From contig NZ_CP129212.1 in the NCBI RefSeq assembly GCF_030413175.1, positions 4,874,450-4,938,449 of the forward strand: a stretch of 64,000 bases of DNA. Reading direction: 5' to 3'. The notes beneath the pieces were generated by a model. It did no database searches. It was not told the DNA's origin and worked only from the letters and a program-made list of their open reading frames with translations. Origin of the DNA: Bradyrhizobium roseum (lineage in GTDB: Bacteria; Pseudomonadota; Alphaproteobacteria; Rhizobiales; Xanthobacteraceae). The translations under genes and the position numbers were made by a program. Positions 1 to 64,000 of this stretch are shown here, piece by piece. The stretch's first letter is position 1; each line of letters starts with the position of its first letter.

Positions 1-340
1 CATCCCACTGTGTCGAATACTGCGTTGCCAGGTTTACGGCATCGTCACACACAACATCGCGCCAGTCGGAGTTTTCGTGCGCGTAGCAGTAGTGGAAATA
101 CGGTTGGCCGTTGCGGATGATCGCCCGCAATTCGGGAGGAAAACGGTGAGCCGTGAGAACGCGTCCGCCTGGCACGTCGAGCGGAAGCGACAGGCAGAAG
201 ACGATGCCTTCGCGCACTTCGGCGACGCCGCGCTTCACGACCTCCGGCGTGATCAGATTCAACCGGCCGATCTGATCATCATCGCCGAAATCACCCCAAT
301 TGGAGTTTTCAGGCCGGCGCTGCCAGCGCTTCTCCGACAT
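1..340 (-). CDS. cyclase family (metal-dependent) hydrolase, 3' part cut by window edge
   Basis: Reading the minus strand from an ATG at 338-340, the frame stays open to base 2 (113 residues visible), so the gene continues outside the window. The N-terminus has the NWGDFGDDDQIGRLNLI segment and the visible end reads STQWD (residues 109-113), both typical of the cyclase family (PF04199) related to kynurenine formamidase. Members are soluble metal-dependent hydrolases acting on amide or cyclic ester bonds; the metal ligands would lie downstream and are not visible. The gene is divergent from an IclR-type regulator 88 bp away, with a pair of palindromes between, so it is probably that regulator's target. 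Substrate unknown. Confidence 0.85.
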   Translation of the reverse strand, partial: MSEKRWQRRPENSNWGDFGDDDQIGRLNLITPEVVKRGVAEVREGIVFCLSLPLDVPGGRVLTAHRFPPELRAIIRNGQPYFHYCYAHENSDWRDVVCDDAVNLATQYSTQWD

Positions 341-357
341 AGCGTTTCCAATAAGTA

Positions 358-388
358 TCGTTTAACGAGTTTATATACCGATTAACGA
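358..388. promoter_or_regulatory. Twin palindromic operator between cyclase gene and IclR gene
   Basis: A perfect 11-bp palindrome TCGTT-T-AACGA (358-368) is followed by a degenerate copy CCGAT-T-AACGA (378-388). Their centres are exactly 20 bp apart, about two helical turns, so dimers would bind on one face of the DNA. Position in the divergent intergenic region next to an IclR-family gene suggests the operator of that regulator. Binding itself is inferred. Confidence 0.55.
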
Positions 389-428
389 GACGCATTGGCT
401 TTTGTCAAGCCGTTATTTAAAAGAGGGC

Positions 429-1280
429 ATGATCCGTCGCATTCAAAGCAAGGCATCCGTCCCGACATCCGCCGTCGATGGGGGAACCCATCAGAGCATC
501 GCCCGGCTCGATATATTGATGTCGGCGCTAAGCACCGAGCCGCGACGCGGCATGCGTCTGAACGAGATTTGCCGGACGACCGGCCTCGGCAAAGCCACAG
601 CGCATCGATTGCTCTCCGGGCTCGTCGCCTATCGGCTTGCGGACTTTGACGAAGAAAGCCAACGCTATTTTGTGGGCTTCAAGATCTTCACTTGGGCCAG
701 TGGAGCCGCCGACAGATACGGGCTTTTGACCTTGGCACGGCCGTCACTGGAGCGACTGGTTGAGCGCTATCAGGATGCCGTTTATCTCACCGTGAGAAGT
801 GGCGACGAGGCGGTGTGCGTCGAACGTCTGGAGGGCAGCTATCCGATCAAGACCCTGATCTTTGAGGTCGGTAGTCGCCGGCCTCTCGGCATCGGCGCCG
901 GCAGTGCAGCCATTCTCGCAGCACTGCCGCCGACCGAACAGTCGTCCATTTTGGCCCGCAATGCCAAAAACCGTCGGGCATACGACGTCTCGGATGATGA
1001 TCTCAGGCAGATCGTGACGGCAGCCAGACTGAATGGATATACCTTTGTCGACGGCAAGATCGTCCCTGGTATCTGCACGGTGGGTGCTGCGATAAGTCTT
1101 GAGTCCGGGGATCCGATTGGAGCGATATCAATATCGTCGATTTCTGAACGCATGGCCAAAGATCGACGTTCGGATATCGCTTCGGCTATGCTGACGGAGA
1201 TCAAACAGATGCAACACGATAATGCACCGTTCTTTCAATTGCAGAATCGTACCCGGCTTCTCGCCGGGCTTCCGATCTAG
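429..1280 (+). CDS. IclR family transcriptional regulator
   Basis: A 283-residue DNA-binding regulator. The winged HTH lies at about residues 25-85 (MRLNEICRTTGLGKATAHRL is its recognition part). It is followed by the IclR effector-binding domain with its usual late motifs (GYTFVDGKIVPGICTVGAAI, then IGAISISS). Family members are homodimeric and respond to small aromatic or carboxylic effectors. I chose the ATG at 429; an in-frame TTG at 402 would add nine residues and has no better ribosome site. The gene is divergent from the cyclase-family hydrolase, and the palindrome pair between them is the likely shared operator. The effector cannot be deduced. Confidence 0.88.
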   Translation: MIRRIQSKASVPTSAVDGGTHQSIARLDILMSALSTEPRRGMRLNEICRTTGLGKATAHRLLSGLVAYRLADFDEESQRYFVGFKIFTWASGAADRYGLLTLARPSLERLVERYQDAVYLTVRSGDEAVCVERLEGSYPIKTLIFEVGSRRPLGIGAGSAAILAALPPTEQSSILARNAKNRRAYDVSDDDLRQIVTAARLNGYTFVDGKIVPGICTVGAAISLESGDPIGAISISSISERMAKDRRSDIASAMLTEIKQMQHDNAPFFQLQNRTRLLAGLPI

Positions 1281-1373
1281 CCAACAACACCCGGACACGC
1301 GCCATGCGATCGCCGCAAGAACCACGTGTCGAGCGCCTCCACATCCCCGAGCCAAGGTGCCAGCCTCATCCCG

Positions 1374-1679
1374 TCAGGTCGATGACGACGGATTGTAGCG
1401 ACCGCGAAATGCACACCATGGCGGATAGTCACCGCAAAACTCAAAAAAGTCGTCAAAGTAGACGAGCCCCAACTCTATCAGGCGAGAGACGATCGTAATC
1501 AATGCCTCGTGTCCAAAGTGCGGTCCGAACGAGAGCAGATCGTCGCTAGCGTCAAACCATTCCCCCACTTCCATGACCGCAAATAAATCTTGCAAATCGA
1601 CTTGCCGTTCAACCAATGCGCTTCGACGTACGATCAGGCCGAATTCGGTGGTCACGCTGACACTGGAATCATTTATCAT
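1374..1679 (-). CDS. Small acidic protein, likely immunity protein of the adjacent toxin-like gene
   Basis: A 101-residue acidic protein starting MINDSSVSV and rich in Phe, Leu, Asp and Glu (FDDFFEF and DYPPWC near the end). Its ATG overlaps the stop codon of the upstream gene as ATGA, which implies translational coupling. Size, acidity and tight coupling to a toxin-like partner are what polymorphic-toxin immunity proteins look like, but I cannot assign a named Imm family. The frame stays open upstream of this start; the coupled start was preferred over a longer N-terminus inside the upstream gene. Alternative: an unrelated small conserved protein. Confidence 0.55.
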   Translation of the reverse strand: MINDSSVSVTTEFGLIVRRSALVERQVDLQDLFAVMEVGEWFDASDDLLSFGPHFGHEALITIVSRLIELGLVYFDDFFEFCGDYPPWCAFRGRYNPSSST

Positions 1680-2251
1680 TTTGGGAGCGCGATCCCATTT
1701 GGAACTGTGATAATTACATTGTGAACGGGCGTACTTTGGATGGGTTGCACTATCACACGCCATTCGGCTTTAGCCGTCTCGATCAGCGCATCCTGGGGCA
1801 CTGCAAAGTCGACGCGGACTGGGCCTGTTCCGCCGGGTTGCCTTGCCCATGGCAAAGCAACGTACAAACGGTCACCTCCTATCCCCGACGGAACAGCAGT
1901 TCCCGCGTTTCTCACCCAGGTCCCTGCCTCTTCCGGTGAGGCCCATCTTGATACCCTGGCATAGCCCTCGGGAGCAGATCCGGCGGACGCCCCTCGCCCA
2001 CGCGGGTACACCGCGTAATACCCGCCGCTTCCCATACAGCCACTGATGGATTGCAGATTTACGCTGTCGGGAAATGTCTCATCAGTCTCGCTATCAGGGA
2101 GATTCGTGTATCGATGGTGGCTGCCAAGGTGACGAACCTTGGCATCCGTAGTCCAGGATCTGCATTGAAATCCATCGGGAACGCCAATGCGATCTCCGTA
2201 GATCTGCCCGTTATGGTGCAGCTTCACTTTACCCGTTGCAATGCGAGGCAT
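1676..2251 (-). CDS. Hypothetical protein, possible stand-alone polymorphic-toxin C-terminal module
   Basis: A 191-residue protein with no signal peptide or membrane segment. It has a Gly/Ser-rich middle (CMGSGGYYAVYPRG) and a C-terminal half containing GDRLYVALPWARQPGG and PVRVDFAVP, a compact alpha/beta pattern reminiscent of toxin modules. An in-frame TAG lies 37 bp upstream of the ATG, so no long N-terminal carrier is attached here. The overlapping downstream gene looks like an immunity gene. It could be an orphan toxin-immunity module left after loss of a large secreted carrier, or an unrelated gene pair. The family is not recognised; the toxin reading is inference. Confidence 0.5.
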   Translation of the reverse strand: MPRIATGKVKLHHNGQIYGDRIGVPDGFQCRSWTTDAKVRHLGSHHRYTNLPDSETDETFPDSVNLQSISGCMGSGGYYAVYPRGRGASAGSAPEGYARVSRWASPEEAGTWVRNAGTAVPSGIGGDRLYVALPWARQPGGTGPVRVDFAVPQDALIETAKAEWRVIVQPIQSTPVHNVIITVPNGIALPK

Positions 2252-2453
2252 TCTGGCTTTTCCGATTCCGTGTCCACAGCCTCTGCACTATGGCGCATAG
2301 GATACCCATCTGGGGCGTGTCGATCGGCGGTTGGAAGAAATTCGACACCCCTGAGATGTCATTTCAAGGCAACGCTCCAAGAAATGTACTGAACACAACA
2401 AACCTGCTTCGTGATGCAAATTGGGCCAGGAGCGACGAGCTATCCGTGTTTCG

Positions 2454-2639
2454 TCAAGGGAGGTCGGGTGAAACGCCGTCTTGCTGCCCAAGGCCTGAAC
2501 GCAGGCACAAGACGCACGAAACGTAGCAATTCTGATTCTCGCGCTGCCAACAGTCAGATCCGAATTTATGGACGAAGATGATGGGGTGACCGTAACCGCT
2601 TTCTTCGACATGGAGCCTTGCACTGGTGACATCGATCAT
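2454..2639 (-). pseudogene. Alpha/beta hydrolase, N-terminal remnant
   Basis: From an ATG at 2637-2639 the minus strand encodes MIDVTSARLHVEES followed by GHPIIFVHKFGSD, the start of an alpha/beta-hydrolase with its first strand and HG-type oxyanion loop (here HK). After about 30 residues the expected continuation breaks up over several frames and ends in stops, with no nucleophile elbow. I read this as a gene fragment decayed by frameshifts. The downstream boundary is approximate. Confidence 0.5.
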
Positions 2640-2864
2640 ATGCCATGATCTGGCATTCCTGTCCCAGGCACCGCGCATCCGATCCGCTCGCCGGCTGTTC
2701 CGGTCCCGACTGTGGCGAAGTGCTCAGATAACCGGTGGTGTCGATTGTAACGGTATGCATTTTCGACGCACGCCACAGGGCGTCAGTAATTGCGCTGCAG
2801 CTCCGCCTCGCGCGTGGTCGCGCCGTGCGAGCAACGGTCCCGGAAATTGATCCAAGAAAAGCGA

Positions 2865-3590
2865 TTACAGCAGCTGGCCACGACGAAGCGCCTCAGCAAC
2901 ACACTGGGCTATCGAGCCGGCGTTAAGCTTTCGTCTCGCGTTCTCGAGGTGAAACACGACAGTCCGCGGCCTGATCTGGACAAGCACCGCAACATCGGAA
3001 ATTGTCTTTCCGCGAGCGACCCACGACAAGCATTGTCGCTCTCGCTGCGTCAATGCCGCTTTATCGCGTGGCTTGCCGAGCGGCCGATCGAGCCGCACGG
3101 AGACGTGGGCATGAAAATACAAGCCGATCAGACGAAGGACATCGGTTGTTTCGAGAAGCAAGCGGTTTGTGCCAGCGATCGATTCTGCCGTTGCGAACGT
3201 AAACGCGGCAATCCGCCCAAAGCCCATTCTGATCGGCACCGTGATACCGGACTTGATTCCGAACGTGGTAGCTTCCTCAAAAAGCCTTTGCTGTTCTTTT
3301 GCTGCGCCAATGATAGGCGCACCTCCCCATGAGAACAGATCGTATTCCTTTGCGGCGCGCTGGACGACCGGATCGATCATTTGATAACGCAGGTCGAAAT
3401 ATCTCTCGGTCCAGGATTTGGGGTATGAGGACAATAGAGCCGGGGTGTCGTCGGTCATACGCAGATAGGCAAAGCGTTGAAATCCGAGCCCTCTGATGAC
3501 GCGCGACGCCACCCGCTCGAATCCCTCTTCGTCCGCGGCCGTCTCAAGCGCGTCGACAAATTCCTGAAAAGCCTCTTCGGTGAGCTTCAT
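2865..3590 (-). CDS. LuxR family acyl-HSL-type receptor (orphan)
   Basis: A 241-residue quorum-sensing regulator with an autoinducer-binding domain (about 15-165) and a GerE-type HTH (about 175-240). All ligand-pocket hallmarks are present with a constant +3 offset from TraR numbering: W60, Y64, D73, P74 and W88, plus the Gly of the GIKSGITVPI stretch. The DNA-binding half has LTQRERQCLSWVARGKT. It should therefore bind an acyl- or aryl-homoserine lactone. No luxI-type synthase is in the window, so it is a solo receptor as far as can be seen. No convincing lux box was found just upstream. Downstream on the same strand lie the hydrolase remnant and the toxin-like pair. Confidence 0.9.
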   Translation of the reverse strand: MKLTEEAFQEFVDALETAADEEGFERVASRVIRGLGFQRFAYLRMTDDTPALLSSYPKSWTERYFDLRYQMIDPVVQRAAKEYDLFSWGGAPIIGAAKEQQRLFEEATTFGIKSGITVPIRMGFGRIAAFTFATAESIAGTNRLLLETTDVLRLIGLYFHAHVSVRLDRPLGKPRDKAALTQRERQCLSWVARGKTISDVAVLVQIRPRTVVFHLENARRKLNAGSIAQCVAEALRRGQLL

Positions 3591-3822
3591 CTGGCGTTTC
3601 GGGCAAACTTACCCCTGTTAGAGTCCGATGCTGGCTGGAAAATTGCCTTGGAGGGAATGCCGCTGTCTGGAGTGTCGCGGCAAAATGATCACCCGTACTA
3701 AAGTTCGTGAAGCGGACTGGACTTCAGGCGACACGATCCCCCTTCTTGATCTTCGTAGCCTCATTATCGACGCCTGAGGGCGTTGTATCCGCGAACAATA
3801 TTTCATCACACCGCGCGAAGGC

Positions 3823-4170
3823 ATGGGTCACGTCTACGTGGGCACGCCCAACGCGCTGGGCATCAGCACGCCGGCGCGTTCGCCGTTGTTTCCGGAAAAT
3901 GCCCACCATTGCCGAGATATTTCCCGGATGCCAGTCGTGGTCTGGTTTGGCATCCTCGCGTCCGCCGGCATGCCTCCGGAGATCTTGGCCAAGCTGAACG
4001 ATGCGATCACGCGTGCGATTGCGACCCTCCGTGCAGGAACCCTTGAAAGAACCTCGGCGTCGAACCCAGGAGCTCGACGTCGGACGCCTTTGCGGAAACC
4101 ATCCGCACCGATTTCGACAGATGGTCGAAGATTGTCAAGCAAGCCAACATCACGCTCGACCAATGCGATT
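3823..4170 (+). pseudogene. tctC (Bug-type substrate-binding protein), C-terminal remnant
   Basis: The plus strand carries pieces of a TctC C-terminus spread over three frames: ALGISTPARSPLFP, then MPTIAE, then VVVWFGILASAGMPPEILAK, then FAETIRTDFDRWSKIVKQAN. In order these match the usual TctC end, so at least three indels separate them. It lies tail to tail with the intact tctC on the other strand. No N-terminal part or signal peptide is found upstream. Boundaries are approximate. Confidence 0.75.
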
Positions 4171-4175
4171 TCCTG

Positions 4176-5144
4176 CTATTCGGCCTTGACGTTGCGCTCT
4201 TCAATCACCTTGCGCCAAGACGGTATCTCGGCGGCAATCAGCGCGTGCAGCTCCGAAGGCGTGCTGGACTTGGCTTCGACGCCGTAGGCGAGAAAACGGT
4301 CGCGTATTTGGGGCATCGCCAGGACTGTGGTCAGCGCGGCGTTGAGCTTGTTGACCACTTCCGCGGGCGTTCCTGCCGGGGCGAGGATGCCGAACCAGGT
4401 TTCGACCGCAAAACCCTCCAGAGCATTGCCGATGGGCGCCGCGTTAGGGGCAACCGGTGAAGACCCCGGCGACGACACGCCAAGGAGCTTCACCTTTCCG
4501 GCCTTGATATGCTCGTTGAGCGTATCTGATGTCGTCGTGAGCAGGATATCCACCTCGGCGGCGAAGATCGCCAGCGTCGTCGGTGCCTGGCCCCGGTAGG
4601 GAACGTGGATCATCTGCAGGCCAGCCTGATTGAGAAAGCGCTCTGTGCTGAGATGCCCGAGCGACCCTGGCCCTGCGGACGCATACAGCATCGGCTTGCT
4701 CCGCGCCCTGGCATGGGCAATGAGCCCGACGACGTCCTTCACGGGAACACTTTCATTCGCCACCAGCACGAGCGGCGCAGTGGAAACCAGCGAGACCGGT
4801 GCAAAGCTCTTCAGCGGATTGAAGTCGACGCTCTTTTGCAGCAGCGGGGCAATCGAAATCGGACCGTTGTTGGCAAACAGCAGCGTGTAGCCGTCGGCGT
4901 CCGAACGGGCGGCTTCGTTGGCGCCGGTTGTGCCGGCGGCGCCGCCGCGGTTATCGATGATAATCGGCTGGCCGAGAATTTTTGCCATCGGCTCCTGCAG
5001 CGCGCGCGCCATGATGTCGGTCGAACCGCCGGCAGGATATGGCACAACCAGCCGTATCGACCGCGTCGGAAAATTATCCGCTGCGGCCGCCACGGAGATA
5101 ACCGAGGCCCCGAAAAGGAAAAACAGAATTCGCAATACTTTCAC
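4176..5144 (-). CDS. Bug-type tripartite tricarboxylate transporter substrate-binding protein (TctC)
   Basis: A 322-residue periplasmic binding protein beginning at GTG 5142-5144 behind a GGGAGG site. It has a signal peptide (hydrophobic 5-20, cut near AAA-DNFP), then the hallmark VVPYPAGGSTDIMAR (about 35-50) and the C-terminal WFGILAPAGTPAEVV block. Family members bind small carboxylates for TctAB membrane partners, but no tctA or tctB is visible; Bug proteins are often orphan and share membrane components. It follows the CoA-transferase gene after 54 bp and may supply the organic acid that the upstream acyl-CoA enzymes process. Ligand not predictable. Confidence 0.9.
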   Translation of the reverse strand: MKVLRILFFLFGASVISVAAAADNFPTRSIRLVVPYPAGGSTDIMARALQEPMAKILGQPIIIDNRGGAAGTTGANEAARSDADGYTLLFANNGPISIAPLLQKSVDFNPLKSFAPVSLVSTAPLVLVANESVPVKDVVGLIAHARARSKPMLYASAGPGSLGHLSTERFLNQAGLQMIHVPYRGQAPTTLAIFAAEVDILLTTTSDTLNEHIKAGKVKLLGVSSPGSSPVAPNAAPIGNALEGFAVETWFGILAPAGTPAEVVNKLNAALTTVLAMPQIRDRFLAYGVEAKSSTPSELHALIAAEIPSWRKVIEERNVKAE

Positions 5145-5198
5145 GTCGATCCTCCCATATTATAGTTATTGTCCTGCAGCACAGTGCGCGGCATCAAC

Positions 5199-6398
5199 TC
5201 ATGGTGCTGCCGCCAGTTTTCCAAACGCCCCGGCGGCCGCGGCCTGCCCGACTTCCTTCGAAGACCAGCCAAGCACGCGCGCAAGAACCTCATCCCGATG
5301 CTCGCCGATGGCGGGGATATCGTGGCCGATCCCGGTTTGGGCTCCCGACATACGCCATGGCGCGTTGACGCCCTTGAACTTGCCTGCGACGTCGGCAACC
5401 TCAGCGAATACGCCGCGCTCGGACAAATGCGGATCGTGCAGCGTCTCGGCCGGATCCCGGAACCGCGCATTCGGAATTCCAGCGCGATCGAGCGCGGCCA
5501 AACACTCATCCACGGAGTGCTGCGTAGTCCATCTCTCGACGACCTGCATCATTGCGCTCCAGTTCGCCCCGCGCGCCGCCACCGAAGTAAATCGCGGGTC
5601 GGATGAAAGCTCGGGCAGCCGGGTCAAGTCGCGAAGCGCTGCGAAATTGCGCGCCGATACCGGTGCGATCAGGATGTCTCCGTCCCTTGCCCGCACCGGA
5701 CCATAGGTTGGCCGCGGGACCGGCGCGGAGAATTGCGCCTCCTGCAGTTCGTACACCATGAGGTTCAGCATGCAGTCCATCAGAACGACGTCGACCTGCT
5801 GCCCTTCCCCCGTTCGCGCCCGCTGCACCATGGCGGTTTGAATGGCAGAGAAGCCGAAAGTGCCGCCGAGAATATCGGCCACGAACACCGCGCCCGCCGC
5901 CGGCCGATCACGATCTCCCGCGTATCGCATCAGCGCGCGGTCGAAGCCGCTCTCCGCATGGACGATCATCGCATAGGCGGGACGCCTGGACCGCGACCCG
6001 GTCTGGCCGTAGCCGGATATAGAGCAATAGATCAGGCGCGGATTGATCTTGCGCAGCGCTTTATATCCGAGGCCGAGACGTTCCATCACACCGGGCCGGA
6101 AATTCTCGACCAGAATGTCGGTGCTTTCGATCATGCGATGCACGAGCCCGATCGCCTCCGGTGATTTGAGGTCGAGAGCCAAGCTTTTCTTACCGGCATT
6201 GAGCTGACCGAAATAAGCACTCTGGCCTTCGCGAAGGGGGGCGCGCAGGCGCATTTCCTCGCCTTCCGGAGGCTCGATCTTGATCACTTCGGCCCCCATG
6301 TCGGCCAGCAAGCGCGCGCAATAAGGACCGGCCAGCATGATGGAGAAATCCAGCACGCGGACGCCGTCAAGCGGGGAGTTCAAGGGCTGGTCCTGCAT
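5199..6398 (-). CDS. CaiB/BaiF family III CoA-transferase
   Basis: A 399-residue family III CoA-transferase, moving CoA between carboxylic acids. It has the N-terminal GVRVLDFSIMLAGPYC motif, then AEVIKIEPPEGE, NAGKKSLALDLK and VENFRPGVMERLG. The expected catalytic Asp is in VADILGG, about residue 172. The ATG at 6396-6398 was chosen because a GGAAGAA site precedes it, although the frame stays open further upstream into the preceding acyl-CoA dehydrogenase gene. The gene starts 10 bp after the stop of that dehydrogenase, so the two are co-transcribed. Probable role: activation of the organic acid used by this operon. Confidence 0.92.
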   Translation of the reverse strand: MQDQPLNSPLDGVRVLDFSIMLAGPYCARLLADMGAEVIKIEPPEGEEMRLRAPLREGQSAYFGQLNAGKKSLALDLKSPEAIGLVHRMIESTDILVENFRPGVMERLGLGYKALRKINPRLIYCSISGYGQTGSRSRRPAYAMIVHAESGFDRALMRYAGDRDRPAAGAVFVADILGGTFGFSAIQTAMVQRARTGEGQQVDVVLMDCMLNLMVYELQEAQFSAPVPRPTYGPVRARDGDILIAPVSARNFAALRDLTRLPELSSDPRFTSVAARGANWSAMMQVVERWTTQHSVDECLAALDRAGIPNARFRDPAETLHDPHLSERGVFAEVADVAGKFKGVNAPWRMSGAQTGIGHDIPAIGEHRDEVLARVLGWSSKEVGQAAAAGAFGKLAAAP

Positions 6399-6408
6399 TG
6401 CTTCTTCC

Positions 6409-8634
6409 TTATCGTGGCAAGCCAAGCGCGCGCTGCGCAATCAGGCTGCGCTGGATTTCGTTCGTCCCGATGCTGATCACCCACATCAGGGAATGACGCA
6501 GGTTCTGCTCGAACCGGCCATTGTCGATGGCGCCGGGCATCTGTTCGGAGAGCGCGGCTTGCATGCCGAGCATGTCGAGCGCGGCTTCGCCGAAACGTTC
6601 CATCAGTTCACTGGAAAACACCTTGCTGATCGCGCCATATTCCGGTGGCGTAACGCCGTCCACCGCGAGTTCGGCACAATGCATCATCAGTTGGCGACCG
6701 ATCTCAATCTCGCCGGCGAACGTCGCCATCCGGTCGCGGATGACCGGATCCGCGCTCAACTCCGGCCGGCTCAAAAGGTGTTGGCGCAGCTGTTCAAAGG
6801 CATGCGCGACTTTCAGCACGATGCCACCGCCCACCAGTCCCCGCTCGAAAGCAAGCGCTCCGGTCAGGACCTTCCAGCCCTCGTTCACCCGCCCGACCAC
6901 GTTCTCCAGTGGTACGCGAACGTTGTTGTAGAAAATGTTGGCGAACGAGCCGTCGTACATCGTGGCCGCCGGCTGGATCGTGATCCCCGGAGCGTTCATC
7001 GGCACGATGAACATGCTGATGCCGGCATGGGGCGGCGTCGCGTTCTTGTCGGTCCGCGCCGCCAGAAACATGTATTCACCCCACCAGGTCGTGGTCCAGA
7101 TCTTCTGTCCGTTGATCAGCCAATCGTCGCCATCGCGGACCGCGCTGGTCCGCAGTGCTGCGAGGTCCGATCCCGCCTGCGGCTCGCTGTAGCCCATCCC
7201 GTGCATGGCCACGCCGCGCAGGATCTCGGGAAGGTACTTTTTCTGTTGCTCCGGCGTGCCGAACATCATGAGGGCATTGGACTGGATCGAAGCTCCGATG
7301 CGCGGCGCTTCGCCCCGCTCCATGGTTTCGATGAAGGCGATTTGCTCCAGGGGCGTTCGCGCCTGACCGCCGAACTCGCTCGGCCAGCCGAGCCCAATCC
7401 ACCCGGTGCCGCCGATGTCGCGGGCAAACTCGGCATCGAACTCACGCTTGGCGAACGGCCGCGCGTCAAAGGCGGCTTTTCGGTCTCCCGCCCAGTTCTG
7501 CGAAAGCCAACGCCTCGCCAGTTCGCGCAACTCGTTGCCGGCGGGTCCGAGATCGTACTGCGGCAAGCCTGTGCCGCCGTTGTCGAACAGACGCGAAGCG
7601 AGCCGTCGTTTGGCATGGGCCGCACCGCCAAGCGCGATCGTGTCCAGATGCACGCGCTTGAAGTGCCGGGGTGCTTCGTGCTCCTCGGCATAGCCGATGG
7701 CGCCGAACGTATGCTGTATCTCGAGCGACACACGACGCAGCGCCGGGCCAGCGAACGCCATCGCGCAATCGGCAAAGTAAGGCCAATCGTCGTCGCCCTT
7801 GTCCAACAGCTTTGCCGTATGGTGCAGAACGCGCCGGGCGCCCTCGATGTCAATGAAGCAATTGGCGAGCTTGTGCTGGATCGCCTGAAATCTTCCGATC
7901 GGCTGTCCGAATTGCTGTCGCTCCTTGGCATACTCCGCCGCCAGTTCGAGTGCCCGGTTCGCAGCGCCGTGGGCCCGCGCAAGCAGCGCGATCGCGGCGA
8001 TCGATCGCAGATGGTCGAGACCGACATCGCCAATGGGAACGAGCGTTGCGGGCACACTCTCGAGTGTCAACTCCCAGTTGCCCCAGGCGCCCATCATGCG
8101 CGTGGGCACGCGCTTGACCCCACCAGCTCCGAGGTCGATGAGTGCAAGCTCTGCTTCACCCACGGGCACGAGCAGATGCGTAGCGCTACCGGCCGCCTCG
8201 ACGAAACGAAGCGATCCGGTCGCCCTTGCCTTGTCGAGCGCTATCGAACCGACACCGACATCCGGGTCGAAGGCACCGAAGGAGAACGCAAACCGCGCCC
8301 TGCCCGCCTCAAGCGCCCGTCGCATCCCATCGGCGGCGGGAGATGCCTTCGATAGTGCAATATTGGCCAGCATCGCAGACCACATCGGCGCGGGACAGGC
8401 CGCCCGGCCAAGCTCTTCCATCACCACGAGGATCGCAGCAAGGCTGCGCTGGTGCGGATCCGAGCCCAGAACCACCACTCCTTGCTGGACCAGCCTGCTC
8501 CAAATTCCGGCGATCGCTTCCGGCGACGCGCGATCCGTAGGGCCGTCGGGGCGCCAACGCGCTTCGAGAAGCCTCCGCATGGAGTCGCGGAGCAGCCCTG
8601 TAACGTCATCGCTTTCAACGCTTGCCGCACCCAT
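6409..8634 (-). CDS. Tandem-domain acyl-CoA dehydrogenase family protein
   Basis: A 741-residue protein, about twice the usual length, made of two acyl-CoA dehydrogenase units. The N-terminal half (about 1-340) is shortened: it starts with a helical segment and keeps a C-terminal FAD-domain-like region. The second half (about 345-741) is complete, with [17 protein letters not shown] and WTTTWWGEYMFLA for FAD and substrate contacts, and ends with ISIGTNEIQRSLIAQRALG. The position where many family members have the catalytic Glu before GTNEI reads Ile here, so the base may lie elsewhere. Genes of this fused type occur in sterol, cyclic and branched acyl-CoA degradation. It starts 9 bp after the hydratase-like gene. 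Confidence 0.88.
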   Translation of the reverse strand: MGAASVESDDVTGLLRDSMRRLLEARWRPDGPTDRASPEAIAGIWSRLVQQGVVVLGSDPHQRSLAAILVVMEELGRAACPAPMWSAMLANIALSKASPAADGMRRALEAGRARFAFSFGAFDPDVGVGSIALDKARATGSLRFVEAAGSATHLLVPVGEAELALIDLGAGGVKRVPTRMMGAWGNWELTLESVPATLVPIGDVGLDHLRSIAAIALLARAHGAANRALELAAEYAKERQQFGQPIGRFQAIQHKLANCFIDIEGARRVLHHTAKLLDKGDDDWPYFADCAMAFAGPALRRVSLEIQHTFGAIGYAEEHEAPRHFKRVHLDTIALGGAAHAKRRLASRLFDNGGTGLPQYDLGPAGNELRELARRWLSQNWAGDRKAAFDARPFAKREFDAEFARDIGGTGWIGLGWPSEFGGQARTPLEQIAFIETMERGEAPRIGASIQSNALMMFGTPEQQKKYLPEILRGVAMHGMGYSEPQAGSDLAALRTSAVRDGDDWLINGQKIWTTTWWGEYMFLAARTDKNATPPHAGISMFIVPMNAPGITIQPAATMYDGSFANIFYNNVRVPLENVVGRVNEGWKVLTGALAFERGLVGGGIVLKVAHAFEQLRQHLLSRPELSADPVIRDRMATFAGEIEIGRQLMMHCAELAVDGVTPPEYGAISKVFSSELMERFGEAALDMLGMQAALSEQMPGAIDNGRFEQNLRHSLMWVISIGTNEIQRSLIAQRALGLPR

Positions 8635-8643
8635 GGCAGCGCG

Positions 8644-9453
8644 TCAGCCTTGACCGAATTTCGGCTTGCGCTTCTCCTTGAACGACATAGTTGCTTCCTT
8701 GTGGTCCGCGGTCTCGAACGTGACCTGTTCGAGCGCCATCGACGCCTCGAGCAGCATGTTCACACGATCCTTGACGATCTGATTGATCGACAGCTTGGTC
8801 CAGCGGATCGCCCATGTCGGACCATTCGCGAGCTCGATGGCGATTTCCCGTGCCTTGCCCAGCACTTCGGCACGGGGGACGACGTGGTTGACGAGGCCGA
8901 TCCGCTCCGCTTCCCTGCCCTTGAGCAGCGTGCCGCGGATCAGGAACTCCTTGGCCTTGTTGATGCCGACCAGCAAAGGCCAGATTACGGTGCCGCCATC
9001 GCCGGCAACCAGGCCGACGCGCGAAACATGCGTGTCGCCGATGCGCGCGTCTTCGGACATGATGGTGATATCGCACAGCAGGGCGTGGGTCGCCGCGAGC
9101 CCGATGGCATCGCCATTGATCGCCGCGATGATCGGCTTGTCGAGCTCGAGCTGCCGGGTGACTCCTCTGCGGCTGATCATGGGATCATGCACCTCGCCCT
9201 CTTCGAGGACATCCCCTCCGGGGCGCTCCGACATCGCCTTGACGTCGCCTCCGACGCTGAAGAAATCGCCGGCGCCGGTCAGCACCACGACACTGACGGC
9301 GTGGTCATCGGCAAGGTCGTCCCAGATCGTCCGCAGCTCGCGGATCAGCTTCTGATTGATCGCGTTTCGTGACTGCGGCCGGTTCAAGATCACCGTTGCG
9401 ATCTTTTCCGATACCTCGACCTTGAGGCATTCATACTTCGCGTAATTCGACAC
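8644..9453 (-). CDS. Enoyl-CoA hydratase/isomerase family protein lacking the usual catalytic Glu pair
   Basis: A 269-residue crotonase-fold protein and the first gene of the operon. Oxyanion-hole segments are present (DFFSVGGDVKAM and INGDAIGLAATHALLCD). At the positions of the two catalytic glutamates of mitochondrial enoyl-CoA hydratase it has Thr (GLAATHALLCD) and His (IGDTHVSRVG), so ordinary hydration chemistry is doubtful. Other crotonase reactions (isomerase, lyase, hydrolase) are possible. It ends 10 bp before the tandem acyl-CoA dehydrogenase and is divergent from nothing: the FadR-type regulator upstream lies on the same strand. It is likely part of one pathway with the downstream CoA-transferase. 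Confidence 0.88.
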   Translation of the reverse strand: MSNYAKYECLKVEVSEKIATVILNRPQSRNAINQKLIRELRTIWDDLADDHAVSVVVLTGAGDFFSVGGDVKAMSERPGGDVLEEGEVHDPMISRRGVTRQLELDKPIIAAINGDAIGLAATHALLCDITIMSEDARIGDTHVSRVGLVAGDGGTVIWPLLVGINKAKEFLIRGTLLKGREAERIGLVNHVVPRAEVLGKAREIAIELANGPTWAIRWTKLSINQIVKDRVNMLLEASMALEQVTFETADHKEATMSFKEKRKPKFGQG

Positions 9454-9506
9454 TTTGTTTCTCCTGCTGTTCTTGTGTTTTGAGCATAGGCCGGCTTCCA
9501 GGCCCG

Positions 9507-10376
9507 CTAACGCCGCATGCCTGGCTGGATCTCGGCCAGGGCGACATGCAGCGACATGGCGCCCGGATCCTGCTCGAGCATTCGCTGAACAGCTTCGAGA
9601 TGCGTCCGCATCAGCCGGCGGGCCGTTGACGCGTTCCGTCCGGCTATCGCCGACAGCAATTGACGCCGCCTCTCGGCCAGCCGGCTCATCGCAACGCCGC
9701 TCGATGCCACCTTGGCGTAGACAAAGCGCATGTGAATTTCGGTCACGGAATCCATAATCATTGCCATGACCTTGTTTCCGGTCGAAGCCGCTAGCAGCTT
9801 GTAGAATTCACGGGAGCACTCGACCCGGTCGAGTAGCCTGCCCTCCCTGGTCGCAAGCTCCGTCCGCTCGATGTTGGCTTCGAGCGCGTCCAGATCGGAC
9901 TGACGCGCGTGGTCACAGGCCAGACCCACGACGAGGTCGAGAACGTGTACCCGCGCCTCGGATAACTCCCGGACTGAAATCGTGCCAAGGCTCAGCATGT
10001 CCCGCATGACGTCGTTCATGCGGCTGGTGTCGCCTTCCTGGATGAAGGCGCCGCCTTTGACTCCCTTCATCAATCGAAGCACGCCAGCCATTTCGAGGCT
10101 ACGCAACGCCTCCCTCAGGACATTTCGGCTCACGCCGAGCTGCTGGGCGAGGTCGCGCTCCGGCGGCAGCTTGTCGCCAGGCTTCAGCATCCCGAGAGCG
10201 AGCTGCTCACGGATGCGTTCGCAGATTTCCTCGAATGCCCGCCTTGTGTGGATCGGCCGGAACCTGGGGACCGGCGACGGACTTGCGGGCGTCCGCTGTT
10301 CGGGGGGGCGCTCCCGCCGACCGGACGGAGCGATGCGTGTTTGCGCTGGCGCGCGAGGGCTTGACTTGATGCTCAT
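9507..10376 (-). CDS. FadR subfamily GntR transcriptional regulator
   Basis: A 289-residue regulator with an N-terminal winged HTH ([20 protein letters not shown], about residues 65-85) and a C-terminal all-helical FCD domain, which usually binds a metal and a small carboxylate. I chose the ATG at 10374-10376; the frame stays open upstream, but that would run across the palindromic operator and into the divergent gene. The first 35 residues are Pro/Arg-rich and probably disordered. It lies between two acyl-CoA gene sets: 53 bp upstream of the hydratase gene on the same strand, and divergent from an acyl-CoA dehydrogenase. It likely represses one or both. Confidence 0.9.
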
Positions 10377-10390
10377 GGACTGAATTATTA

Positions 10391-10405
10391 AATGGATCAC
10401 CCATT
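10391..10405. promoter_or_regulatory. Palindromic operator AATGG-N5-CCATT
   Basis: A perfect inverted repeat with 5-bp arms and a 5-bp spacer lies 15 bp from the FadR-type gene start and about 50 bp before the divergent acyl-CoA dehydrogenase. Spacing and the GG...CC core fit FCD-type GntR operators. Regulation is inferred from position. Confidence 0.5.
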
Positions 10406-10456
10406 CAATGGAAGCCCCTATCGCCGGCTTCGGGCAAAAAAATCTGCAGAGGGTCC

Positions 10457-11596
10457 ATGAACTTTTCCGAGGAGCAGATCGCCTTTCGCGACACCGTCCG
10501 CAGGATGGCCGAAAAGCATGTTGCGCCAATCGCCGCCGAAATCGACGAGACCGACCGCTTTCCGACCGAGCTTGTGAAGCTGTTTGGCGAAATGGGACTG
10601 ATGCAGCTCTGGGTGCCGGAAAGGTATGGCGGCCCGAACGGCAATCTCGCCATGGCCTGCATCGCGCGCGAGGAGATTTCGAAATTTTCGCCCGCCTGCG
10701 CCTCGATTGCGGCGCTCAATACCATGTTCATCATGCCGCTCCTGCATTTCGGTTCGGAGGAGCAGCGCAAGAAGTATCTGCCGATCATCGCGAACGGCGG
10801 CATTGTCACCGCGATCGCGATCTCCGAGCCGCAAGCCGGTTCTGATGTGGCCGCCATCAATACGCGCGCTCGCAAGGAGGGAGATACCTACGTTCTGAAC
10901 GGCCGCAAGCAGTGGTGCAGTTATGGCGTCGTCGCCGACTACATCGTAGTCATGGCGCGGACGAGCGACGGCAGCGGCGCGGATGGAATCAGCGCCTTCA
11001 TTGTCGAGCCGAAAACAATGTCAGGCATCTCCTTCGGGCGCCACGAGCGCAAGATGGGATTCCGCGGGGCACCGAACACGCCGATTTTCTTCGACAATGT
11101 CAGAATTCCAGCCGAGAACCTCGTTGGCGAGGAAGGCAAGGGATTCCGCGCTTCGATGCGCGCCCTTGATCTTAACCGCCCCACCATCGGTGCCCAATCT
11201 GTGGGCTTGGCTCAAGGTGCACTCGACGCCTGCGTGGCTTACGCAAAGGAACGAAAGCAGTTCAAGAAACTGATCTCGGAATTTCAGGGCGTCCAATTTA
11301 TACTGGCCGACATGGCCATGCAGATCGAGGCGGCGCGCGCCTTGGTATATGAGTGCGCGCGAGCGGGCGATTCCGGCGACTGGAAGCGCCTCAACGTCCT
11401 GGCGAGCATGGCGAAATGCGTCGGAAGCGACATGGCCATGAAGGTCACGACCGATGCCGTCCAGATCTTTGGCGGCTATGGCTATACCATGGACTACCCG
11501 GTCGAACGCATGATGCGCGATGCCAAGCTGACACAGATATTCGAAGGTACCAATCAGATACAGCGATTGGTGATCGCCCGTGAGCTGCTTCGTTGA
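10457..11596 (+). CDS. Acyl-CoA dehydrogenase
   Basis: A 379-residue FAD flavoprotein of standard length that introduces the alpha-beta double bond in an acyl-CoA and passes electrons to ETF. The N-terminal helical domain starts [20 protein letters not shown]. The FAD/substrate motifs are [21 protein letters not shown] (about 130) and RKQWCSYG. The C-terminus carries [17 protein letters not shown] and [16 protein letters not shown], where the Glu before GTNQ is the expected catalytic base. The ATG has an AGAGGG site. It is divergent from the FadR-type regulator over a palindrome. No gene follows on this strand, so it appears monocistronic. Chain-length preference cannot be told. Confidence 0.93.
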
Positions 11597-12134
11597 CGAC
11601 CTCTCAACGGCGCTCTAAACGCGACCTTCCTCCGAAACGATGACCCCCGTCACTGTGGCTGAGCAAGCTCGATTCAGCCTGTTCAGATTTGTTGTCGCCG
11701 GAATTTCTTTGACCGCCCTGTGAATGTCCTGCACATGCCGCCACGCAACCATTCTCAAAAGGTTCAACTCCCCGCTCCAATCCATCATAACGAAGTTTGA
11801 GCGAGGTCCCGTTACCGGGACACAGCCAAATCTATCTATATTTCTCACCACAGCGCTTGCTTCGTGCAAAAACGCGGAAGCTGAAGTCCGCGGGATGGCG
11901 CCGCTGTCGGGACGTGACGAACGAAAGATGGTCCGGGCTTCATGTCGGTCGGACCTGGTCGAGCCGAAGACCGGGCGGAAATCCTGATCACGGTGACCGA
12001 AATGGATCTCGCCAAGAAACGCACCACCGGCGACAACCACCTGCAAATAGTTTGCGCCGGCCGATCAATCTTGCGGTCGCGGAGCCAAATTCGTTTCGGA
12101 CCCTGCGACCGCCTTTGCGCTGAAGGTGGGGCGG
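11597..12134. other. Intergenic region with one copy of a dispersed repeat
   Basis: No convincing gene is seen in these 538 bp; the open frames have no recognisable protein pattern. A 39-bp segment at 11764-11802 resembles 38212-38250 (about 31 of 39 positions, most differences being transitions). Its ends are complementary (CGCTC...GAGCG), which could allow a hairpin. Confidence 0.5.
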
Positions 12135-12890
12135 CTAGGCCGCCCGCACCGTCGCGAGGAATCTTCCGCCCTCGGTCTTGAGCCGGTTGCTGTCGCCGGA
12201 CAGCATCTGCGCCGCCGATAGAACCTGCGTCGAGGCCGACCCGGTCTCGCTGGCGCCGCGCTGAACGTCGGTGACGTTTGACGACACCTGCTGGGTGCCC
12301 TGCGCCGCCTGCTGGACGTTGCGCGAGATTTCCTGGGTCGCCGCGCCCTGCTCTTCCACCGCGGCCGCAATTGTCAAGGAAATCTCGGACAGCCTTTCGA
12401 TCGTGCCGCTGATCTCCCTGATGGCACCCACCGATTCCTGCGTGGCGGCCTGGATGCCGGAGATCTGCTGACCAATCTCGCCCGTGGCTTTCGCGGTCTG
12501 TTCGGCAAGCGCCTTCACCTCGGAGGCGACCACCGCGAAGCCACGACCGGCCTCACCGGCACGGGCAGCCTCGATGGTGGCATTCAACGCCAGCAGATTG
12601 GTTTGCCCGGCGATGGTGTTGATCAGCTCGACCACGTCGCCGATACGCGTTGCCGCCTTCGACAGTTCGGCAACACGATCGTTGGTCTTGCGCGCCTGAT
12701 CGACGGCCTCGTTGGCCATCCGTGCGGATTCCTGTACCTGCCGGCTGATCTCGTTAACCGATGAGGAGAGTTCCTCGGTGGCCGACGCCACCGACTGCAC
12801 GTTGGTGGACGCTTCTTCGGAAGCGGCCGGGACCATCGTGGTCAGCTCCTGCGACCGTTCGGCGATCGCGGTCAGCGTCTCCCAGCTGCG
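12135..12890 (-). pseudogene. Methyl-accepting chemotaxis protein, C-terminal fragment
   Basis: Only the cytoplasmic signalling domain of a chemoreceptor remains (about 250 residues): the conserved hairpin tip region with [20 protein letters not shown], then [14 protein letters not shown], ending [18 protein letters not shown]. Homology to the intact receptor at 24213-25937 runs upstream through ERSQELTT to about 12890. There the frame meets stops at 12909-12914 and sequence resembling a transposase begins. Sensor, membrane and HAMP regions are missing, so the gene is truncated, apparently by the insertion element. A short ORF from 12836 could still make a soluble fragment. Confidence 0.85.
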
Positions 12891-12897
12891 AGCGCTG

Positions 12898-13866
12898 GGC
12901 CGAGAACCCTATTACCAGCTCATCTGCGGCGAGGAGTTCTTCCAGCACCGGCTGGCGCTCGACCGCTCGTCGCTGGCGCAACCGCATTTGGCGAGGAACG
13001 GCCGCGGGCATTGCTGCAGGGGAGCCTGTCGGTTGCCATCAGGACCAAGGCGATCCTGCCGTCCGAACTGTCGCGGGTGATCGTCGACGGTGGGGAATGT
13101 CACTTTCTTGGGCTGCACTTGGCGCTGTGCCCATGCCAAGCAGTTCAAACGCGCCAACCGGATGCTTGAGAAGCTGCGCACCTAATCTCGGTCGCGTCAT
13201 CCCCGACATCGGTCGCAAGATCGAGTGCAATGGCGGGCTCGAAGCGGCGTTCGCCAAGTTGCTATTGCTGGCGCGGCGCGTGCGCGAGCCGCAGCAACGT
13301 CAACTCGGGCCAATCCCTGCACACGCCGGAAGTCGAATACATCGGCAAAGGCGCGGCCGATCACCCTACGAATTCGGCGTCAAGGTCAGCTTTGCTACCA
13401 CTCCTTCCATGGGTGCCGAATGGCTGCCCGGCAATCCATATAATGGCTATACTCTGGAGACCGCCATCCCGGACATGGAGGCCCTCGGTCGGCGCATCCT
13501 CGCGACAAGGCCACCGAGGCCACAATCCGCCCGATTACAAGTTGAGGATCTCATCCCGGAGCAAAAGCGAGGGGTGACGCCCGCGATCAAGCGTGAACTC
13601 CGCCGCAGGTCCGCCGTTAACCCCGTCTCGGCCATCTTAAGGCCGAGCATCGCATGGGCCGCAACTAGCTCTGGTGCCGCCGCGTCGATGCCGTCAACGC
13701 CGTCCTCGCCGCCGGCGGACACACCTTCCGCCGCCTCATCCGCTTGATCAGGCTTTATTGGTTGATCGGCCTCGGGCTGGGAATGACCCTCCTGGCAACG
13801 ATCAGGATCCGCAAGCGGCTCACCGTAAGATCGTTGCGCCCAAACAGGCGGATGTCCCCAACGTGA
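12898..13866 (+). mobile_element. IS5-type transposase remnant (frameshifted)
   Basis: Pieces of an IS5/IS1182-like DDE transposase appear in order over three frames: YYQLICGEEFFQHRLALDRS, LGRVIPDIGRKIE, SLHTPEVEYIGKGAADHP, SPYEFGVKVSFATT, NPYNGYTLETAIPDMEAL, RGHNPPDYK, then HLKAEHRMGRN and VNAVLAAGGHTFRRL. The N-terminus is missing and several indels and stops interrupt the rest, so it is inactive. Terminal inverted repeats were not identified. Its left edge coincides with the truncation of the chemoreceptor gene. Confidence 0.85.
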
Positions 13867-14060
13867 CAAGCCCGTAGCCGGGAGGCCGCCCCTCCCCCAT
13901 GCCGCTTTCAGCCTAACGCCCGGCCGCCGAGTGGGACACCGTCAAGTGGCAAACCCAGGTGGTGCAGCGCGGTCGCTAGAATTCGAGAGCGAGAGTTTTC
14001 GCGCAACAAGTTCATCGCCGTCAGCACTACTGCGAGCAATCGCTCTGCCGCCAAGGACGA

Positions 14061-14846
14061 CTAGGCCGCCAGAACTTCTCCGATCCGCTCCCGGATCGTC
14101 ATGCGTTCCTCGAGCGGAGTATCCTTGTCGAAGCTGACATCGTAGGCAATCATGGCCGGACGCTTCAGCACGACGATGCGATCGCCGATCTCCAACGCTT
14201 CACTGATCGAATGCGTGATGAACACAGCGGTTTTGCCGTTTTCTTTCACCAATCGCACGAATTCCCCGCGCAGCTTGCCGGCGGTGGATTCGTCCAGCGC
14301 GGAAAACGGTTCGTCGCACAGCAGGATGTCCGCATCGGTCGCGAAGGCGCGCGCGATCGACACACGCTGCCGCATGCCGCCCGACAGCTGATGCGGGTAG
14401 TCGTCCTCATGGCCGCCGAGGCCGAGCTTGATCAGCCACTTTCGCGCGGTGTCCTTGCGGTCCGGCGGCGGCGCATCCAGCATCTCGAGACCGAGCTGCA
14501 CGTTCTGGATCGCGGTGCGCCATGGCAGCAGGCGATCGTTCTGAAACACGATGGCCATCTTGCCGCGGAACGCGTCGAACTCGGCAAACGGATTCCTGCC
14601 GTTCACCCGTACCGTGCCGGCGGTCGGCTCGGTCAGGCCTGCGATCATATTGAAGATCGTCGACTTGCCGCAGCCGGTCTTTCCGAGCAGCGCCAGCATC
14701 TGGCCGGGCGCGACATCGAGGTTGAGATGATCCACGGCGCGATAGGAGCCGGCCATCCCTTCCTTGCCGAACACCTTGGAGACATCTGCAAGATGAATCA
14801 CGCCACTGGTCGCTGACGTCTTTTCGGCCACCAGAGTATCAGTCAT
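14061..14846 (-). CDS. ABC transporter ATPase, nitrate/sulfonate/taurine type
   Basis: A 261-residue cytoplasmic ATPase with Walker A (GKTGCGKSTIFN), Q-loop region (VFQNDRLLPWRTA), signature (LSGGMRQRVSIARAF) and Walker B plus D-loop (ILLCDEPFSALD). The LLPW sequence is typical of the SsuB/TauB/NrtD branch. The start is the ATG at 14844-14846; its first bases overlap the end of the permease gene, as expected for coupled translation. It is the last gene of a nine-gene operon and powers the importer formed with the next two upstream genes. It is followed by about 190 bp with no gene before the transposase remnant. Confidence 0.93.
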   Translation of the reverse strand: MTDTLVAEKTSATSGVIHLADVSKVFGKEGMAGSYRAVDHLNLDVAPGQMLALLGKTGCGKSTIFNMIAGLTEPTAGTVRVNGRNPFAEFDAFRGKMAIVFQNDRLLPWRTAIQNVQLGLEMLDAPPPDRKDTARKWLIKLGLGGHEDDYPHQLSGGMRQRVSIARAFATDADILLCDEPFSALDESTAGKLRGEFVRLVKENGKTAVFITHSISEALEIGDRIVVLKRPAMIAYDVSFDKDTPLEERMTIRERIGEVLAA

Positions 14847-15661
14847 AGCGCGCGCTCCGAAACCGCCCGGTAGCGGAAGGCGGTGTTTTCGATCAGTGTG
14901 AGCGCGCCCTGCACGATCAGCACGAAGAACACCAGTTGCAGCGTCCAGGCCAACGCCCCGACCATGTCGAACAGTTGCTGCTGCTGCAGCAGTTGATAAC
15001 CGACACCGCCGGTGGCGCCAACCAGTTCGGCCACCACGACCACGCGCGCGGCGTTGCCGAGATTGACCTTCCACGCCGTCAGGATGTCCGGCAGGATGGC
15101 CGGCGCGATCATCACGCGAAACAATTTCAGTCGCGTCGGACGAAAGGAAAACACCATTTCCGTGAGATCCTTCGACATACCGCGCAGCGCGCCGATCACC
15201 TGGAAGGTGAAGGCCGGCAATGTCGTCATCACCATGATGAAAAAGATCCGGAATTCGACGCCATGAAACCAGATGATGGCAAACACCACCCAGGACAGCG
15301 CGGGGATCCCCTGGAACAGCGTCAAGATCGGCGACAGGAACTTGTCCGCCGCCTTAGACCGAACCATAATCAGGCCGAGCAGGCCGCCAATGATGAACGC
15401 GCCGCCGAGGCCGGCGAGAATGCGCAGCACGGTCGCCATCACATCCCAGAACATCGCGCCGGTGGAGAAGATGTCGATGCAGCGCCAGAACACGTCGATC
15501 AGCGACGGGAACAGGAAGCGCGGGAAGAACAGCGAGGCGAACTGCCACAGCGCGATCACCACGATGAACGGGAAAACCGACGTCCAGACCTTGCCCGCTA
15601 TCGCCCGCATCACGCCTGACGTGGCGGGTGGCGACGCAGTCTGTTGCGCCATATCCGTCAT
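14843..15661 (-). CDS. ABC transporter permease, nitrate/sulfonate/taurine type
   Basis: A 272-residue inner-membrane protein with about six hydrophobic segments (first at about 30-50, VFPFIVVIALWQFASLFF). The cytoplasmic EAA-like loop for ATPase contact is near 190-210 (AWKVNLGNAARVVVVAELVG). Length and composition fit the SsuC/TauC family. The start overlaps the stop of the binding-protein gene by 4 bp, and its own stop overlaps the ATPase start by 4 bp. It forms the membrane channel of the importer; an alternative ATG lies nine bases downstream. Confidence 0.93.
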   Translation of the reverse strand: MTDMAQQTASPPATSGVMRAIAGKVWTSVFPFIVVIALWQFASLFFPRFLFPSLIDVFWRCIDIFSTGAMFWDVMATVLRILAGLGGAFIIGGLLGLIMVRSKAADKFLSPILTLFQGIPALSWVVFAIIWFHGVEFRIFFIMVMTTLPAFTFQVIGALRGMSKDLTEMVFSFRPTRLKLFRVMIAPAILPDILTAWKVNLGNAARVVVVAELVGATGGVGYQLLQQQQLFDMVGALAWTLQLVFFVLIVQGALTLIENTAFRYRAVSERAL

Positions 15662-16626
15662 TTCCCGCCCTCATAGATCGTCGCTGGCGACGGATCCGCC
15701 GGCAGGAAGGCGATCGACTTGCCGGCCGCATAGACCGAGTTGATCTCCTTGCGAAGGTCAGACGCCCACCGGACGTTCATGCCGAGACGGTCATTGTGCT
15801 GGATAAGGGCTGCGATGGCCTTCTGATCGTCGGGCGTCCCCTTCGGCAGGATCAATTTGGAAGCCGCTTCCGGATTTGCCGCCACCCACTCGGCCGCCTC
15901 CTTGTAGGCAGCAAACAGCTTGGGGATTGAATTCTTGTTCTTCTCGGCCCAGGCCACATGCGCCGCGACGCCGAGATAAGGAATGCTGTTGCTGCCGGTG
16001 AACTTCTTCCAGCTATCGGCGATCTTGATGTCGATGGTACGGATCTCACGCTTCTTCGAGATCAGCGTGGTATAAGCCGGCTCCCACAGCTGGATTGCAG
16101 CGGCACGATCGGCCATCGCATAGCCGACAAGGCCGGGCGTAGCCGTGTTTATCACCGAGAACTTGCCGGTGTCGGCACCGAGCTGGCGCGCGAACCAGTC
16201 GAACATCACATAGTTCGTCGTGCCCTTGGCCGCCGCGAGATCCTTGCTCTCGAGATCCTTCAGCTCCTTGACGTCGGGGCGCGAGGTGACCACGGCGCCC
16301 CAAAAGTCAAACAGATTGAAGAGATACGTCACCTTGACACCGCGCGCATCGGCAAGCCCGACCGTCAGCAGCGCCGCGCTGCCGCCGACCTGGAACTCAC
16401 CGGAATTGAACTGCGCCGTATAGGCGTCGGGTGTACGTTCTTCGAACTTGATGGCGAGCCCGTTCTTCTCATCGAGTTTCTGCGCCTTGATCACCGGCGG
16501 CAGCAGTGCGCCAAGCGACGGCGCGCCGAATACCACGATGGAAAGCGGCTCGGGTGCCTGGGCATAGGAGGGCGATGCTGCAGCCAGCGCGGATGCACAG
16601 GCAATGCTCGTCAAGAACGTCTTCAT
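15658..16626 (-). CDS. ABC transporter substrate-binding protein, NitT/TauT-like
   Basis: A periplasmic binding protein of about 322 residues with a signal peptide (MKTFLTSIACASALAAAS, cut near SYAQ-APE) and a two-lobe SsuA-like body (FNSGEFQVGG, then YVMFDWFARQLGADTG). I prefer the second ATG (16624-16626), since the GGGGGAGGG site directly touches the first one at 16632. It delivers its ligand to the permease and ATPase encoded by the next two overlapping genes. In the same operon as a molybdenum hydroxylase, the ligand is probably the compound that enzyme oxidises; the identity is unknown. Confidence 0.9.
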   Translation of the reverse strand: MKTFLTSIACASALAAASPSYAQAPEPLSIVVFGAPSLGALLPPVIKAQKLDEKNGLAIKFEERTPDAYTAQFNSGEFQVGGSAALLTVGLADARGVKVTYLFNLFDFWGAVVTSRPDVKELKDLESKDLAAAKGTTNYVMFDWFARQLGADTGKFSVINTATPGLVGYAMADRAAAIQLWEPAYTTLISKKREIRTIDIKIADSWKKFTGSNSIPYLGVAAHVAWAEKNKNSIPKLFAAYKEAAEWVAANPEAASKLILPKGTPDDQKAIAALIQHNDRLGMNVRWASDLRKEINSVYAAGKSIAFLPADPSPATIYEGGK

Positions 16627-16657
16627 GGCCATCCCTCCCCCTAAATTTCTGATTCGT

Positions 16658-17122
16658 TCAGGCCGCGCCCGCGACCGGATTATCGAATTCCTTGCGCAGC
16701 GTCGTGAAGAACTTGCCGACCAGATGCTTGGAGACGCTGGTCAGGATGCGCTGGCCGACCCCGGCGACGAGGCCGCCGATTTCGCCGCCCCCCTGAAACT
16801 TCAGCCGACACACATTGGGGCCTTCGGGAATGATCTCGAAGTTCGCGCTGCCATTGCCGTGACCAAGGGTGCCCGCGCCCGACACCTTGATGCTGCAGGC
16901 CTTCGGCCGCGCCTTGTCAAACAGCGAAATCTCGCCCTCAAACGAACCGCCGACCGCCGCCACGCGTAGCTGCATTTCGACCTTGTAATTGTCCGGTGCG
17001 ATCTCCGTCATCGCCTTGCAGCCGGGGATGCAGCGCGTCAGCACCAGCGGATCGTTCAATGCCGACCACAGCTGCTCCACCGTCGCCTGGATGGTTTCTT
17101 CACCGCCGATGTCGAGCTTCAT
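16658..17122 (-). CDS. CoxG-like SRPBCC family protein
   Basis: A 154-residue CoxG-family protein (SRPBCC fold) beginning MKLDIGGEETIQA, with the usual VLTRCIPGCKAMTEI and GGGEIGGLVAGVGQRIL stretches. In CO-dehydrogenase operons CoxG is thought to help membrane attachment of the enzyme; here it accompanies a CoxLMS-like hydroxylase that is not a CO dehydrogenase by active-site sequence. It is complete, has a good ribosome site (AAGGAG), and lies 11 bp after the amidohydrolase gene in the same operon. The C-terminus is slightly shorter than in CoxG proteins with a membrane anchor; no hydrophobic tail is visible. Confidence 0.88.
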   Translation of the reverse strand: MKLDIGGEETIQATVEQLWSALNDPLVLTRCIPGCKAMTEIAPDNYKVEMQLRVAAVGGSFEGEISLFDKARPKACSIKVSGAGTLGHGNGSANFEIIPEGPNVCRLKFQGGGEIGGLVAGVGQRILTSVSKHLVGKFFTTLRKEFDNPVAGAA

Positions 17123-17133
17123 GACGCGCTCCT

Positions 17134-18108
17134 TCAGAGTCCGAACAGCTTCTGCGCGAGGCCGCCATTGATGGCGGCGCGCTCCGCATCGGAGAATTTC
17201 GTATCGGCCACGATCTTGAGCGGCGAAAGATCGCCGATCGGGAACGGCATGTCCGAGCCCATCATCAGCCGGTCCGCACCGACGATATCGGCGAGATAAC
17301 GCAGCGTGCGGGGGTCTTGGACGACGGTGTCGTAATACATCGCGGCCAGCGCGGCGTCGGGATCGCCGAGCTTCTTGTCGAGCGCGTAGTTGGTCCGCAG
17401 GCGGCCGATGATGTAGGGGAGCCCTGCGCCACCGATCAGAGCCAGGAACTTCATTTTCGGGAAGCGCGCGAAGTGTCCGGCATAGATCATGCGCGACACC
17501 GCGATCATCGTGTCGGTGACACGGCCGACTGCGTTGGCCATGCCGTAATCATGAACCCGGTCGTCGCCACTTTCGAACACCGGATGCGGGGACACGATCA
17601 AGCCGAGTTCATTGGCCGCTTCCCAGAACGGATCGAGCGCGGGATCGTCGAGCACCCCGCCCTTCCCGTTGGTCTGGGTGCCGATCATTGCACCCTTGAA
17701 GCCGGCGGCATGGGCTTCGCGCAGCACCTCGGCGGCAAGCTTGCCATCCTGGGTCGGCACGGTGGCAAGCGGGATGAAGCGCGGCTCGGCCTTCGCGGCC
17801 TGCATCAGATGTGCGTTGATGAGGCGCGACCAGGCCGCACCTTCTGCGGCGGGCAGGTCATTGCCGTACATGTCGAGCCAACCGGCGACGACCTGACGGT
17901 CGATCTTCTGCTCATCCATCCACTTCAGGCGACCGGGCAGATCGCTCAGCGGCTTCGACACCGGACGCGTCGATTTGCCGCCGGCGAAGGAAAAGCCAAG
18001 ACTCGCCCCGTCTTCGATCAGGCGGACCGACGGAAACTTCGCGGCCTGCGACTTGATATCCTCGAGCAGGCTCGGCGGAACGAGATGGGCGTGACAATCG
18101 ATGATCAT
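17134..18108 (-). CDS. Amidohydrolase family protein (ACMSD-like)
   Basis: A 324-residue TIM-barrel metal-dependent hydrolase or decarboxylase. The metal-binding N-terminus MIIDCHAHLVPP gives the HxH ligands (residues 5 and 7). A further His is in IVSPHPVFE, and GSDMPFPIGDLSP near the end supplies the Asp. This arrangement is typical of the 2-amino-3-carboxymuconate semialdehyde decarboxylase-like branch (amidohydrolase 2). The start overlaps the stop of the hydroxylase large-subunit gene by 4 bp. It probably acts on the product of the hydroxylase, as a decarboxylase or ring-opening hydrolase; that step is inference. Confidence 0.88.
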   Translation of the reverse strand: MIIDCHAHLVPPSLLEDIKSQAAKFPSVRLIEDGASLGFSFAGGKSTRPVSKPLSDLPGRLKWMDEQKIDRQVVAGWLDMYGNDLPAAEGAAWSRLINAHLMQAAKAEPRFIPLATVPTQDGKLAAEVLREAHAAGFKGAMIGTQTNGKGGVLDDPALDPFWEAANELGLIVSPHPVFESGDDRVHDYGMANAVGRVTDTMIAVSRMIYAGHFARFPKMKFLALIGGAGLPYIIGRLRTNYALDKKLGDPDAALAAMYYDTVVQDPRTLRYLADIVGADRLMMGSDMPFPIGDLSPLKIVADTKFSDAERAAINGGLAQKLFGL

Positions 18109-20516
18109 GTGGCTTGCTCTTGCGGTTTGCCTTGCTGGGCGTCGGCGATGGCGTCACCAATCGCAGAAATTCGAATAGGCAGCTTATTGAAGGAAATACC
18201 GAGCGGCGAAACGGCATCGTTGATCGCGCTCGATATCGCCGCGGGTGATCCGAGATAGCCGCTTTCCCCCGAGCCCTTCTGTCCGAACACCGTATGCGGC
18301 GACGGCGTGCAATGATGCACGATCTCCACTTCCGGCATTTCGTGCGAGGACGGCAGCAGATAGTCCATGAAACTTTGGGTGATCAGGTGGCCCTGCTCGT
18401 CATAGACGAACTCCTCCAGCAGCGTCGCGCCGAGACCGTGGGCGATGCCGCCGAGGGTCATGCCCCGGACAATGTGCGGATTGATCACGACACCGCAGTC
18501 GTGGCCGATGACATACCGCTTGATTTCCGGCTTGCCGAGATCCGGGTCGATCGCCAGCAGCACCAGGTGAAACTCGAAGGAGTGACACGGATACATCTGC
18601 ACGCGGCCGTTTTCCGGCAGTTTGTTGCCGGTCGGCACCTGCATGACGTGCGTGGCCTCGAGGCCAGGCTCCATATCCCGCGGCAGCAGATGATAGTTGC
18701 GATGCGCGATGGTGACGAGCTCGGCCCAGCTCAACGAATGGCCGGCAGTATCGCTGGCAGCTCCGGACGCGAACGTGACGTTCTCCTCGGCGCAGCCAAA
18801 CTGATGCGCAGCGATCCGGACGAGTTTGGTCTTGAGCTTCTGTGCGGCATGAAAGGCCGCACCGCCGAGCATGATCGCCATGCGGCTGCCAACGGGCGAA
18901 TTCGACGGCAGGCAGGCCAGCGTGTCCGGCCTGATGACGCGGATCAAGTCCGGATCGATCTGCAGGACTTCGCCGATGATGGTGCCAACCAGCGTCTCGT
19001 GGCCCTGCCCCGACGAGGTCGTGTGGATCGTCACGGTGACGAAGCCCAAGGCATCGATATTGATGCGGGCGGAATCCATCCAGGTCGTGGTGGTATTCTT
19101 CTCGTTCAGCAGCGGCTCGAACGACGAGTTGCCGCCGCTCGGCTCCAGGCAGGCCGCGATGCCGATGCCCGCCAGCATGCCGGAAGCGCGCAGCCGGTCG
19201 CGCTCCTGCTCCATGGCGTCGAAATCGGCGTGCTTGAAAACTTTCTCGACAACAGTGTGATAGTCGCCGCTGTCATAGCTGCTGCCGCTCGGAATGAGAT
19301 ACGGGAACTCGTCCTTGCGGATGAAGTTGCGGCGCCGCACTTCGATGCGCGGAAGGCCGACCGCGGCCGCTACCTTGTCGATTGCGGTTTCGATGGCGTA
19401 GTTCGTCGGGGCCTGACCGAAGCCACGCACGGCTTCCTGCATCGCCTTGTTGGTGGTGACCGACTGCGCGCGGTACTGCACGCTCTCGATCTTGTAAGGA
19501 CCGACGATGGCGCCGATCGGCTTGCCCAGCTGGAACGGCGCGCGTCCGGCATAGGCGCCGGCATTGTCGAGCGCGCGGATCTTCATCGACTTGACCACGC
19601 CGTCGTCATTGAACGCGACGTCGATGTCGAAGATGCGTTCGGGACCATGCGCATCGCCGCTGCGCATGTTTTCGAGGCGGTCCTCGATGAAGCGGACGGG
19701 GCGGCCGACCCGGCGGGCGAGATACGCCACGAGCACGGACTGCTTGATGCCGCGCTTGACGCCATAGCTGCCGCCGACGTCGACGTCGTGATGGACGCGG
19801 ACATTGTTTGCGGGAATTCGTAATGCGCGAGCGATCTGGTCGGGGTATTTGGGCATCTGGATCGAGGCCCAGACATCGAGTATGTCGCGCCACGAATCCC
19901 ATGACGCCGCCACGCCGAAGGTTTCTATCGGCACCGTCGAATTGCGCCCCCAGGTGACGCGGAACGACAGGTGGCGCGGGCTCTCGGCGAAGTGCCGGTC
20001 GACCTCGCCCCAGACGAACAGCTTGTCGAGCAGCACGTTCGATCCGTGGGCGGCATGGACCGGCGGACTGTCCGGCTTCAGCGCTTCTTCCGCCTTCATG
20101 ACGAACGGCAGCGGCTCATAGACGACGCGCAGCTTCTCGGTTGCATCTTCGGCCAGCGCGCGGGTATCGGCGACAACCGCCGCGATCCATTCGCCGGCAT
20201 AGCGTGTTTGGCCCACGGCCAACGCAAAGCGCTTCACATGCGGGGTGTCGAGACCGTTCATCAGTTGGTCCGTAGCGCCTGCGAGTTCATCGCCGGTCAG
20301 CACATAGTGCACGCCCGGCATCGCCAGCGCGGTGGAGGCATCGATCGACACGATCCTGGCGGCCGGATGCTGCGACGGCAGCACCGCGACATGCAGCATG
20401 CCTTCGAGCGCGATGTCGGCGACGTAGCGTCCCTGCCCGGCCACAAAGCGGCGGTCTTCGCGAACGCGGCGATGGCTGGAGACGAAGCGGAAGGTCGAGG
20501 GAGCGGCGGTCATCAC
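18105..20516 (-). CDS. Molybdenum hydroxylase large (molybdopterin-binding) subunit, CoxL-like
   Basis: An 803-residue subunit of the xanthine dehydrogenase superfamily carrying the molybdopterin-cytosine dinucleotide cofactor. It starts SHRRVREDRRFVAGQGRYVAD and has the conserved QAVRGFGQAP-like loop (EAVRGFGQAPTNYAIE). That is the form II pattern, not the AYRCSFR loop of true CO dehydrogenase, so the substrate is an aromatic or heteroaromatic compound or an aldehyde. The Glu near the C-terminus is in the KGSGESGYLGSPAAISSAIN region. Genes for the L, S and M subunits overlap by 4 bp, supporting equal synthesis. No cofactor-maturation genes lie in the operon. Confidence 0.92.
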   Translation of the reverse strand: MMTAAPSTFRFVSSHRRVREDRRFVAGQGRYVADIALEGMLHVAVLPSQHPAARIVSIDASTALAMPGVHYVLTGDELAGATDQLMNGLDTPHVKRFALAVGQTRYAGEWIAAVVADTRALAEDATEKLRVVYEPLPFVMKAEEALKPDSPPVHAAHGSNVLLDKLFVWGEVDRHFAESPRHLSFRVTWGRNSTVPIETFGVAASWDSWRDILDVWASIQMPKYPDQIARALRIPANNVRVHHDVDVGGSYGVKRGIKQSVLVAYLARRVGRPVRFIEDRLENMRSGDAHGPERIFDIDVAFNDDGVVKSMKIRALDNAGAYAGRAPFQLGKPIGAIVGPYKIESVQYRAQSVTTNKAMQEAVRGFGQAPTNYAIETAIDKVAAAVGLPRIEVRRRNFIRKDEFPYLIPSGSSYDSGDYHTVVEKVFKHADFDAMEQERDRLRASGMLAGIGIAACLEPSGGNSSFEPLLNEKNTTTTWMDSARINIDALGFVTVTIHTTSSGQGHETLVGTIIGEVLQIDPDLIRVIRPDTLACLPSNSPVGSRMAIMLGGAAFHAAQKLKTKLVRIAAHQFGCAEENVTFASGAASDTAGHSLSWAELVTIAHRNYHLLPRDMEPGLEATHVMQVPTGNKLPENGRVQMYPCHSFEFHLVLLAIDPDLGKPEIKRYVIGHDCGVVINPHIVRGMTLGGIAHGLGATLLEEFVYDEQGHLITQSFMDYLLPSSHEMPEVEIVHHCTPSPHTVFGQKGSGESGYLGSPAAISSAINDAVSPLGISFNKLPIRISAIGDAIADAQQGKPQEQAT

Positions 20517-21088
20517 ACGATCTCCTTCGGCGCATCGGCTTCGAGAACGCCCTCCTCCGGCGCATCATGCCCGGCGCCGTGGTGTCCCGGGCTGACGTGA
20601 TTTGGCCGCAACGCATTGGATTTCTGCAGTCGGCCGGCGGCGAATTGCACGGCCTCGACGATCTGCCCGTAGCCGGTGCAGCGGCAGATATTGCCCGAAA
20701 TCGCCTCTACGATCTCCTCGCGGCTGGGTGTATGGGTATGCTGAAGCAGCGCGTGCGCGGACAGGATCATGCCCGGCGTGCAGTAGCCGCACTGCAGACC
20801 GTGCGTTTCGCAGAACGCATCCTGAATGACGCTCAGTTCGCCCGGGGCCGGCGCGAGACCTTCGATCGTGGTGATCTCGTACCCATCGGCCTGAACCGCG
20901 AACATCAGGCATGAACGCACTGGTTCACCGTCGACCAACACCGTACAGGCACCGCACACGCCGTGTTCGCAGCCGGCATGCGCGCCGTTGAGCAGGAAAT
21001 TCTCGCGCAACGTATCGAGCAGCGTCTTGCGCGGCTCGACATCCGCTGTGCGGCTGACGCCGTTGACCCGAAGCTCGACCTTCATCAC
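20513..21088 (-). CDS. Molybdenum hydroxylase small (2Fe-2S) subunit, CoxS-like
   Basis: A 191-residue subunit with two [2Fe-2S] clusters. The plant-ferredoxin-type Cys set is in AGCEHGVCGACTVLVDGE plus SC about 10 residues on; the second set is in CGYCTPGM and NICRCTGYG. It passes electrons from the Mo site to the FAD subunit. It is about 25 residues longer than usual at the C-terminus (after residue 160) with a Pro/His-rich tail of unclear meaning. Start and stop each overlap neighbouring subunit genes by 4 bp. Confidence 0.93.
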   Translation of the reverse strand: MMKVELRVNGVSRTADVEPRKTLLDTLRENFLLNGAHAGCEHGVCGACTVLVDGEPVRSCLMFAVQADGYEITTIEGLAPAPGELSVIQDAFCETHGLQCGYCTPGMILSAHALLQHTHTPSREEIVEAISGNICRCTGYGQIVEAVQFAAGRLQKSNALRPNHVSPGHHGAGHDAPEEGVLEADAPKEIV

Positions 21089-21969
21089 GCCGCTCCCTTC
21101 AGCGGGCGGGCGCCGGCTTCGGTTATTGCCTGTTCAATGGCACGCTTGCCGAGCGTGATGGCGACACGACGGCGATAGGAGGCACTGGCATGAAGATCGC
21201 TCGACGCCTCCAGGTCGCCCGCGGACGCGTGAACGGCTTCCGCGACGGACGCCGCATCGAGCCTTGTGCCGAGCAGCGGCGAGACATCCAGCCGGAGCGG
21301 GCGATCGCCGACGCCGCCGACGCCAAGCGCGATATCGATACAGCGCCCGTCCTCATCCAGTGCGACCTGTGCCAGCGCCGAAGCGAAGGCGAAATCGGAT
21401 TTGCGGGCGCTGACTTCAAAGAATCCGACGCCGACGCTTCTGTGTTCCCAGACCGGAAACCTTACAGCGCTCACGCATTCGCCCGGCGCAATCGTGGTCA
21501 GCATCGGACCGATGAAAAAGTCGTCGGCCGGCATCGACGACGGGCCATCCGGCGTCGCCAGCATGATCTCGGCACCGAGCGTGACGGCAACTAATGGAAT
21601 TTCCGCAGACGGGTCAGCATTGGCGATCGAACCGCCGACCGTGCCGCGATTGCGCGTCGCTGGATGACCAACCCACGGCAGCACGGCCGCCAGTGCCGGC
21701 AGCTGCGCACGGACCAGTGGATCCCGCTCGGCAATGACCTGCCGCGTCGTCGCGCCGACGACTACCGCGCCGCCCTCGGTGCGAATGCCCGCAAGCTCGG
21801 GAAGGCGCATGATATCGATCAGCTTCGTCGGCCGGGCCAGACGCATCGCCAGCATGGGCACCAGAGTCTGGCCGCCCGCGATGGCGCGGGCATCCTCGTC
21901 ACCGGCCAGCAATTCACACGCCTCCGCGAGCGACTGCGGCCTGACATATTCGAACGGTGCCGGCTTCAT
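21085..21969 (-). CDS. Molybdenum hydroxylase medium (FAD-binding) subunit, CoxM-like
   Basis: A 294-residue subunit with the two FAD motifs of the family: AGGQTLVPMLAMR (about residues 33-45) and TRNRGTVGGSIANADPSAE (about 105-125). It is followed by the CO-dehydrogenase flavoprotein C-terminal domain. It takes electrons from the iron-sulfur subunit and delivers them to an acceptor. It lies 9 bp after the NIPSNAP gene and overlaps the small-subunit gene by 4 bp. The gene order M-S-L matches neither the classic cox (M-S-L with maturation genes) nor xdh operons in having an importer downstream. Confidence 0.93.
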   Translation of the reverse strand: MKPAPFEYVRPQSLAEACELLAGDEDARAIAGGQTLVPMLAMRLARPTKLIDIMRLPELAGIRTEGGAVVVGATTRQVIAERDPLVRAQLPALAAVLPWVGHPATRNRGTVGGSIANADPSAEIPLVAVTLGAEIMLATPDGPSSMPADDFFIGPMLTTIAPGECVSAVRFPVWEHRSVGVGFFEVSARKSDFAFASALAQVALDEDGRCIDIALGVGGVGDRPLRLDVSPLLGTRLDAASVAEAVHASAGDLEASSDLHASASYRRRVAITLGKRAIEQAITEAGARPLKGAA

Positions 21970-21978
21970 GATCCTCGC

Positions 21979-22305
21979 TCAGCTCAGCAGCAGGCTGGCA
22001 GACACGGGCGACATTACGGAGACCACCTGGCTCCTCAGCAGCGGACCATCGATCTCGCTGGCAGCCTTCGCCGCCGCCCAGTCGACATCGGCGCTGAATG
22101 CCGCCCAGGCCTTCGTGCGGGCATCCTCATCGGCAAAACGCGTCATGTAGGTGAGACGGCCGTCCTCCGTCTGGGATGCAAAGGCGCCGATCAGTTCGAT
22201 GCCGTGACGCGGGAAGAACTTGACCGCAACAACCTCAAGAAAGCGGCGGCGCATCGCATCGGCCTTGCCCTCGGCGGCTTCATACACACGAATCTCGTAG
22301 ATCAA
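21979..22305 (-). CDS. NIPSNAP family protein
   Basis: A 108-residue ferredoxin-like-fold protein of the NIPSNAP family: starts IYEIRVYEAAEGKADAM and has the typical FFPRHGIELIGAF and YMTRFADEDARTKAW stretches. It begins with TTG at 22303-22305 behind a GAGGGGGG site; no ATG fits. The function of bacterial NIPSNAP proteins is mostly unknown; many are encoded with catabolic oxygenases or hydroxylases. It is the first gene of the operon and divergent from the MocR-type regulator. Confidence 0.85.
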   Translation of the reverse strand: MIYEIRVYEAAEGKADAMRRRFLEVVAVKFFPRHGIELIGAFASQTEDGRLTYMTRFADEDARTKAWAAFSADVDWAAAKAASEIDGPLLRSQVVSVMSPVSASLLLS

Positions 22306-22646
22306 CGCCCGCCCCCCTCGATGCTCCGGCTTGGCCGGAGATAAGAGCGCGCCAGATCAATTGTCAAATATAAACTAATTCAATCATACCTAATATGTGC
22401 AATTGATATGATGCAATTTTCGTAATGCAGCATGAACGTCGGGTAGGATCGGGCTAAGAATACCGCGGCTTTGCGACGTTCATGCGCAATTCGGCAGATA
22501 CATGATAACATCCGACATTTTGCACTATTTTTTTATCATACAAGTAATGGAGTAATACAGTAAAGATTGCATCAATTTAAAAATTGTACTATTCGTCATC
22601 TGAACGTCTTTCGCCCTCCCATGTGGGGCTTGGAAAACCGACAGCG
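22306..22646. promoter_or_regulatory. AT-rich divergent control region with TGCAATT direct repeats
   Basis: This 341-bp region between the hydroxylase operon and the MocR-type gene is clearly more AT-rich than its surroundings. It holds two direct copies of TGCAATT (22398-22404 and 22412-22418, 14 bp apart), and the related string AAATTGTAC occurs near 22581. Direct repeats are the usual operator form for MocR/GntR regulators. No coding capacity is apparent. Binding is inferred. Confidence 0.5.
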
Positions 22647-24020
22647 ATGACAGATTGGGTGCCTGACCTCGAGCCGATCCTGGGCCCTCGGTACCTCGCC
22701 TTCGTGTTGGCGCTGGATGCCGATATCGCCGCCGGCCATGTCAAACCCGGCATGCGGCTGTTGCCCCAGCGCGACATGGCGCAGCGCCTCGGCCTCAGCG
22801 TCGGCACGGTGTCGAAGGCCTATGCCGAAGCCGAGCAGCGCGGCCTGATCTCCGGAGAGGTCGGACGCGGCACCTTCGTTCAACGCCGCCGGCCGGAACA
22901 GCGCAACGCGCTCGGCACGTCGGACGCCACCATCAACCTCGCGCTCAATGTGCCGCCCTATACCGGCGAAGACGACCTGATCGCATCGACGATCGGCGAT
23001 ATCGCCGCCACCGGGGAGATGTCGAATCTGCTCGGCTATCTGCCGCATCAAGGCCTTCGTCAGCACCGCGAGGCCATCGTCAGCTGGCTCGCATCGCTCG
23101 GAGTGACGTCCGATGCCGAGCAGATTTTCATCACGCATGGCGGCCAGCACGCGCTCTCTATCGCACTCGGAATGATCGCCAAGCCCGGCGATACCGTCCT
23201 CACCGAGACATTCACCTATTCCGGCATGCTCGCCCTGTCGGTGCAGAACTCCTATCGGCTGCAAGGGGTTGCGACCGACGGCGAGGGCCTGGTGCCGGAA
23301 AGCCTCGACCTCGCTTTTACCGAAACCGGCGCGCGCGTGGTCTATTGCATGCCGACTCTGCAGACACCGACCGGCAGCATCATGCCGCAAACACGGCGGC
23401 ACGCCATTGCCGCGATCGTGCGCAAGCACGACGCTTATCTGGTCGAAGATGACGCCTACGCCTATCTGCTGACGCCGCCGCCGCGGCCCGTCTCTGCGTT
23501 GATTCCCGAGCGCAGTTTCTATGTCATGAGCTTCGCCAAGTGCCTGGCACCCGGGCTGCGGATCGCCGCGATGATCGCGCCGGACTCGTTCCGCGACCGT
23601 GCCATCAATGCCATGCGGGCCACCGGCTGGATGGCGGTCCCATTGATGGCCGAAGTGGTGGCGCGGCTGATCACCAGCGGCGACCTTGCCCGGCAGTCCC
23701 GGATGAAGCGCGACAAGGCGGCGCTGCGCAATGCCATCGTGCGGCGTGTGCTGAAGGAATGGCTGCCGCCTTCTGAATCTGCACCCGGCTTTCACATCTG
23801 GTTGCCGCTGCCCGCGGGCCGCACGATGAATGCACTGGTGACACAGGCCGCACAGGCCGGCATCACGCTGGCGCCTCCCGGCTCGCTGCAGCGCATGCCG
23901 ACCGAACAACTCGGAATCCGGCTTTGTCTCGGCGCACCGGCGACCGAGGAAATTCTGGAGCGCGCGCTGATCGAGATCAGGCGCATCCTGGAAATGGCTG
24001 AGGCGATCTCTTTCGTCTGA
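22647..24020 (+). CDS. MocR/PdxR-type regulator: GntR HTH fused to aminotransferase domain
   Basis: A 457-residue regulator with an N-terminal GntR winged HTH (LLPQRDMAQRLGLSVGTVSK, about 38-57) and a C-terminal fold-type I aminotransferase domain. The PLP Lys is expected in SFAKCLAPGLRIA (about residue 298). Family members sense PLP and an amino compound or only a ligand, and regulate neighbouring genes. The ATG at 22647 was chosen although the frame is open for 21 further codons. It is divergent from the hydroxylase/importer operon, which is its likely target, suggesting a nitrogen-containing inducer; that suggestion is weak. Confidence 0.9.
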   Translation: MTDWVPDLEPILGPRYLAFVLALDADIAAGHVKPGMRLLPQRDMAQRLGLSVGTVSKAYAEAEQRGLISGEVGRGTFVQRRRPEQRNALGTSDATINLALNVPPYTGEDDLIASTIGDIAATGEMSNLLGYLPHQGLRQHREAIVSWLASLGVTSDAEQIFITHGGQHALSIALGMIAKPGDTVLTETFTYSGMLALSVQNSYRLQGVATDGEGLVPESLDLAFTETGARVVYCMPTLQTPTGSIMPQTRRHAIAAIVRKHDAYLVEDDAYAYLLTPPPRPVSALIPERSFYVMSFAKCLAPGLRIAAMIAPDSFRDRAINAMRATGWMAVPLMAEVVARLITSGDLARQSRMKRDKAALRNAIVRRVLKEWLPPSESAPGFHIWLPLPAGRTMNALVTQAAQAGITLAPPGSLQRMPTEQLGIRLCLGAPATEEILERALIEIRRILEMAEAISFV

Positions 24021-24212
24021 GTTCAACGCGCGACCGGCGCAACTCGCCCGCCATCCAGTGCAGATACCTGCTGCCGTGCCGGACGCATCTCTTCCAGAAA
24101 AATGATACAATTTCCAATTGAACTACGACAGCAATGCATATGCGCCATGTGAAATGGTTAGCGCCTCGCGCAAAAGCCTTTTAACCAAAAGCGAAGAGGA
24201 TCGCAGTCACAG

Positions 24213-25937
24213 ATGGCCTCGCCGATCCCGGCGGGGGTTGCCCAGGGAACTGCCAGTATGCTCGCCCGCTATTCTATCCGCGCCAAGATCACAATCGTGG
24301 TGTGCTTCCTGTTGATCGCAATGTCGACGATGGGCGGGCTGGCCATGAAGCAGATGAGCGACATCAACGCCTCGACCGTTGAGATCGCCAGCAGCTGGCT
24401 GCCGAGCGTGCGCGTGCTCGGTGAAATCAGGGCGGCTACTATCACCTACCGAGCCATCGCGCGCTCCCATCTGCTTGCAACCACCGAGCCCGGCAAGCAG
24501 GCGCAGGAAGTCCTGCTGAAGAAATGGATCGAGAACGTCGAGAAGGCCCACAAACGCTACGAGCCCATGATCAACTCGGCGGAGGAGCGCGCCTTTTACA
24601 CGGAGTCCAAGGCCGCCTGGAATGAGTATCTGGACGGTGTGAAACAGGTGTTGATCCTGTCCCGCAAGAACGAGGACAATGAAGCGCGCACCCTGCACGC
24701 CAAGGCGTCGCTTGCCGGGGTAAAATCCGACGAGATCCTTCAGAAGGCCATCGACCTCAACAACAAGGGCGCCGACCATGCCGCCGCCAACGCGGCGGAA
24801 AGCTACGCCGCGGCCATGAAGATGGTGCTGATGTCGCTCGTGCTGGCCATGATCGTCGGAATCGGCGCCGCCGTCCTGCTGGTGCGCGACGTCTCCACCG
24901 GCATCAAGTCGATCGTGACGCCGATGCAGGCGCTGGGCGCTGGCGACCTCACCGCGATGGTGCCGCATCAGGGAGAGCAAACGGAAATCGGCGACATGGC
25001 AAACAGCCTGCAGGTTTTCAAGGAAGCGCTGATTGCCAAGAAGGCTGCCGACGAAGCCGCCGCGATCGATGCCGAAGAAAAGATTCGGCGCGGCGAACGC
25101 GTCAACGCCATCACCCGCGATTTCGAAGCTCTGATCGGCGAGATCGTCGGGACGGTTGCCTCGGCTTCAAAGGAGCTCGAAGCCTCCGCCGGCACCCTGA
25201 CAAGCGCCGCCGAACGTTCGCAGAAGCTAACCACCGTGGTCGCCTCGGCCTCCGCGGAAGCTTCCACCAACGTCCAGTCGGTGGCATCGGCCACCGAAGA
25301 GATGGCCTCCTCGGTCAACGAGATCAGCCGCCAGGTACAAGAATCCGCCAATATCGCAAGCCAGGCGGTCGACGAGGCACGCAAGACCAACAACCGCGTC
25401 GGCGAATTGGTGAAGGCCGCGGCCCGGATCGGCGACGTTGTCGAACTGATCAACACCATTGCCGGCCAGACCAACTTGCTGGCGCTGAACGCCACCATCG
25501 AAGCGGCGCGGGCGGGCGATGCCGGCCGCGGGTTTGCCGTCGTCGCTTCCGAAGTGAAGGCGCTGGCCGAGCAGACGGCAAAAGCCACCGGCGAGATCAG
25601 TCAGCAGATTTCCAGCATCCAGGCGGCAACCCAGGAATCGGTCGGTGCCATCAAGGACATCGGCGACACCATCGGCCGGATGTCGGAGATTTCCTCGAGC
25701 ATTGCCTCGGCGGTGGAACAGCAGGGCGCGGCGACCAAGGAAATCTCGCGCAACGTGCAGCGGGCGGCAGACGGCACCATGCAGGTATCGTCAAACATCA
25801 CAGACGTGCAGCGCGGCGCTTCCGAGACCGGATCTGCGTCTACGCAGGTGCTGTCGGCCGCGCAGTCCCTGTCCTCTGAAAGCAACCGGCTGAAGATCGA
25901 AGTGAGCAACTTCTTGAGTTCGGTGCGAGCGGCATAG
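24213..25937 (+). CDS. Methyl-accepting chemotaxis protein
   Basis: A 574-residue transmembrane chemoreceptor. TM1 is at about 25-45, a four-helix-bundle periplasmic sensor domain at about 46-205, TM2 at about 208-228 ([20 protein letters not shown]), HAMP at about 230-285, and the methylation/signalling domain at about 330-560 with [20 protein letters not shown] as the tip region. It clusters CheA/CheW at the pole; the ligand is unknown. An alternative start is ATG 24258. The last 230 residues are nearly identical to the truncated copy at 12135-12836, making a long inverted repeat. It stands alone, between the MocR-type gene and the amide operon. Confidence 0.93.
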
Positions 25938-25954
25938 CCCCCGCAGCCCGCAGC

Positions 25955-27358
25955 TCACCCAATGGGAGGCCGCCGCGTATGCCAGTCCGTCGCCGACTGG
26001 AAGGCATGCGCGGCGCGGGCAAGCACCTGCTCGGAAAGATGAGGACCGACCAGTTGCATGCTCAACGGCATCCGATCTGAAGCCATCCCCGTGGGCAGCG
26101 TAATGGTGGGGCTCCCGCTGAAGTCGAAGACGGCCGTGAACCGCAGGATGCTCAACAATACGTCTGGATCGGCCCCGTATTCGCCCATCTTTGCCAGCGT
26201 CGGAATGGGCATCGGCATTGTGGGGACGAGCAACAGATCGACGTCTTCGAACAATGCCGCCAGGCTGCCGGAGAATTTCAGCCGCTCGTGATGAATGGCA
26301 GCGATCTCGACACCACTTACCGATCTGCCCTGCTCGATCAACTGCGCAAGGTCTGGACCGTACTCCGACTTGCGCGACGGGTATGTCTCCAGGTGAGCTT
26401 CGGCGGTCTCCACCGAGCACATCGGAATCCATTGACTGACGAGTTTCTCGTAGGAGGGAAATTTGACCTCACGGATTTCAGCGCCGAGATCGGCGAGCGT
26501 GCGCTCCGCTTCCAGCAGGGCTGCCACGACCTGCGCGTCAACGCCCTCCTGGGTGTATTTGCGGTCCACGCCGATCCTGAGTCCGCGTACGCCATCGCCA
26601 ATCCGGGCCAGATAATTCGGCACGGGAGCCAGCAGAGCCGTCGGATCATTCGCATCCGCGCCAGCGATGACACCCAGCATCGCCGCAGCATCCGCGGCGC
26701 TCCGGCACATCGGCCCGACATGATCGAGCGAGTCGGCCAACGGGAAAACGCCGTACCGGCTGACGCGGCCCCATGTCGGCTTGATTCCGGTCAACCCGCA
26801 CGTCGCGGATGGAAACCTGATCGAACCGCCGGTGTCGCTTCCGATCGATCCGAAGCAGAGCCCGGCCGAGGTCGCGACGCCGGATCCGCTCGATGAGGAC
26901 CCGACCCAGTAGTCAGCGTTCCAAGGATTGAGCGGGGCCCGATCGTCCGGATGATGACTGGTATAGGCGCCCTCCGTCATCTTGAGCTTTCCGAGCGTTA
27001 CCGCACCGGCGCGCTCCAGTCGATCGACGATGGTCGCATTGAACGACGGCACGAATTTCGCGTGGATCTTCGTACCGCCCGCGGTCGGTGCGAACGTCGT
27101 GTAGCACAGGTCCTTCAGCCCGATCGGAACGCCATGAAGCGGCCCGCGCCAGATGCCCTTGGCGATCTCGCTGTCGTACTTCTTGGCCTGCGCCACGGCT
27201 CGTTCCGCCAGGACAACGGCATATCCGTTGAACCTTCCGTCGAGCCTTGCGATACGCTCGAGGCTTGCCTGAGTGACCTCCGAGGGTCGCAGCTCCTTGC
27301 GACGATACCGTTCGGAGAGTTCGGATATGGATTTGTAGTGCAGCTCATCCGCAGACAT
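25955..27358 (-). CDS. Amidase (amidase signature family)
   Basis: A 467-residue hydrolase of the amidase signature family using the Ser-cisSer-Lys triad. The Lys is in GVPIGLKDLCY (about residue 84), the cis-Ser in VGSSSSGSG (about 160) and the nucleophile in GSDTGGSIRFPS (about 180). It cleaves amides to acids and ammonia; the substrate is not predictable. It is the last gene of the nine-gene amide operon (56 bp after the SDR gene) and a paralogue of the first gene at 34034-35440. The ribosome site before the ATG is weak. Confidence 0.9.
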   Translation of the reverse strand: MSADELHYKSISELSERYRRKELRPSEVTQASLERIARLDGRFNGYAVVLAERAVAQAKKYDSEIAKGIWRGPLHGVPIGLKDLCYTTFAPTAGGTKIHAKFVPSFNATIVDRLERAGAVTLGKLKMTEGAYTSHHPDDRAPLNPWNADYWVGSSSSGSGVATSAGLCFGSIGSDTGGSIRFPSATCGLTGIKPTWGRVSRYGVFPLADSLDHVGPMCRSAADAAAMLGVIAGADANDPTALLAPVPNYLARIGDGVRGLRIGVDRKYTQEGVDAQVVAALLEAERTLADLGAEIREVKFPSYEKLVSQWIPMCSVETAEAHLETYPSRKSEYGPDLAQLIEQGRSVSGVEIAAIHHERLKFSGSLAALFEDVDLLLVPTMPMPIPTLAKMGEYGADPDVLLSILRFTAVFDFSGSPTITLPTGMASDRMPLSMQLVGPHLSEQVLARAAHAFQSATDWHTRRPPIG

Positions 27359-27414
27359 ATCGGCACCGAGCGTTCATCGGATTGCTTCCTCGCAGGCAGC
27401 GACAAGCCACACGC

Positions 27415-28176
27415 CTAAAACTGAACACCGCGCGTCAGGGCGCCGTCCACGACAAGGTTCGTGCCCGTGATGAAACTGGCGGCTCGGCTCGCAAGAAATA
27501 CGGCGCCATTCGCCATCTCCTGCGGTGTGCCCATGCGGCCGGTCGGATTCAGCGCCAGCGCGGTGTTGTACAGTTCGGGGTTGTTGTCCTTGATCATGTT
27601 CCAGACCCCTCCCTCGAAGTAGGTATTGCCCGGAGACACGGAATTGGCCCGGATGCCCTTACTGGCCAATTGATAAGCCAGACCTTGCGTATAGTGGATG
27701 ATCGCGGCCTTGAACGTGCCGTAGGGACCGCTTGCAAAATCGACCTCGCGTCCCGACACGCTGGAGATCGTCACGATCGCGGCCGCGCTGCTTTTCTCCA
27801 GATACGGCATGGCGGCATTCACCAGCCGCACCGTCCCCATCATGTCCGTGGAGAATTCCTTCTCCCAGCTCTCCTCGTCCTGTCCGATGGACAATGCGCT
27901 GACGTTGGCGACCACGACATCGATGCCGCCGAGCTTCGATGCCATGTCGTTGACCCAGCCCTTCAGCGCCGCTCCATCCGAAACGTCGACCACGCCACCA
28001 TAGGCCGCGACGCCTTTTGCCTTGAGCGCCGCAACCGCGCTATCGACGTCCGCCTGATTGCGCGAGCAAATACCGACATTGGCGCCTTCGGCTACGAATG
28101 TTTCGGCAATCGCCCTGCCAATTCCCTTGGTGCTGCCCGTGATGAGAACCCTGGCTCCCTTGAGTCCCAAATCCAT
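27415..28176 (-). CDS. SDR family oxidoreductase
   Basis: A 253-residue classical short-chain dehydrogenase/reductase. The nucleotide-binding motif is in ITGSTKGIGRAIAE (about 11-25) and the NNAG-equivalent is VANVSAL. The catalytic Ser/Tyr/Lys are within TISSVSGREV and YGTFKAAI; the catalytic Tyr-X3-Lys reads YGTFK, which is intact. The ATG at 28174-28176 was chosen for its GGAGGGGG site over a longer frame. It sits between urtE and the second amidase; a role in oxidising or reducing the product of the amide pathway is plausible but unproven. Confidence 0.9.
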   Translation of the reverse strand: MDLGLKGARVLITGSTKGIGRAIAETFVAEGANVGICSRNQADVDSAVAALKAKGVAAYGGVVDVSDGAALKGWVNDMASKLGGIDVVVANVSALSIGQDEESWEKEFSTDMMGTVRLVNAAMPYLEKSSAAAIVTISSVSGREVDFASGPYGTFKAAIIHYTQGLAYQLASKGIRANSVSPGNTYFEGGVWNMIKDNNPELYNTALALNPTGRMGTPQEMANGAVFLASRAASFITGTNLVVDGALTRGVQF

Positions 28177-28255
28177 CTTCGCCCCCCTCCCTGGTGATCC
28201 GGTCTCGATCGACCGGCGCCTATGTGCAGCATTGTTCCGCGCTCTAAGCTTCGCG

Positions 28256-28966
28256 TCACAACAGCAGTTGCGCACGAACATTTTCCGCGGTCACGTCCGC
28301 TCCCGTCAGCGACCGGGTGATCTTGCCTTTTTCCATGATGTAGCACCGTTGGGCGATTGCCATGATCGTATCGAGATTCTGTTCGACGAAGACGATCGTC
28401 GTCCCGAGTTCCGTACGGAACGACTTCAGCGCCTCGCAAATGTGCTGCACGATCGACGGCTGCACGCCCTCAGACGGCTCGTCGAGGATCATAAGAGTCG
28501 GATTGCCGATCAGAGCGCGCCCGATGGCCAGTTGCTGTTGCTCGCCCCCCGACATGGTGCCCGCGATCTGTCGCCGGCGCTCCTTCAACCGCGGAAAATA
28601 CTCGTAGACCAGCTCCGGCAGTTTCTTTCCGTTCGGTCCGCCGATCAATTCACCAACCTGCAGGTTCTCCTCGACGCTCATCTGCGGAAACACATCCCTC
28701 CCCTGCGGGATGTAGCCGAAGCCGGCGCGTGCCCGGGCATCGGCTTGCAACTGCGTCACATCCTGATCCATGAAAGTGATCGTGCCCCGCCACGTTTCGA
28801 GCAGGCCGATCAGGCATCGCATCAACGTCGACTTTCCCACGCCATTGCGGCCGATCACGCCGACAATCTCGCCGCGCGAGATCGACATGCTCACGCCCTG
28901 CAGGATGGGCGTGGCGCCGTAGCCCGCCCAGAGTTCCGACACTTCGAGAACCCGATCAGTGGGCAT
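28256..28966 (-). CDS. urtE: Urea/amide ABC transporter ATPase UrtE
   Basis: A 236-residue LivF-like ATPase with Walker A GRNGVGKSTLMRCL, signature MSGGEQQQLAIGRAL and Walker B LMILDEPSEGVQP. The SEGVQP ending and the YIPQGRDVFPQMSVEENL stretch are characteristic of UrtE. The ATG at 28964-28966 overlaps the end of urtD by 11 bp; an in-frame TTG at 28978 is less likely. With UrtD it powers uptake through UrtBC. Confidence 0.92.
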   Translation of the reverse strand: MPTDRVLEVSELWAGYGATPILQGVSMSISRGEIVGVIGRNGVGKSTLMRCLIGLLETWRGTITFMDQDVTQLQADARARAGFGYIPQGRDVFPQMSVEENLQVGELIGGPNGKKLPELVYEYFPRLKERRRQIAGTMSGGEQQQLAIGRALIGNPTLMILDEPSEGVQPSIVQHICEALKSFRTELGTTIVFVEQNLDTIMAIAQRCYIMEKGKITRSLTGADVTAENVRAQLLL

Positions 28967-29675
28967 GGGTCTTACCAAGGTAAATTTCAGCCACCTTCTC
29001 GTCCTGAATGATCGCCTCCAGATTTCCGCGCGCGAAGATCTTTCCGAGATGCAACACCGTCACGCGTTGGGCGATCTGGCGCACGAACGCCATATCGTGC
29101 TCGACGACCAGAACCGTCATGCCCTCGGCGTTGAACGACTTGATGAGTTCACCCGTCCGAAACGTTTCCTCCGGCGACATGCCCGCCGTCGGCTCGTCCA
29201 GAAGCAGAAGCTGCGGTTGCAGCGCCAGCGCCATGCCAATCTCGAGCCATTGCTGTTGCCCGTGCGAAAGGGCCCCCGCCAGCTTGCCGCTGTCCGGCGT
29301 CAGATTGAGAAGCGTCAGAAGGCGATCTTCCTCGACGACGCGTTTGGCATCGGAAAACCGCTTCTGCAGCGCGATCTGGATATTTTGCCGGACCGGCAAC
29401 TCCTTGAAGACACTCGGCGCCTGCATCTTGATGCTCATGCCGCGCTGCACCCGCGCAAAGGGGCGCTCTTCGGTGATATCGATGGAGTCGAACAGGATGG
29501 TGCCCTGGGTCGGCGGGTAGAGCCCGACAATCAGCTTGAACAGGGTACTCTTCCCTGCCCCGTTGGGGCCAATCAGGCAGTGGATCTCTCCGGCGTTGAC
29601 CGTCAGGTCGACATCGGAGACCGCCGTCAATCCACCGAAGCGCTTGGTCACACCCTTCACATCGACCAGCGCCAT
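28956..29675 (-). CDS. urtD: Urea/amide ABC transporter ATPase UrtD
   Basis: A 239-residue LivG-like ATPase with Walker A GPNGAGKSTLFKLI, signature LSHGQQQWLEIGMAL (the LSHGQQQWLEI form is typical of UrtD) and Walker B LLLLDEPTAGMSPEE. The start ATG lies 1 bp beyond the urtC stop (TGA-C-ATG), so translation is coupled. A longer in-frame start inside urtC was rejected. It partners with UrtE. Confidence 0.93.
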   Translation of the reverse strand: MALVDVKGVTKRFGGLTAVSDVDLTVNAGEIHCLIGPNGAGKSTLFKLIVGLYPPTQGTILFDSIDITEERPFARVQRGMSIKMQAPSVFKELPVRQNIQIALQKRFSDAKRVVEEDRLLTLLNLTPDSGKLAGALSHGQQQWLEIGMALALQPQLLLLDEPTAGMSPEETFRTGELIKSFNAEGMTVLVVEHDMAFVRQIAQRVTVLHLGKIFARGNLEAIIQDEKVAEIYLGKTHAH

Positions 29676-29676
29676 G

Positions 29677-30753
29677 TCAGGCCTCGTCCGGTTGCAGGCG
29701 GCTCGTGTCCGCCAGAACGGGGCCGGCGCCGCGCCGCCGGTGCGCGTTCCAGCGGTCCGCAACGAGCTTGCCGATACCGAGTACAAAGCCTTGCGGCGCC
29801 AGCATCACGGTGGCGAGCAGAAGGGCGCCCATCAGCACCAGTGCCGCCTGCTGGCTATAGACCGTGATGGTTTGGAAGCCGAACAGGAGCAGGAACGAGC
29901 CGACCAGCGTGGCTGTCAGGTCGCTTCGGCCCGAGAAGGCCACCCATACGATCGGCATCGCCGCCGCCGGCAACCCGATGCTGGATGGCGTGATGAATTG
30001 ACCCCACGATGTGTAAAGCGCGCCGCTGAGGCCCGCGAGCCCGCTGCCGATGACGAAGGTGAGCAGTTGATATTTGCGGACGTCGTAGCCGAGCATTTCG
30101 GCGCGTTGCGGATTTTCCCGCGTGGCAACGATCACGTTGCCGATGCGGGAATTCACCAGCATCCGCAGCGCCAAGTAAACGATCACGATCAGCACGACCA
30201 TGACGTAGTAGAGCGCGGATCCCTCGATGAAGAAATCGCCGATGGCGAGCGGGTCCATGCCCTTCATGCCGTTGTAGCCGTTCAGCCGCGCAGGGCCGAT
30301 GTGCCATTCCGGCCCTGCCGTCTGTCCAAGGAAGAACGCCAGCACCAGCGTCGCCGACAGCGTCACGATGCCAAAGAAGATGCCGTTGATGCCGCCCCAG
30401 ATCATGAAGTAGCCGAGGATGCCCGCCGCGATCATCGCGATGACGATCGACAGGACGAGGGCTGCGATCGTCGCCGAGCCGCCTCCCATATTGATGGCCA
30501 GTACGCCATAGGCATAACCGGCGATGCCAAAAAAGAGCGTCTGGCCGAAGGACAGCATGCCGCCGTATCCCCACATCAGGCAGAGACCGAGCGCCATGAA
30601 AATCCAGATCAGAAAATAGGAGAAATTGCCGACGTCATACGAGTCCGCAAACACCGGATAGACCAGCGCGGCTGCCAGCACGACGAGGAAGCAGGACCAG
30701 AAGGTCCAGCCGCGTCCCAGGGTCTGCGAACCATCAAGCAGCTTGAACATCAA
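29677..30753 (-). CDS. urtC: Urea/amide ABC transporter permease UrtC
   Basis: A 358-residue inner-membrane permease of the LivM/UrtC type with about ten hydrophobic segments. GYGGMLSFGQTLFFGIAGYA (about 65-85) is the conserved channel-forming stretch. MEW-type features follow (ATRENPQRAEMLGYDVRKY), the cytoplasmic loop contacting the ATPases. It has a good ribosome site (GGGAGAG) and lies 9 bp after urtB. Confidence 0.93.
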   Translation of the reverse strand: MMFKLLDGSQTLGRGWTFWSCFLVVLAAALVYPVFADSYDVGNFSYFLIWIFMALGLCLMWGYGGMLSFGQTLFFGIAGYAYGVLAINMGGGSATIAALVLSIVIAMIAAGILGYFMIWGGINGIFFGIVTLSATLVLAFFLGQTAGPEWHIGPARLNGYNGMKGMDPLAIGDFFIEGSALYYVMVVLIVIVYLALRMLVNSRIGNVIVATRENPQRAEMLGYDVRKYQLLTFVIGSGLAGLSGALYTSWGQFITPSSIGLPAAAMPIVWVAFSGRSDLTATLVGSFLLLFGFQTITVYSQQAALVLMGALLLATVMLAPQGFVLGIGKLVADRWNAHRRRGAGPVLADTSRLQPDEA

Positions 30754-30762
30754 CTCTCCCGC

Positions 30763-31629
30763 TCACCGTCCACGACGAACCAGCACACTGGAAATTCCCT
30801 CGGGCAAGACGCGAATGATCAGGATGACTGCGAACAGCATACCGATCTGACCGATGATCTGGCCATAGCTCGCATTCAGCGCCATTCGTATCATCGCCAG
30901 GAACACGGCCGCCGGAGCGGTGCCGAGCAGAACATTTGCGCCGCCGACGACGACGGTGACGAAGCTCTCCACCACAAATGTTGCGCCCATTGTCGGGATC
31001 AACGTCATCGTCGGTGCGTAAAGCGCACCGCAAAGCCCCGCGAGGCCGGCACCGATGCCAAAACTGATCGCATAGATGCGTCCCGTGCGCGCGCCCAATG
31101 CCCTGGCCATCGCCGCATTCTGCATCGTCGCGCGCGCCATTACGCCGAACCGCGTCTTCATGAAGGTAACAAAAAGACCGACCAGGACCGCAACCGCGCA
31201 TGCGAACAGCACCAGACGGTACGTCGAGAATGAGTAGCCGCCGATCGCAAAGCTGCCCTCCGGGGTTCCGATGCCCGTGATCGACGAGCCGACGATCAGC
31301 AGCATCGATTGCGTGACGATCAGGCTGAGGCCCCAGGTCGCGAGCAGCGAATCCAGCGGCCTCTTGTAGAAGCGACGCACAACGAGGTATTCGACGGCCA
31401 CACCGATCAATCCTGCCGTCACCGCGGCGAGCGCCTGGGCGATCGCAAGCGGCACGCCGAGCTTCACCAGTCCGACCGTCACATAGGCGCCGCACATGAT
31501 GAACTCGCCGTGCGCCATGTTGATGACGCCCATCATGCCGAACACGATGGCAAGGCCTGCCGCTGAAAGGATCAGAAACGCGAAGACGTCGGCGAACTGA
31601 TAGAAGACCGAAAATATTTCAGCCGCCAT
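30763..31629 (-). CDS. urtB: Urea/amide ABC transporter permease UrtB
   Basis: A 288-residue LivH/UrtB-type permease with eight or so hydrophobic segments. The conserved GMMGVINMAHGEFIMCGAYV (about 30-50) and the ATPase-contact loop ARATMQNAAMARALGARTGR (about 165-185) are intact. The start at MAAEIF was preferred to longer in-frame options for size. It forms the membrane channel with UrtC; about 120 bp separate it from urtA. Confidence 0.92.
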   Translation of the reverse strand: MAAEIFSVFYQFADVFAFLILSAAGLAIVFGMMGVINMAHGEFIMCGAYVTVGLVKLGVPLAIAQALAAVTAGLIGVAVEYLVVRRFYKRPLDSLLATWGLSLIVTQSMLLIVGSSITGIGTPEGSFAIGGYSFSTYRLVLFACAVAVLVGLFVTFMKTRFGVMARATMQNAAMARALGARTGRIYAISFGIGAGLAGLCGALYAPTMTLIPTMGATFVVESFVTVVVGGANVLLGTAPAAVFLAMIRMALNASYGQIIGQIGMLFAVILIIRVLPEGISSVLVRRGR

Positions 31630-31749
31630 TCTGGTCTCCTGCTTCCGTTTACGGCGCCGCATCGTTGCGGCGCCGTGCAATTCAAGATCATGACGCGGAT
31701 GGGCACGACTGAGCACGATCGCAGGAGCAAGATTCGTGCCGTCAACGTG

Positions 31750-32988
31750 TCACGACTTCTTGGGAAGATGGCTCGGCGTGTACTGATCCTTGTCATTCTT
31801 CTTGGTGAGGTCGCAGCCGATCTCGCCAAGCCAGTACGGCTTGATCGTTCCGTAGTCCTTCTCGACCTTGACCTCATGCTGGGGGCCAACGGAGATCAGG
31901 CGCATGCGGTGCGACGTGTGCTGGCTCTTCGGGTCGATGCAGACCTGGCCCTCGGGCGCTTCGATGCAGGCTTCACCGGTTGCGATCACCTTGCGCATGT
32001 CATCGAGCTTAATCGACTTCGCCTTCTCGACCAGCGTCTTGTACATGTAGACCGTGCTGTAGGCGTTGTAGCCCATGTCGTTGATGTAGAGTTCGTCAGC
32101 GAACTTCGCCTTCCAGCGCTTTTTGAAGTCGTTGGCTTCGGGCGTATCGATTTCCTCGAACCAGTTTGCAGTCGCATGCATGTTGTTGAGCGCCGGCGGC
32201 TTGAACCGCTTGTGCTCGAAGCCGAGCATGACCTTGATCGACGATCCCATCGGCAGGTTGAGCTTGGCGGCGGCGGCCTGTTCGAAGAACGAGTCCTGTG
32301 CGGCGCCGACATTGATCGTCAAAATCCAATCCGGCTTGGCCTTCTGGATGTTCTGGATCGTCTGCGCGAACTGGGACACGCCGAGCGGGATGAACTCCTC
32401 GCCGACGACCTCGCCGCCGAGGTCCTTCATGATCTTGCGGTTCCACTCCGCCGAGATCTGGCCGAAATTGTAGTCGGCGGCGATGACGTAGACCTTCTTG
32501 CCGAACTTGTCGACCATCCAGGGGATCAGCGTCGAGAACTGCTGCTCGGGCACCGCCCCCATGCTGATCATGCTGGCATCGCAGACGCCGCCTTCATACT
32601 GGTTTGTATAAAAGTACGGCGTTGTCGTGCGGTTGATGATCGGCCGGATCGCTTCGCGCGAAGCCGACGTAATGCCTCCGATCAGTACGTCGACCTTGTC
32701 TCGGCCAAGCAGGCGCCGCGCAAATTCCTGGTAGCGGGCGTTGTCGCCCTGCGGATCGAGGTGGATCAGCTCGATCTGCCGTCCGAGAATACCGCCCTTC
32801 TTGTTGATCTCCTCGACGGCCAACTGCGTGCCGTGGAGTTTTGGCATCCCCATGAACGCAAGATCGCCAGAGACGTCTTCAAGCAGGCCGATCTTCAATG
32901 GAGGCTCGGCCGCCCGGGCGGCGCCGAACGCCGCCGCCCCGAGCACGGCACCAAGAAGCGCTGTTCTGAACAGATGTCCCGATTTCAT
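31750..32988 (-). CDS. urtA: Urea/short-chain amide ABC transporter binding protein UrtA
   Basis: A 412-residue periplasmic protein of the Peripla_BP_5 type. The signal peptide is at 1-26 (cut near GAARA-AEPP), followed by KIGLLEDVSGDLAFMGMP. It has an AAGGGGA ribosome site and lies 32 bp after fmdA. Related proteins (UrtA, and FmdD of Methylophilus) bind urea, formamide or acetamide; co-transcription with two amidases and FmdA suggests amides here. It differs from AmiC at 35851 in having a signal peptide. Confidence 0.92.
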   Translation of the reverse strand: MKSGHLFRTALLGAVLGAAAFGAARAAEPPLKIGLLEDVSGDLAFMGMPKLHGTQLAVEEINKKGGILGRQIELIHLDPQGDNARYQEFARRLLGRDKVDVLIGGITSASREAIRPIINRTTTPYFYTNQYEGGVCDASMISMGAVPEQQFSTLIPWMVDKFGKKVYVIAADYNFGQISAEWNRKIMKDLGGEVVGEEFIPLGVSQFAQTIQNIQKAKPDWILTINVGAAQDSFFEQAAAAKLNLPMGSSIKVMLGFEHKRFKPPALNNMHATANWFEEIDTPEANDFKKRWKAKFADELYINDMGYNAYSTVYMYKTLVEKAKSIKLDDMRKVIATGEACIEAPEGQVCIDPKSQHTSHRMRLISVGPQHEVKVEKDYGTIKPYWLGEIGCDLTKKNDKDQYTPSHLPKKS

Positions 32989-33020
32989 TTGGATGTCCCC
33001 TTGTTGAAAGCTGGTGCAGT

Positions 33021-34016
33021 TCACGTCTTGAGGTAATTTTTCAGGATCGAGGCCCCCATCGTGTATTTCGGGTCGACCATGTTGCCGAGCCGCATTCGGC
33101 CGGCCTGACTCAGCAGCATGTAGGCGTCGATCTCGTCGAAGCCGTAGTCTGCGGCCATCCATCGCGTGAGTTCGCGATAGGCAATTCGCGCGGCATCCTC
33201 GAGCGGGCGGGCGCTGCCGATGGTCATGATGAAGTCGCGGGTCTCCAGGCGCGGCCAGGCAAAACTCCAGTTCTTGATCAGGTCGACCTGAAGTGTGACC
33301 GTTGCACGCTGCTCGAGCGCAACGCCGGAGAGTTCGCCATCGCCCTGCGTTGCATGGCAGTCACCGACGTAAAGAAGTCCTCCTTCGGTATGCACGGGAA
33401 AATAGATGATGGCTCCCGGGGCGACGTCCGGCAGGTCCATGTTGCCGCCGTGATAGTCCGGCTGCAGGGAGGAAATCGCCTCGATCTCGGGCGACACGCC
33501 GATCGTGCCGATGAATGGCTCGTAAGGCAGCGTGATCTTGTCGCTCCAGCGCACGCCATTCCGGTCAACATGAAGCTTGCGGACGCGTTCGGGTAAAGGC
33601 GGGTTCAGCATCGCCGTGGCGCTGGTCCCGACCAGCCCGCCAAATTCGGGGATGATGCATGTCGTTCCGGCCGGCTGCTCGCCGCGCGTCTCGACGTCGA
33701 TGATACGGACCGCGAGACAATCGCCTTTCCTGGCGCCCTTGACTGCAATGGGACCGCATTGCGGATTCAGGTATGGAAAGTTCAGCTTTGCCGTCGGGCT
33801 GTCGCTCTCGCTCGTCAGCGCGCCCCCGAAAGCGTCTTCGGTTTCGACGACGACCACGCCTCCGGGATCGATCGACAAGGTCGGCTTCGCATAGGGACCG
33901 TAGACGTAGTGGAATTTTCCCTGCTGCTCGATTGTCAAACTATGTCGTGCACCGGCCGCGCCCTTGGCGACGGCGCGCGTGGCCATAATGGAACTCTTCA
34001 GCCAATCTTCTGCCAT
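33021..34016 (-). CDS. fmdA: Acetamidase/formamidase
   Basis: A 331-residue FmdA_AmdA family hydrolase that converts formamide or acetamide to the acid plus ammonia. Family landmarks: DPGGVVVVETEDAFGG, PQCGPIAVKGARKGD, EFGGLVG and GDCHATQGDGEL (metal-binding His and Asp). It begins with a GAGGAAC site 17 bp after the first amidase gene. Length is near the family norm, slightly short at the C-terminus. It gives the operon an enzyme specific to the smallest amides. Confidence 0.92.
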   Translation of the reverse strand: MAEDWLKSSIMATRAVAKGAAGARHSLTIEQQGKFHYVYGPYAKPTLSIDPGGVVVVETEDAFGGALTSESDSPTAKLNFPYLNPQCGPIAVKGARKGDCLAVRIIDVETRGEQPAGTTCIIPEFGGLVGTSATAMLNPPLPERVRKLHVDRNGVRWSDKITLPYEPFIGTIGVSPEIEAISSLQPDYHGGNMDLPDVAPGAIIYFPVHTEGGLLYVGDCHATQGDGELSGVALEQRATVTLQVDLIKNWSFAWPRLETRDFIMTIGSARPLEDAARIAYRELTRWMAADYGFDEIDAYMLLSQAGRMRLGNMVDPKYTMGASILKNYLKT

Positions 34017-34033
34017 GCGAACGGTTCCTCGAA

Positions 34034-35440
34034 CTAGAGAGCGGGATGACGCGTGTGCCAGTCGGTGACGCGCTGGAAGGCGTCGCCGGCACGGACCAGA
34101 GCCGCTTCATCGAAGTGGCGGCCGACAAACTGGAAGGCGACGGGACCGCCGTTCGGGGCAAAGCCGGCGGGAAGCGTGATGGTCGGGCTTCCGGTCATGT
34201 CGAACGGACAGGTGAAGCGCAACAATCCGGCGATCAGCGAAGCGTCCTCGCCGAGCGCGGCCATCTTGGCGAGGGTTGGCGCCGCAAAAGCCTGGGCCGG
34301 CACGGCAATCAGATCAACCGACTCGAACAATAGCCGCACTGCGCCGCGGAATGCTTCGCGCCGCAGCACGATCTTTTGATAATCGGTGCCGGACTGCGCA
34401 AGGCCGAGATCGAGCAACCCCGCAAGGCCCGGACCATATTCATCCTTGCGCGACGGATAAGTCGACTCATGCGCCACCGCCGCCTCGATGCCGCAAAGCG
34501 GAAACCAGTCATCGATCACAGCCTTGGGGTCGGGGAACGTGACTTCGGTGATCTTCGCGCCAAGTTCCGCCGCAGCCCGCAAACCTTCACTGAAGACCCT
34601 GGTTGCGGCCTCATCGGTGCCTTCGCTGGTCCAGCGCCGGTCGACGCCGATCGTCACGCCCCGCAAATTGCCCGGCAGTCCCGCGTGATATTCCGGCACC
34701 GGTAAGGGGACCGAGGTGGTATCCTTGGGGTCCTGCCCTGCAATCACGGCCAGCATTGCACCGCAATCGACCGCGCTGCGCGCCATCGGCCCGATGTGAT
34801 CCAGCGTTGCCGCGAGTTCGAATGCGCCGTAGCGGCTGACCCGCCCCCAGCTCGGCTTCAATCCCGTGATGCCGTTGGCCGCCGAAGGAAACCTGATTGA
34901 TCCGCCGGTGTCGGTTCCAAGCGATCCGAAGCAGAGCCCCGCCGCAGTCGCGGAACCCGAGCCGCTCGATGACGCGCCCGGCCACAATTCCGCGTTCCAC
35001 GGATTCTTCGGTGGATCTATTTTCGGGTGGTGATCGGCGTAGGCGCCTTCGGTCTGCTGCAGCTTGCCGAGGATGATCGCGCCTGCAGCCTTCAGCCGCG
35101 CGACAACCGTGGCATCCTCGGTCGGACGGAAGTCGCGATGGATGGTCATGCCGTGCGCGGACGGAGCGCCCTTGACCCAGCAAAGATCCTTGATCGCAAT
35201 CGGCACGCCGTGCAGCGGCCCCTTGATATTGCCAGAGCCGATTTCCTTTTCGGCAACGGTCGCTTCCGCCAGGGCGGAATCGGCCATGACATAGACGTAG
35301 CTTTTGAGTTTGCCATCGAGCTGCCCGATCCGGTCGAGCATCGCCTTCGTCACTTCAACCGGCGACAGCTGTTTCGCTTGTATCTGCTGCCCAACCTCAA
35401 CCAACCCGAGGTAACAAAGATCTGTCGCCAGCATCGCCAT
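34034..35440 (-). CDS. Amidase (amidase signature family)
   Basis: A 468-residue amidase, first gene of the amide/urea operon. The triad is visible: Lys in GVPIAIKDLCW, cis-Ser in GASSSGSGSA and nucleophile in GTDTGGSIRFPS. It is a close paralogue of the last gene of the same operon (same length, same block order, DWHTRHP end). It is preceded by a 270-nt leader with promoter, hairpins and a terminator (35441-35742) and is divergent from amiCR. The start is one of two ATGs six bases apart (35440 or 35434). Confidence 0.92.
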   Translation of the reverse strand: MAMLATDLCYLGLVEVGQQIQAKQLSPVEVTKAMLDRIGQLDGKLKSYVYVMADSALAEATVAEKEIGSGNIKGPLHGVPIAIKDLCWVKGAPSAHGMTIHRDFRPTEDATVVARLKAAGAIILGKLQQTEGAYADHHPKIDPPKNPWNAELWPGASSSGSGSATAAGLCFGSLGTDTGGSIRFPSAANGITGLKPSWGRVSRYGAFELAATLDHIGPMARSAVDCGAMLAVIAGQDPKDTTSVPLPVPEYHAGLPGNLRGVTIGVDRRWTSEGTDEAATRVFSEGLRAAAELGAKITEVTFPDPKAVIDDWFPLCGIEAAVAHESTYPSRKDEYGPGLAGLLDLGLAQSGTDYQKIVLRREAFRGAVRLLFESVDLIAVPAQAFAAPTLAKMAALGEDASLIAGLLRFTCPFDMTGSPTITLPAGFAPNGGPVAFQFVGRHFDEAALVRAGDAFQRVTDWHTRHPAL

Positions 35441-35495
35441 CGCCCCCGTGCTCGTCGCTTCTCACTCGCACTCACGGCGTGACCGCCGCGCATGC

Positions 35496-35512
35496 GTCCC
35501 CAACCTGGGGAC
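35496..35512 (-). promoter_or_regulatory. Leader hairpin downstream of the attenuator
   Basis: GTCCCC (35496-35501) and GGGGAC (35507-35512) form a perfect 6-bp stem with a 5-nt loop in the amidase leader. It lies between the terminator's T-run and the amidase start. It may be part of an alternative fold or affect translation start; function unknown. Confidence 0.4.
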
Positions 35513-35541
35513 ACGGGTGCGTCGCCAACTTCCCTAGCGGC

Positions 35542-35580
35542 AAAAAAGAAAAAGCCACCCGCCCCTCCCGAACGAGGTGA
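35542..35580 (-). terminator. Intrinsic terminator inside the amide-operon leader (probable attenuator)
   Basis: On the minus strand a GC-rich stretch that can pair CACC with GGTG and CCTC with GAGG is followed at once by TTTTTCTTTTTT (35553-35542). No minus-strand gene lies upstream for it to terminate; the next gene there is amiC on the other strand. It sits about 100 nt before the amidase start and downstream of a good promoter, so it is best read as a leader attenuator. The stem is moderate, not perfect. Confidence 0.55.
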
Positions 35581-35650
35581 CGAATGGCTCTGATGCCGCG
35601 GCTATGATCTATCGCATGGACCCTGGATCGAACGGAGCACCGAGAGCAAG

Positions 35651-35674
35651 GATCGGAACGTCATCGGTCCGATC
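35651..35674 (-). promoter_or_regulatory. Leader hairpin upstream of the attenuator, candidate AmiR-binding RNA
   Basis: GATCGGA and TCCGATC form a perfect 7-bp stem around a 10-nt loop, in the transcript between the promoter and the terminator. ANTAR proteins bind paired short hairpins just before a terminator. One clear hairpin is seen; a second (GGC-ATCAGA-GCC) is only 3 bp, so the ANTAR target match is incomplete. Confidence 0.4.
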
Positions 35675-35712
35675 GAAGCAAGCAAGGTTCGTCAGGAAGC
35701 CCTGTGGGAGAA

Positions 35713-35742
35713 AGTCTAGGTTCGCGCCCAGCACATTGTCAA
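35713..35742 (-). promoter_or_regulatory. Sigma-70-type promoter of the amide/urea operon
   Basis: On the minus strand TTGACA (35742-35737) is a perfect -35 box, 18 bp from TAGACT (35718-35713), a 4/6 match to the -10 box. Transcription would start near 35706 and run through about 265 nt of leader before the first amidase. Confidence 0.55.
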
Positions 35743-35850
35743 CGAGCGAGAATGCACAAATTTCGCAGGCCTCATGCGCAGCAAATGAGCAAGACTTCCT
35801 GCACAGACATCAACGATGATAACGTTCTCCTGCTCTGTCGAAAGTCATCA

Positions 35851-37026
35851 ATGACGAAGCCATCGGTTCCAGTCGGAATCATATGCTCGCAGTCCGGGCC
35901 GTATCAGGCCATGGGACAAGAGATACTCAAGAGCGCCCTGATGGCGGTCGACGAGATCAATGATTACGCTGATTTCGATTTTTCATTCACGCCGCATGTA
36001 AGGGATCCCCGCGGCGTCATTACCGAATATCATACGGTTTGCGACGACCTGATCCGCAACACAGGGGTCGAGCATATTGTCGGCTGCTACACCTCGGCGT
36101 CCCGCAAGCAGGTGCTGCCCATCGTCGAACGCACCGACCGCCTGCTGTGGTATCCCGCCCGTTACGAGGGATTCGAATGTTCCGACAATGTGATCTATGT
36201 CGGCGCGTCACCCAACCATAACGTGCTGCCACTCGTACGCTACATGCTCGACAACATCTCGCGCCATGTTTTCTGCGTTGGCTCCAACTATGTCTGGACC
36301 TGGGAAACCAATCGCGTCACGCGCGAACTGGTGACAGCGGCGCAGGGAAGCATTCTTGCCGAGCGGCTGCTCGAATTGGGCGAGAGCGCGGTCGACCACA
36401 TCGTCGACGAAATCATCCGCCGCAAGCCGCCGGTCGTCTTTAATACGCTGGTCGGCAGTTCGAGCTATGATTTCATCCGTGCCTTTCATGCCGCCACCAC
36501 CATCGCCGGTCTCGACATTCCGATGCTGAGCTGCAGCCTTTGCGAGCCGGAACTCAAGATCGTCGGACCGGCATCCGCGGGATGCATCACCTCGTCAGCC
36601 TATTTCGAGAGCATTCGCCTGCCCGAGAACCGCGCCTTCGTGCAGCGCTGGAAGGCGCGCTACGGTGAGGCCAGCAGCCCCTCCGTCGACGGGCAATCCG
36701 CCTATGTAGCGGTCTACTTGCTGGCGCGCGCGCTCCGCCGCGCCGGAACCTCCAATATTGGCGAGGTGCGGCGGGCAGCGGCCGGCCATCGCTACAATTC
36801 GCCACAGGGGCCGGTGTGGATCGATGGTGACAACAACCATTGCGTTCTCACGCCACGCTTGGCGGTCTCCAACGCTCAAGCCCAGTTTGACCTCTTTTGG
36901 GAAGCCGAGGCGCCCGTCAGACCAGATCCCTACCTGACGCAGCTCGACGTCGCCGCGGGACCTGCACGGGAAACCTTCAGAAGCGGATCATCGTCGAGTG
37001 CCCCACATTTGCGGGTTGTGAAATGA
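35851..37026 (+). CDS. amiC: AmiC-like cytoplasmic amide sensor
   Basis: A 391-residue Peripla_BP_5 protein starting MTKPSVPVGIICSQSGPYQA with no signal peptide, so it should stay in the cytoplasm like AmiC of Pseudomonas aeruginosa, which holds AmiR inactive until an amide binds. It contains GCYTSASRKQVLPIVER and LLWYPARYEGFECSDN, as in AmiC/UrtA relatives. The ATG at 35851 was preferred to longer in-frame starts on alignment with the domain. The stop overlaps the amiR start (ATGA). It is divergent from the amide/urea operon, its expected target. Confidence 0.88.
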   Translation: MTKPSVPVGIICSQSGPYQAMGQEILKSALMAVDEINDYADFDFSFTPHVRDPRGVITEYHTVCDDLIRNTGVEHIVGCYTSASRKQVLPIVERTDRLLWYPARYEGFECSDNVIYVGASPNHNVLPLVRYMLDNISRHVFCVGSNYVWTWETNRVTRELVTAAQGSILAERLLELGESAVDHIVDEIIRRKPPVVFNTLVGSSSYDFIRAFHAATTIAGLDIPMLSCSLCEPELKIVGPASAGCITSSAYFESIRLPENRAFVQRWKARYGEASSPSVDGQSAYVAVYLLARALRRAGTSNIGEVRRAAAGHRYNSPQGPVWIDGDNNHCVLTPRLAVSNAQAQFDLFWEAEAPVRPDPYLTQLDVAAGPARETFRSGSSSSAPHLRVVK

Positions 37027-37607
37027 ACAAGCCGTCATCATTTTCCCTACGCGGACGCCGAGCTCTCGTTGCCATCAAGGACGAGCGTGACCTGTCGATC
37101 GTCAGGCGCCAGTTCGAACGCCTGGGAATAGACATGTTCATATGGGGACCGGGAGGCCCGCTCGAATGTCAGCCGGACGTAGCTCTGATCGACGATGAAT
37201 TCCTGCCACTCGCCTCCCCCGCACCGGGTCTGCGTGGACGATGCCCAATCATCGCCCTGCTCGGCACGGAAACACCAAGCCGGCTGAAGCTGGTGCTGGA
37301 CCTCGATCCGGCATCGTTTCTCGTCAAACCACTGCGCTCCGCGGGCATCTACGCCGCGCTTGTCATGGCGTTCGAGCGGACCGAGCGCACCGACGAACTG
37401 AGGCAGCACGTTGCGAAGCTGGAAGATCGCCTGCGGTCGCGTCGGGTCGTGCTCGCCGCAGTGCTTCAAGTGATGCATTCACAGTCGGTCGCTGAACCCG
37501 CCGCCTTTGCACTGATCCGCCGAGCCGCCATGGAGCAACGCAAGACAATCGAACAGATGTCGGCCGAGATCGCGGCAAACGGCCGCCTGCCCCGCGCGGC
37601 CGGATAG
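37023..37607 (+). CDS. amiR: AmiR-like ANTAR-domain antitermination protein
   Basis: A 194-residue protein with a degenerate receiver-like N-terminus (about 10-125), a coiled-coil linker (HVAKLEDRLRSRR, about 133-145) and a C-terminal ANTAR RNA-binding domain (about 145-190, with EPAAFALIRRAAMEQRKTIE). The phosphorylatable Asp pattern is not kept, as in AmiR. AmiR-type proteins prevent termination in leader RNAs when released by AmiC. The start overlaps the amiC stop. The leader terminator at 35542-35580 of the divergent operon is the natural target. Confidence 0.88.
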   Translation: MNKPSSFSLRGRRALVAIKDERDLSIVRRQFERLGIDMFIWGPGGPLECQPDVALIDDEFLPLASPAPGLRGRCPIIALLGTETPSRLKLVLDLDPASFLVKPLRSAGIYAALVMAFERTERTDELRQHVAKLEDRLRSRRVVLAAVLQVMHSQSVAEPAAFALIRRAAMEQRKTIEQMSAEIAANGRLPRAAG

Positions 37608-37619
37608 ACCCATCATCAC

Positions 37620-37918
37620 CTAATTGTTGGACGTCGCGGAGAGCGCGATGCCGGTGACGAGCGTTACATCACCGTCGATCAAAGGCTTGGCTATGCCAAA
37701 GAAGCGAGCGACAGCCTCGGAGTTGTTGTGCCGATTCATCGCCGCACGGTCGAGTTAGCGCTCCCATATCGTGAACACGCATGGATCCGTTGCGTCCTGC
37801 GATACGTGATAGCTGACGTCGCGGGTTCGTTTGCACTCACGCTGCTGAGGGCACCAAGCTCCCGCATGGCGGCCTCGTGCATGTTCCTAGTCCGTATGAT
37901 CGCGGTGATGGTCAACAT
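37620..37918 (-). pseudogene. Antibiotic biosynthesis monooxygenase (ABM) domain protein, inactivated
   Basis: The minus strand starts MLTITAIIRTRNMHEAAMRE from an ATG at 37916-37918 and ends AKPLIDGDVTLVTGIALSA at TAG 37622-37620, the two ends of a small ABM-type monooxygenase of about 99 residues. Between them a one-base deletion near SANEPAT shifts the frame, and further on WER is followed by an in-frame TAA. All blocks are otherwise in order (VSYHVSQDATDPCVFTIWER, RHNNSEAVARFFG), so decay is recent. It lies tail to tail with amiR. Confidence 0.85.
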
Positions 37919-38489
37919 GTCGCTCCCTTGATTTACAACTGTTCGGTACTGCATCAGTTGGCTGAATAGCGAAGGACTCTCGTTGGGTAACCCTATCCAC
38001 GAATGACGCCCTTGGTGCCGATTCCCATACGAACACGAACCGGTTTTTGACGACGAAGCGTAAATTTGCAGTTTGCCGATGACAGGCGCGCCCTCCCAAA
38101 AGATCGGCCTGCCACAGACGCTGCACCGCGTTCAGAACACTGCTAACGCCGATTTTTTGATCGCCCAGTGCACTTACCGTGCACACGCCGCTCCCTAACC
38201 CTTTGAAACATTTTAACTCTCGCTCCAGTCCATCATGGGGAAGTCTGAGCTATCTCCAGCCACACCGCGACAATTAGGTCAGACTTCAGAAAATTTCGTC
38301 CACCGATCTGCCACTTCCATAACATCAAGCGAAGATGATCTGTATCTTCTCACTCGATCTACCTGCCGCAAGACGATCTTCCGGCACCTTTAGTTTCGCC
38401 ACAGTGCTCCACGCTTTCCCTCATCTCAGTTGAGTCACAACTGATCGACATGATTTGATGGGCCACCGATCCTATACTTCCCAACTTAG
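37919..38489. other. Intergenic region with second copy of a dispersed repeat
   Basis: About 570 bp of lower-GC sequence with no recognisable protein. The segment 38212-38250 matches 11764-11802 at about 31 of 39 positions. A self-complementary GTGCAC-N5-GTGCAC lies near 38168-38184. Nothing else could be supported. Confidence 0.5.
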
Positions 38490-38675
38490 ATGTCCCGGAC
38501 CAGATTTACCGAGGCAGATATTAAGCGCGCTGTTCGAGGTGTGCTCGACGGCGGTGGCAAGGTCGCGCGCGTCGAGATTTGGCCTGACGGACGCATTTCT
38601 GTGTTGATTAAGGAAGAAGGATCGATTCCAATCAATCCTGACGACGACCCGGAGGTGTCCAGGAGACTGCTGTGA
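38490..38675 (+). CDS. Small conserved protein encoded upstream of integrase
   Basis: A 61-residue protein starting MSRTRFTEADIKRAVRGVLD with a charged beta-strand middle (VEIWPDGRISVLIKEE). It is coupled to the integrase gene: its stop overlaps the integrase GTG start as GTGA. Position and size suggest an accessory factor of the element, for example a recombination directionality factor, but no known excisionase motif is clear. The function is unassigned. Confidence 0.7.
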   Translation: MSRTRFTEADIKRAVRGVLDGGGKVARVEIWPDGRISVLIKEEGSIPINPDDDPEVSRRLL

Positions 38676-39922
38676 AAAGACTAGGACGATCCGCGCTGCC
38701 GTTACCTAGGTACACTCTGCGCAAACGTCTCGGGGGTGGCAGCTTCGGGTATTTCTTCAACATCCCGACGTGGGCCCGCAAGCAGGGGTGTTCGGTCGCC
38801 AACGAAGCCCTTGGTACTGACTACAAGCGCGCAGTCACACGCGCAGAACAGATTTTGTTGCCCGCTTTTGATAGTTGGCGCACCGGCGGTGAGGACGCAG
38901 ATCCGATCGGAATTGGGGTGGTCGTTGGCACGCTGGATTGGATGTTTCATCTCTACCGCCAAACCTGGTCCCAAAAAACAGCCAAGCGACTGCAGCCTTT
39001 AAGCCCCGGCCAGTGCCGTGTTCATGAGACTGGTATCAAGATGATTTGCGAGTACATCTTGCAAGATGGCCGGCGACTGGGGACGCGCCGGGTCCCAAGT
39101 ATCGATACCGCTTTCGTAGATCAGCTCTTTGAGAAGCTGCTATTCAAAGAGGTGAAGGGCCAGAAGATCGAACGCCGCACGACGGTCAATCACGCGATGA
39201 AGACCGCGCGCAGTGCATGGAACACCATTTCCCGAGCACATCCAGGCTTGTTTCCGCCCCGCAATCCCTTTGAAAAGATGGGCCTGCAATCCAATTCGCG
39301 CGAAACGCCGCACGCGAGCTTTGCCGAGCTTGCAGCGTTCCGCACGATGGCGATCGAGATGGGGTATCCTTCGCTTGCAACGGGTGCCCTGATCGGCTGG
39401 GAACTGCTTCAGCGAGAAGCTCACATTTTCATTCGCTTCACGGCCGATCACTACCGTCCCCCGAGCCGGCCGAACCATGTCTACGTCATCAACTACAAGA
39501 CCAGCACTGGATCTTGGGAGCCACTATTCAATGCCAAGGGTAAGGCACTCTACCCGCTGCTAATGGCAGAGCTCGACGCGATCAAAGAGCTGCGTCCGAC
39601 AGGCGGTCTGATGTTGCGGCGTGATGGCAGCGGTCTGCCCTGGTTTGGCAAGGGTGAGATGCTGACTCAAGTCCAGCGCATCACGAAGAAGATTATCTTG
39701 GCTGCAGGTTTACGGCCTGAGCTGACTTTTACCTCCTTTGGTCGCCACGGCGGCACGACCGAAGCAAGCACATCCGGGCTGACGGAAACGCAGCTGATGA
39801 AGAAGGGTCAATGGTCGTCGTCGGTGGCCATGGCGCACTATCTGCACGACGACGATGAGGCCAAGCAGGATGCGCAAATGAAACGCATCAAGCGCCGTGC
39901 GAAACAAGCGAAAGGAAAGTGA
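38672..39922 (+). CDS. Tyrosine recombinase / integrase
   Basis: A 416-residue site-specific recombinase. The catalytic domain covers about 205-400: first Arg in ELLQREAHIF (R248), box II in TSFGRHGGTTEAS (R358, H359) and the nucleophile Tyr in VAMAHYLHDDD (Y390). The usual HxLRHT box is atypical, but residues line up. It starts with GTG coupled to the small upstream ORF. The gene ends 72 bp from the 3' end of tRNA-Gly, toward which it points, the standard layout of an element integrated in a tRNA gene. The C-terminal tail is Lys/Arg-rich. Confidence 0.88.
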   Translation: MKRLGRSALPLPRYTLRKRLGGGSFGYFFNIPTWARKQGCSVANEALGTDYKRAVTRAEQILLPAFDSWRTGGEDADPIGIGVVVGTLDWMFHLYRQTWSQKTAKRLQPLSPGQCRVHETGIKMICEYILQDGRRLGTRRVPSIDTAFVDQLFEKLLFKEVKGQKIERRTTVNHAMKTARSAWNTISRAHPGLFPPRNPFEKMGLQSNSRETPHASFAELAAFRTMAIEMGYPSLATGALIGWELLQREAHIFIRFTADHYRPPSRPNHVYVINYKTSTGSWEPLFNAKGKALYPLLMAELDAIKELRPTGGLMLRRDGSGLPWFGKGEMLTQVQRITKKIILAAGLRPELTFTSFGRHGGTTEASTSGLTETQLMKKGQWSSSVAMAHYLHDDDEAKQDAQMKRIKRRAKQAKGK

Positions 39923-39926
39923 ACAT

Positions 39927-39960
39927 TTGTCAGAATGAGAAACCGCGGCTTGTCAGAATG
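39927..39960. repeat. Direct repeats TTGTCAGAATG near the integrase end
   Basis: Two identical 11-bp copies at 39927-39937 and 39950-39960, 23 bp apart, lie between the integrase stop and tRNA-Gly. Short direct repeats in this position often serve as integrase arm-binding sites; that role is inferred. Confidence 0.45.
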
Positions 39961-39994
39961 GCAAAGCCTTGACACGCTAAGTTATTGAAAACAT

Positions 39995-40068
39995 TGGAGC
40001 GGGTGAAGGGAATCGAACCCTCGTATTCAGCTTGGAAGGCTGCTGCTCTACCATTGAGCTACACCCGC
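39995..40068 (-). tRNA. tRNA-Gly (TCC)
   Basis: The minus strand reads a complete cloverleaf of 74 nt including encoded CCA. The acceptor arms GCGGGTG and CACCCGC pair, the D-arm is TAGCTCAATGGTAGAGC, the anticodon loop CTTCCAA gives anticodon TCC, and the T-arm contains GGTTCGATTCC. The 3' end faces the integrase gene, so this tRNA is the likely attachment site of an element lying to the left. Confidence 0.95.
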
Positions 40069-40166
40069 GCGCGGGGATCACCTAACACGCCGGGCGGGCG
40101 GCCTCAACCCGCCCGCCAGCCCCTCCCCAGGCCGCCTTTGCCGGCCCGACCGGCGGTTCCGGCCCC

Positions 40167-40195
40167 TTAACAGCGCCCGATTCGCCGCCTATATT
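40167..40195 (+). promoter_or_regulatory. Strong sigma-70-type promoter of the small RNA/leader unit
   Basis: TTAACA (40167-40172, 5/6) and TATATT (40190-40195, 5/6) are separated by exactly 17 bp. The start would be near 40202, just upstream of the extended Shine-Dalgarno sequence. Confidence 0.6.
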
Positions 40196-40229
40196 GCGCT
40201 TTCCATCAACAAAGAAAGGAGGTGATCCA

Positions 40230-40274
40230 GTGTCTTATACCAAGCGCTGTCACCTCGCTGGGATCGCCCGCTAG
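40230..40274 (+). CDS. 14-residue leader-type peptide
   Basis: GTG 40230-40232 opens a 14-codon frame (VSYTKRCHLAGIAR) ending TAG at 40272-40274. The AGGAGG core lies 7 bases before the start and complementarity to the 16S tail extends to the first base of GTG, so initiation should be very strong or even stalling. Codons 9-11 (Leu-Ala-Gly) fall in the 5' arm of a long-range stem, so translation would open that stem. Real translation is inferred only. Confidence 0.45.
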   Translation: MSYTKRCHLAGIAR

Positions 40275-40338
40275 GCCTTGTGCTTTAAGGGTCTGGCATC
40301 GGGGCGCTCTCAGCCCTGGACCAGCGAGCAACGATTGG

Positions 40339-40373
40339 GGTGCGGCGGGAGCAATCCCGCCGCGCCTTTTTGT
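40339..40373 (+). terminator. Rho-independent terminator
   Basis: GGCGGGA (40344-40350) and TCCCGCC (40355-40361) pair around a GCAA tetraloop. The stem extends to about 11 bp with one wobble and is followed by TTTTT (40367-40371). A strong intrinsic terminator ending the small RNA before the YciI-like gene. Confidence 0.85.
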
Positions 40374-40432
40374 TGTCGGGATGGTACGCCCCGAATCGTC
40401 CTTGGAGGCAATTCGCCTGTCGGAGGAACCGC

Positions 40433-40825
40433 ATGCTCTACGCCATTCTCGCCTATCACGTCGAAGCCGAGGTGATGTCCTGGACGCCGGACGAGGACGC
40501 CAGGCTGATGACCGGGCTGCTCGCGGTGCACGACCGTCTGGCCGCCAACAAGCTGCTCGGCCCGGCGGCGCGGCTCGGGGCCACGGCGGACGCCCGCACC
40601 CTGCGCGGGCCCGGCGCCGGAATGGTCATCGACGGTCCGTTTGCCGAGACCAAGGAGCAGTTGCTGGGATTTTATGTCGTGAATTGCGACAGCGCCGACG
40701 CCGCGCTCGATGCCGCCCGCGACCTGCGTCGCGCCAATCCGACGGCGGTGTATGAGATCAGGCCGATCAGGCTGTATATTCCGGGCGAGGCGCTGCCGGA
40801 AACCGCAAGCGACGATCAGGGCTGA
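40433..40825 (+). CDS. YciI-like (DGPF domain) protein
   Basis: A 130-residue dimeric alpha/beta-barrel-type protein of the YCII/DGPF family: MLYAILAYHVEAEVMSW at the start, DGPFAETKEQLLGFYVV in the middle. Members of this group are often encoded beside ECF sigma factors or act as small enzymes; no sigma gene is nearby. The ATG has a CGGAGGAA site and was chosen over the longer frame that runs back into the terminator. If the upstream terminator is read through, this gene is its target. Confidence 0.88.
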   Translation: MLYAILAYHVEAEVMSWTPDEDARLMTGLLAVHDRLAANKLLGPAARLGATADARTLRGPGAGMVIDGPFAETKEQLLGFYVVNCDSADAALDAARDLRRANPTAVYEIRPIRLYIPGEALPETASDDQG

Positions 40826-40870
40826 GCTTGGCCCCGGCCATGAGTTTGCGGCCAAAGCCCGCCTGCCGCC

Positions 40871-42145
40871 TCAGCACTCCGAAATGTTGAAATCGACGCG
40901 CCGGTCAATCGCATCGCTGGCGTCGTCCCGGCCGGTGCCGATCAGCACTTCCCTGGAGCCGACGCCGGTCGCCTTCAACTTGTCGGCAAGTGCCGGCGAG
41001 CTGCTCTGCAGCAGATCCTTGATGTATTGCGCGCGCAGCACCGAGAGCCGCTCGTTCACCAGCGGCGGGCCGGTCTTCGAGGTGTGACCGACGATATTGA
41101 TGCAGCTGTTGCGCCGCCCTGCCCGCGTCGCGATCTGGCTGAGCCACATCGGATACGGCGCCGATATCTGCGGATCGTCCACGAACTGGGTCGAGCCCGG
41201 CTTGAACAGGAACCGCACCGACAGCTTCTTCGCACCCAGGCTGTAATCGACGAGGTTGCCGAAGGCATCGGTCGCGTCATCCCGCCGGTTGAGCCTCGAA
41301 TTGGCCAGATAGATGCCGGAGCGGACGCGCAGCTGATCGCCGCCCGTCATCTTGAGCGCGGTCCGGTAGAACGCCAGCGCTTCCCGATAGCGCTTGTCAT
41401 CATATTCGAGGATGGCGTCGCTGATCAGCGACGACGTACCGATCCGCTCGACGTAAACCGGATCGATGGGATCGCCGAGTTTGGTGCCCTGGCAGGTCTT
41501 GATGTACTGGCTGGTGGCCGGATCGGCCGCCCAGACCGGGGTGTCCGCGTACGCCGGGGTGGGCGTCACGTCGATCCCCTCGGGCTTCGCGCGTGCCACG
41601 CCCTTGGACACGATGCTCTTGCTGCGAAGATCGGCCAGCGCGAGGCAGATCCGGTAGGCGTCACGCGGTCCGTCGGCGGCGCCCGCATTGTTGATCGCGG
41701 TAAACGTGCCGATCAGCACGACGGGCGCGCGCGTCAGCGCCTCGGTCGAGAACGGACGCACCTCGAAACGCGGATAGGATTTACTGACCAGCGCCACGAT
41801 ACGATCCTGCATCAATCGGGTGGCGGTCGATTGGGCGCCGCTGATGCCGTCGATCAGCGGATCGACCACCAGTTCGATCTTTTCATTGCCCGCAGGAAGA
41901 TTGGCTTTTGAAAACAGGTCATTCGCCGCGCGCAGCAGCGCGTCGTCGAACGGGACCGGCGTCGGCGGCGGAGGCGGCGCGGCCTGCGTGCCTGCTGCGG
42001 GCGATGGCGCGCTTTGCGGGAACGCAGCCGTGGCACCGGCCAGCAGACAACAGATAGCGCATGCCAAGAGTTTCGCCGTTCGCAGTTTCGACGTTCGCGC
42101 CAGGTGCGTCACGCATCGTCTCCAATTCGCAAAGGTCTTATCCAT
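40871..42145 (-). CDS. Exported OmpA-domain protein with helical repeat region
   Basis: A 424-residue protein with an N-terminal signal peptide (hydrophobic about 25-43, cut near FPQSA) and a Pro-rich linker. A central region includes an EYDDKRYREALAFYRTALKM stretch resembling a TPR unit (about 270). The C-terminal OmpA-like domain (about 310-424) contains INIVGHTSKTGPPLVNERLS and ends RRVDFNISEC. OmpA domains bind peptidoglycan, so it should sit in the periplasm or on the outer membrane. It follows the caspase-like gene after 57 bp on the same strand, so the two are probably co-expressed. Confidence 0.88.
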   Translation of the reverse strand: MDKTFANWRRCVTHLARTSKLRTAKLLACAICCLLAGATAAFPQSAPSPAAGTQAAPPPPPTPVPFDDALLRAANDLFSKANLPAGNEKIELVVDPLIDGISGAQSTATRLMQDRIVALVSKSYPRFEVRPFSTEALTRAPVVLIGTFTAINNAGAADGPRDAYRICLALADLRSKSIVSKGVARAKPEGIDVTPTPAYADTPVWAADPATSQYIKTCQGTKLGDPIDPVYVERIGTSSLISDAILEYDDKRYREALAFYRTALKMTGGDQLRVRSGIYLANSRLNRRDDATDAFGNLVDYSLGAKKLSVRFLFKPGSTQFVDDPQISAPYPMWLSQIATRAGRRNSCINIVGHTSKTGPPLVNERLSVLRAQYIKDLLQSSSPALADKLKATGVGSREVLIGTGRDDASDAIDRRVDFNISEC

Positions 42146-42202
42146 GATGTACCGGCTGCGAGCCCAAAATAAATCGGTTCGAAATCCAATATCCGATCGC
42201 GA

Positions 42203-43711
42203 TCACCGGCAATTTCGCAGCACATCGCGATCGCTTTCTGAAAGGTCGCCAAGCTGTGCCCGGGCGTTGATTTCCTGGCAGCTCGCCGCGGCGCGCTTCC
42301 GCGGCGACGCCGCCGGCGCCGGCGTCATCGTCCGGGACTGTTCAAGGGCATAGACCGGCAAACGCGCCGTTTCCGTCGCAACTCGTTTTTCCGCGCGCTC
42401 CCGTTCCGCCTGCGCGCGGGCAATCCTCTCGGTCATCACGCGCTCGAGCGTCTGCCGCTCTTCGGCCAGCCGCGCCTTGTCGGCTTCATAGGCGGCGACT
42501 TGCGAAGCCAACCGCTCCTGCTCCGCTTTGGCCGCCTGCTCTTTCACCGCCTGCTCGCGTAAGCTGTCGGCGCGCGATGGACCGGCGGCCGCAGGGACGC
42601 TGCTCGAACCCGTCGCCGCGAGGACAGGCGCTGTCGTTGCCGCCGGGCTCGCTTTCGTCTCTGCCGGCTTCTCGCGCTCACGTTCGCGGCGCTCCGACAA
42701 CTCCGACATCGCCTTCCTGTAGCCGGCTTCGGCGGCCTCGAGATCGCGGCGCAGGCGAAGTTCCTTGTCGGCGTATTCGCGCGCCAGCCGTTCGCGCTCA
42801 CTGGCGTTCTCGATCGCATCGAGACGCGCGCGTGCAGCATCGAGCATGACGCTGTCGGGGAAGGCCGAAATAAATCTCTTCAGGTCGGCGGCGCCTGCCG
42901 AGGGCCCGAGCTTTTTCCAGGCGTCAATGTCGCTCTCCTTCGGGTTAAGATAAAAGTCCTGAAGCAGCGACACCGACAGTTCCGGAGTCTGCGCGCCCTG
43001 GGTCTCGCGATTGACGTTGACCGCGACACGGCGAAATACGGTCGCCACCTCGAGCCCGGGGACCTGGATCTCCCGCACCAGCGCGGCGGTAAACGGACTG
43101 TTGCGGCCGACACCGTCGGCAGCGACGCTGTTGGATTGCGTCGAATAGGCGATCAGCATGCCCTGCGAGCGCTCGATCTTGGCCAGGCCACGCGTCGCGC
43201 CGATACCGCGACTGCTCTTGTTATCCGCCACGCTGTTCGCAAAAGGATTGTCCCGGCAAGCGTCCAGCACCATCAGCTTGACGCCCGTGGTATAGTTGAG
43301 CGCTTCGACAACGTCGTCGAGCTTGATCAAATCGAACGGCGTGAATGAGCTCCCGATCTTCAAATCGACCGGCACCAGATAGTTCTGGCCGTTGATCTGC
43401 ATCCCGTGCCCGGAATAGTAGACCAGGCCCGCATCGGTGCCCCTCACCCGCTGGGCAAAGCGGCCGAGCGCGGCATACATCGCCGATCTGTCGAGGTCGC
43501 GGCCGTCGATGACGGCAAAGCCGACGCGCTTGAGTTGCTCTGAGATATCGTCCGCATCGTTACGGCTGTTGTCGAGCTCCGGCACCGAGCGGTAGGCGCC
43601 ATTGCCGATCACCAGAGCGACGCGCGGTTCGGCAGCGCGCGCCTCGGCCAGCAGGCCGAACGCGACCACAAGACCAACAGCGAAGCACCGGACCGCGGCA
43701 TCTATACGCAT
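42203..43711 (-). CDS. Exported caspase-like (peptidase C14) protein with intact dyad
   Basis: A 502-residue protein with a signal peptide at 1-26 (cut near ARA-AEPR). A caspase p20-like domain (about 30-260) has the catalytic His in VYYSGHGMQ (H102) and Cys in VLDACRDNPF (C152). It is followed by a long charged helical, coiled-coil-like region (about 295-470) and an Arg-rich tail ending DRDVLRNCR. Bacterial homologues cleave after basic residues. The start at 43711 was chosen because the signal peptide begins there; the longer frame runs through the divergent gene. It is upstream of the OmpA-domain gene and divergent from the DUF4399 genes. Confidence 0.9.
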   Translation of the reverse strand: MRIDAAVRCFAVGLVVAFGLLAEARAAEPRVALVIGNGAYRSVPELDNSRNDADDISEQLKRVGFAVIDGRDLDRSAMYAALGRFAQRVRGTDAGLVYYSGHGMQINGQNYLVPVDLKIGSSFTPFDLIKLDDVVEALNYTTGVKLMVLDACRDNPFANSVADNKSSRGIGATRGLAKIERSQGMLIAYSTQSNSVAADGVGRNSPFTAALVREIQVPGLEVATVFRRVAVNVNRETQGAQTPELSVSLLQDFYLNPKESDIDAWKKLGPSAGAADLKRFISAFPDSVMLDAARARLDAIENASERERLAREYADKELRLRRDLEAAEAGYRKAMSELSERREREREKPAETKASPAATTAPVLAATGSSSVPAAAGPSRADSLREQAVKEQAAKAEQERLASQVAAYEADKARLAEERQTLERVMTERIARAQAERERAEKRVATETARLPVYALEQSRTMTPAPAASPRKRAAASCQEINARAQLGDLSESDRDVLRNCR

Positions 43712-43918
43712 GACCGCCGCAGAATAGGCTAATTGAGGCCTGATTTCAACGGACGGCGCGCGCGCGTGTGATGGAGTGTGATCTGATCGCGTTGTCGCTT
43801 TCCGGATAGCGCGGGACAACCGGTGGAATGAAAACGCACGGCGTGCCGGATCATCATGATGTCCCGCGCCAACTTGTTGAACATCGAGGCGCATGTTAGC
43901 GTCGCGTGGGAGCTGTAC

Positions 43919-45160
43919 ATGGTTCGACTTGCAAGCCTCTGCCTGATCGTTCTTGCGACATTGGCTATCGACGCTCGTTTCGAGGCCGGCGCACAGCAGA
44001 CCGCTCCGACGAGAATTCCTTCCGCCGCAAAAGCCAGAATATATTTCGTCGATCTCAAGGACGGCGCGACGATCCCCTCCAAGGTCAGGATCCGCTTCGG
44101 GATCGAGAACATGGAGATCGCGCCGGCAGGAGTCGTTAAGCCGAATACCGGTCATCATCACCTTCTCATCGACACCCCATTGCCGCCACCCGATCAGCCG
44201 ATCCCAAGCGATTTCAACCACATTCATTTTGGCGCCGGCCAGACCGAGGCGGAGATTACGCTGCCCGCAGGAGAGCATACTTTGCAGCTCCTGTTGGGTG
44301 ATCACGCTCACATTCCGCACAATCCACCGGTCGTATCCGACGTCATTCGCGTCAGGGTCGATGCGGCGACCGTCGAAAAAATCCGAATGCCCGCGCCGGC
44401 TGGCGCCAGCGTCTCCCTGATCGAGCCCGTGGACGGCGCCACGGTGGGCCGCAATGTGAAGGTGAGGTTCGGCGTCTCCGGAATGCAACTGGCGCCAGCG
44501 GGCACCAACAAGCCCAACAGCGGACATCATCACCTCTTGATCGATACCCCGCTTCCGCCGCTAGATCGGGAGATCCCGAGCGACCTCAACCATCTGCATT
44601 TCGGCCGCGCCCAGACCGAGACGGACATCACGCTGGCGCCCGGCGACCATACCTTGCAGCTGTTGCTGGGCGACCACGAACATCTTCCCCACGATCCCCC
44701 GATCTTCTCCAAGGTCATCCGCATTCGCGTCGCGAATGCGGCGCCGGAAAAGGCCGCGCAGGCAGCACCCAAGGACGGCCGCCAGCCCTCGCCGCCCGAT
44801 GCCGCCGTCTATTTCGTTTATCCGACCAAGGGCGAAAGTATTTATCCGAACTCGACGATACGCTTCGGCCTGCGCAACATGGGCGTTGCGCCCGCTGGCA
44901 TTGCCAAGCCCAATACGGGCCATCATCACCTGTTGATCGATGTCGAGACGCCGCCGCTGGATCAGCCGCTGCCGAGTGATTTGAACCACATTCATTTCGG
45001 CAATGGCCAGACCGAGAAGAAGATCACACTTTCCCCGGGCAAGCATACGCTTCAATTGGTTCTGGCTGACGATCGCCATATCCCGCATGATCCGCCGGTG
45101 ATTTCAGAGCGCATCGAGGTGTTCGTCAAGAATGTACGAAAGCGGTCCCGTAGACGGTGA
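43919..45160 (+). CDS. Exported protein with three DUF4399 domains
   Basis: A 413-residue protein with a signal peptide (1-25) and three tandem DUF4399 units (about 40-145, 155-270, 295-400). Each carries GHHHLLID, then PSD-NH-HFG-QTE, then HTLQL plus a closing D-H-PH-PP. The regular His-rich pattern suggests metal binding in the periplasm. ATG 43919 has a GGGAG site; ATG 43856 is an alternative. The middle linker is Ala/Pro-rich. It is followed after 7 bp by a single-domain relative, and is divergent from the caspase-like gene. The function of DUF4399 is not established. Confidence 0.88.
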   Translation: MVRLASLCLIVLATLAIDARFEAGAQQTAPTRIPSAAKARIYFVDLKDGATIPSKVRIRFGIENMEIAPAGVVKPNTGHHHLLIDTPLPPPDQPIPSDFNHIHFGAGQTEAEITLPAGEHTLQLLLGDHAHIPHNPPVVSDVIRVRVDAATVEKIRMPAPAGASVSLIEPVDGATVGRNVKVRFGVSGMQLAPAGTNKPNSGHHHLLIDTPLPPLDREIPSDLNHLHFGRAQTETDITLAPGDHTLQLLLGDHEHLPHDPPIFSKVIRIRVANAAPEKAAQAAPKDGRQPSPPDAAVYFVYPTKGESIYPNSTIRFGLRNMGVAPAGIAKPNTGHHHLLIDVETPPLDQPLPSDLNHIHFGNGQTEKKITLSPGKHTLQLVLADDRHIPHDPPVISERIEVFVKNVRKRSRRR

Positions 45161-45167
45161 GAAAGTC

Positions 45168-45620
45168 ATGATGCGGCACGGACGATTTGCGACCGGGCTA
45201 TTGATTGTTTCGATGATGGCACTCGTGCCGGCGTCGGCGCCGCTGCAGATCGCGCAGGCGGCCGAGCGCACCGCATCTGCGCCGTCCGCTCTGGTGTATT
45301 TTCACTATCCTGTGGACGGCATGCGCGTGCCCGAGCGCTTCACGGTGAAGATCGGGCTGAAGGAAATGGGCGTGGCGCCCGCCGGCGTCGCCAAGCCCTT
45401 TACCGGCCACCATCATCTGTTGATCGATACCGACATGGTGTCGCCGGATCAGCCGATCCCCTCCGACTACAATCACATTCATCTGGGAGGCGGCCAGACC
45501 GAAGTGGTGCTGACGCTGCCTCCGGGCACGCACACATTGCAGCTGCTGCTCGGCGATCACGAGCACGTGGCGCACCAGCCTCCAGTCATGTCGAAGAAGA
45601 TCACGATCTATGTGCGCTAA
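45168..45620 (+). CDS. Exported single-domain DUF4399 protein
   Basis: A 150-residue protein with a signal peptide (hydrophobic 8-25, cut near AQAAE) and one DUF4399 unit: LVYFHYPVDGMRVPERF, TGHHHLLIDTD, PSDYNHIHLGGGQTE and HTLQLLLGDHEHVAHQPPV. It is closest in pattern to the units of the preceding gene, so the two probably arose by duplication. The start ATG has a GGTGAGA site; its end overlaps the next gene by 11 bp. Expected location is periplasmic. Confidence 0.88.
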   Translation: MMRHGRFATGLLIVSMMALVPASAPLQIAQAAERTASAPSALVYFHYPVDGMRVPERFTVKIGLKEMGVAPAGVAKPFTGHHHLLIDTDMVSPDQPIPSDYNHIHLGGGQTEVVLTLPPGTHTLQLLLGDHEHVAHQPPVMSKKITIYVR

Positions 45621-47358
45621 TCGGACTGCGATCCGCGCTGGCAGCCGGGCCGTCCTGGTCGCCCTTGCGTTGCTGATGGCGCTGATGGTGAACGCCACGG
45701 CCTTTGCCCAGGGCACGCCCGCCGAACCCCGGCGGGTCGCGCTTGTGATCGGCAATGGCGCCTATCCACAGTCGCCGATCGCCTCTGCCCCCGCCGACGC
45801 CCGCGCCTTTGCCGATGTTCTGCGCGAAGGCGGCTTCGACGTGGTCTACGCGGAGAACGCCCGGCGCGCGGAGATGGAGGCTGCGCTCGGTGCGTTCACC
45901 CGGAAACTGGGCTGGGGCGTCACAGCGATGGTTTATTTCGGCGGTCACGCCATCCGCTATCAGGACCGCAACTTCCTGCTGGCGGTCGATTCGAAAATCG
46001 TCAACGAGTCCGACATTCGCGCGGAGGGGATCGACATCGACCTCATCCTCGATCCGCTGATCGTCTCGCGTCCGGCCGGCGCCGTCGTCTTTCTCGACGG
46101 CGCGCGCAAAAATCCCTGGCAGCAGGCGCTGTCGCCAAGGCTCCGCGGACTTACCGGTCAACCGCCGATATCGGGCGTGACCGTGATCTATCCGGCGGCC
46201 CCGGGGGAAGTCGTCGGCGACGCGCCGCGCGAGGCGAACCTGTTCGCCGTCGAATTGATCAAGTCGGCCAAGGTGCAGGGATTGCCGTTCAAGGAAGTGC
46301 TCAAGCGAGTTCGAACCGCCGTCGCCCAGGCGACGCGCGACAAGCAGATGGTCTGGGAATCCTCACCGGCGCCGGAGTTCGTCATCAGTTCGGTGCGCAA
46401 ACCGGTTCGCGCCGCCGATTCGGTCGAGCAAGGTTTTTGGGACACGATCAAGGGCAGCGACAGCGCCGCCGACTTCAAGGCCTATCTCGATTCCTATCCG
46501 GATGGACCCTTTGCCGCCGCGGCGCGCGCGCGACTTCAGCAGATCGAGGGCGGCAGCCAGCCGAAGGTCGCCAGCACCCCGCCCGCGCCTGCCGCGCCCG
46601 CGCCTGCCGCGCCGCCTCCGGCCGCATCGCCTCCAGTCACATCGCAGATCGTCACCCGCGACTGCCTGCAATGCCCCGAAATTGTCCTCATACAGCCCGG
46701 CGCGTTCGAGATGGGCTCGACCGAGATGTTCGATTTCGAAGCGCCGGTGCATCAGGTCTCGATCCGCAAGCCGTTCTACATCGGCCGGCGCGAAGTCACG
46801 TTCGAGGAGTGGGACGCCTGCCTGGCCGAAGGCGGCTGCAAGCAGAAGCCCGATGACCGCGGCCTCGGGCGCAGCCGGCGGCCCGTCACGGATCTGGATT
46901 GGGACGACGCCAAGAGCTATGTCGCGTGGCTGTCGCGGAAGACCGGCAAGACCTACCGGCTCCCCTCGGAAAGCGAGTGGGAGTACGTCGCCAGGGCCGG
47001 CACGACGACGACCTATCCCTGGGGACGGACCGTCGACAAGGACAAGGCCAACTGCGTCGGCTGCACCAGCGATCCCGTCAAGAAGGCGATCGATGTCGGA
47101 TCGTTTCCGCCCAATGCATTCGGGGTCTACGACATGGCAGGAAATGCCGCGGAGTGGGTCGAGGACTGCTGGAGCGACAATTACAAGGGCGCCCCGACCG
47201 ACGGATCCGCGTGGATCAAGCCGCAATGCCGCGAGCGGGTGCTTCGGGGTGGGTCGTTCAATAATGATCCGCGGTATCTGCGGTCGGCGGCAAGGTTCAA
47301 ATACGACCAGAATGTCAGGTTTTATACGAATGGCTTTCGGGTCGTTCGGGAGAATTAG
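45610..47358 (+). CDS. Exported pseudo-caspase fused to an FGE-like (SUMF1) domain
   Basis: A 582-residue protein: signal peptide 1-34 (cut near AFAQG), caspase-like domain about 40-265, linker with a short helical repeat (DFKAYLDSYPDGPFAA), Ala/Pro-rich hinge about 325-345, and an FGE-sulfatase-type domain about 355-582. The caspase His is kept (YFGGHAIRY, H113) but the Cys position reads LDGARKNP (A165), so peptidase activity is unlikely. In the FGE-like domain, RGGSFNNDPRYLRSAAR and GFRVVREN lack the active-site cysteines of true formylglycine-generating enzymes. It is probably a binding or scaffold protein. The start overlaps the DUF4399 gene. Confidence 0.9.
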   Translation: MCANRTAIRAGSRAVLVALALLMALMVNATAFAQGTPAEPRRVALVIGNGAYPQSPIASAPADARAFADVLREGGFDVVYAENARRAEMEAALGAFTRKLGWGVTAMVYFGGHAIRYQDRNFLLAVDSKIVNESDIRAEGIDIDLILDPLIVSRPAGAVVFLDGARKNPWQQALSPRLRGLTGQPPISGVTVIYPAAPGEVVGDAPREANLFAVELIKSAKVQGLPFKEVLKRVRTAVAQATRDKQMVWESSPAPEFVISSVRKPVRAADSVEQGFWDTIKGSDSAADFKAYLDSYPDGPFAAAARARLQQIEGGSQPKVASTPPAPAAPAPAAPPPAASPPVTSQIVTRDCLQCPEIVLIQPGAFEMGSTEMFDFEAPVHQVSIRKPFYIGRREVTFEEWDACLAEGGCKQKPDDRGLGRSRRPVTDLDWDDAKSYVAWLSRKTGKTYRLPSESEWEYVARAGTTTTYPWGRTVDKDKANCVGCTSDPVKKAIDVGSFPPNAFGVYDMAGNAAEWVEDCWSDNYKGAPTDGSAWIKPQCRERVLRGGSFNNDPRYLRSAARFKYDQNVRFYTNGFRVVREN

Positions 47359-47375
47359 ACCGATCTAGTTCTGGG

Positions 47376-47437
47376 TTGGCTTGCCTGGCCGTAGCTCGCG
47401 GCAACAGCCCGCCTGCGCCCGTTGGACTTCGGCGTGG
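47376..47437. repeat. Dispersed repeat, copy 1
   Basis: The segment beginning GGCTTGCCTGGCCGTAG matches 49258-49319 at about 51 of 61 positions, in the same orientation. It lies just after the pseudo-caspase gene. Non-coding as far as can be seen. Confidence 0.6.
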
Positions 47438-47567
47438 CAGCCTTCTCTCGGTTCGCGAGCGAAGGCTGAATCGGTAAAGCGCCAACAAGAGGAACAAATT
47501 CAGCTCGGAAAAATTATGCCGTCACGTACCTCTTGGGGCCGCTGGCCCCTGTTGCCTGTGAGGCAAG

Positions 47568-47756
47568 ATGTCGGAGAACGAGCGGAAGCGCAAAGGATCA
47601 GACCGGCGAAAAGCCGCGAACAGCGAGCCCTACGAAGTCGATTATTTTGCGCGTAAACACAACATTTCTCGTGAGCAAGCCCGGGATTTGATCCGGCAGA
47701 TTGGCAACGATCGGGACAAACTGAACGCTGCGGCTTCGAAGCTCTTCCGGAATTAG
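47568..47756 (+). CDS. DUF3606 domain protein
   Basis: A 62-residue basic protein with the DUF3606 core YEVDYFARKHNISREQARDL and IRQIGNDRDKLNAAA. These small proteins are common in rhizobia and relatives and resemble a short HTH-like helix pair; function unknown. It stands alone, with no clear operon partner. Confidence 0.85.
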   Translation: MSENERKRKGSDRRKAANSEPYEVDYFARKHNISREQARDLIRQIGNDRDKLNAAASKLFRN

Positions 47757-47971
47757 ATTTCACTCTTTTCTGAAAGTGCGTTTTGCCTACCCCGTTTGCA
47801 GATCCTATCCGTTACCTGACGGCCGGACGCTCCTCGCGCTGAAAGATGCGGCCGACGACATCACGAAGCTGCCAAAGAAAGCCGGTTGAGCCCCTGATCA
47901 CCTCAGGGTCTTCGCGAGAAAGCGTTGCGTTTGAATACGAGGTGATAGAGCCACCAGTTAGAGCCCGCCGA

Positions 47972-48091
47972 CTACTCGTCGATCTCGCGGAGTTCCTTTT
48001 CCAAATCGGCGATCAGTCCCTTGATGCGCTGCGCGGTGTCCGGGTCCGTCGCGATTTGCCGGGCCAGCTTGCGGTATCGTAGGATCTTCAT
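47972..48091 (-). CDS. Small conserved helical protein
   Basis: A 39-residue protein, MKILRYRKLARQIATDPDTA then KGLIADLEKELREIDE, amphipathic and strongly charged. ATG 48091 gives the compact form; the frame stays open to 48163 and could add 24 residues. Similar tiny proteins seem common in this bacterial group, but the function is unknown. Confidence 0.5.
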   Translation of the reverse strand: MKILRYRKLARQIATDPDTAQRIKGLIADLEKELREIDE

Positions 48092-48285
48092 CTCGAGTTC
48101 AACACGTTCGTTCTTTGACCGCACGGCACGTATTCCCAGCATCAGTTTTATATGACGCCGCAACTACGAATTGGTTCAGAGACTTACTGATGATGTCCAA
48201 AGGATAGGGCGAACCGAGGTGGGAGTCTGTCTGTTACCGGACGGAACTCGAACAGGCCGCGCCGTTTCCTGTCGCGGCTATCCTC

Positions 48286-48504
48286 TCAGGCGCCTGCCAC
48301 TCGGCTGCCACCTCGGGGCGCCCTCGAACGAGAAGCGAATTCCAACTCGTGATCTACGCCACATTCTCGAGCGGCTCGGCTCGAAAGACAGTGCCATTCT
48401 ATGGCTACCTCTCCCCAAGCACATTTAATATCGCCATCCGTGGCGTCACGGCCGCGCTGCTCGCAATCCAAAGCCTTGGCTCGGTACTTTTCGGAAATTT
48501 TCAT
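48286..48504 (-). CDS. Small conserved hypothetical protein
   Basis: A protein of about 72 residues starting MKISEKYRAKALDCEQRGRD, with DIKCAWGEVAIEWHCL following. The YRAKALECE...A.EWH pattern is one I associate with a small soluble family frequent in Bradyrhizobium-type genomes. The C-terminal third is low complexity (Arg/Gly/Ala) and may reflect a lost stop. Upstream the frame is open to 48540. Confidence 0.5.
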   Translation of the reverse strand: MKISEKYRAKALDCEQRGRDATDGDIKCAWGEVAIEWHCLSSRAARECGVDHELEFASRSRAPRGGSRVAGA

Positions 48505-48873
48505 GCGCGTTGCTCCAGTAAGGGCGGGAGCTTGCAACACTCTCAGTCACCGGCGGATGCCTGAAAATTGCGGTGATGCGAGTCGAACCGCCTCGCTCGT
48601 CAACCGTTCCGGAAGTTGAGGAAAGGTGGTTTAATTTCTGTAAACTCTGGAAGTCTCCAACTCGGCTGTTCCCAGGATGCGCCAACATCGATCGAGCACA
48701 CCCTGACAACGCAACGCCGCCTGGCGTTGAAACGATCGCTGGCGGCGCTGAATCTCTTACCCGAGAGGAACTACAAAATCCCGATTACCTGTTCGTCGTC
48801 CTGCCGCGCCAAAGGTTCACCCGAAAACTGGCCCGCCAGCAAACAGGCGAGCCCGATTGGATGACCACGACGT

Positions 48874-49077
48874 TCAACCTACCCTGAGGTTTTCAGCGGA
48901 TTCTTTCCCGCGGTTAGACGTGACTTCATAGCTTACCTTCGCGCCCTCATTCAGGCTGCTCAGACCCGCTCTCTCGACGGCCGAGATATGGACGAACACA
49001 TCCTTGCCGCCGGTGTCGGGCTGAATAAATCCATAGCCCTTTGTCGCGTTGAACCACTTCACTGTACCTACTGCCAC
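48874..49077 (-). CDS. Cold-shock protein (CspA family)
   Basis: A 67-residue single cold-shock domain with both RNA-binding motifs intact: KGYGFIQPD (RNP1) and DVFVHISAV (RNP2). These OB-fold proteins bind single-stranded RNA and DNA as RNA chaperones. A GGGAGTA site precedes the ATG. It is monocistronic; a cold-responsive 5' leader may lie in 49078-49200, but no specific element was identified. Confidence 0.95.
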
Positions 49078-50049
49078 GTCGTTTACTCCCTATGGATTTT
49101 TAGAACGCGATAAGATGGTGACAGAAATCCGGCAAAATAAAGGGTCCGTTGCGAGGTGGCACAAAAAGCCGCCGCCTCGCACTGGCAACCGTCTTTTTTT
49201 CGAACGCGCAGAAGTAGCTGAGTCAGAGGTGGCAGCGGCGGGGGAGTTCAAGGTGTGTGGCTTGCCTCGCCGTAGTTCGCGGCGATAGCCCGCCTGCGCC
49301 CATGGGCCTTCGGCCTGGGTCACCGTTCTCAGCCGCCAGAGGACGCGTCCAGAGGAAACCATCTCGACTTAAACTTCCCGATCAATCCCAGCAGGTTAGC
49401 GTTGTCCCCGCTCCTTCGCCTCGTTCTCGGGCGTTCCCGTTGACTTCGGCCTCCCCCGCCTTCTGTGACCCAGCATGACCTGCCGAGTCACGATGCCGGA
49501 ACTCATTGCCGCCAAGATGCTGGCCACGCCGTTACAGCAGGTCGGTGCCCGCTACGCCTCTCAGACGGGCCGTATCCCGAGCCTTCAGCTGCGGGTGAAG
49601 CCGCAATCGATACGGTGGTCGATCCGGGTCCGGCACGGCGACCAGAGCCGAGATGGTGTTTGTCATGGTCGACATCCGGCAGGGACGTAGCGTCGGCTCG
49701 ATTGCGGTTGCCGGATGCTCCGCTTGAAGGACGCGCCCTCGGTCCCCGAACCCACCAATCGATCGCAGTCCAGTAGCGGAATGCCTTGCTTGGAGCGCCT
49801 CGAAGCCACTTTCGACCGGGGTCGAAGGCCTCGAACGGCAAAAAGCCTCGGCTACGCCGGTTTTCTGATCAAGCTGGCAGGTTTCTTGAAAGACGATGGC
49901 GTTGGCGGTCGGCACAATCGCCGTTGGCTGACCCAGCCTGACAAACGCAAGGCTCGACGATGTCTGTGCATGAGCAAGGCAATCGCAACGCGCCGCACCA
50001 GGGGACGGAACGACCGGGGACCAAAACGCCGTCAGGCCAGGAGCACAGT
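49078..50049. other. Intergenic region of about 970 bp
   Basis: No convincing gene. Open frames on both strands lack recognisable patterns. It contains copy 2 of the dispersed repeat (49258-49319) and presumably the promoter of the downstream peptide-transport operon. Confidence 0.4.
49258..49319. repeat. Dispersed repeat, copy 2
   Basis: Starts TGGCTTGCCTCGCCGTAG and matches 47376-47437 at about 51 of 61 positions. Same orientation, 1.9 kb apart. The two copies bracket the small-protein and cold-shock genes. Confidence 0.6.
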
Positions 50050-51660
50050 ATGCCGACCAGAACCGCATTCGCCTTTTCGCGCCGCGCCATCACGATAGCC
50101 GCCCTGGCGCTGACGGTGGGCCCGTCGCCGCTGTTTGCGCAGACGCCGGTCAACGGCGGAACGCTTACCTTCGCGCTTTCGCCCGAACCACCCTTCATCC
50201 TGACCTCGATCAACACGACGCTCCAGATGGGCATGGTCGGATCGAAGATAATGGAATCGTTGCTGAAGCTTGATGTCGACCTGAAGCCGCAGCCGCTGCT
50301 GGCCCAGAGCTGGGAGATCAGCGCTGACGGCAAGAGCTACACCTTCAAGCTGAGGCCGAACGTCAAATGGCATGACGGGAAGCCTTTCACCTCGGCCGAC
50401 GTCAAGTTCACGGTCATGGACGTCCTGAAGAAGCTGCATCCGCGCGGCCGCTCGGCCTACGCCAAGGTCACCGACGTCGAAACACCGGACCCGCTGACGG
50501 CGATCATCAAGCTCAGCGAGCCTGCCCCGCCGATGCTCGTGGCGCTGGCCTCCAGCTATGAATCGCCGATGACGCCGAAACATATTTTCGAGGGCACCGA
50601 CATCGCCGCCAATCCGGCGGTCAGCAAGCCGATCGGTACCGGTCCCTTCATGTTCAAGGAGTGGCAGAAAGGCTCGTTCATCATTCTCGAAAAGAATCCC
50701 AACTACTGGGATGCCGGCAAGCCGCACCTCGACAAGATCGTGTTCCGCATCATCAACGATGCGTCCGCCCGTGCCGCGGGACTGGAGTCGGGCGAAGTCC
50801 AGATCGGAGGCCTGAGTCCGATCCCGCTCACCGACATGGTGCGCATCGAAAAGAACCCGGCGCTGACGATCGAAACACGTGGCTACGCCTATATGTCGCC
50901 CTTCATGCTGATGGAGGTGAATACCCGCAAGCCGCCGCTCAGCGACGTCCGCGTTCGGCAGGCGATGGCTTTCGCCATCGATCGCGACCGCATGACCAAA
51001 CTGGTCTGGATGAACTACGGCAAACCGGCGGTGAGCCCGATCCCGTCATCGGTGACGTCCTTCCATTCCACCGACCTGCCGAAATACGATCTCAACCTCG
51101 ACAAGGCCAAGCAACTGCTCGACGAGGCCGGCTACAAGGCAGGGCCGGACGGCAAGCGCTTCAAGATCACGCACGACTTCGTTCCGCTCGGCAGCGACTA
51201 TCAGCGCACCGGCGAATTCATCAAGCAGCAGCTCAGCCGCGTCGGCATCGATGTCGAACTCCGGAGCCAGGATCTGCCCAGCTTCTTCCGCCGCGTCTAC
51301 ACCGACTACGACTTCGACACGACGAGTCTCTACTACGGCGCCTTCGCCGACCCGACCCAGGGAGTCCAGCGGCTGTTCTGGTCGAAATCGATCCAGAAGG
51401 GCGTGGTCTTCACAAATCCCACCGAATATCGCAGCGAAGCGATGGACAAGGTGATCGAGGCTGCACAGAGCGAGAACGATCCGGTCAAGCGCAAGGCGCT
51501 TTACCTCGAGATGCAGCGCATCGCCATGACCGATCTGCCGGTGATCCCGCTGATGGAGACGCGCTTCACGACGATCTCGAGCGCCCAGCTGAAGAACCAT
51601 ACGGTGACGGCCGATGGCGTCATCGGCGGCAATTTCGCCGACGTCTATTTCGCAAAGTGA
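50050..51660 (+). CDS. Oligopeptide/dipeptide-type ABC transporter binding protein
   Basis: A 536-residue SBP_bac_5 protein. The signal peptide has twin Arg (SRRAITIAALALTVGPSPLF, cut near FAQ-TP), so Tat export is possible. The body has LAQSWEISADGKSYTFKLRP and WHDGKPFTSADVKFT, typical of DppA/OppA relatives. The ATG at 50050 was chosen over an upstream frame extension because the signal peptide starts there. It is the first gene of the operon. The ligand may be a peptide, glutathione or another small molecule; the downstream GST does not decide this. Confidence 0.92.
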   Translation: MPTRTAFAFSRRAITIAALALTVGPSPLFAQTPVNGGTLTFALSPEPPFILTSINTTLQMGMVGSKIMESLLKLDVDLKPQPLLAQSWEISADGKSYTFKLRPNVKWHDGKPFTSADVKFTVMDVLKKLHPRGRSAYAKVTDVETPDPLTAIIKLSEPAPPMLVALASSYESPMTPKHIFEGTDIAANPAVSKPIGTGPFMFKEWQKGSFIILEKNPNYWDAGKPHLDKIVFRIINDASARAAGLESGEVQIGGLSPIPLTDMVRIEKNPALTIETRGYAYMSPFMLMEVNTRKPPLSDVRVRQAMAFAIDRDRMTKLVWMNYGKPAVSPIPSSVTSFHSTDLPKYDLNLDKAKQLLDEAGYKAGPDGKRFKITHDFVPLGSDYQRTGEFIKQQLSRVGIDVELRSQDLPSFFRRVYTDYDFDTTSLYYGAFADPTQGVQRLFWSKSIQKGVVFTNPTEYRSEAMDKVIEAAQSENDPVKRKALYLEMQRIAMTDLPVIPLMETRFTTISSAQLKNHTVTADGVIGGNFADVYFAK

Positions 51661-51671
51661 AACGGCGCGCC

Positions 51672-52724
51672 ATGACCATCCCGCTCTCCCCCGTCAAGAC
51701 CGTGTCGCCACTTGCGGCGGCGCGGGCTGCCTTCGATAGGCTGCCGATGGCGAAGGATTTGCGCTTCATCGGGCGCAGGCTGCTCAAGGCGCTGCCGCTG
51801 CTTCTGGCCGTTGTGCTGTTCAATTTTTGCCTGCTCAAGTTGGCCCCGGGGGACGCGGCGGAGGTTCTGGCGGGTGAGTCGGCAGCCGCCACCCCGGAGT
51901 ATCTGGCCGAACTGCGCGCCCGCTTCGGCCTCGACCGGCCGGTGCATATCCAGCTCTTCAACTATGTGTGGAAGCTCGCTCATCTCGATCTCGGCTACTC
52001 GTTTCGTCACAACATGTCGGTTCTCGACCTGATCCTGGGACGGCTTTCGGCGACGCTCGTCCTGATGGTCAGTGCCCTGCTCCTGGCGGTGACCATCGGC
52101 GCCGCGCTCGGCGTGCTTGCTTCCAACAAGGTCAACAGCTGGCGCGACACGCTGATCTCGATCTTCGCCATGCTGTCCTTCGCAACCCCGGTGTTCTGGA
52201 TGGGACTGATGATGATCGTGCTGTTCTCGGTCAATCTCGGCTGGCTGCCGTCGAGCGGCATGGAGACCATTGCATCGGGCAACACCGGTCTCGCCCATGT
52301 GCTGGACGTCAGCCGTCACATGATAATGCCGGTCGCGACGCTCGCGCTGTTCTACGTCGCGGTCTACACCCGCGTCATGCGCGCCTCGATGCTGGAGGTG
52401 TTCAATCAGGATTATGTCACCACGGCCCGCGCCAAGGGCCTGACCGAAAACCGCATCACGCTTCGCCATGTCCTGCGCAACGCGCTGCTGCCGCTCGTCA
52501 CGCTGCTCGGCGTTCAGATGGGCACGATGCTGGGCGGCTCGGTGCTGGTCGAAACGGTGTTCTCCTGGCCGGGTCTCGGCCGGCTCGCCTTCGAGGCGGT
52601 GTTTCAGCGCGACATCAACTTGCTGCTGGGCATCCTGCTGAGCTGTTCCTTCGTGGTGATCGTCGCCAACATCCTGGTCGACGTCGCCTACACCAAGCTC
52701 GATCCCCGTATCCGGCTATCCTGA
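51672..52724 (+). CDS. Peptide-type ABC transporter permease (DppB-like)
   Basis: A 350-residue inner-membrane permease with about six hydrophobic segments. It has the N-terminal APGDAAEVLAG loop conserved in DppB/OppB and the ATPase-contact sequence YVTTARAKGLTENRI (about 255-270). The ATG lies 11 bp after the binding-protein stop. The first 25 residues before the first hydrophobic segment are longer than in most homologues. Confidence 0.94.
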   Translation: MTIPLSPVKTVSPLAAARAAFDRLPMAKDLRFIGRRLLKALPLLLAVVLFNFCLLKLAPGDAAEVLAGESAAATPEYLAELRARFGLDRPVHIQLFNYVWKLAHLDLGYSFRHNMSVLDLILGRLSATLVLMVSALLLAVTIGAALGVLASNKVNSWRDTLISIFAMLSFATPVFWMGLMMIVLFSVNLGWLPSSGMETIASGNTGLAHVLDVSRHMIMPVATLALFYVAVYTRVMRASMLEVFNQDYVTTARAKGLTENRITLRHVLRNALLPLVTLLGVQMGTMLGGSVLVETVFSWPGLGRLAFEAVFQRDINLLLGILLSCSFVVIVANILVDVAYTKLDPRIRLS

Positions 52725-52737
52725 AGGATCACCGCGC

Positions 52738-53580
52738 ATGAAAGCCTTGAGGGACTTCTGCGGCCGCTTCAGCCGCAATCGCGCCGCACTCGCCGGCATC
52801 GTCATTCTGTTGCTGGTGCTGGCCATGGCGCTGTCGGCCGGCAGGCTCTTTCCAGACGATCCGTGGGAGATGATCGCGCAGCCGTTCGTCTGGCCGGGGC
52901 AGGACAGCGAGATCTGGCTCGGGTCCGACATGCTCGGCCGCAATCTCGCGGCAGGGCTGTTCCACGGAGCGAAGGTCTCGCTGCTGATCGGCTTTGCCGC
53001 GACGATGATGGCTGTCGTGACGGGCACGGCAATCGGCGCGTTCGCCGGCTATTATCGTGGACCGGTCGACGACCTGCTGATGCGGTTCACCGAACTGTTC
53101 CAGACGATTCCGCAGTTCATCTTCGCCATCGTCGTGGTGGCGATCTTGTCGCCGTCGGTTGCCAATGTGACCCTCGCCATCGCGCTGGTATCCTGGCCAT
53201 CGGTGGCGCGTCTGGTCCGCGGCGAATTCCTGGCCCTGCGGGAGCGCGAGTTCGTCCAGGCCAGCGTCGCCATCGGCATGGGCGATCTGCGCATCATCCT
53301 GACGCAGATCCTTCCCAATGCGCTCGGACCGATCATCGTCACCGGCTCGCTGATGGTCGCGACCGCGATCCTGACGGAGGCGGGGCTGGCGTTTCTCGGT
53401 CTCGGCGATCCCAACGTGATGAGCTGGGGCACGATCATCGGCAGCGGGCGCGATGCGCTGCGCAGCGCCTGGTACATCACCGCGATCCCCGGGCTGGCGA
53501 TCCTGCTGACCGTGCTCGCGCTCAATCTCGTCGGCGAGGGGCTCAACGACGCCCTCAACCCCCGCCTGAAGAACCGGTGA
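52738..53580 (+). CDS. Peptide-type ABC transporter permease (DppC-like)
   Basis: A 280-residue permease with an N-terminal hydrophobic segment (about 18-35), a WLGSDMLGRNLAAGL stretch conserved in DppC, and the ATPase-contact loop EFVQASVAIGMGDLRII (about 170-186). It pairs with the preceding permease to form the channel. The gap is 13 bp upstream and 7 bp downstream. Confidence 0.94.
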   Translation: MKALRDFCGRFSRNRAALAGIVILLLVLAMALSAGRLFPDDPWEMIAQPFVWPGQDSEIWLGSDMLGRNLAAGLFHGAKVSLLIGFAATMMAVVTGTAIGAFAGYYRGPVDDLLMRFTELFQTIPQFIFAIVVVAILSPSVANVTLAIALVSWPSVARLVRGEFLALREREFVQASVAIGMGDLRIILTQILPNALGPIIVTGSLMVATAILTEAGLAFLGLGDPNVMSWGTIIGSGRDALRSAWYITAIPGLAILLTVLALNLVGEGLNDALNPRLKNR

Positions 53581-53587
53581 GGCTGCC

Positions 53588-54609
<1,022 letters not shown>

Positions 54610-54610
<1 letters not shown>

Positions 54611-55671
54611 TGCAAGATGCTGTCGCCGCTGTGAGAGGCGAACCCATTCTGGTCGTCGACGATCTCGTCAAGCACTTCCCGGCCGACGATGGCCGCGTAG
54701 TCCATGCCGTCGATGGCGTGACCCTGGAGCTCGCCGCCGGCGAAACGCTGAGTCTCGTCGGCGAGTCCGGCTGTGGCAAGTCCACGCTCGGCAAGACCAT
54801 CATGCGGCTCTACCCGCCCACCTCGGGCTCGGTGCGCATTCGCGGGCAGGAAATGGCGAACGTGTCGCGCAGGGCCATGCGGCCGCTGCGGCGCGATCTG
54901 CAGATGGTGTTTCAGGATCCGTTCGCCTCGCTGAACCCGCGTACCAGCGTCGGCCGCGCGATCGAGGAGCCACTGATCGTCCACGGGCTCGGCAGCCGCA
55001 AGGAGCGCGGCGAGCGCGTCGCCTGGCTGCTGCAGAAGGTCGGCCTGCCAGCCGACGCGGCCAGCCGTCATCCCCATGAGTTCTCCGGCGGGCAGCGCCA
55101 GCGCATCGGTATCGCCCGTGCTCTGGCGCTCAATCCCAAGGTGATCATCTGCGACGAGCCGGTCTCCGCGCTCGACGTTTCGGTGCGGGCGCAGGTTCTC
55201 AACCTGCTGGCCGATCTCAAGGCCGAGTTCGGGCTGGCCTACCTGTTCATCTCGCACGATCTTTCCGTGGTCGAATACGTCTCCGACCGTGTCGCCGTGA
55301 TGTATCTCGGCAAGATCGTCGAGATCGCGACGCGCGACGAACTGTGGAGCCGTCCGCTTCACCCGTATACCCGCGCCCTGCTCGACGCGGCGCCGATCCC
55401 CGACCCGACGCGCCGGCGCGCCCGCCGGCCGCGCCTGGAAGGCGAAATCCCGAGCCCGCTCGACCCGCCATCGGGTTGCCGCTTCCGCACACGTTGCCCG
55501 CTGGCGATCGTCCGCTGCAGCGAGGAAATGCCGCACCTGACCGCGGCGGGAACAGGCCACCTCGTTGCATGCCATCGCGCCTTCGAGGACGGGATCGGCA
55601 CCAAACCGTCGCCTGCCGCATCATCATTGACCCCGTCGCCCGCAGGCCCCGCCCTGCGCGCCGTATCCTGA
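54610..55671 (+). CDS. Peptide-type ABC transporter ATPase (DppF-like)
   Basis: A 353-residue ATPase with Walker [15 protein letters not shown], signature [15 protein letters not shown] and Walker [15 protein letters not shown]. Its C-terminal extension has [17 protein letters not shown]. It forms the heterodimeric motor with the preceding gene, translated from an overlapping start. The C-terminal 35 residues are Pro/Ala-rich. Confidence 0.95.
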
Positions 55672-55691
55672 CCATCGAGAGGAGCGCCTCC

Positions 55692-56327
55692 ATGTATCGC
55701 TTGATCAGCGCCACGCCGAGTCCATACGCCCGCAAGGTCCGCATTCAGCTGGCGGAGAAGGGCATCCCCTTCGAACTGATCACGGAGGTCCCGTGGAATT
55801 CGGATACCCAGACGCCCCGGCACAATCCGCTAGAGAAGCTCCCCGTCCTGATCTGCGAGGACGGCACCAGCGTGTTCGAGTCGCGTTACATCAACGAGTG
55901 GATCGAGATGAAGCATCCCGCGCCGGCACTCGTACCCGGGGATGTCGACGGCATCCTCGCCGTGAAGCGCTTCGAGATCATTGTCGACGGCATGTGCGAC
56001 GCGATGGTGCTGATGTTCTTCGAGAAGGCGCGCGAGCCGGGCAAGCGCAGCGCAGAATGGACCGCGCGTCAGAAACGCAAGCTCGACGGCGGCCTGCGCG
56101 AGCTCTCCCGCGTCATCTCAGACAATGAATTCGCCCATGGCGGTGTGTTCTCGATGGCCGACATCGCCAGCGGCACCGTTCTGAAATACATCGACGTGCG
56201 ATGGCCGGAGAATCCCTGGCGCGCCGAGTATCCCAATCTCGCCGCCTATTCCGACCGGCTGGAACGACGCCCTTCATTTGCCTCGACCGTGCCGGTGCCG
56301 CAGGTCATCCGCGACAAGGTGGCGTAA
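55692..56327 (+). CDS. Glutathione S-transferase family protein
   Basis: A 211-residue protein with a thioredoxin-like N-domain (MYRLISATPSPYARKVRIQL; the Ser/Tyr near residue 10 is the likely GSH-activating residue; PVLICEDGTSVFESRYIN supplies the cis-Pro and the ES motif) and a helical C-domain (about 85-205). Behind a GAGAGGAG site, 20 bp after the ABC operon, so co-transcription is likely. It suggests conjugation or isomerisation of an imported compound. Confidence 0.9.
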   Translation: MYRLISATPSPYARKVRIQLAEKGIPFELITEVPWNSDTQTPRHNPLEKLPVLICEDGTSVFESRYINEWIEMKHPAPALVPGDVDGILAVKRFEIIVDGMCDAMVLMFFEKAREPGKRSAEWTARQKRKLDGGLRELSRVISDNEFAHGGVFSMADIASGTVLKYIDVRWPENPWRAEYPNLAAYSDRLERRPSFASTVPVPQVIRDKVA

Positions 56328-57767
56328 GTGACCGGTCCAGCGCCTTCCCACGTCGAGCCGGCGTTGATCTCGCAGCGCCTCGGCGAACTCTTGAGTCATT
56401 GCGGGATTGTTTCGGATCTGACGGCGCGCATCGATCTGGATGGCGCGGCGCCCGGCTGCCGGCCCGCGGTGGGCGAAGGCGCCGCTGTCGTGCTCGCCGC
56501 CTGCGCCATCGCCGCCGCCGAGATCTGGCTGCGGCGCGGCGGCAAGCCGCAGCCCATTGCCGTATCGACCCGGCAGGCTGCCGCGACATTGCGTTCCTAC
56601 GCCTATCTGACGCTCGACGGCCACGGGGTGGGCGGCGCCCCGTCTGACGAATCGCCTCTCGCGGAGTTCTACCGGACCAGAGACGGCCGGCACTTCTTCA
56701 TCCACGGCGTGCTGCCGCATCTGGCGGCCGGGACCCTGAAGGTACTCGGGCTCGATACCGCCACCTATGACAGCGTCGCCCATGCCGTCTCGGGCTGGGA
56801 TGCGCTCGATCTGGAAGAGGCACTCGCGACCCGCGGCATGTGCGGGGTCTACGCCCGCACGCCGGCGGAATGGGACGCACATGCCCAGAATATGGCGATC
56901 GCGCCGGGCGGTCCGGTCGAACTGCTTCGCATCGGTGATGCCCCGCCCGAACCGTTGCCTGCAGGTTCGCGGCCACTCGAGGGCGTGCGCGTCCTGGACC
57001 TCACCCGGATTCTGGCTGGTCCCACTTGCGGCCGCACGCTCGCCGAGCACGGCGCCGACGTGCTCCTGGTGTCCTCGCCGAAGCTCGACAGCGTCCATTC
57101 CTTCGTACTCGACACCGGACATGGCAAGCGCTCCACCTGGCTCGACCTGACGCACACCGAGGATCGCTCGACGCTGAAGCGGCTTGTCGCCCAGGCTCAC
57201 ATTTTCAGTCAGGGCTATCGTTCCGGAAGTCTGGCACGGCGCGGTTTTTCGCCAAACGAGCTTGCTGCGATCCGGCCCGGCCTGATCTGCATCTCGATCA
57301 ACTGCTATGGTCACGAAGGCCCATGGGTAGAGCGTCCCGGCTGGGACCAGCTCGCCGCAGCCGCAACCGGACTGACCGAGATCCAGGGCGAGGACTCGGG
57401 CAGGCCCGCACTGCTGCGCAGCGCAGCCTGCGACTACGTCACCGGATATCTCGGCGCGCTGGGCGCGATCGCAGCTCTTCAGCGCCGCGCGACCGAGGGC
57501 GGAAGCTGGCTGGTGCGCGTATCGCTGGCGCAGACCGGCGTATGGCTGCGCGACTTCGCTGCGCCTCGCGCGCTGGAAGACCGGCCCGACTTCGCCGTTC
57601 CGGACGATTACTTCGTCGAGACGCAGACGCCGTTTGGCCGACTGAAGCATCTTGCCCCCGCAGCCCGCATGGGCGCGACGCAACCTCATTGGGAGCGGCC
57701 GGTGGTGCCGCTCGGCACCCACCCGCCGAGCTTTTCCGACGCCAACGCCGCACTCGCTGCCAGTTGA
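56328..57767 (+). CDS. CaiB/BaiF family III CoA-transferase-like protein
   Basis: A 479-residue protein starting with GTG directly after the GST stop (zero gap). The N-terminal 200 residues form a partial CaiB-like unit (GEGAAVVLAACAIAAAEIWL, FYRTRDGRHFFIH). The C-terminal part is the canonical one: GVRVLDLTRILAGPTCGRTL (about 215-235), SACDYVTGYLGALGA-like (Asp, about 368) and DDYFVETQTPFG at the end. The split arrangement resembles other long CoA-transferases from catabolic clusters. It may activate the substrate released from the imported compound. Confidence 0.88.
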   Translation: MTGPAPSHVEPALISQRLGELLSHCGIVSDLTARIDLDGAAPGCRPAVGEGAAVVLAACAIAAAEIWLRRGGKPQPIAVSTRQAAATLRSYAYLTLDGHGVGGAPSDESPLAEFYRTRDGRHFFIHGVLPHLAAGTLKVLGLDTATYDSVAHAVSGWDALDLEEALATRGMCGVYARTPAEWDAHAQNMAIAPGGPVELLRIGDAPPEPLPAGSRPLEGVRVLDLTRILAGPTCGRTLAEHGADVLLVSSPKLDSVHSFVLDTGHGKRSTWLDLTHTEDRSTLKRLVAQAHIFSQGYRSGSLARRGFSPNELAAIRPGLICISINCYGHEGPWVERPGWDQLAAAATGLTEIQGEDSGRPALLRSAACDYVTGYLGALGAIAALQRRATEGGSWLVRVSLAQTGVWLRDFAAPRALEDRPDFAVPDDYFVETQTPFGRLKHLAPAARMGATQPHWERPVVPLGTHPPSFSDANAALAAS

Positions 57768-57787
57768 TCCTTCCACTCGAAATACGG

Positions 57788-58225
57788 ATGCAAGCCATGA
57801 TCGCCAACAAGGTCGCCGTTAGCCCCGCCGAGGTCGAGACCATCATGGCCGGCTGGGTCACAGGAAAAATCCTGGCCGAGCCGGCGTTGAACGGCATGCG
57901 CCATTTCAGCGCGGTGTCGATCTATTTCGAGCCGGGAAAAGGGCATGCCCGGCACAACCACCCCGAATCCGAGCAACTGATCTTTCTGGTCGCGGGAGAA
58001 GCCGAGATGATGATCGAGTTCGAGGAGGGCAAGCCCGAGTTCAAGACCATCCACGCCGGAGACCTGGTCTCGATCCCCAAGGGCGCCTATCATTCGACCT
58101 TCAACACAGGCTGGGAACCCGTTCGGATCCTGGCGGTCTATTCGCCGCCGGGGCCTGAGGCGGCAATGCGTAACTCGCCCGAGTTCCATGTGATCCCGGC
58201 GGGCCAGGTGCCGCGACGGGCATGA
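57788..58225 (+). CDS. Cupin domain protein
   Basis: A 145-residue cupin with motif 1 GHARHNHPESEQLIFLVAGE (two His and a Glu for the metal) and motif 2 AGDLVSIPKGAYHSTFN (His). It is a small metal-binding beta-barrel, either an enzyme (isomerase or dioxygenase) or a sensor. It lies 20 bp after the CoA-transferase gene and is the last gene of the operon, converging on an AraC-type regulator. The function is not determinable from sequence alone. Confidence 0.88.
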   Translation: MQAMIANKVAVSPAEVETIMAGWVTGKILAEPALNGMRHFSAVSIYFEPGKGHARHNHPESEQLIFLVAGEAEMMIEFEEGKPEFKTIHAGDLVSIPKGAYHSTFNTGWEPVRILAVYSPPGPEAAMRNSPEFHVIPAGQVPRRA

Positions 58226-58245
58226 GCCTCACGGCCAAGGTCAGT

Positions 58246-59169
58246 TCAGGTGCATTGATGTCGATAGGCGCCGGGCGTCACGCCGGTCAGCCTCTTGAAC
58301 GTTGTAGCCAGATGGCTCTGGCTGGAAAACCCGGTGCGATAGGCAATATCCGCAATGGCCTCGTCGGTCGCGCGGAGCAGACTTTTGGCCCGCTCTACAC
58401 GCCGCTGCAGGATGTACTGATGGACGGTGGCGCCATAGGTCTTCGAAAAAGCGCGCGTGAAGGAGGACGGCGACATGCCGGCTTCCTCCGCAAGTGTGAC
58501 GAGGCTGACGTCTTCACCGATGCTGTTTTCGATGAGTTCGAGCACGCGGCCAAGTCTGTAGGAGCTCTGCGGCTCGTCGGCCGCCGCGCTCACCGGCTTC
58601 AATTTGCTGTAACGCCGCAGCAGATGGGCGGCCATGGCGTGGACGATGGCATCGACATAAAACGGCGATCCGTGGTCTTCCGGTCCGCGCAACGTATCCA
58701 GCAAAGCCAGCGCCAACTGCTCGAGCAGCGGATCGCTGACACCGAGGCCGAGATCGATGCTGACGGGACGATCCGAGCGCGAGCCCAGGCTACGGGCGAT
58801 GCTATCCAGCATATCCTGCCGCAGATACATCATCAGCATGTCCGAAGTACCGTGGCGATGCCACTCGCTCGCTTCGTTGGCCGGGATGATGAAGAATTGC
58901 CGTGGGCGCACCACCGACGTCTCGCGAGCAACCGCGTCGCCGAGGCTGCGGCTGAGATGCGCAGGGCGGTGCAGGCAATACGCCAGGCACGGATGTCCGG
59001 TTGCGGCAAGCTTGCCCGACCAGGTGTTGACCGTCGCCAGGGCGACATAGACATCGCGCCAGCCACGGTTGGCGCTGTGCAGGATCAGCTGGTTGCGCGG
59101 CCAAAGTCCGATGCGATGGGTATGGTGCACGGTGAGTTCGCCGCCGATCATGGGAGAGTCTGCAGGCAT
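58246..59169 (-). CDS. AraC family transcriptional regulator
   Basis: A 307-residue regulator. The N-terminal part (about 1-175) is a ligand-binding region with an RPRQFFIIPANEASEWHRHG stretch. The C-terminal AraC HTH pair (about 205-305) has VSLVTLAEEAGMSPSSFTRA and IADIAYRTGFSSQSHLATTF. The ATG at 59167-59169 was chosen because GGAGGAGGT lies 4 bp upstream; an in-frame TTG at 59238 is possible. It ends 20 bp from the cupin gene and is a plausible regulator of the peptide-type operon. Confidence 0.9.
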   Translation of the reverse strand: MPADSPMIGGELTVHHTHRIGLWPRNQLILHSANRGWRDVYVALATVNTWSGKLAATGHPCLAYCLHRPAHLSRSLGDAVARETSVVRPRQFFIIPANEASEWHRHGTSDMLMMYLRQDMLDSIARSLGSRSDRPVSIDLGLGVSDPLLEQLALALLDTLRGPEDHGSPFYVDAIVHAMAAHLLRRYSKLKPVSAAADEPQSSYRLGRVLELIENSIGEDVSLVTLAEEAGMSPSSFTRAFSKTYGATVHQYILQRRVERAKSLLRATDEAIADIAYRTGFSSQSHLATTFKRLTGVTPGAYRHQCT

Positions 59170-59396
59170 CTCGACCTCCTCCGCCTCAAATGCATTCAAA
59201 CCGATGACATGCGGTGACCGAGGCAAGAACGATGCCAAGACAATCCGGACGCGGCGCGTTTGATCGAGCGGGGGCCAATTGGCCTGCGGCGGAGGATGGC
59301 GCCAAGCCCGACAGCGCGGCAGTTCGGATGTAGGCCGACTGGCTGTCAGGCGTTGAGTGATTTCAGACGATTATGCGACCAATTATCTGAAATTGC

Positions 59397-59482
59397 TGGT
59401 GGGGGAAGAAGGACTCGAACCTTCGAAGTCGTAAGACGGCTGATTTACAGTCAGCTCCCTTTGCCACTCGGGACACTCCCCC
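59397..59482 (-). tRNA. tRNA-Tyr (GTA)
   Basis: The minus strand gives an 86-nt class II tRNA including encoded CCA: acceptor GGGGGAG pairs with the 3' TTCCCCC side, the anticodon loop CTGTAAA gives GTA, there is a long variable arm (CCGTCTTACGACTTC), and a T-loop GGTTCGAGTCC. A standard complete gene with no integrase beside it. Confidence 0.95.
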
Positions 59483-59685
59483 GTCCAACAACATCGCAAG
59501 CCAAGCCGCTTTGAGGCGGCGGATCAGGCCATGGATGACGTTAAAACCGGAAGCGGATGGCGCGCTCCCGGTCGGCCGCGTTTATGGGCGAATGGGGGTG
59601 GCAAAGTCAACCAAGGCAAGCCCCTAAAAGCGGCTCTCCATGCACCCAAATTGCCATATTCGGGGACCCGTGACACAAGCTCCCC

Positions 59686-60513
59686 ATGAGCGATCGCGAC
59701 CGAAAACCCCCGTTCCGCCGTGGCGGTGGCAAACCCTTCGAAAAAGGGCGGAAATTCGCCCGACCGACCGGTCACCGGGGCCGGGAATCGGGCCCTGACG
59801 GGCCGGTGATTCTCTATGGCTGGCATACGGTTTCGGCCGCCCTGGCCAACCCGGAACGGCAGATCCGAAAACTGTTCCTGACCGAAAACGCCGCAAAGCG
59901 CCTGGCGGACGAGAATATCGACACCCGCGTTCCCCCGGAAATCGTCCGCCCGACCGCGATCGACCAGCGGCTCGGGCCCGACGCCGTGCATCAGGGGCTC
60001 CTGGCGGAGGCCGAACCCCTGCCCTCGCCGGATATCGATGCGTTGCCTCAGGAAGGCATCGTGCTGGTGCTCGACCAGATCACCGATCCGCACAATGTCG
60101 GCGCCATCCTGCGCTCGGCGGCGGCGTTTGCGGTGAAGGCGATCGTCACCACCGCCCGGCACAGTCCGGAGGCCACCGGCGTGCTGGCGAAGTCCGCCTC
60201 CGGGGCGCTGGAACTGGTGCCGATGGTGACGGTGCAGAACCTCGCCCGGGCGCTCACCGAACTCAACGACCGCGGCTTCATGACCGTCGGCCTCGACAGC
60301 GAGGGAACCGAGGATCTCGGCACGGTGCCGCTACAGCAGCCGCTGGCGCTGGTGCTGGGCGCCGAGGGCAAGGGCCTGCGCCAGCTGACGCGGGAGACGT
60401 GCCAGGTGGTGGCCCGGCTCGACATGCCCGGCGAGATCAAAAGCCTGAACGTCTCGAACGCGGCGGTGCTGGCGCTCTATATCGGCGCCAGCCGGCTCGG
60501 CCTGATGAAATGA
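59686..60513 (+). CDS. rlmB: 23S rRNA (guanosine-2'-O-)-methyltransferase RlmB
   Basis: A 275-residue SpoU-type trefoil-knot methyltransferase that modifies G2251 of 23S rRNA with SAM. A basic N-terminal tail (1-40) precedes the substrate-binding domain. Knot motifs are VLVLDQITDPHNVGAILRSA, LALVLGAEGKGLRQLT and the closing LNVSNAAVLALYIGAS. It is a core gene, single copy, 200 bp downstream of tRNA-Tyr on the opposite strand, and suggests that the right part of the window is chromosomal backbone. Confidence 0.95.
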   Translation: MSDRDRKPPFRRGGGKPFEKGRKFARPTGHRGRESGPDGPVILYGWHTVSAALANPERQIRKLFLTENAAKRLADENIDTRVPPEIVRPTAIDQRLGPDAVHQGLLAEAEPLPSPDIDALPQEGIVLVLDQITDPHNVGAILRSAAAFAVKAIVTTARHSPEATGVLAKSASGALELVPMVTVQNLARALTELNDRGFMTVGLDSEGTEDLGTVPLQQPLALVLGAEGKGLRQLTRETCQVVARLDMPGEIKSLNVSNAAVLALYIGASRLGLMK

Positions 60514-60568
60514 AAACGCCCGCGCGCGGGATGCGAACGGGCGCTGAAACGTTCAAGTCACCGCTGGA

Positions 60569-60946
60569 TCAGTTGTAGCGGCTCAGCACTTTGCGGCCGT
60601 GGTAGTAGCCGTGCCGGTGGTGGTGATGGCGGTGCGCGCGATGATACGGGCGATTGTAGCCATGGCCGTAGCCGGAAATGGAACCCTCGCGATAGACCGG
60701 ACGCGGCGCCAGATTGCCGGGGCCGGTATAGGTCGGGCCCTGGTTGACCCAGTAATATTGCTGCTGCGGGTCCGGCAGACGCTCGCGGACCCAGCCGCCG
60801 CAATCGCCGCAGCCGACATAGCCATAGCTCACGACCGGCGCGGCATAGGCCGGCGCGGCGCAGCCACCATAACCGCAGGCCATCGCGGCGGGGGCCGAGG
60901 CCATCACGGCCACGGCGGCGATCAATCCCTTAATCAAATGACGCAT
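60569..60946 (-). CDS. Exported His/Tyr/Gly-rich hypothetical protein
   Basis: A 125-residue protein with a signal peptide (1-23, cut near AMA-CGYG) and a mature part rich in Gly, Tyr and His (RPYHRAHRHHHHRHGYYHGR near the end). The Cys-rich GYVGCGDCGGW segment lies at about 43-53. The His cluster could bind metal. The ATG has a GGAGAGAG site. No homology was recognised. Convergent with rlmB. Confidence 0.75.
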   Translation of the reverse strand: MRHLIKGLIAAVAVMASAPAAMACGYGGCAAPAYAAPVVSYGYVGCGDCGGWVRERLPDPQQQYYWVNQGPTYTGPGNLAPRPVYREGSISGYGHGYNRPYHRAHRHHHHRHGYYHGRKVLSRYN

Positions 60947-60990
60947 TACTCTCTCCGGTGTTTGGTTGGTTTGAATGCTCTGGTCTTTCT

Positions 60991-61041
60991 TGAGCATGAT
61001 CTTTTCGGAAAACCGGTTCCCACTTTTCCGGATCATGCTCA
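60991..61041. repeat. REP-like palindromic repeat (51 bp)
   Basis: TGAGCATGATC (60991-61001) and GATCATGCTCA (61031-61041) are perfect 11-bp inverted ends around TTTTCGGAAAA and CACTTTTCCG. I associate this element with a repeat dispersed through Bradyrhizobium-type genomes. Its right end supplies the TGA stop of the adjoining minus-strand gene (61039-61041). Confidence 0.8.
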
Positions 61042-61482
61042 GCGTGGAAAAGGCGGACCGCGCCGTTCACCCTGCGGCGCGTAGATGATGGCGGGCGGAT
61101 CGACGGGGACGTTCGATTGGGCGGGCAGCGGCGCCGACTGCGCCGACCAGGATTGGTGATAGCTCTCGGCCGGCTGCGGCAATTTACGGTTCGCCGGCGG
61201 CTCGATTTCCATCCGCCCATAGCCGGGCATGCGGCCGGAGCTTGGATAGTAACGGCCGACATGCGGCACCGGGTCGACATAACGGCCGCCATAGACGGTC
61301 GGCTGGACGTGGGTGCCCTTGCCCAGCCCCCAGTCGCCCTCGACCACCGCATAGGAGGCGTCGACACCGTTGATGATGACGGGGACGCCGGGACGGCCCG
61401 GAATCACGATCTCGAATCCGCCGCCGGCAAAGGCGGCCGGAGTCATCGCCATGGAAAGTGCCAGTGCCGCACCGATGCGCAT
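61039..61482 (-). CDS. Exported Pro/Gly-rich hypothetical protein
   Basis: A 147-residue protein: signal peptide 1-19 (cut near AFA-GGG), then IVIPGRPGVPVIINGVDASY and YGGRYVDPVPHVGRYYPSSG, ending Pro-rich. Its stop codon falls inside the palindromic repeat, so the original C-terminus may have been altered by the repeat. No family is recognised; probably periplasmic or surface-exposed. Same strand as the His-rich gene, separated by 92 bp holding the repeat. Confidence 0.75.
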   Translation of the reverse strand: MRIGAALALSMAMTPAAFAGGGFEIVIPGRPGVPVIINGVDASYAVVEGDWGLGKGTHVQPTVYGGRYVDPVPHVGRYYPSSGRMPGYGRMEIEPPANRKLPQPAESYHQSWSAQSAPLPAQSNVPVDPPAIIYAPQGERRGPPFPR

Positions 61483-61709
61483 CGCTTGGGTTCCCGTTTT
61501 CCTCGCGTCTCAATCTAATCCAACAACCCCATTGGAGGGTTAAGGGGGCCGGCCAAACTGGCGATAAGGCTAACGCGCCGACATGGAAGGCCGTTCAATT
61601 GCGGAAAAAGCCGCTATCCAATCGTTAACGCCTCCCGAACGTCAGAGCCGCTCGATTGTCATTTGGGCTGCGATATCGCACTCTTTCGCTCCCTCCGAAC
61701 CCCAGCGAA

Positions 61710-63356
61710 ATGCCCAGGATGACGACCAAAACGCCCGCGAAGAACGTGCTCTGGATCATGTGCGACCAGCTTCGCTACGACTATCTCGGCTGCACCGGCC
61801 ACGCCGTCCTGAAGACGCCGAACATCGACGCGATGGCCAAACGCGGCGTGCTGTTTTCCAACGCCTATGTGCAATCCCCGATCTGCGGCCCATCGCGGAT
61901 GTCGTTCTACACCGGCCGCTACATGCGCTCGCACGGCTCGCACTGGAACGGCTGGCCGCTGCGCGTCGGCGAGCCGACGCTCGGCGATCACCTGAAGAAG
62001 ATCGGCGTCCGCAACGTGCTGGTCGGCAAGACGCATATGGCGCCCGACCTCGAGGGCCTGAAGAATCTCGGCATCCCCCCAGATTCCATCATCGGCGTGC
62101 ACGTCTCGGAATGCGGTTTTGAGCCCTATGAGCGCGACGACGGCCTGCACCCGACCGGCCGCCCGCGCCCGGCCTACGACAATTACCTGCGCAAACACGG
62201 CTATGACGCGCCGAACCCGTGGGAGCACTGGGCCAATTCCGGCGCGGCCGACGACGGCTCCCTGCAGAACGGCTGGCTGTTGGTCCACGCCGACAAGGCC
62301 GCGCGCGTGCCGGACGAGCATTCCGAAACGCCCTACATGACGCGGCGCGCGATGGAGTTCATCGCAGAGGCCCAGGACGACGGCCGGCCCTGGTGCCTGC
62401 ATCTGTCCTACATCAAGCCGCACTGGCCCTATATCGCGCCGGAGCCCTACGCCAGCATGTTCGGGCCCGATGACGTCAAGCCCGCGATCCGCTCGCAGCA
62501 GGAACGCGCCGACGCGCACCCGGTGTTCGCCGCCTACATGGACATGCGCTATTCCCGCAACATGTCGCGCGACGAGGCGCGCGAAAAGGTCATCCCGACC
62601 TATATGGGCCTGATCAAGCAGATCGACGACCAGATGGGCGTCCTGATGCACTTCCTCGAAGCGCGCGGCCTGCTCGACAATACGATGGTCGTGTTCACGT
62701 CGGACCATGGCGACTATCTCGGCGACCACTGGATGGGCGAAAAGGACCTGTTCCACGAGCAGTCGGCCAAAATCCCGCTGATTGTGATCGATCCCTCGCC
62801 GGCCGCCGACGCCACGCGCGGCACCGTCAGCAACGCGCTGGTCGAGGCGATCGATCTGGCGCCGACCTTCCTCGACTATTTCGGCTCGACGCCGCCGGAC
62901 CACATCCTCGAAGGCCGTTCGCTCCTGCCGCTGCTGCACGGCGGCAAGCCCGCCGACTGGCGCAAGGTGGTGTTCTCCGAATACGACTACGCCATGCAGG
63001 ATGTCCGCGTGATGCTGAACCAGCCGATCGAGCGCTGCCGGCTGTTCATGGTGTTCGACGGCCGCTGGAAATTCATCCACGCCTCCGGCTTCCGCCCGAT
63101 GCTCTACGATCTCGAAACCGATCCGCAGGAGTTTGTCGATCGCGGCGCTGATCCTGCGTGCGCCGATGTCGTCGCGCGGCTGCAGTCCGAACTGTTCGAC
63201 TGGGCGCTGCATCCGAAAATGCACATCACGACGCCGAACGCCAAGATCGCAGCCTATGCCGCCCAGCAATTGCAGGTGAAGAACGGCGTCCTGATCGGCA
63301 TCTGGGACGAGGCCGAACTCGGCGCGATCAGGGAGAAGATCGGGATGAAGCCTTGA
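61710..63356 (+). CDS. Type I sulfatase / alkaline-phosphatase superfamily hydrolase
   Basis: A 548-residue hydrolase. The metal-binding start is LWIMCDQLRYDYLG, and the sulfatase signature SPICGPSRMSFYTGRY (about 52-67) carries the Cys (CxPSR type) that becomes formylglycine. Later metal ligands are in VVFTSDHGDYLGDH. It has no signal peptide, so it is probably cytoplasmic, as in the phosphonate monoester hydrolase/choline-sulfatase branch. Alternative start ATG 61719. It needs a maturation enzyme; the FGE-like domain at 45610 lacks cysteines and is exported, so it is not the likely partner. Substrate unknown. Confidence 0.9.
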   Translation: MPRMTTKTPAKNVLWIMCDQLRYDYLGCTGHAVLKTPNIDAMAKRGVLFSNAYVQSPICGPSRMSFYTGRYMRSHGSHWNGWPLRVGEPTLGDHLKKIGVRNVLVGKTHMAPDLEGLKNLGIPPDSIIGVHVSECGFEPYERDDGLHPTGRPRPAYDNYLRKHGYDAPNPWEHWANSGAADDGSLQNGWLLVHADKAARVPDEHSETPYMTRRAMEFIAEAQDDGRPWCLHLSYIKPHWPYIAPEPYASMFGPDDVKPAIRSQQERADAHPVFAAYMDMRYSRNMSRDEAREKVIPTYMGLIKQIDDQMGVLMHFLEARGLLDNTMVVFTSDHGDYLGDHWMGEKDLFHEQSAKIPLIVIDPSPAADATRGTVSNALVEAIDLAPTFLDYFGSTPPDHILEGRSLLPLLHGGKPADWRKVVFSEYDYAMQDVRVMLNQPIERCRLFMVFDGRWKFIHASGFRPMLYDLETDPQEFVDRGADPACADVVARLQSELFDWALHPKMHITTPNAKIAAYAAQQLQVKNGVLIGIWDEAELGAIREKIGMKP

Positions 63357-63359
63357 TTG

Positions 63360-64000
63360 CTACTCCGACGATATCTGCGCCTGCCGCCAGGCGGCGGGCG
63401 GCGTTCCTACCATCCGGCGAAACGCGCGGTTGAAGGCGGCCTCGGAATCGTAGCCGACGGCTTCGGCCACGCGCGCGACCGGATCGCGGCCGGAAGCGAG
63501 CAGGCCGGCCGCGAGCTGCATGCGCCAGCGCGTCAGGTACTGCATCGGCGGCAGCCCGATCAGATGGGTGAAGCGCTGCGCGAGCGTCGACCGTGACAGG
63601 CCCACGGACTTCGCGAGTTCATCCAGCGTCCAGTCCGCAGCAGGGTTGCCGTGCAGAAGATTCAGCGCCTGACCGACGTGTCGGTCGCCGAGGCCGGCCA
63701 GCCAGCCGGTCTGTTCGGGGCCAAGCGCTTCGATATGGCACCGGATCGCCTCGACGAACAGCAACTCGCCCAGCCGGGCGAGGACGCCCTCTCCGCCGGT
63801 CCGGCGTTCCTCGGTTTCGGCCCTTGCGGCACGGATCAGGAAGGCCAGTCCCGAATTCTCGCGATAGGAACTTCGCCGCAGGTGCATGACCGCCGGCAGT
63901 GCCTCCAGCAGCGGATTGAAAGGACGCGCATCGCAGCCGAGAAATCCGCACAGAATGCGCGCGTCGGCAGGTCCGTTGTCACCGAACTGGATCCGATGGG
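63360..64000 (-). CDS. AraC family regulator with cupin_6-type N-domain, 5' part outside window
   Basis: The frame is open from the stop at 63360 to the window edge (about 213 residues). The visible N-terminal part has ILCGFLGCDARPFNPLLEAL, the hallmark of AraC regulators with a cupin_6 domain. The HTH pair follows: TLDELAKSVGLSRSTLAQRF and VARVAEAVGYDSEAAFNRAF. The stop lies 3 bp from the sulfatase stop (convergent). Upstream start not visible. Confidence 0.92.
   Translation of the reverse strand, partial: HRIQFGDNGPADARILCGFLGCDARPFNPLLEALPAVMHLRRSSYRENSGLAFLIRAARAETEERRTGGEGVLARLGELLFVEAIRCHIEALGPEQTGWLAGLGDRHVGQALNLLHGNPAADWTLDELAKSVGLSRSTLAQRFTHLIGLPPMQYLTRWRMQLAAGLLASGRDPVARVAEAVGYDSEAAFNRAFRRMVGTPPAAWRQAQISSE

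Follow-up and report, generated by a model that had tools for sequence, protein, structure and literature searches.

What stays constant in the gene cluster described here is an FGE-like domain together with DUF4399. The caspase varies: it may be active or dead, stand as a separate gene, be missing, or give way to a cyclase. The cluster lies in a stretch of 64,000 nucleotides of Bradyrhizobium roseum (contig NZ_CP129212.1, positions 4,874,450 to 4,938,449), hereafter the window. A preliminary description had placed the caspase at the centre of the locus, a position that falls to the FGE-like/DUF4399 pair instead, the caspase being exchangeable. Of the open-access papers searched, 3 mention DUF4399, none of them dealing with this system in the accessible passages, and no paper on the FGE-like/DUF4399/caspase/cyclase set was among those listed. 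The gene set is apparently undescribed, and a constant pair with a changing attached part suggests a new cell-envelope control unit.

Gene content of the cluster

Two genes are read leftward and three rightward, and all five products look exported, each N-terminus carrying one hydrophobic signal-like stretch in a simple hydropathy scan. The leftward genes (minus strand) encode an active-type caspase (42203..43711; PF00656, 5.5e-44) and an OmpA-domain protein (40871..42145; OmpA, 28.5 bits at a cut-off of 27.2). By gene coordinates, a divergent intergenic region (43712..43918) separates the two transcription directions. The rightward genes (plus strand) encode a triple DUF4399 protein (43919..45160), a single DUF4399 protein (45168..45620) and a fusion of a pseudo-caspase with an FGE-like domain (45610..47358), with junctions of 7 bp and then an 11-bp overlap. 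The reading frame of the triple protein opens at 43856, and the ATG at 43919 suits the signal-like stretch; the divergent gap is 207 bp from the start at 43919 and 144 bp from 43856. The preliminary description was correct in this gene content, having listed a caspase with H102/C152, an OmpA-domain protein, triple and single DUF4399 proteins and a caspase-FGE fusion devoid of the cysteine.

The caspase domain of the separate gene (about 42950-43624, minus strand; PF00656) is a p20 domain with a His-Cys dyad, placed by alignment at His102 (codon 43406-43408) and Cys152 (codon 43256-43258), and the protein has a long Ala/Glu/Arg-rich C-terminal tail. The earlier claim of an exported active caspase is supported. 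MALT1 paracaspase structures are its nearest solved relatives (best 3.3e-11), and the similarity to MALT1 takes in the region with the Asp before the Cys. Like other bacterial caspase homologues, it may cleave after Arg or Lys. The accessible part of one Bradyrhizobium paper describes an NnrR-dependent caspase gene without placing it in this cluster, and a second names a caspase in its reference list. The fusion carries a pseudo-caspase domain (45730-46365, plus strand; PF00656, 9.3e-22) and an FGE-like, PvdO-type domain (46669-47349, plus strand; PF03781, 5.5e-53). In the former, His113 (codon 45946-45948, plus strand) is present and Ala at position 165 (codon 46102-46104) stands for the Cys, so that a p20 domain with a substituted dyad places it among the pseudo-orthocaspases.

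The DUF4399 domains of the triple protein (44090-44359, 44462-44731 and 44858-45130) and of the single protein (45345-45617), all on the plus strand, belong to PF14347; the triple protein, matched in three stretches, reaches 362.9 bits and the single one 124.3 bits, at a cut-off of 28. The single protein has an invariant set of histidines (His93, His94, His95, His117 and His145, numbered from the ORF start at 45132). The modelled fold of DUF4399 is an Ig/Fn3-like sandwich, and its invariant histidines point to possible metal binding. The earlier view of the DUF4399 proteins as His-rich partners is supported. Sequence searches for a solved DUF4399 structure gave no credible match, and we found no established function in the literature. 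In the accessible part of a paper on the tropodithietic acid cluster of Phaeobacter (PMC13311259), DUF4399 is predicted as the partner of a membrane protein, DoxX, whereas here the partner is the FGE-like protein. A natural fusion of DUF4399, caspase and FGE (P0205) was set aside: where its parts join, a further signal-like stretch occurs, its FGE domain is incomplete, and a frame error in a single sequence is the likeliest cause.

The OmpA-like domain has the expected fold and is C-terminal (residues 335-405, about 40931-41143, minus strand). Residues of about 60-305 form an N-terminal region without domain assignment, and the matches listed in a fold search were taken up by the OmpA part. 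In OmpA-like peptidoglycan-binding domains, diaminopimelate is presumably held by the Asp of GHTD and the Arg of LSxxRA; here Ser355 replaces the Asp and Arg370 is kept, both in 21/21 cases, leaving the diaminopimelate residues incomplete.

Conservation and adjacency of the pair

The preliminary description had called for a search for the set in other genomes, and the set does recur beyond this one: 12 other loci have these five genes with their order unchanged, 10/12 of them in Bosea. The FGE-domain gene adjoins DUF4399 in 51 of 60 Bradyrhizobium loci, which came from the DUF4399 match list and were chosen after one further search result had been seen. DUF4399 occurs without FGE in 8/60 of these loci, in 20/20 at class level (20 of 34 other DUF4399-bearing genomes) and in 18/20 at phylum level (regions mostly from the top of an 84-genome list), and DUF4399 as such therefore needs no FGE. 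A search for relatives of the fusion found 157, of which 80 loci were kept. FGE and DUF4399 occur together in 54 of these 80, and in 50 of the 54 at most 269 bp lie between the ORFs taken from stop to stop, which makes gaps look smaller than they are. In 26 of the 80 named loci, FGE and caspase-FGE genes occur without DUF4399, four of them on short or cut contigs. One of the 26, L332, is a dead-caspase/FGE gene with 9-kb flanks. Outside this set, six active caspase-FGE genes lack it, each beside an OmpA relative, and caspase-FGE or FGE is found without it in L065 and L068, where flanks are only 1.5 kb.

The pair ranges over Alphaproteobacteria and a probable Burkholderiaceae family; among 80 genomes of the latter, 26 have DUF4399 and 19 of these 26 have the pair, four of the seven unlinked genomes being seen with 1.5-kb flanks only. 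The 20 Burkholderiaceae-type regions were picked after linkage was known, 18 as linked and 2 as unlinked. Loci picked for FGE matches are left out of all rates, some genomes are counted twice across locus sets, and association counts are not independent because loci within single genera are related by descent.

Exchange of partners around the pair

The fused caspase of the window's lineage is dead throughout: the Cys site of the 119 fusion homologues listed holds Ala in 93, Ser in 17, Gly in 7, Thr in 2 and Cys in none, in agreement with the earlier reading of an inactive homologue joined to an FGE-like domain. The His is kept in 113/119 and the Asp before the Cys site in 119/119, which fits an adaptor or decoy. 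The window's relatives usually also have a gene for a separate active caspase next to that for the dead one. However, 12 loci have the dead fused caspase and no separate active caspase within the stretch examined, and a dead caspase serving an active one cannot hold everywhere. In the probable Burkholderiaceae family, the FGE-like domain is often fused to an active caspase, with His-Cys in 118/118 readable homologues.

The window's own cluster has no cyclase gene. In 48 Bradyrhizobium loci, a membrane helix joins the FGE-like domain to a cyclase in one protein (type C); a single helix is present in 77/77 rows (73 distinct ORFs). Type C has the class III cyclase residues, two metal Asp, Lys and Asn-Arg, with no substituted residue (Asn and Arg 77/77, Asp 73/77, Asp 75/77 and Lys 75/77, the remainder gaps), and the cyclase Pfam is above cut-off in 2/2 tested. 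Class III adenylate/guanylate cyclases that span the membrane and carry periplasmic sensor domains are a known kind of protein. Type C resembles them in its intact cyclase, single membrane helix and exported C-terminal domain, and differs in having an FGE-like domain with a soluble DUF4399 partner.

The trees rest on subsampled rows (111 for DUF4399) with arbitrary roots and, for DUF4399, only 110 columns. Linked (65 rows) and stand-alone (46) DUF4399 domains are separated by one change, on a branch with support 99/86, and FGE-linked DUF4399 domains form one lineage. The FGE and DUF4399 trees share a deep split between the cyclase type, the Burkholderiaceae type and L360 on one side and the caspase types of Hyphomicrobiales on the other. 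With five partner states, the FGE tree requires 15 changes; given that two of the five depend on a separate caspase lying within the stretch examined, we rely on the state of being caspase-fused or not, which needs at least 9. In type B, FGE forms one clade and the neighbouring caspases two. Candidate specificity positions were seen at DUF4399 113 (Asp/Glu to Arg/Phe/Lys/Tyr) and FGE 565-577; such positions also arise through descent alone.

The copper-binding cysteine pair of FGE/SUMF1, which we take to be the one after the GGS motif, is absent in 158/158 linked rows with a recognised motif (91 from the genus, L264 and L277; 49 named; 18 of Burkholderiaceae type), and seven linked rows without the motif, read by eye, have none either. 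Given the missing cysteines, we reject formylglycine activity for the linked domains. An FGE-family gene of the same genome (L222) carries the pair; unlinked PvdO-type rows are also without it, so that its absence is no marker of linkage. Fusions of a metacaspase to an FGE-type domain (33 sequences) and OmpA domains in 14 metacaspase operons were recorded by Asplund-Samuelsson et al. (2012; PMC3501461), a combination and neighbourhood like those seen here. The accessible part of that paper speculates on formylglycine modification, whereas the linked domains here have no cysteine pair, and it mentions neither DUF4399 nor the cyclase version.

A possible sensing unit and its alternatives

We give about an even chance to the reading that this locus represents one version of a modular system of the cell envelope, in which a periplasmic sensor or gating pair serves exchangeable outputs; binding, ligand and signal direction are what we infer. 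The pair would consist of a periplasmic FGE-like (PvdO/SUMF1-type) domain and one to four DUF4399 domains. DUF4399 would bind the FGE-like domain in a ligand-dependent way, the likeliest ligand being a metal ion or a small periplasmic molecule, and the bound state would be relayed to the part fused to the FGE-like domain or encoded alongside it. In most Bradyrhizobium loci this output would be a class III cyclase on the other side of a single membrane helix, and in the probable Burkholderiaceae an active caspase. In the window's lineage, the dead caspase domain may act as a docking site or decoy for the active caspase encoded separately, whose gene is accompanied by one for an OmpA-like envelope protein. 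More tentatively, and at odds clearly below even, the pair may represent a new periplasmic receptor class, through which one envelope signal in Alphaproteobacteria and Burkholderiaceae would lead to second-messenger synthesis or caspase proteolysis, the fused caspase having decayed to a conserved adaptor where a separate active one is present. Inactive caspase homologues that control active ones offer a parallel to such an adaptor.

In a rather unlikely alternative, the FGE-like domain would be a PvdO-like oxidoreductase for which DUF4399 is either a substrate to be modified or a metal donor, and the caspase would mature or remove the product. The invariant histidines of DUF4399 would suit this, as would the nearest solved relative of the FGE-like domain, periplasmic PvdO (5hha, 1.5e-50). 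The accessible part of PMC6206403 describes PvdO as needed in the periplasm for the final oxidation step of the pyoverdine fluorophore and as inactive in purified form, and regards it as a probable enzyme, a point against the sensor reading. However, PvdO acts in pyoverdine synthesis and the domain here stays below the PvdO equivalog cut-off (NF051459; 200.9 of 500 bits), the cysteine pair that true FGE carries is missing, and fusion to a cyclase across the membrane is a sensor rather than an enzyme design. That the genes are independent, and together through descent or a shared promoter region with no joint function, seems improbable: relatedness of loci within genera and the single lineage of linked DUF4399 would also be expected from plain descent, but the set persists through orientation changes (30 divergent, 23 same strand and 1 convergent of 54), partners are swapped around the constant pair, which spans Alphaproteobacteria and the probable Burkholderiaceae family, and the flanks differ. 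Across 20 loci selected as linked, which share the pair by that selection, the fraction of the other 19 loci holding a relative of a given flanking ORF averages 0.33 (198 ORFs).

A caspase-based death or anti-phage system is very improbable. Caspase domains do occur in defence systems, and weak PADLOC matches were obtained for the caspase (1.6e-05) and, to ZorB, for the OmpA-domain protein (2.7e-05); yet the ZorB match is confined to the OmpA-like part, the EACC1-associated caspase cut-off (NF047832) is missed with 49.5 and 31.4 of 140 bits, each of the five products seems to be exported, and no pore or other effector gene was recognised among the five. We give hardly any weight to a photosynthesis-linked pseudo-orthocaspase as proposed in 2019 (PMC6426788). 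The accessible part of that paper describes abundant Rhizobiales pseudo-orthocaspases that have lost the His-Cys dyad, including the His-Ala type found here, and two reaction-centre genes occur in the genome of the window itself; the paper reports no FGE/DUF4399 neighbourhood, however, and the link does not suit most carriers, reaction-centre genes being present in 2 of 13 module-bearing genomes searched and in 2 of 8 with the dead fused caspase.

Bacterial caspases are common, yet few of their partners and triggers are established. Their fusions to FGE were reported in 2012 at the latest, and the accessible part of PMC3501461 gives them a speculative role only. The sensor or gating reading ties these fusions and DUF4399 into one testable unit, and given that the cAMP or cGMP of the cyclase version would be a measurable output of the same pair, its ligand could be searched for with a simple reporter.

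The gene cluster in the window

The cluster consists of an OmpA-domain protein (40871-42145, reverse strand), a caspase retaining H102 and C152 (42203-43711, reverse strand) and three forward-strand genes: a triple DUF4399 protein (43919-45160), a single DUF4399 protein (45168-45620) and a fusion of a pseudo-caspase with an FGE-like domain (45610-47358), in which His113 is kept and Ala occupies the Cys site. This is the five-gene make-up given in the preliminary description, and all five genes were confirmed. By a simple hydropathy scan, each product carries one hydrophobic, signal-like stretch at its N-terminus. The window's relatives by search are Bradyrhizobium. Given that the 7.32-Mb genome holds only these two DUF4399 genes, five FGE-family domains and 17 caspase domains, their clustering at one site is not a density effect.

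Left of the cluster, a 416-aa ORF (38672-39922), tyrosine recombinase-like by eye in its C-terminal part and without a Pfam match, ends beside a tRNA-Gly (39995-40068, reverse strand); the stretch 38672-40068 has lower G+C and may represent one end of an integrated element. Both caspase genes of the window (42203-43711 and 45610-47358) encode, after the caspase domain, a short segment that looks helical (roughly W..I..S..DF..YL..YP..FA..AR.RL). It also precedes the FGE domain in L277, where a caspase is lacking, and is perhaps the trace of a lost domain.

The FGE-like/DUF4399 pair within and beyond Bradyrhizobium

DUF4399 is present in 155 of 195 Bradyrhizobium genomes. We drew 60 loci from the DUF4399 genome list, the FGE listing for the genus being already known at selection; an FGE-domain gene adjoins DUF4399 in 51 of them, as a cyclase-FGE fusion in 48, while eight stretches lack both FGE and caspase and one locus, L194 at a contig end, has a caspase. 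The most frequent form, type C, encodes a cyclase, one membrane helix and the FGE-like domain, followed by a single DUF4399 gene. Type A combines an active caspase, an OmpA protein, a pseudo-caspase/FGE fusion and DUF4399, and includes the window, L102, L103 and L104, plus L105 and L106 on cut contigs (the OmpA protein of L105 lies past the contig end). In type B, a double DUF4399 gene and a caspase are divergent from an FGE-only gene. Among 15 type B loci selected for FGE matches (L107-L121), the ORFs of this trio, where resolved by the ORF caller, have relatives in 13 of the 14 other loci, and flanking ORFs in at most five, except for an extra caspase in L115. A fourth form (L190, 6781-8472; L191, 3694-5334) has the FGE-like domain and DUF4399, the cyclase being replaced by an N-terminal part of unknown family with a CxxC motif and a hydrophobic helix.

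Named genomes were scanned with the fusion as query, and the best 80 of 157 relatives were kept. FGE and DUF4399 occur together in 54 of these loci, spaced by at most 269 bp in 50 and by about 3 kb in four, as measured between stop-to-stop ORFs, which understates the gaps. Of the 26 pairless loci, four (L322, L341, L345, L358) sit on short or cut contigs and 21 are mostly more distant, e.g. Acidobacteria and Holophagales; L332, with a dead-caspase/FGE gene and no DUF4399, is a true exception because its flanks span 9 kb. The expected co-occurrence of caspase and DUF4399 genes outside this genome was found: the five genes stand in this order in 12 further loci, ten from Bosea (L307, L308, L310-L317) and two from Rhizobiales/Hyphomicrobiales records (L309, L335). 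One locus, L321, unites a cyclase-FGE gene, a double DUF4399 gene and a dead-caspase/FGE gene.

In a family that is probably Burkholderiaceae, judging by named homologues from Burkholderia, Paraburkholderia, Caballeronia, Cupriavidus and others, 26 of 80 genomes carry DUF4399, with an FGE gene beside it in 19; usually, two tandem DUF4399 genes are divergent from FGE or caspase-FGE. DUF4399 stands without an FGE neighbour in all 20 class-level loci and in 18 of the 20 phylum-level loci. Over the 198 ORFs that flank 20 linked loci picked from different groups, relatives occur on average in 0.33 of the 19 other loci (maximum three), and the pair is therefore not carried along by long shared gene order.

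Several loci show other arrangements. In L294-L297, L299 and L300, ORFs of 728-860 aa encode active caspase-FGE fusions next to an OmpA protein related to that of the window, and DUF4399 was not seen in the surrounding stretches. FGE domains lie in ~900-aa ORFs in L065, L067, L068 and L070; those of L065 and L068 also carry a caspase, separated from FGE by a repeated segment, with no DUF4399 within 1.5 kb. Five of six loci from Methylobacterium (L327, L328, L354, L356 and L357; not L344) have their dead-caspase/FGE gene followed, 3.4-3.6 kb downstream, by a cyclase gene.

Exchange of partners and loss of the caspase cysteine

In a DUF4399 tree of 111 rows, the 65 rows linked to FGE form one side of a branch (99/86), so that the label needs one change; an earlier tree of 93 rows agrees (98/91). 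Linked rows are deeply split, with the cyclase type, the Burkholderiaceae type and L360 set against the rest, both in the DUF4399 tree (100/89, first group) and in an FGE tree of 57 rows (100/98). In the FGE tree, caspase fusion requires at least nine changes and cyclase fusion two; five partner states require 15, two of these states hinging on a separate caspase within the examined stretch. Type B FGE domains form a single clade (95/90), and their neighbouring caspases fall into two, one of which is sister to the caspases of type A (100/97). L103 combines a type A fusion with DUF4399 domains of the type B1 kind. The pair is the constant element, and its outputs are exchanged.

In the 119 homologues listed for the window's fusion, the Cys site is Ala in 93, Ser in 17, Gly in seven, Thr in two and Cys in none; His is kept in 113 and Asp163 in all 119. 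Asp163 aligns with the Asp preceding the catalytic Cys of MALT1, an Asp with a role in the basic pocket. For a Burkholderiaceae-type fusion, His-Cys is intact in all 118 readable homologues (120 listed). In the locus set, fused caspases are dead in 35 rows and intact in 14; of 68 rows with a stand-alone caspase, 65 have it intact, and some of these are loci cut before the FGE part. In type A loci of Bosea and Bradyrhizobium, an active caspase is encoded separately beside the dead one; no such gene was found in the examined stretch of 12 loci, e.g. L327 and L328 of Methylobacterium.

The photosynthesis role proposed for pseudo-orthocaspases does not fit most module carriers: reaction-centre genes occur in only two of the 13 searched, this genome among them. 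From its two reaction-centre genes (G000:C1:2088985-2090671), this Bradyrhizobium strain is probably photosynthetic.

A candidate sensor with exchangeable outputs

PMC3501461 already describes caspase-FGE fusions and the presence of OmpA in metacaspase operons, and PMC6426788 describes pseudo-orthocaspases of the His-Ala type from Rhizobiales. A tie of DUF4399 to either, or a cyclase/caspase exchange around FGE, was not found in the open-access literature searched.

With a cytoplasmic cyclase, a periplasmic FGE-like domain and a soluble exported partner from the adjacent gene, type C has the design of a sensor. The main rival explanation is that the FGE-like domain could be an oxidoreductase acting on DUF4399, by analogy with PvdO, which is thought to act on dihydropyoverdine (PMC6206403). 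The sensor reading draws on the layout of type C, and we infer for it binding within the pair, a ligand and a direction of the signal. Beside caspases, the same pair suggests gating of proteolysis. For the lineage of the window, the dead caspase with its retained His and Asp is a candidate for a docking or decoy role, and the OmpA protein may connect the caspase with the envelope. On a bold reading, the set would constitute a categorically new receptor type.
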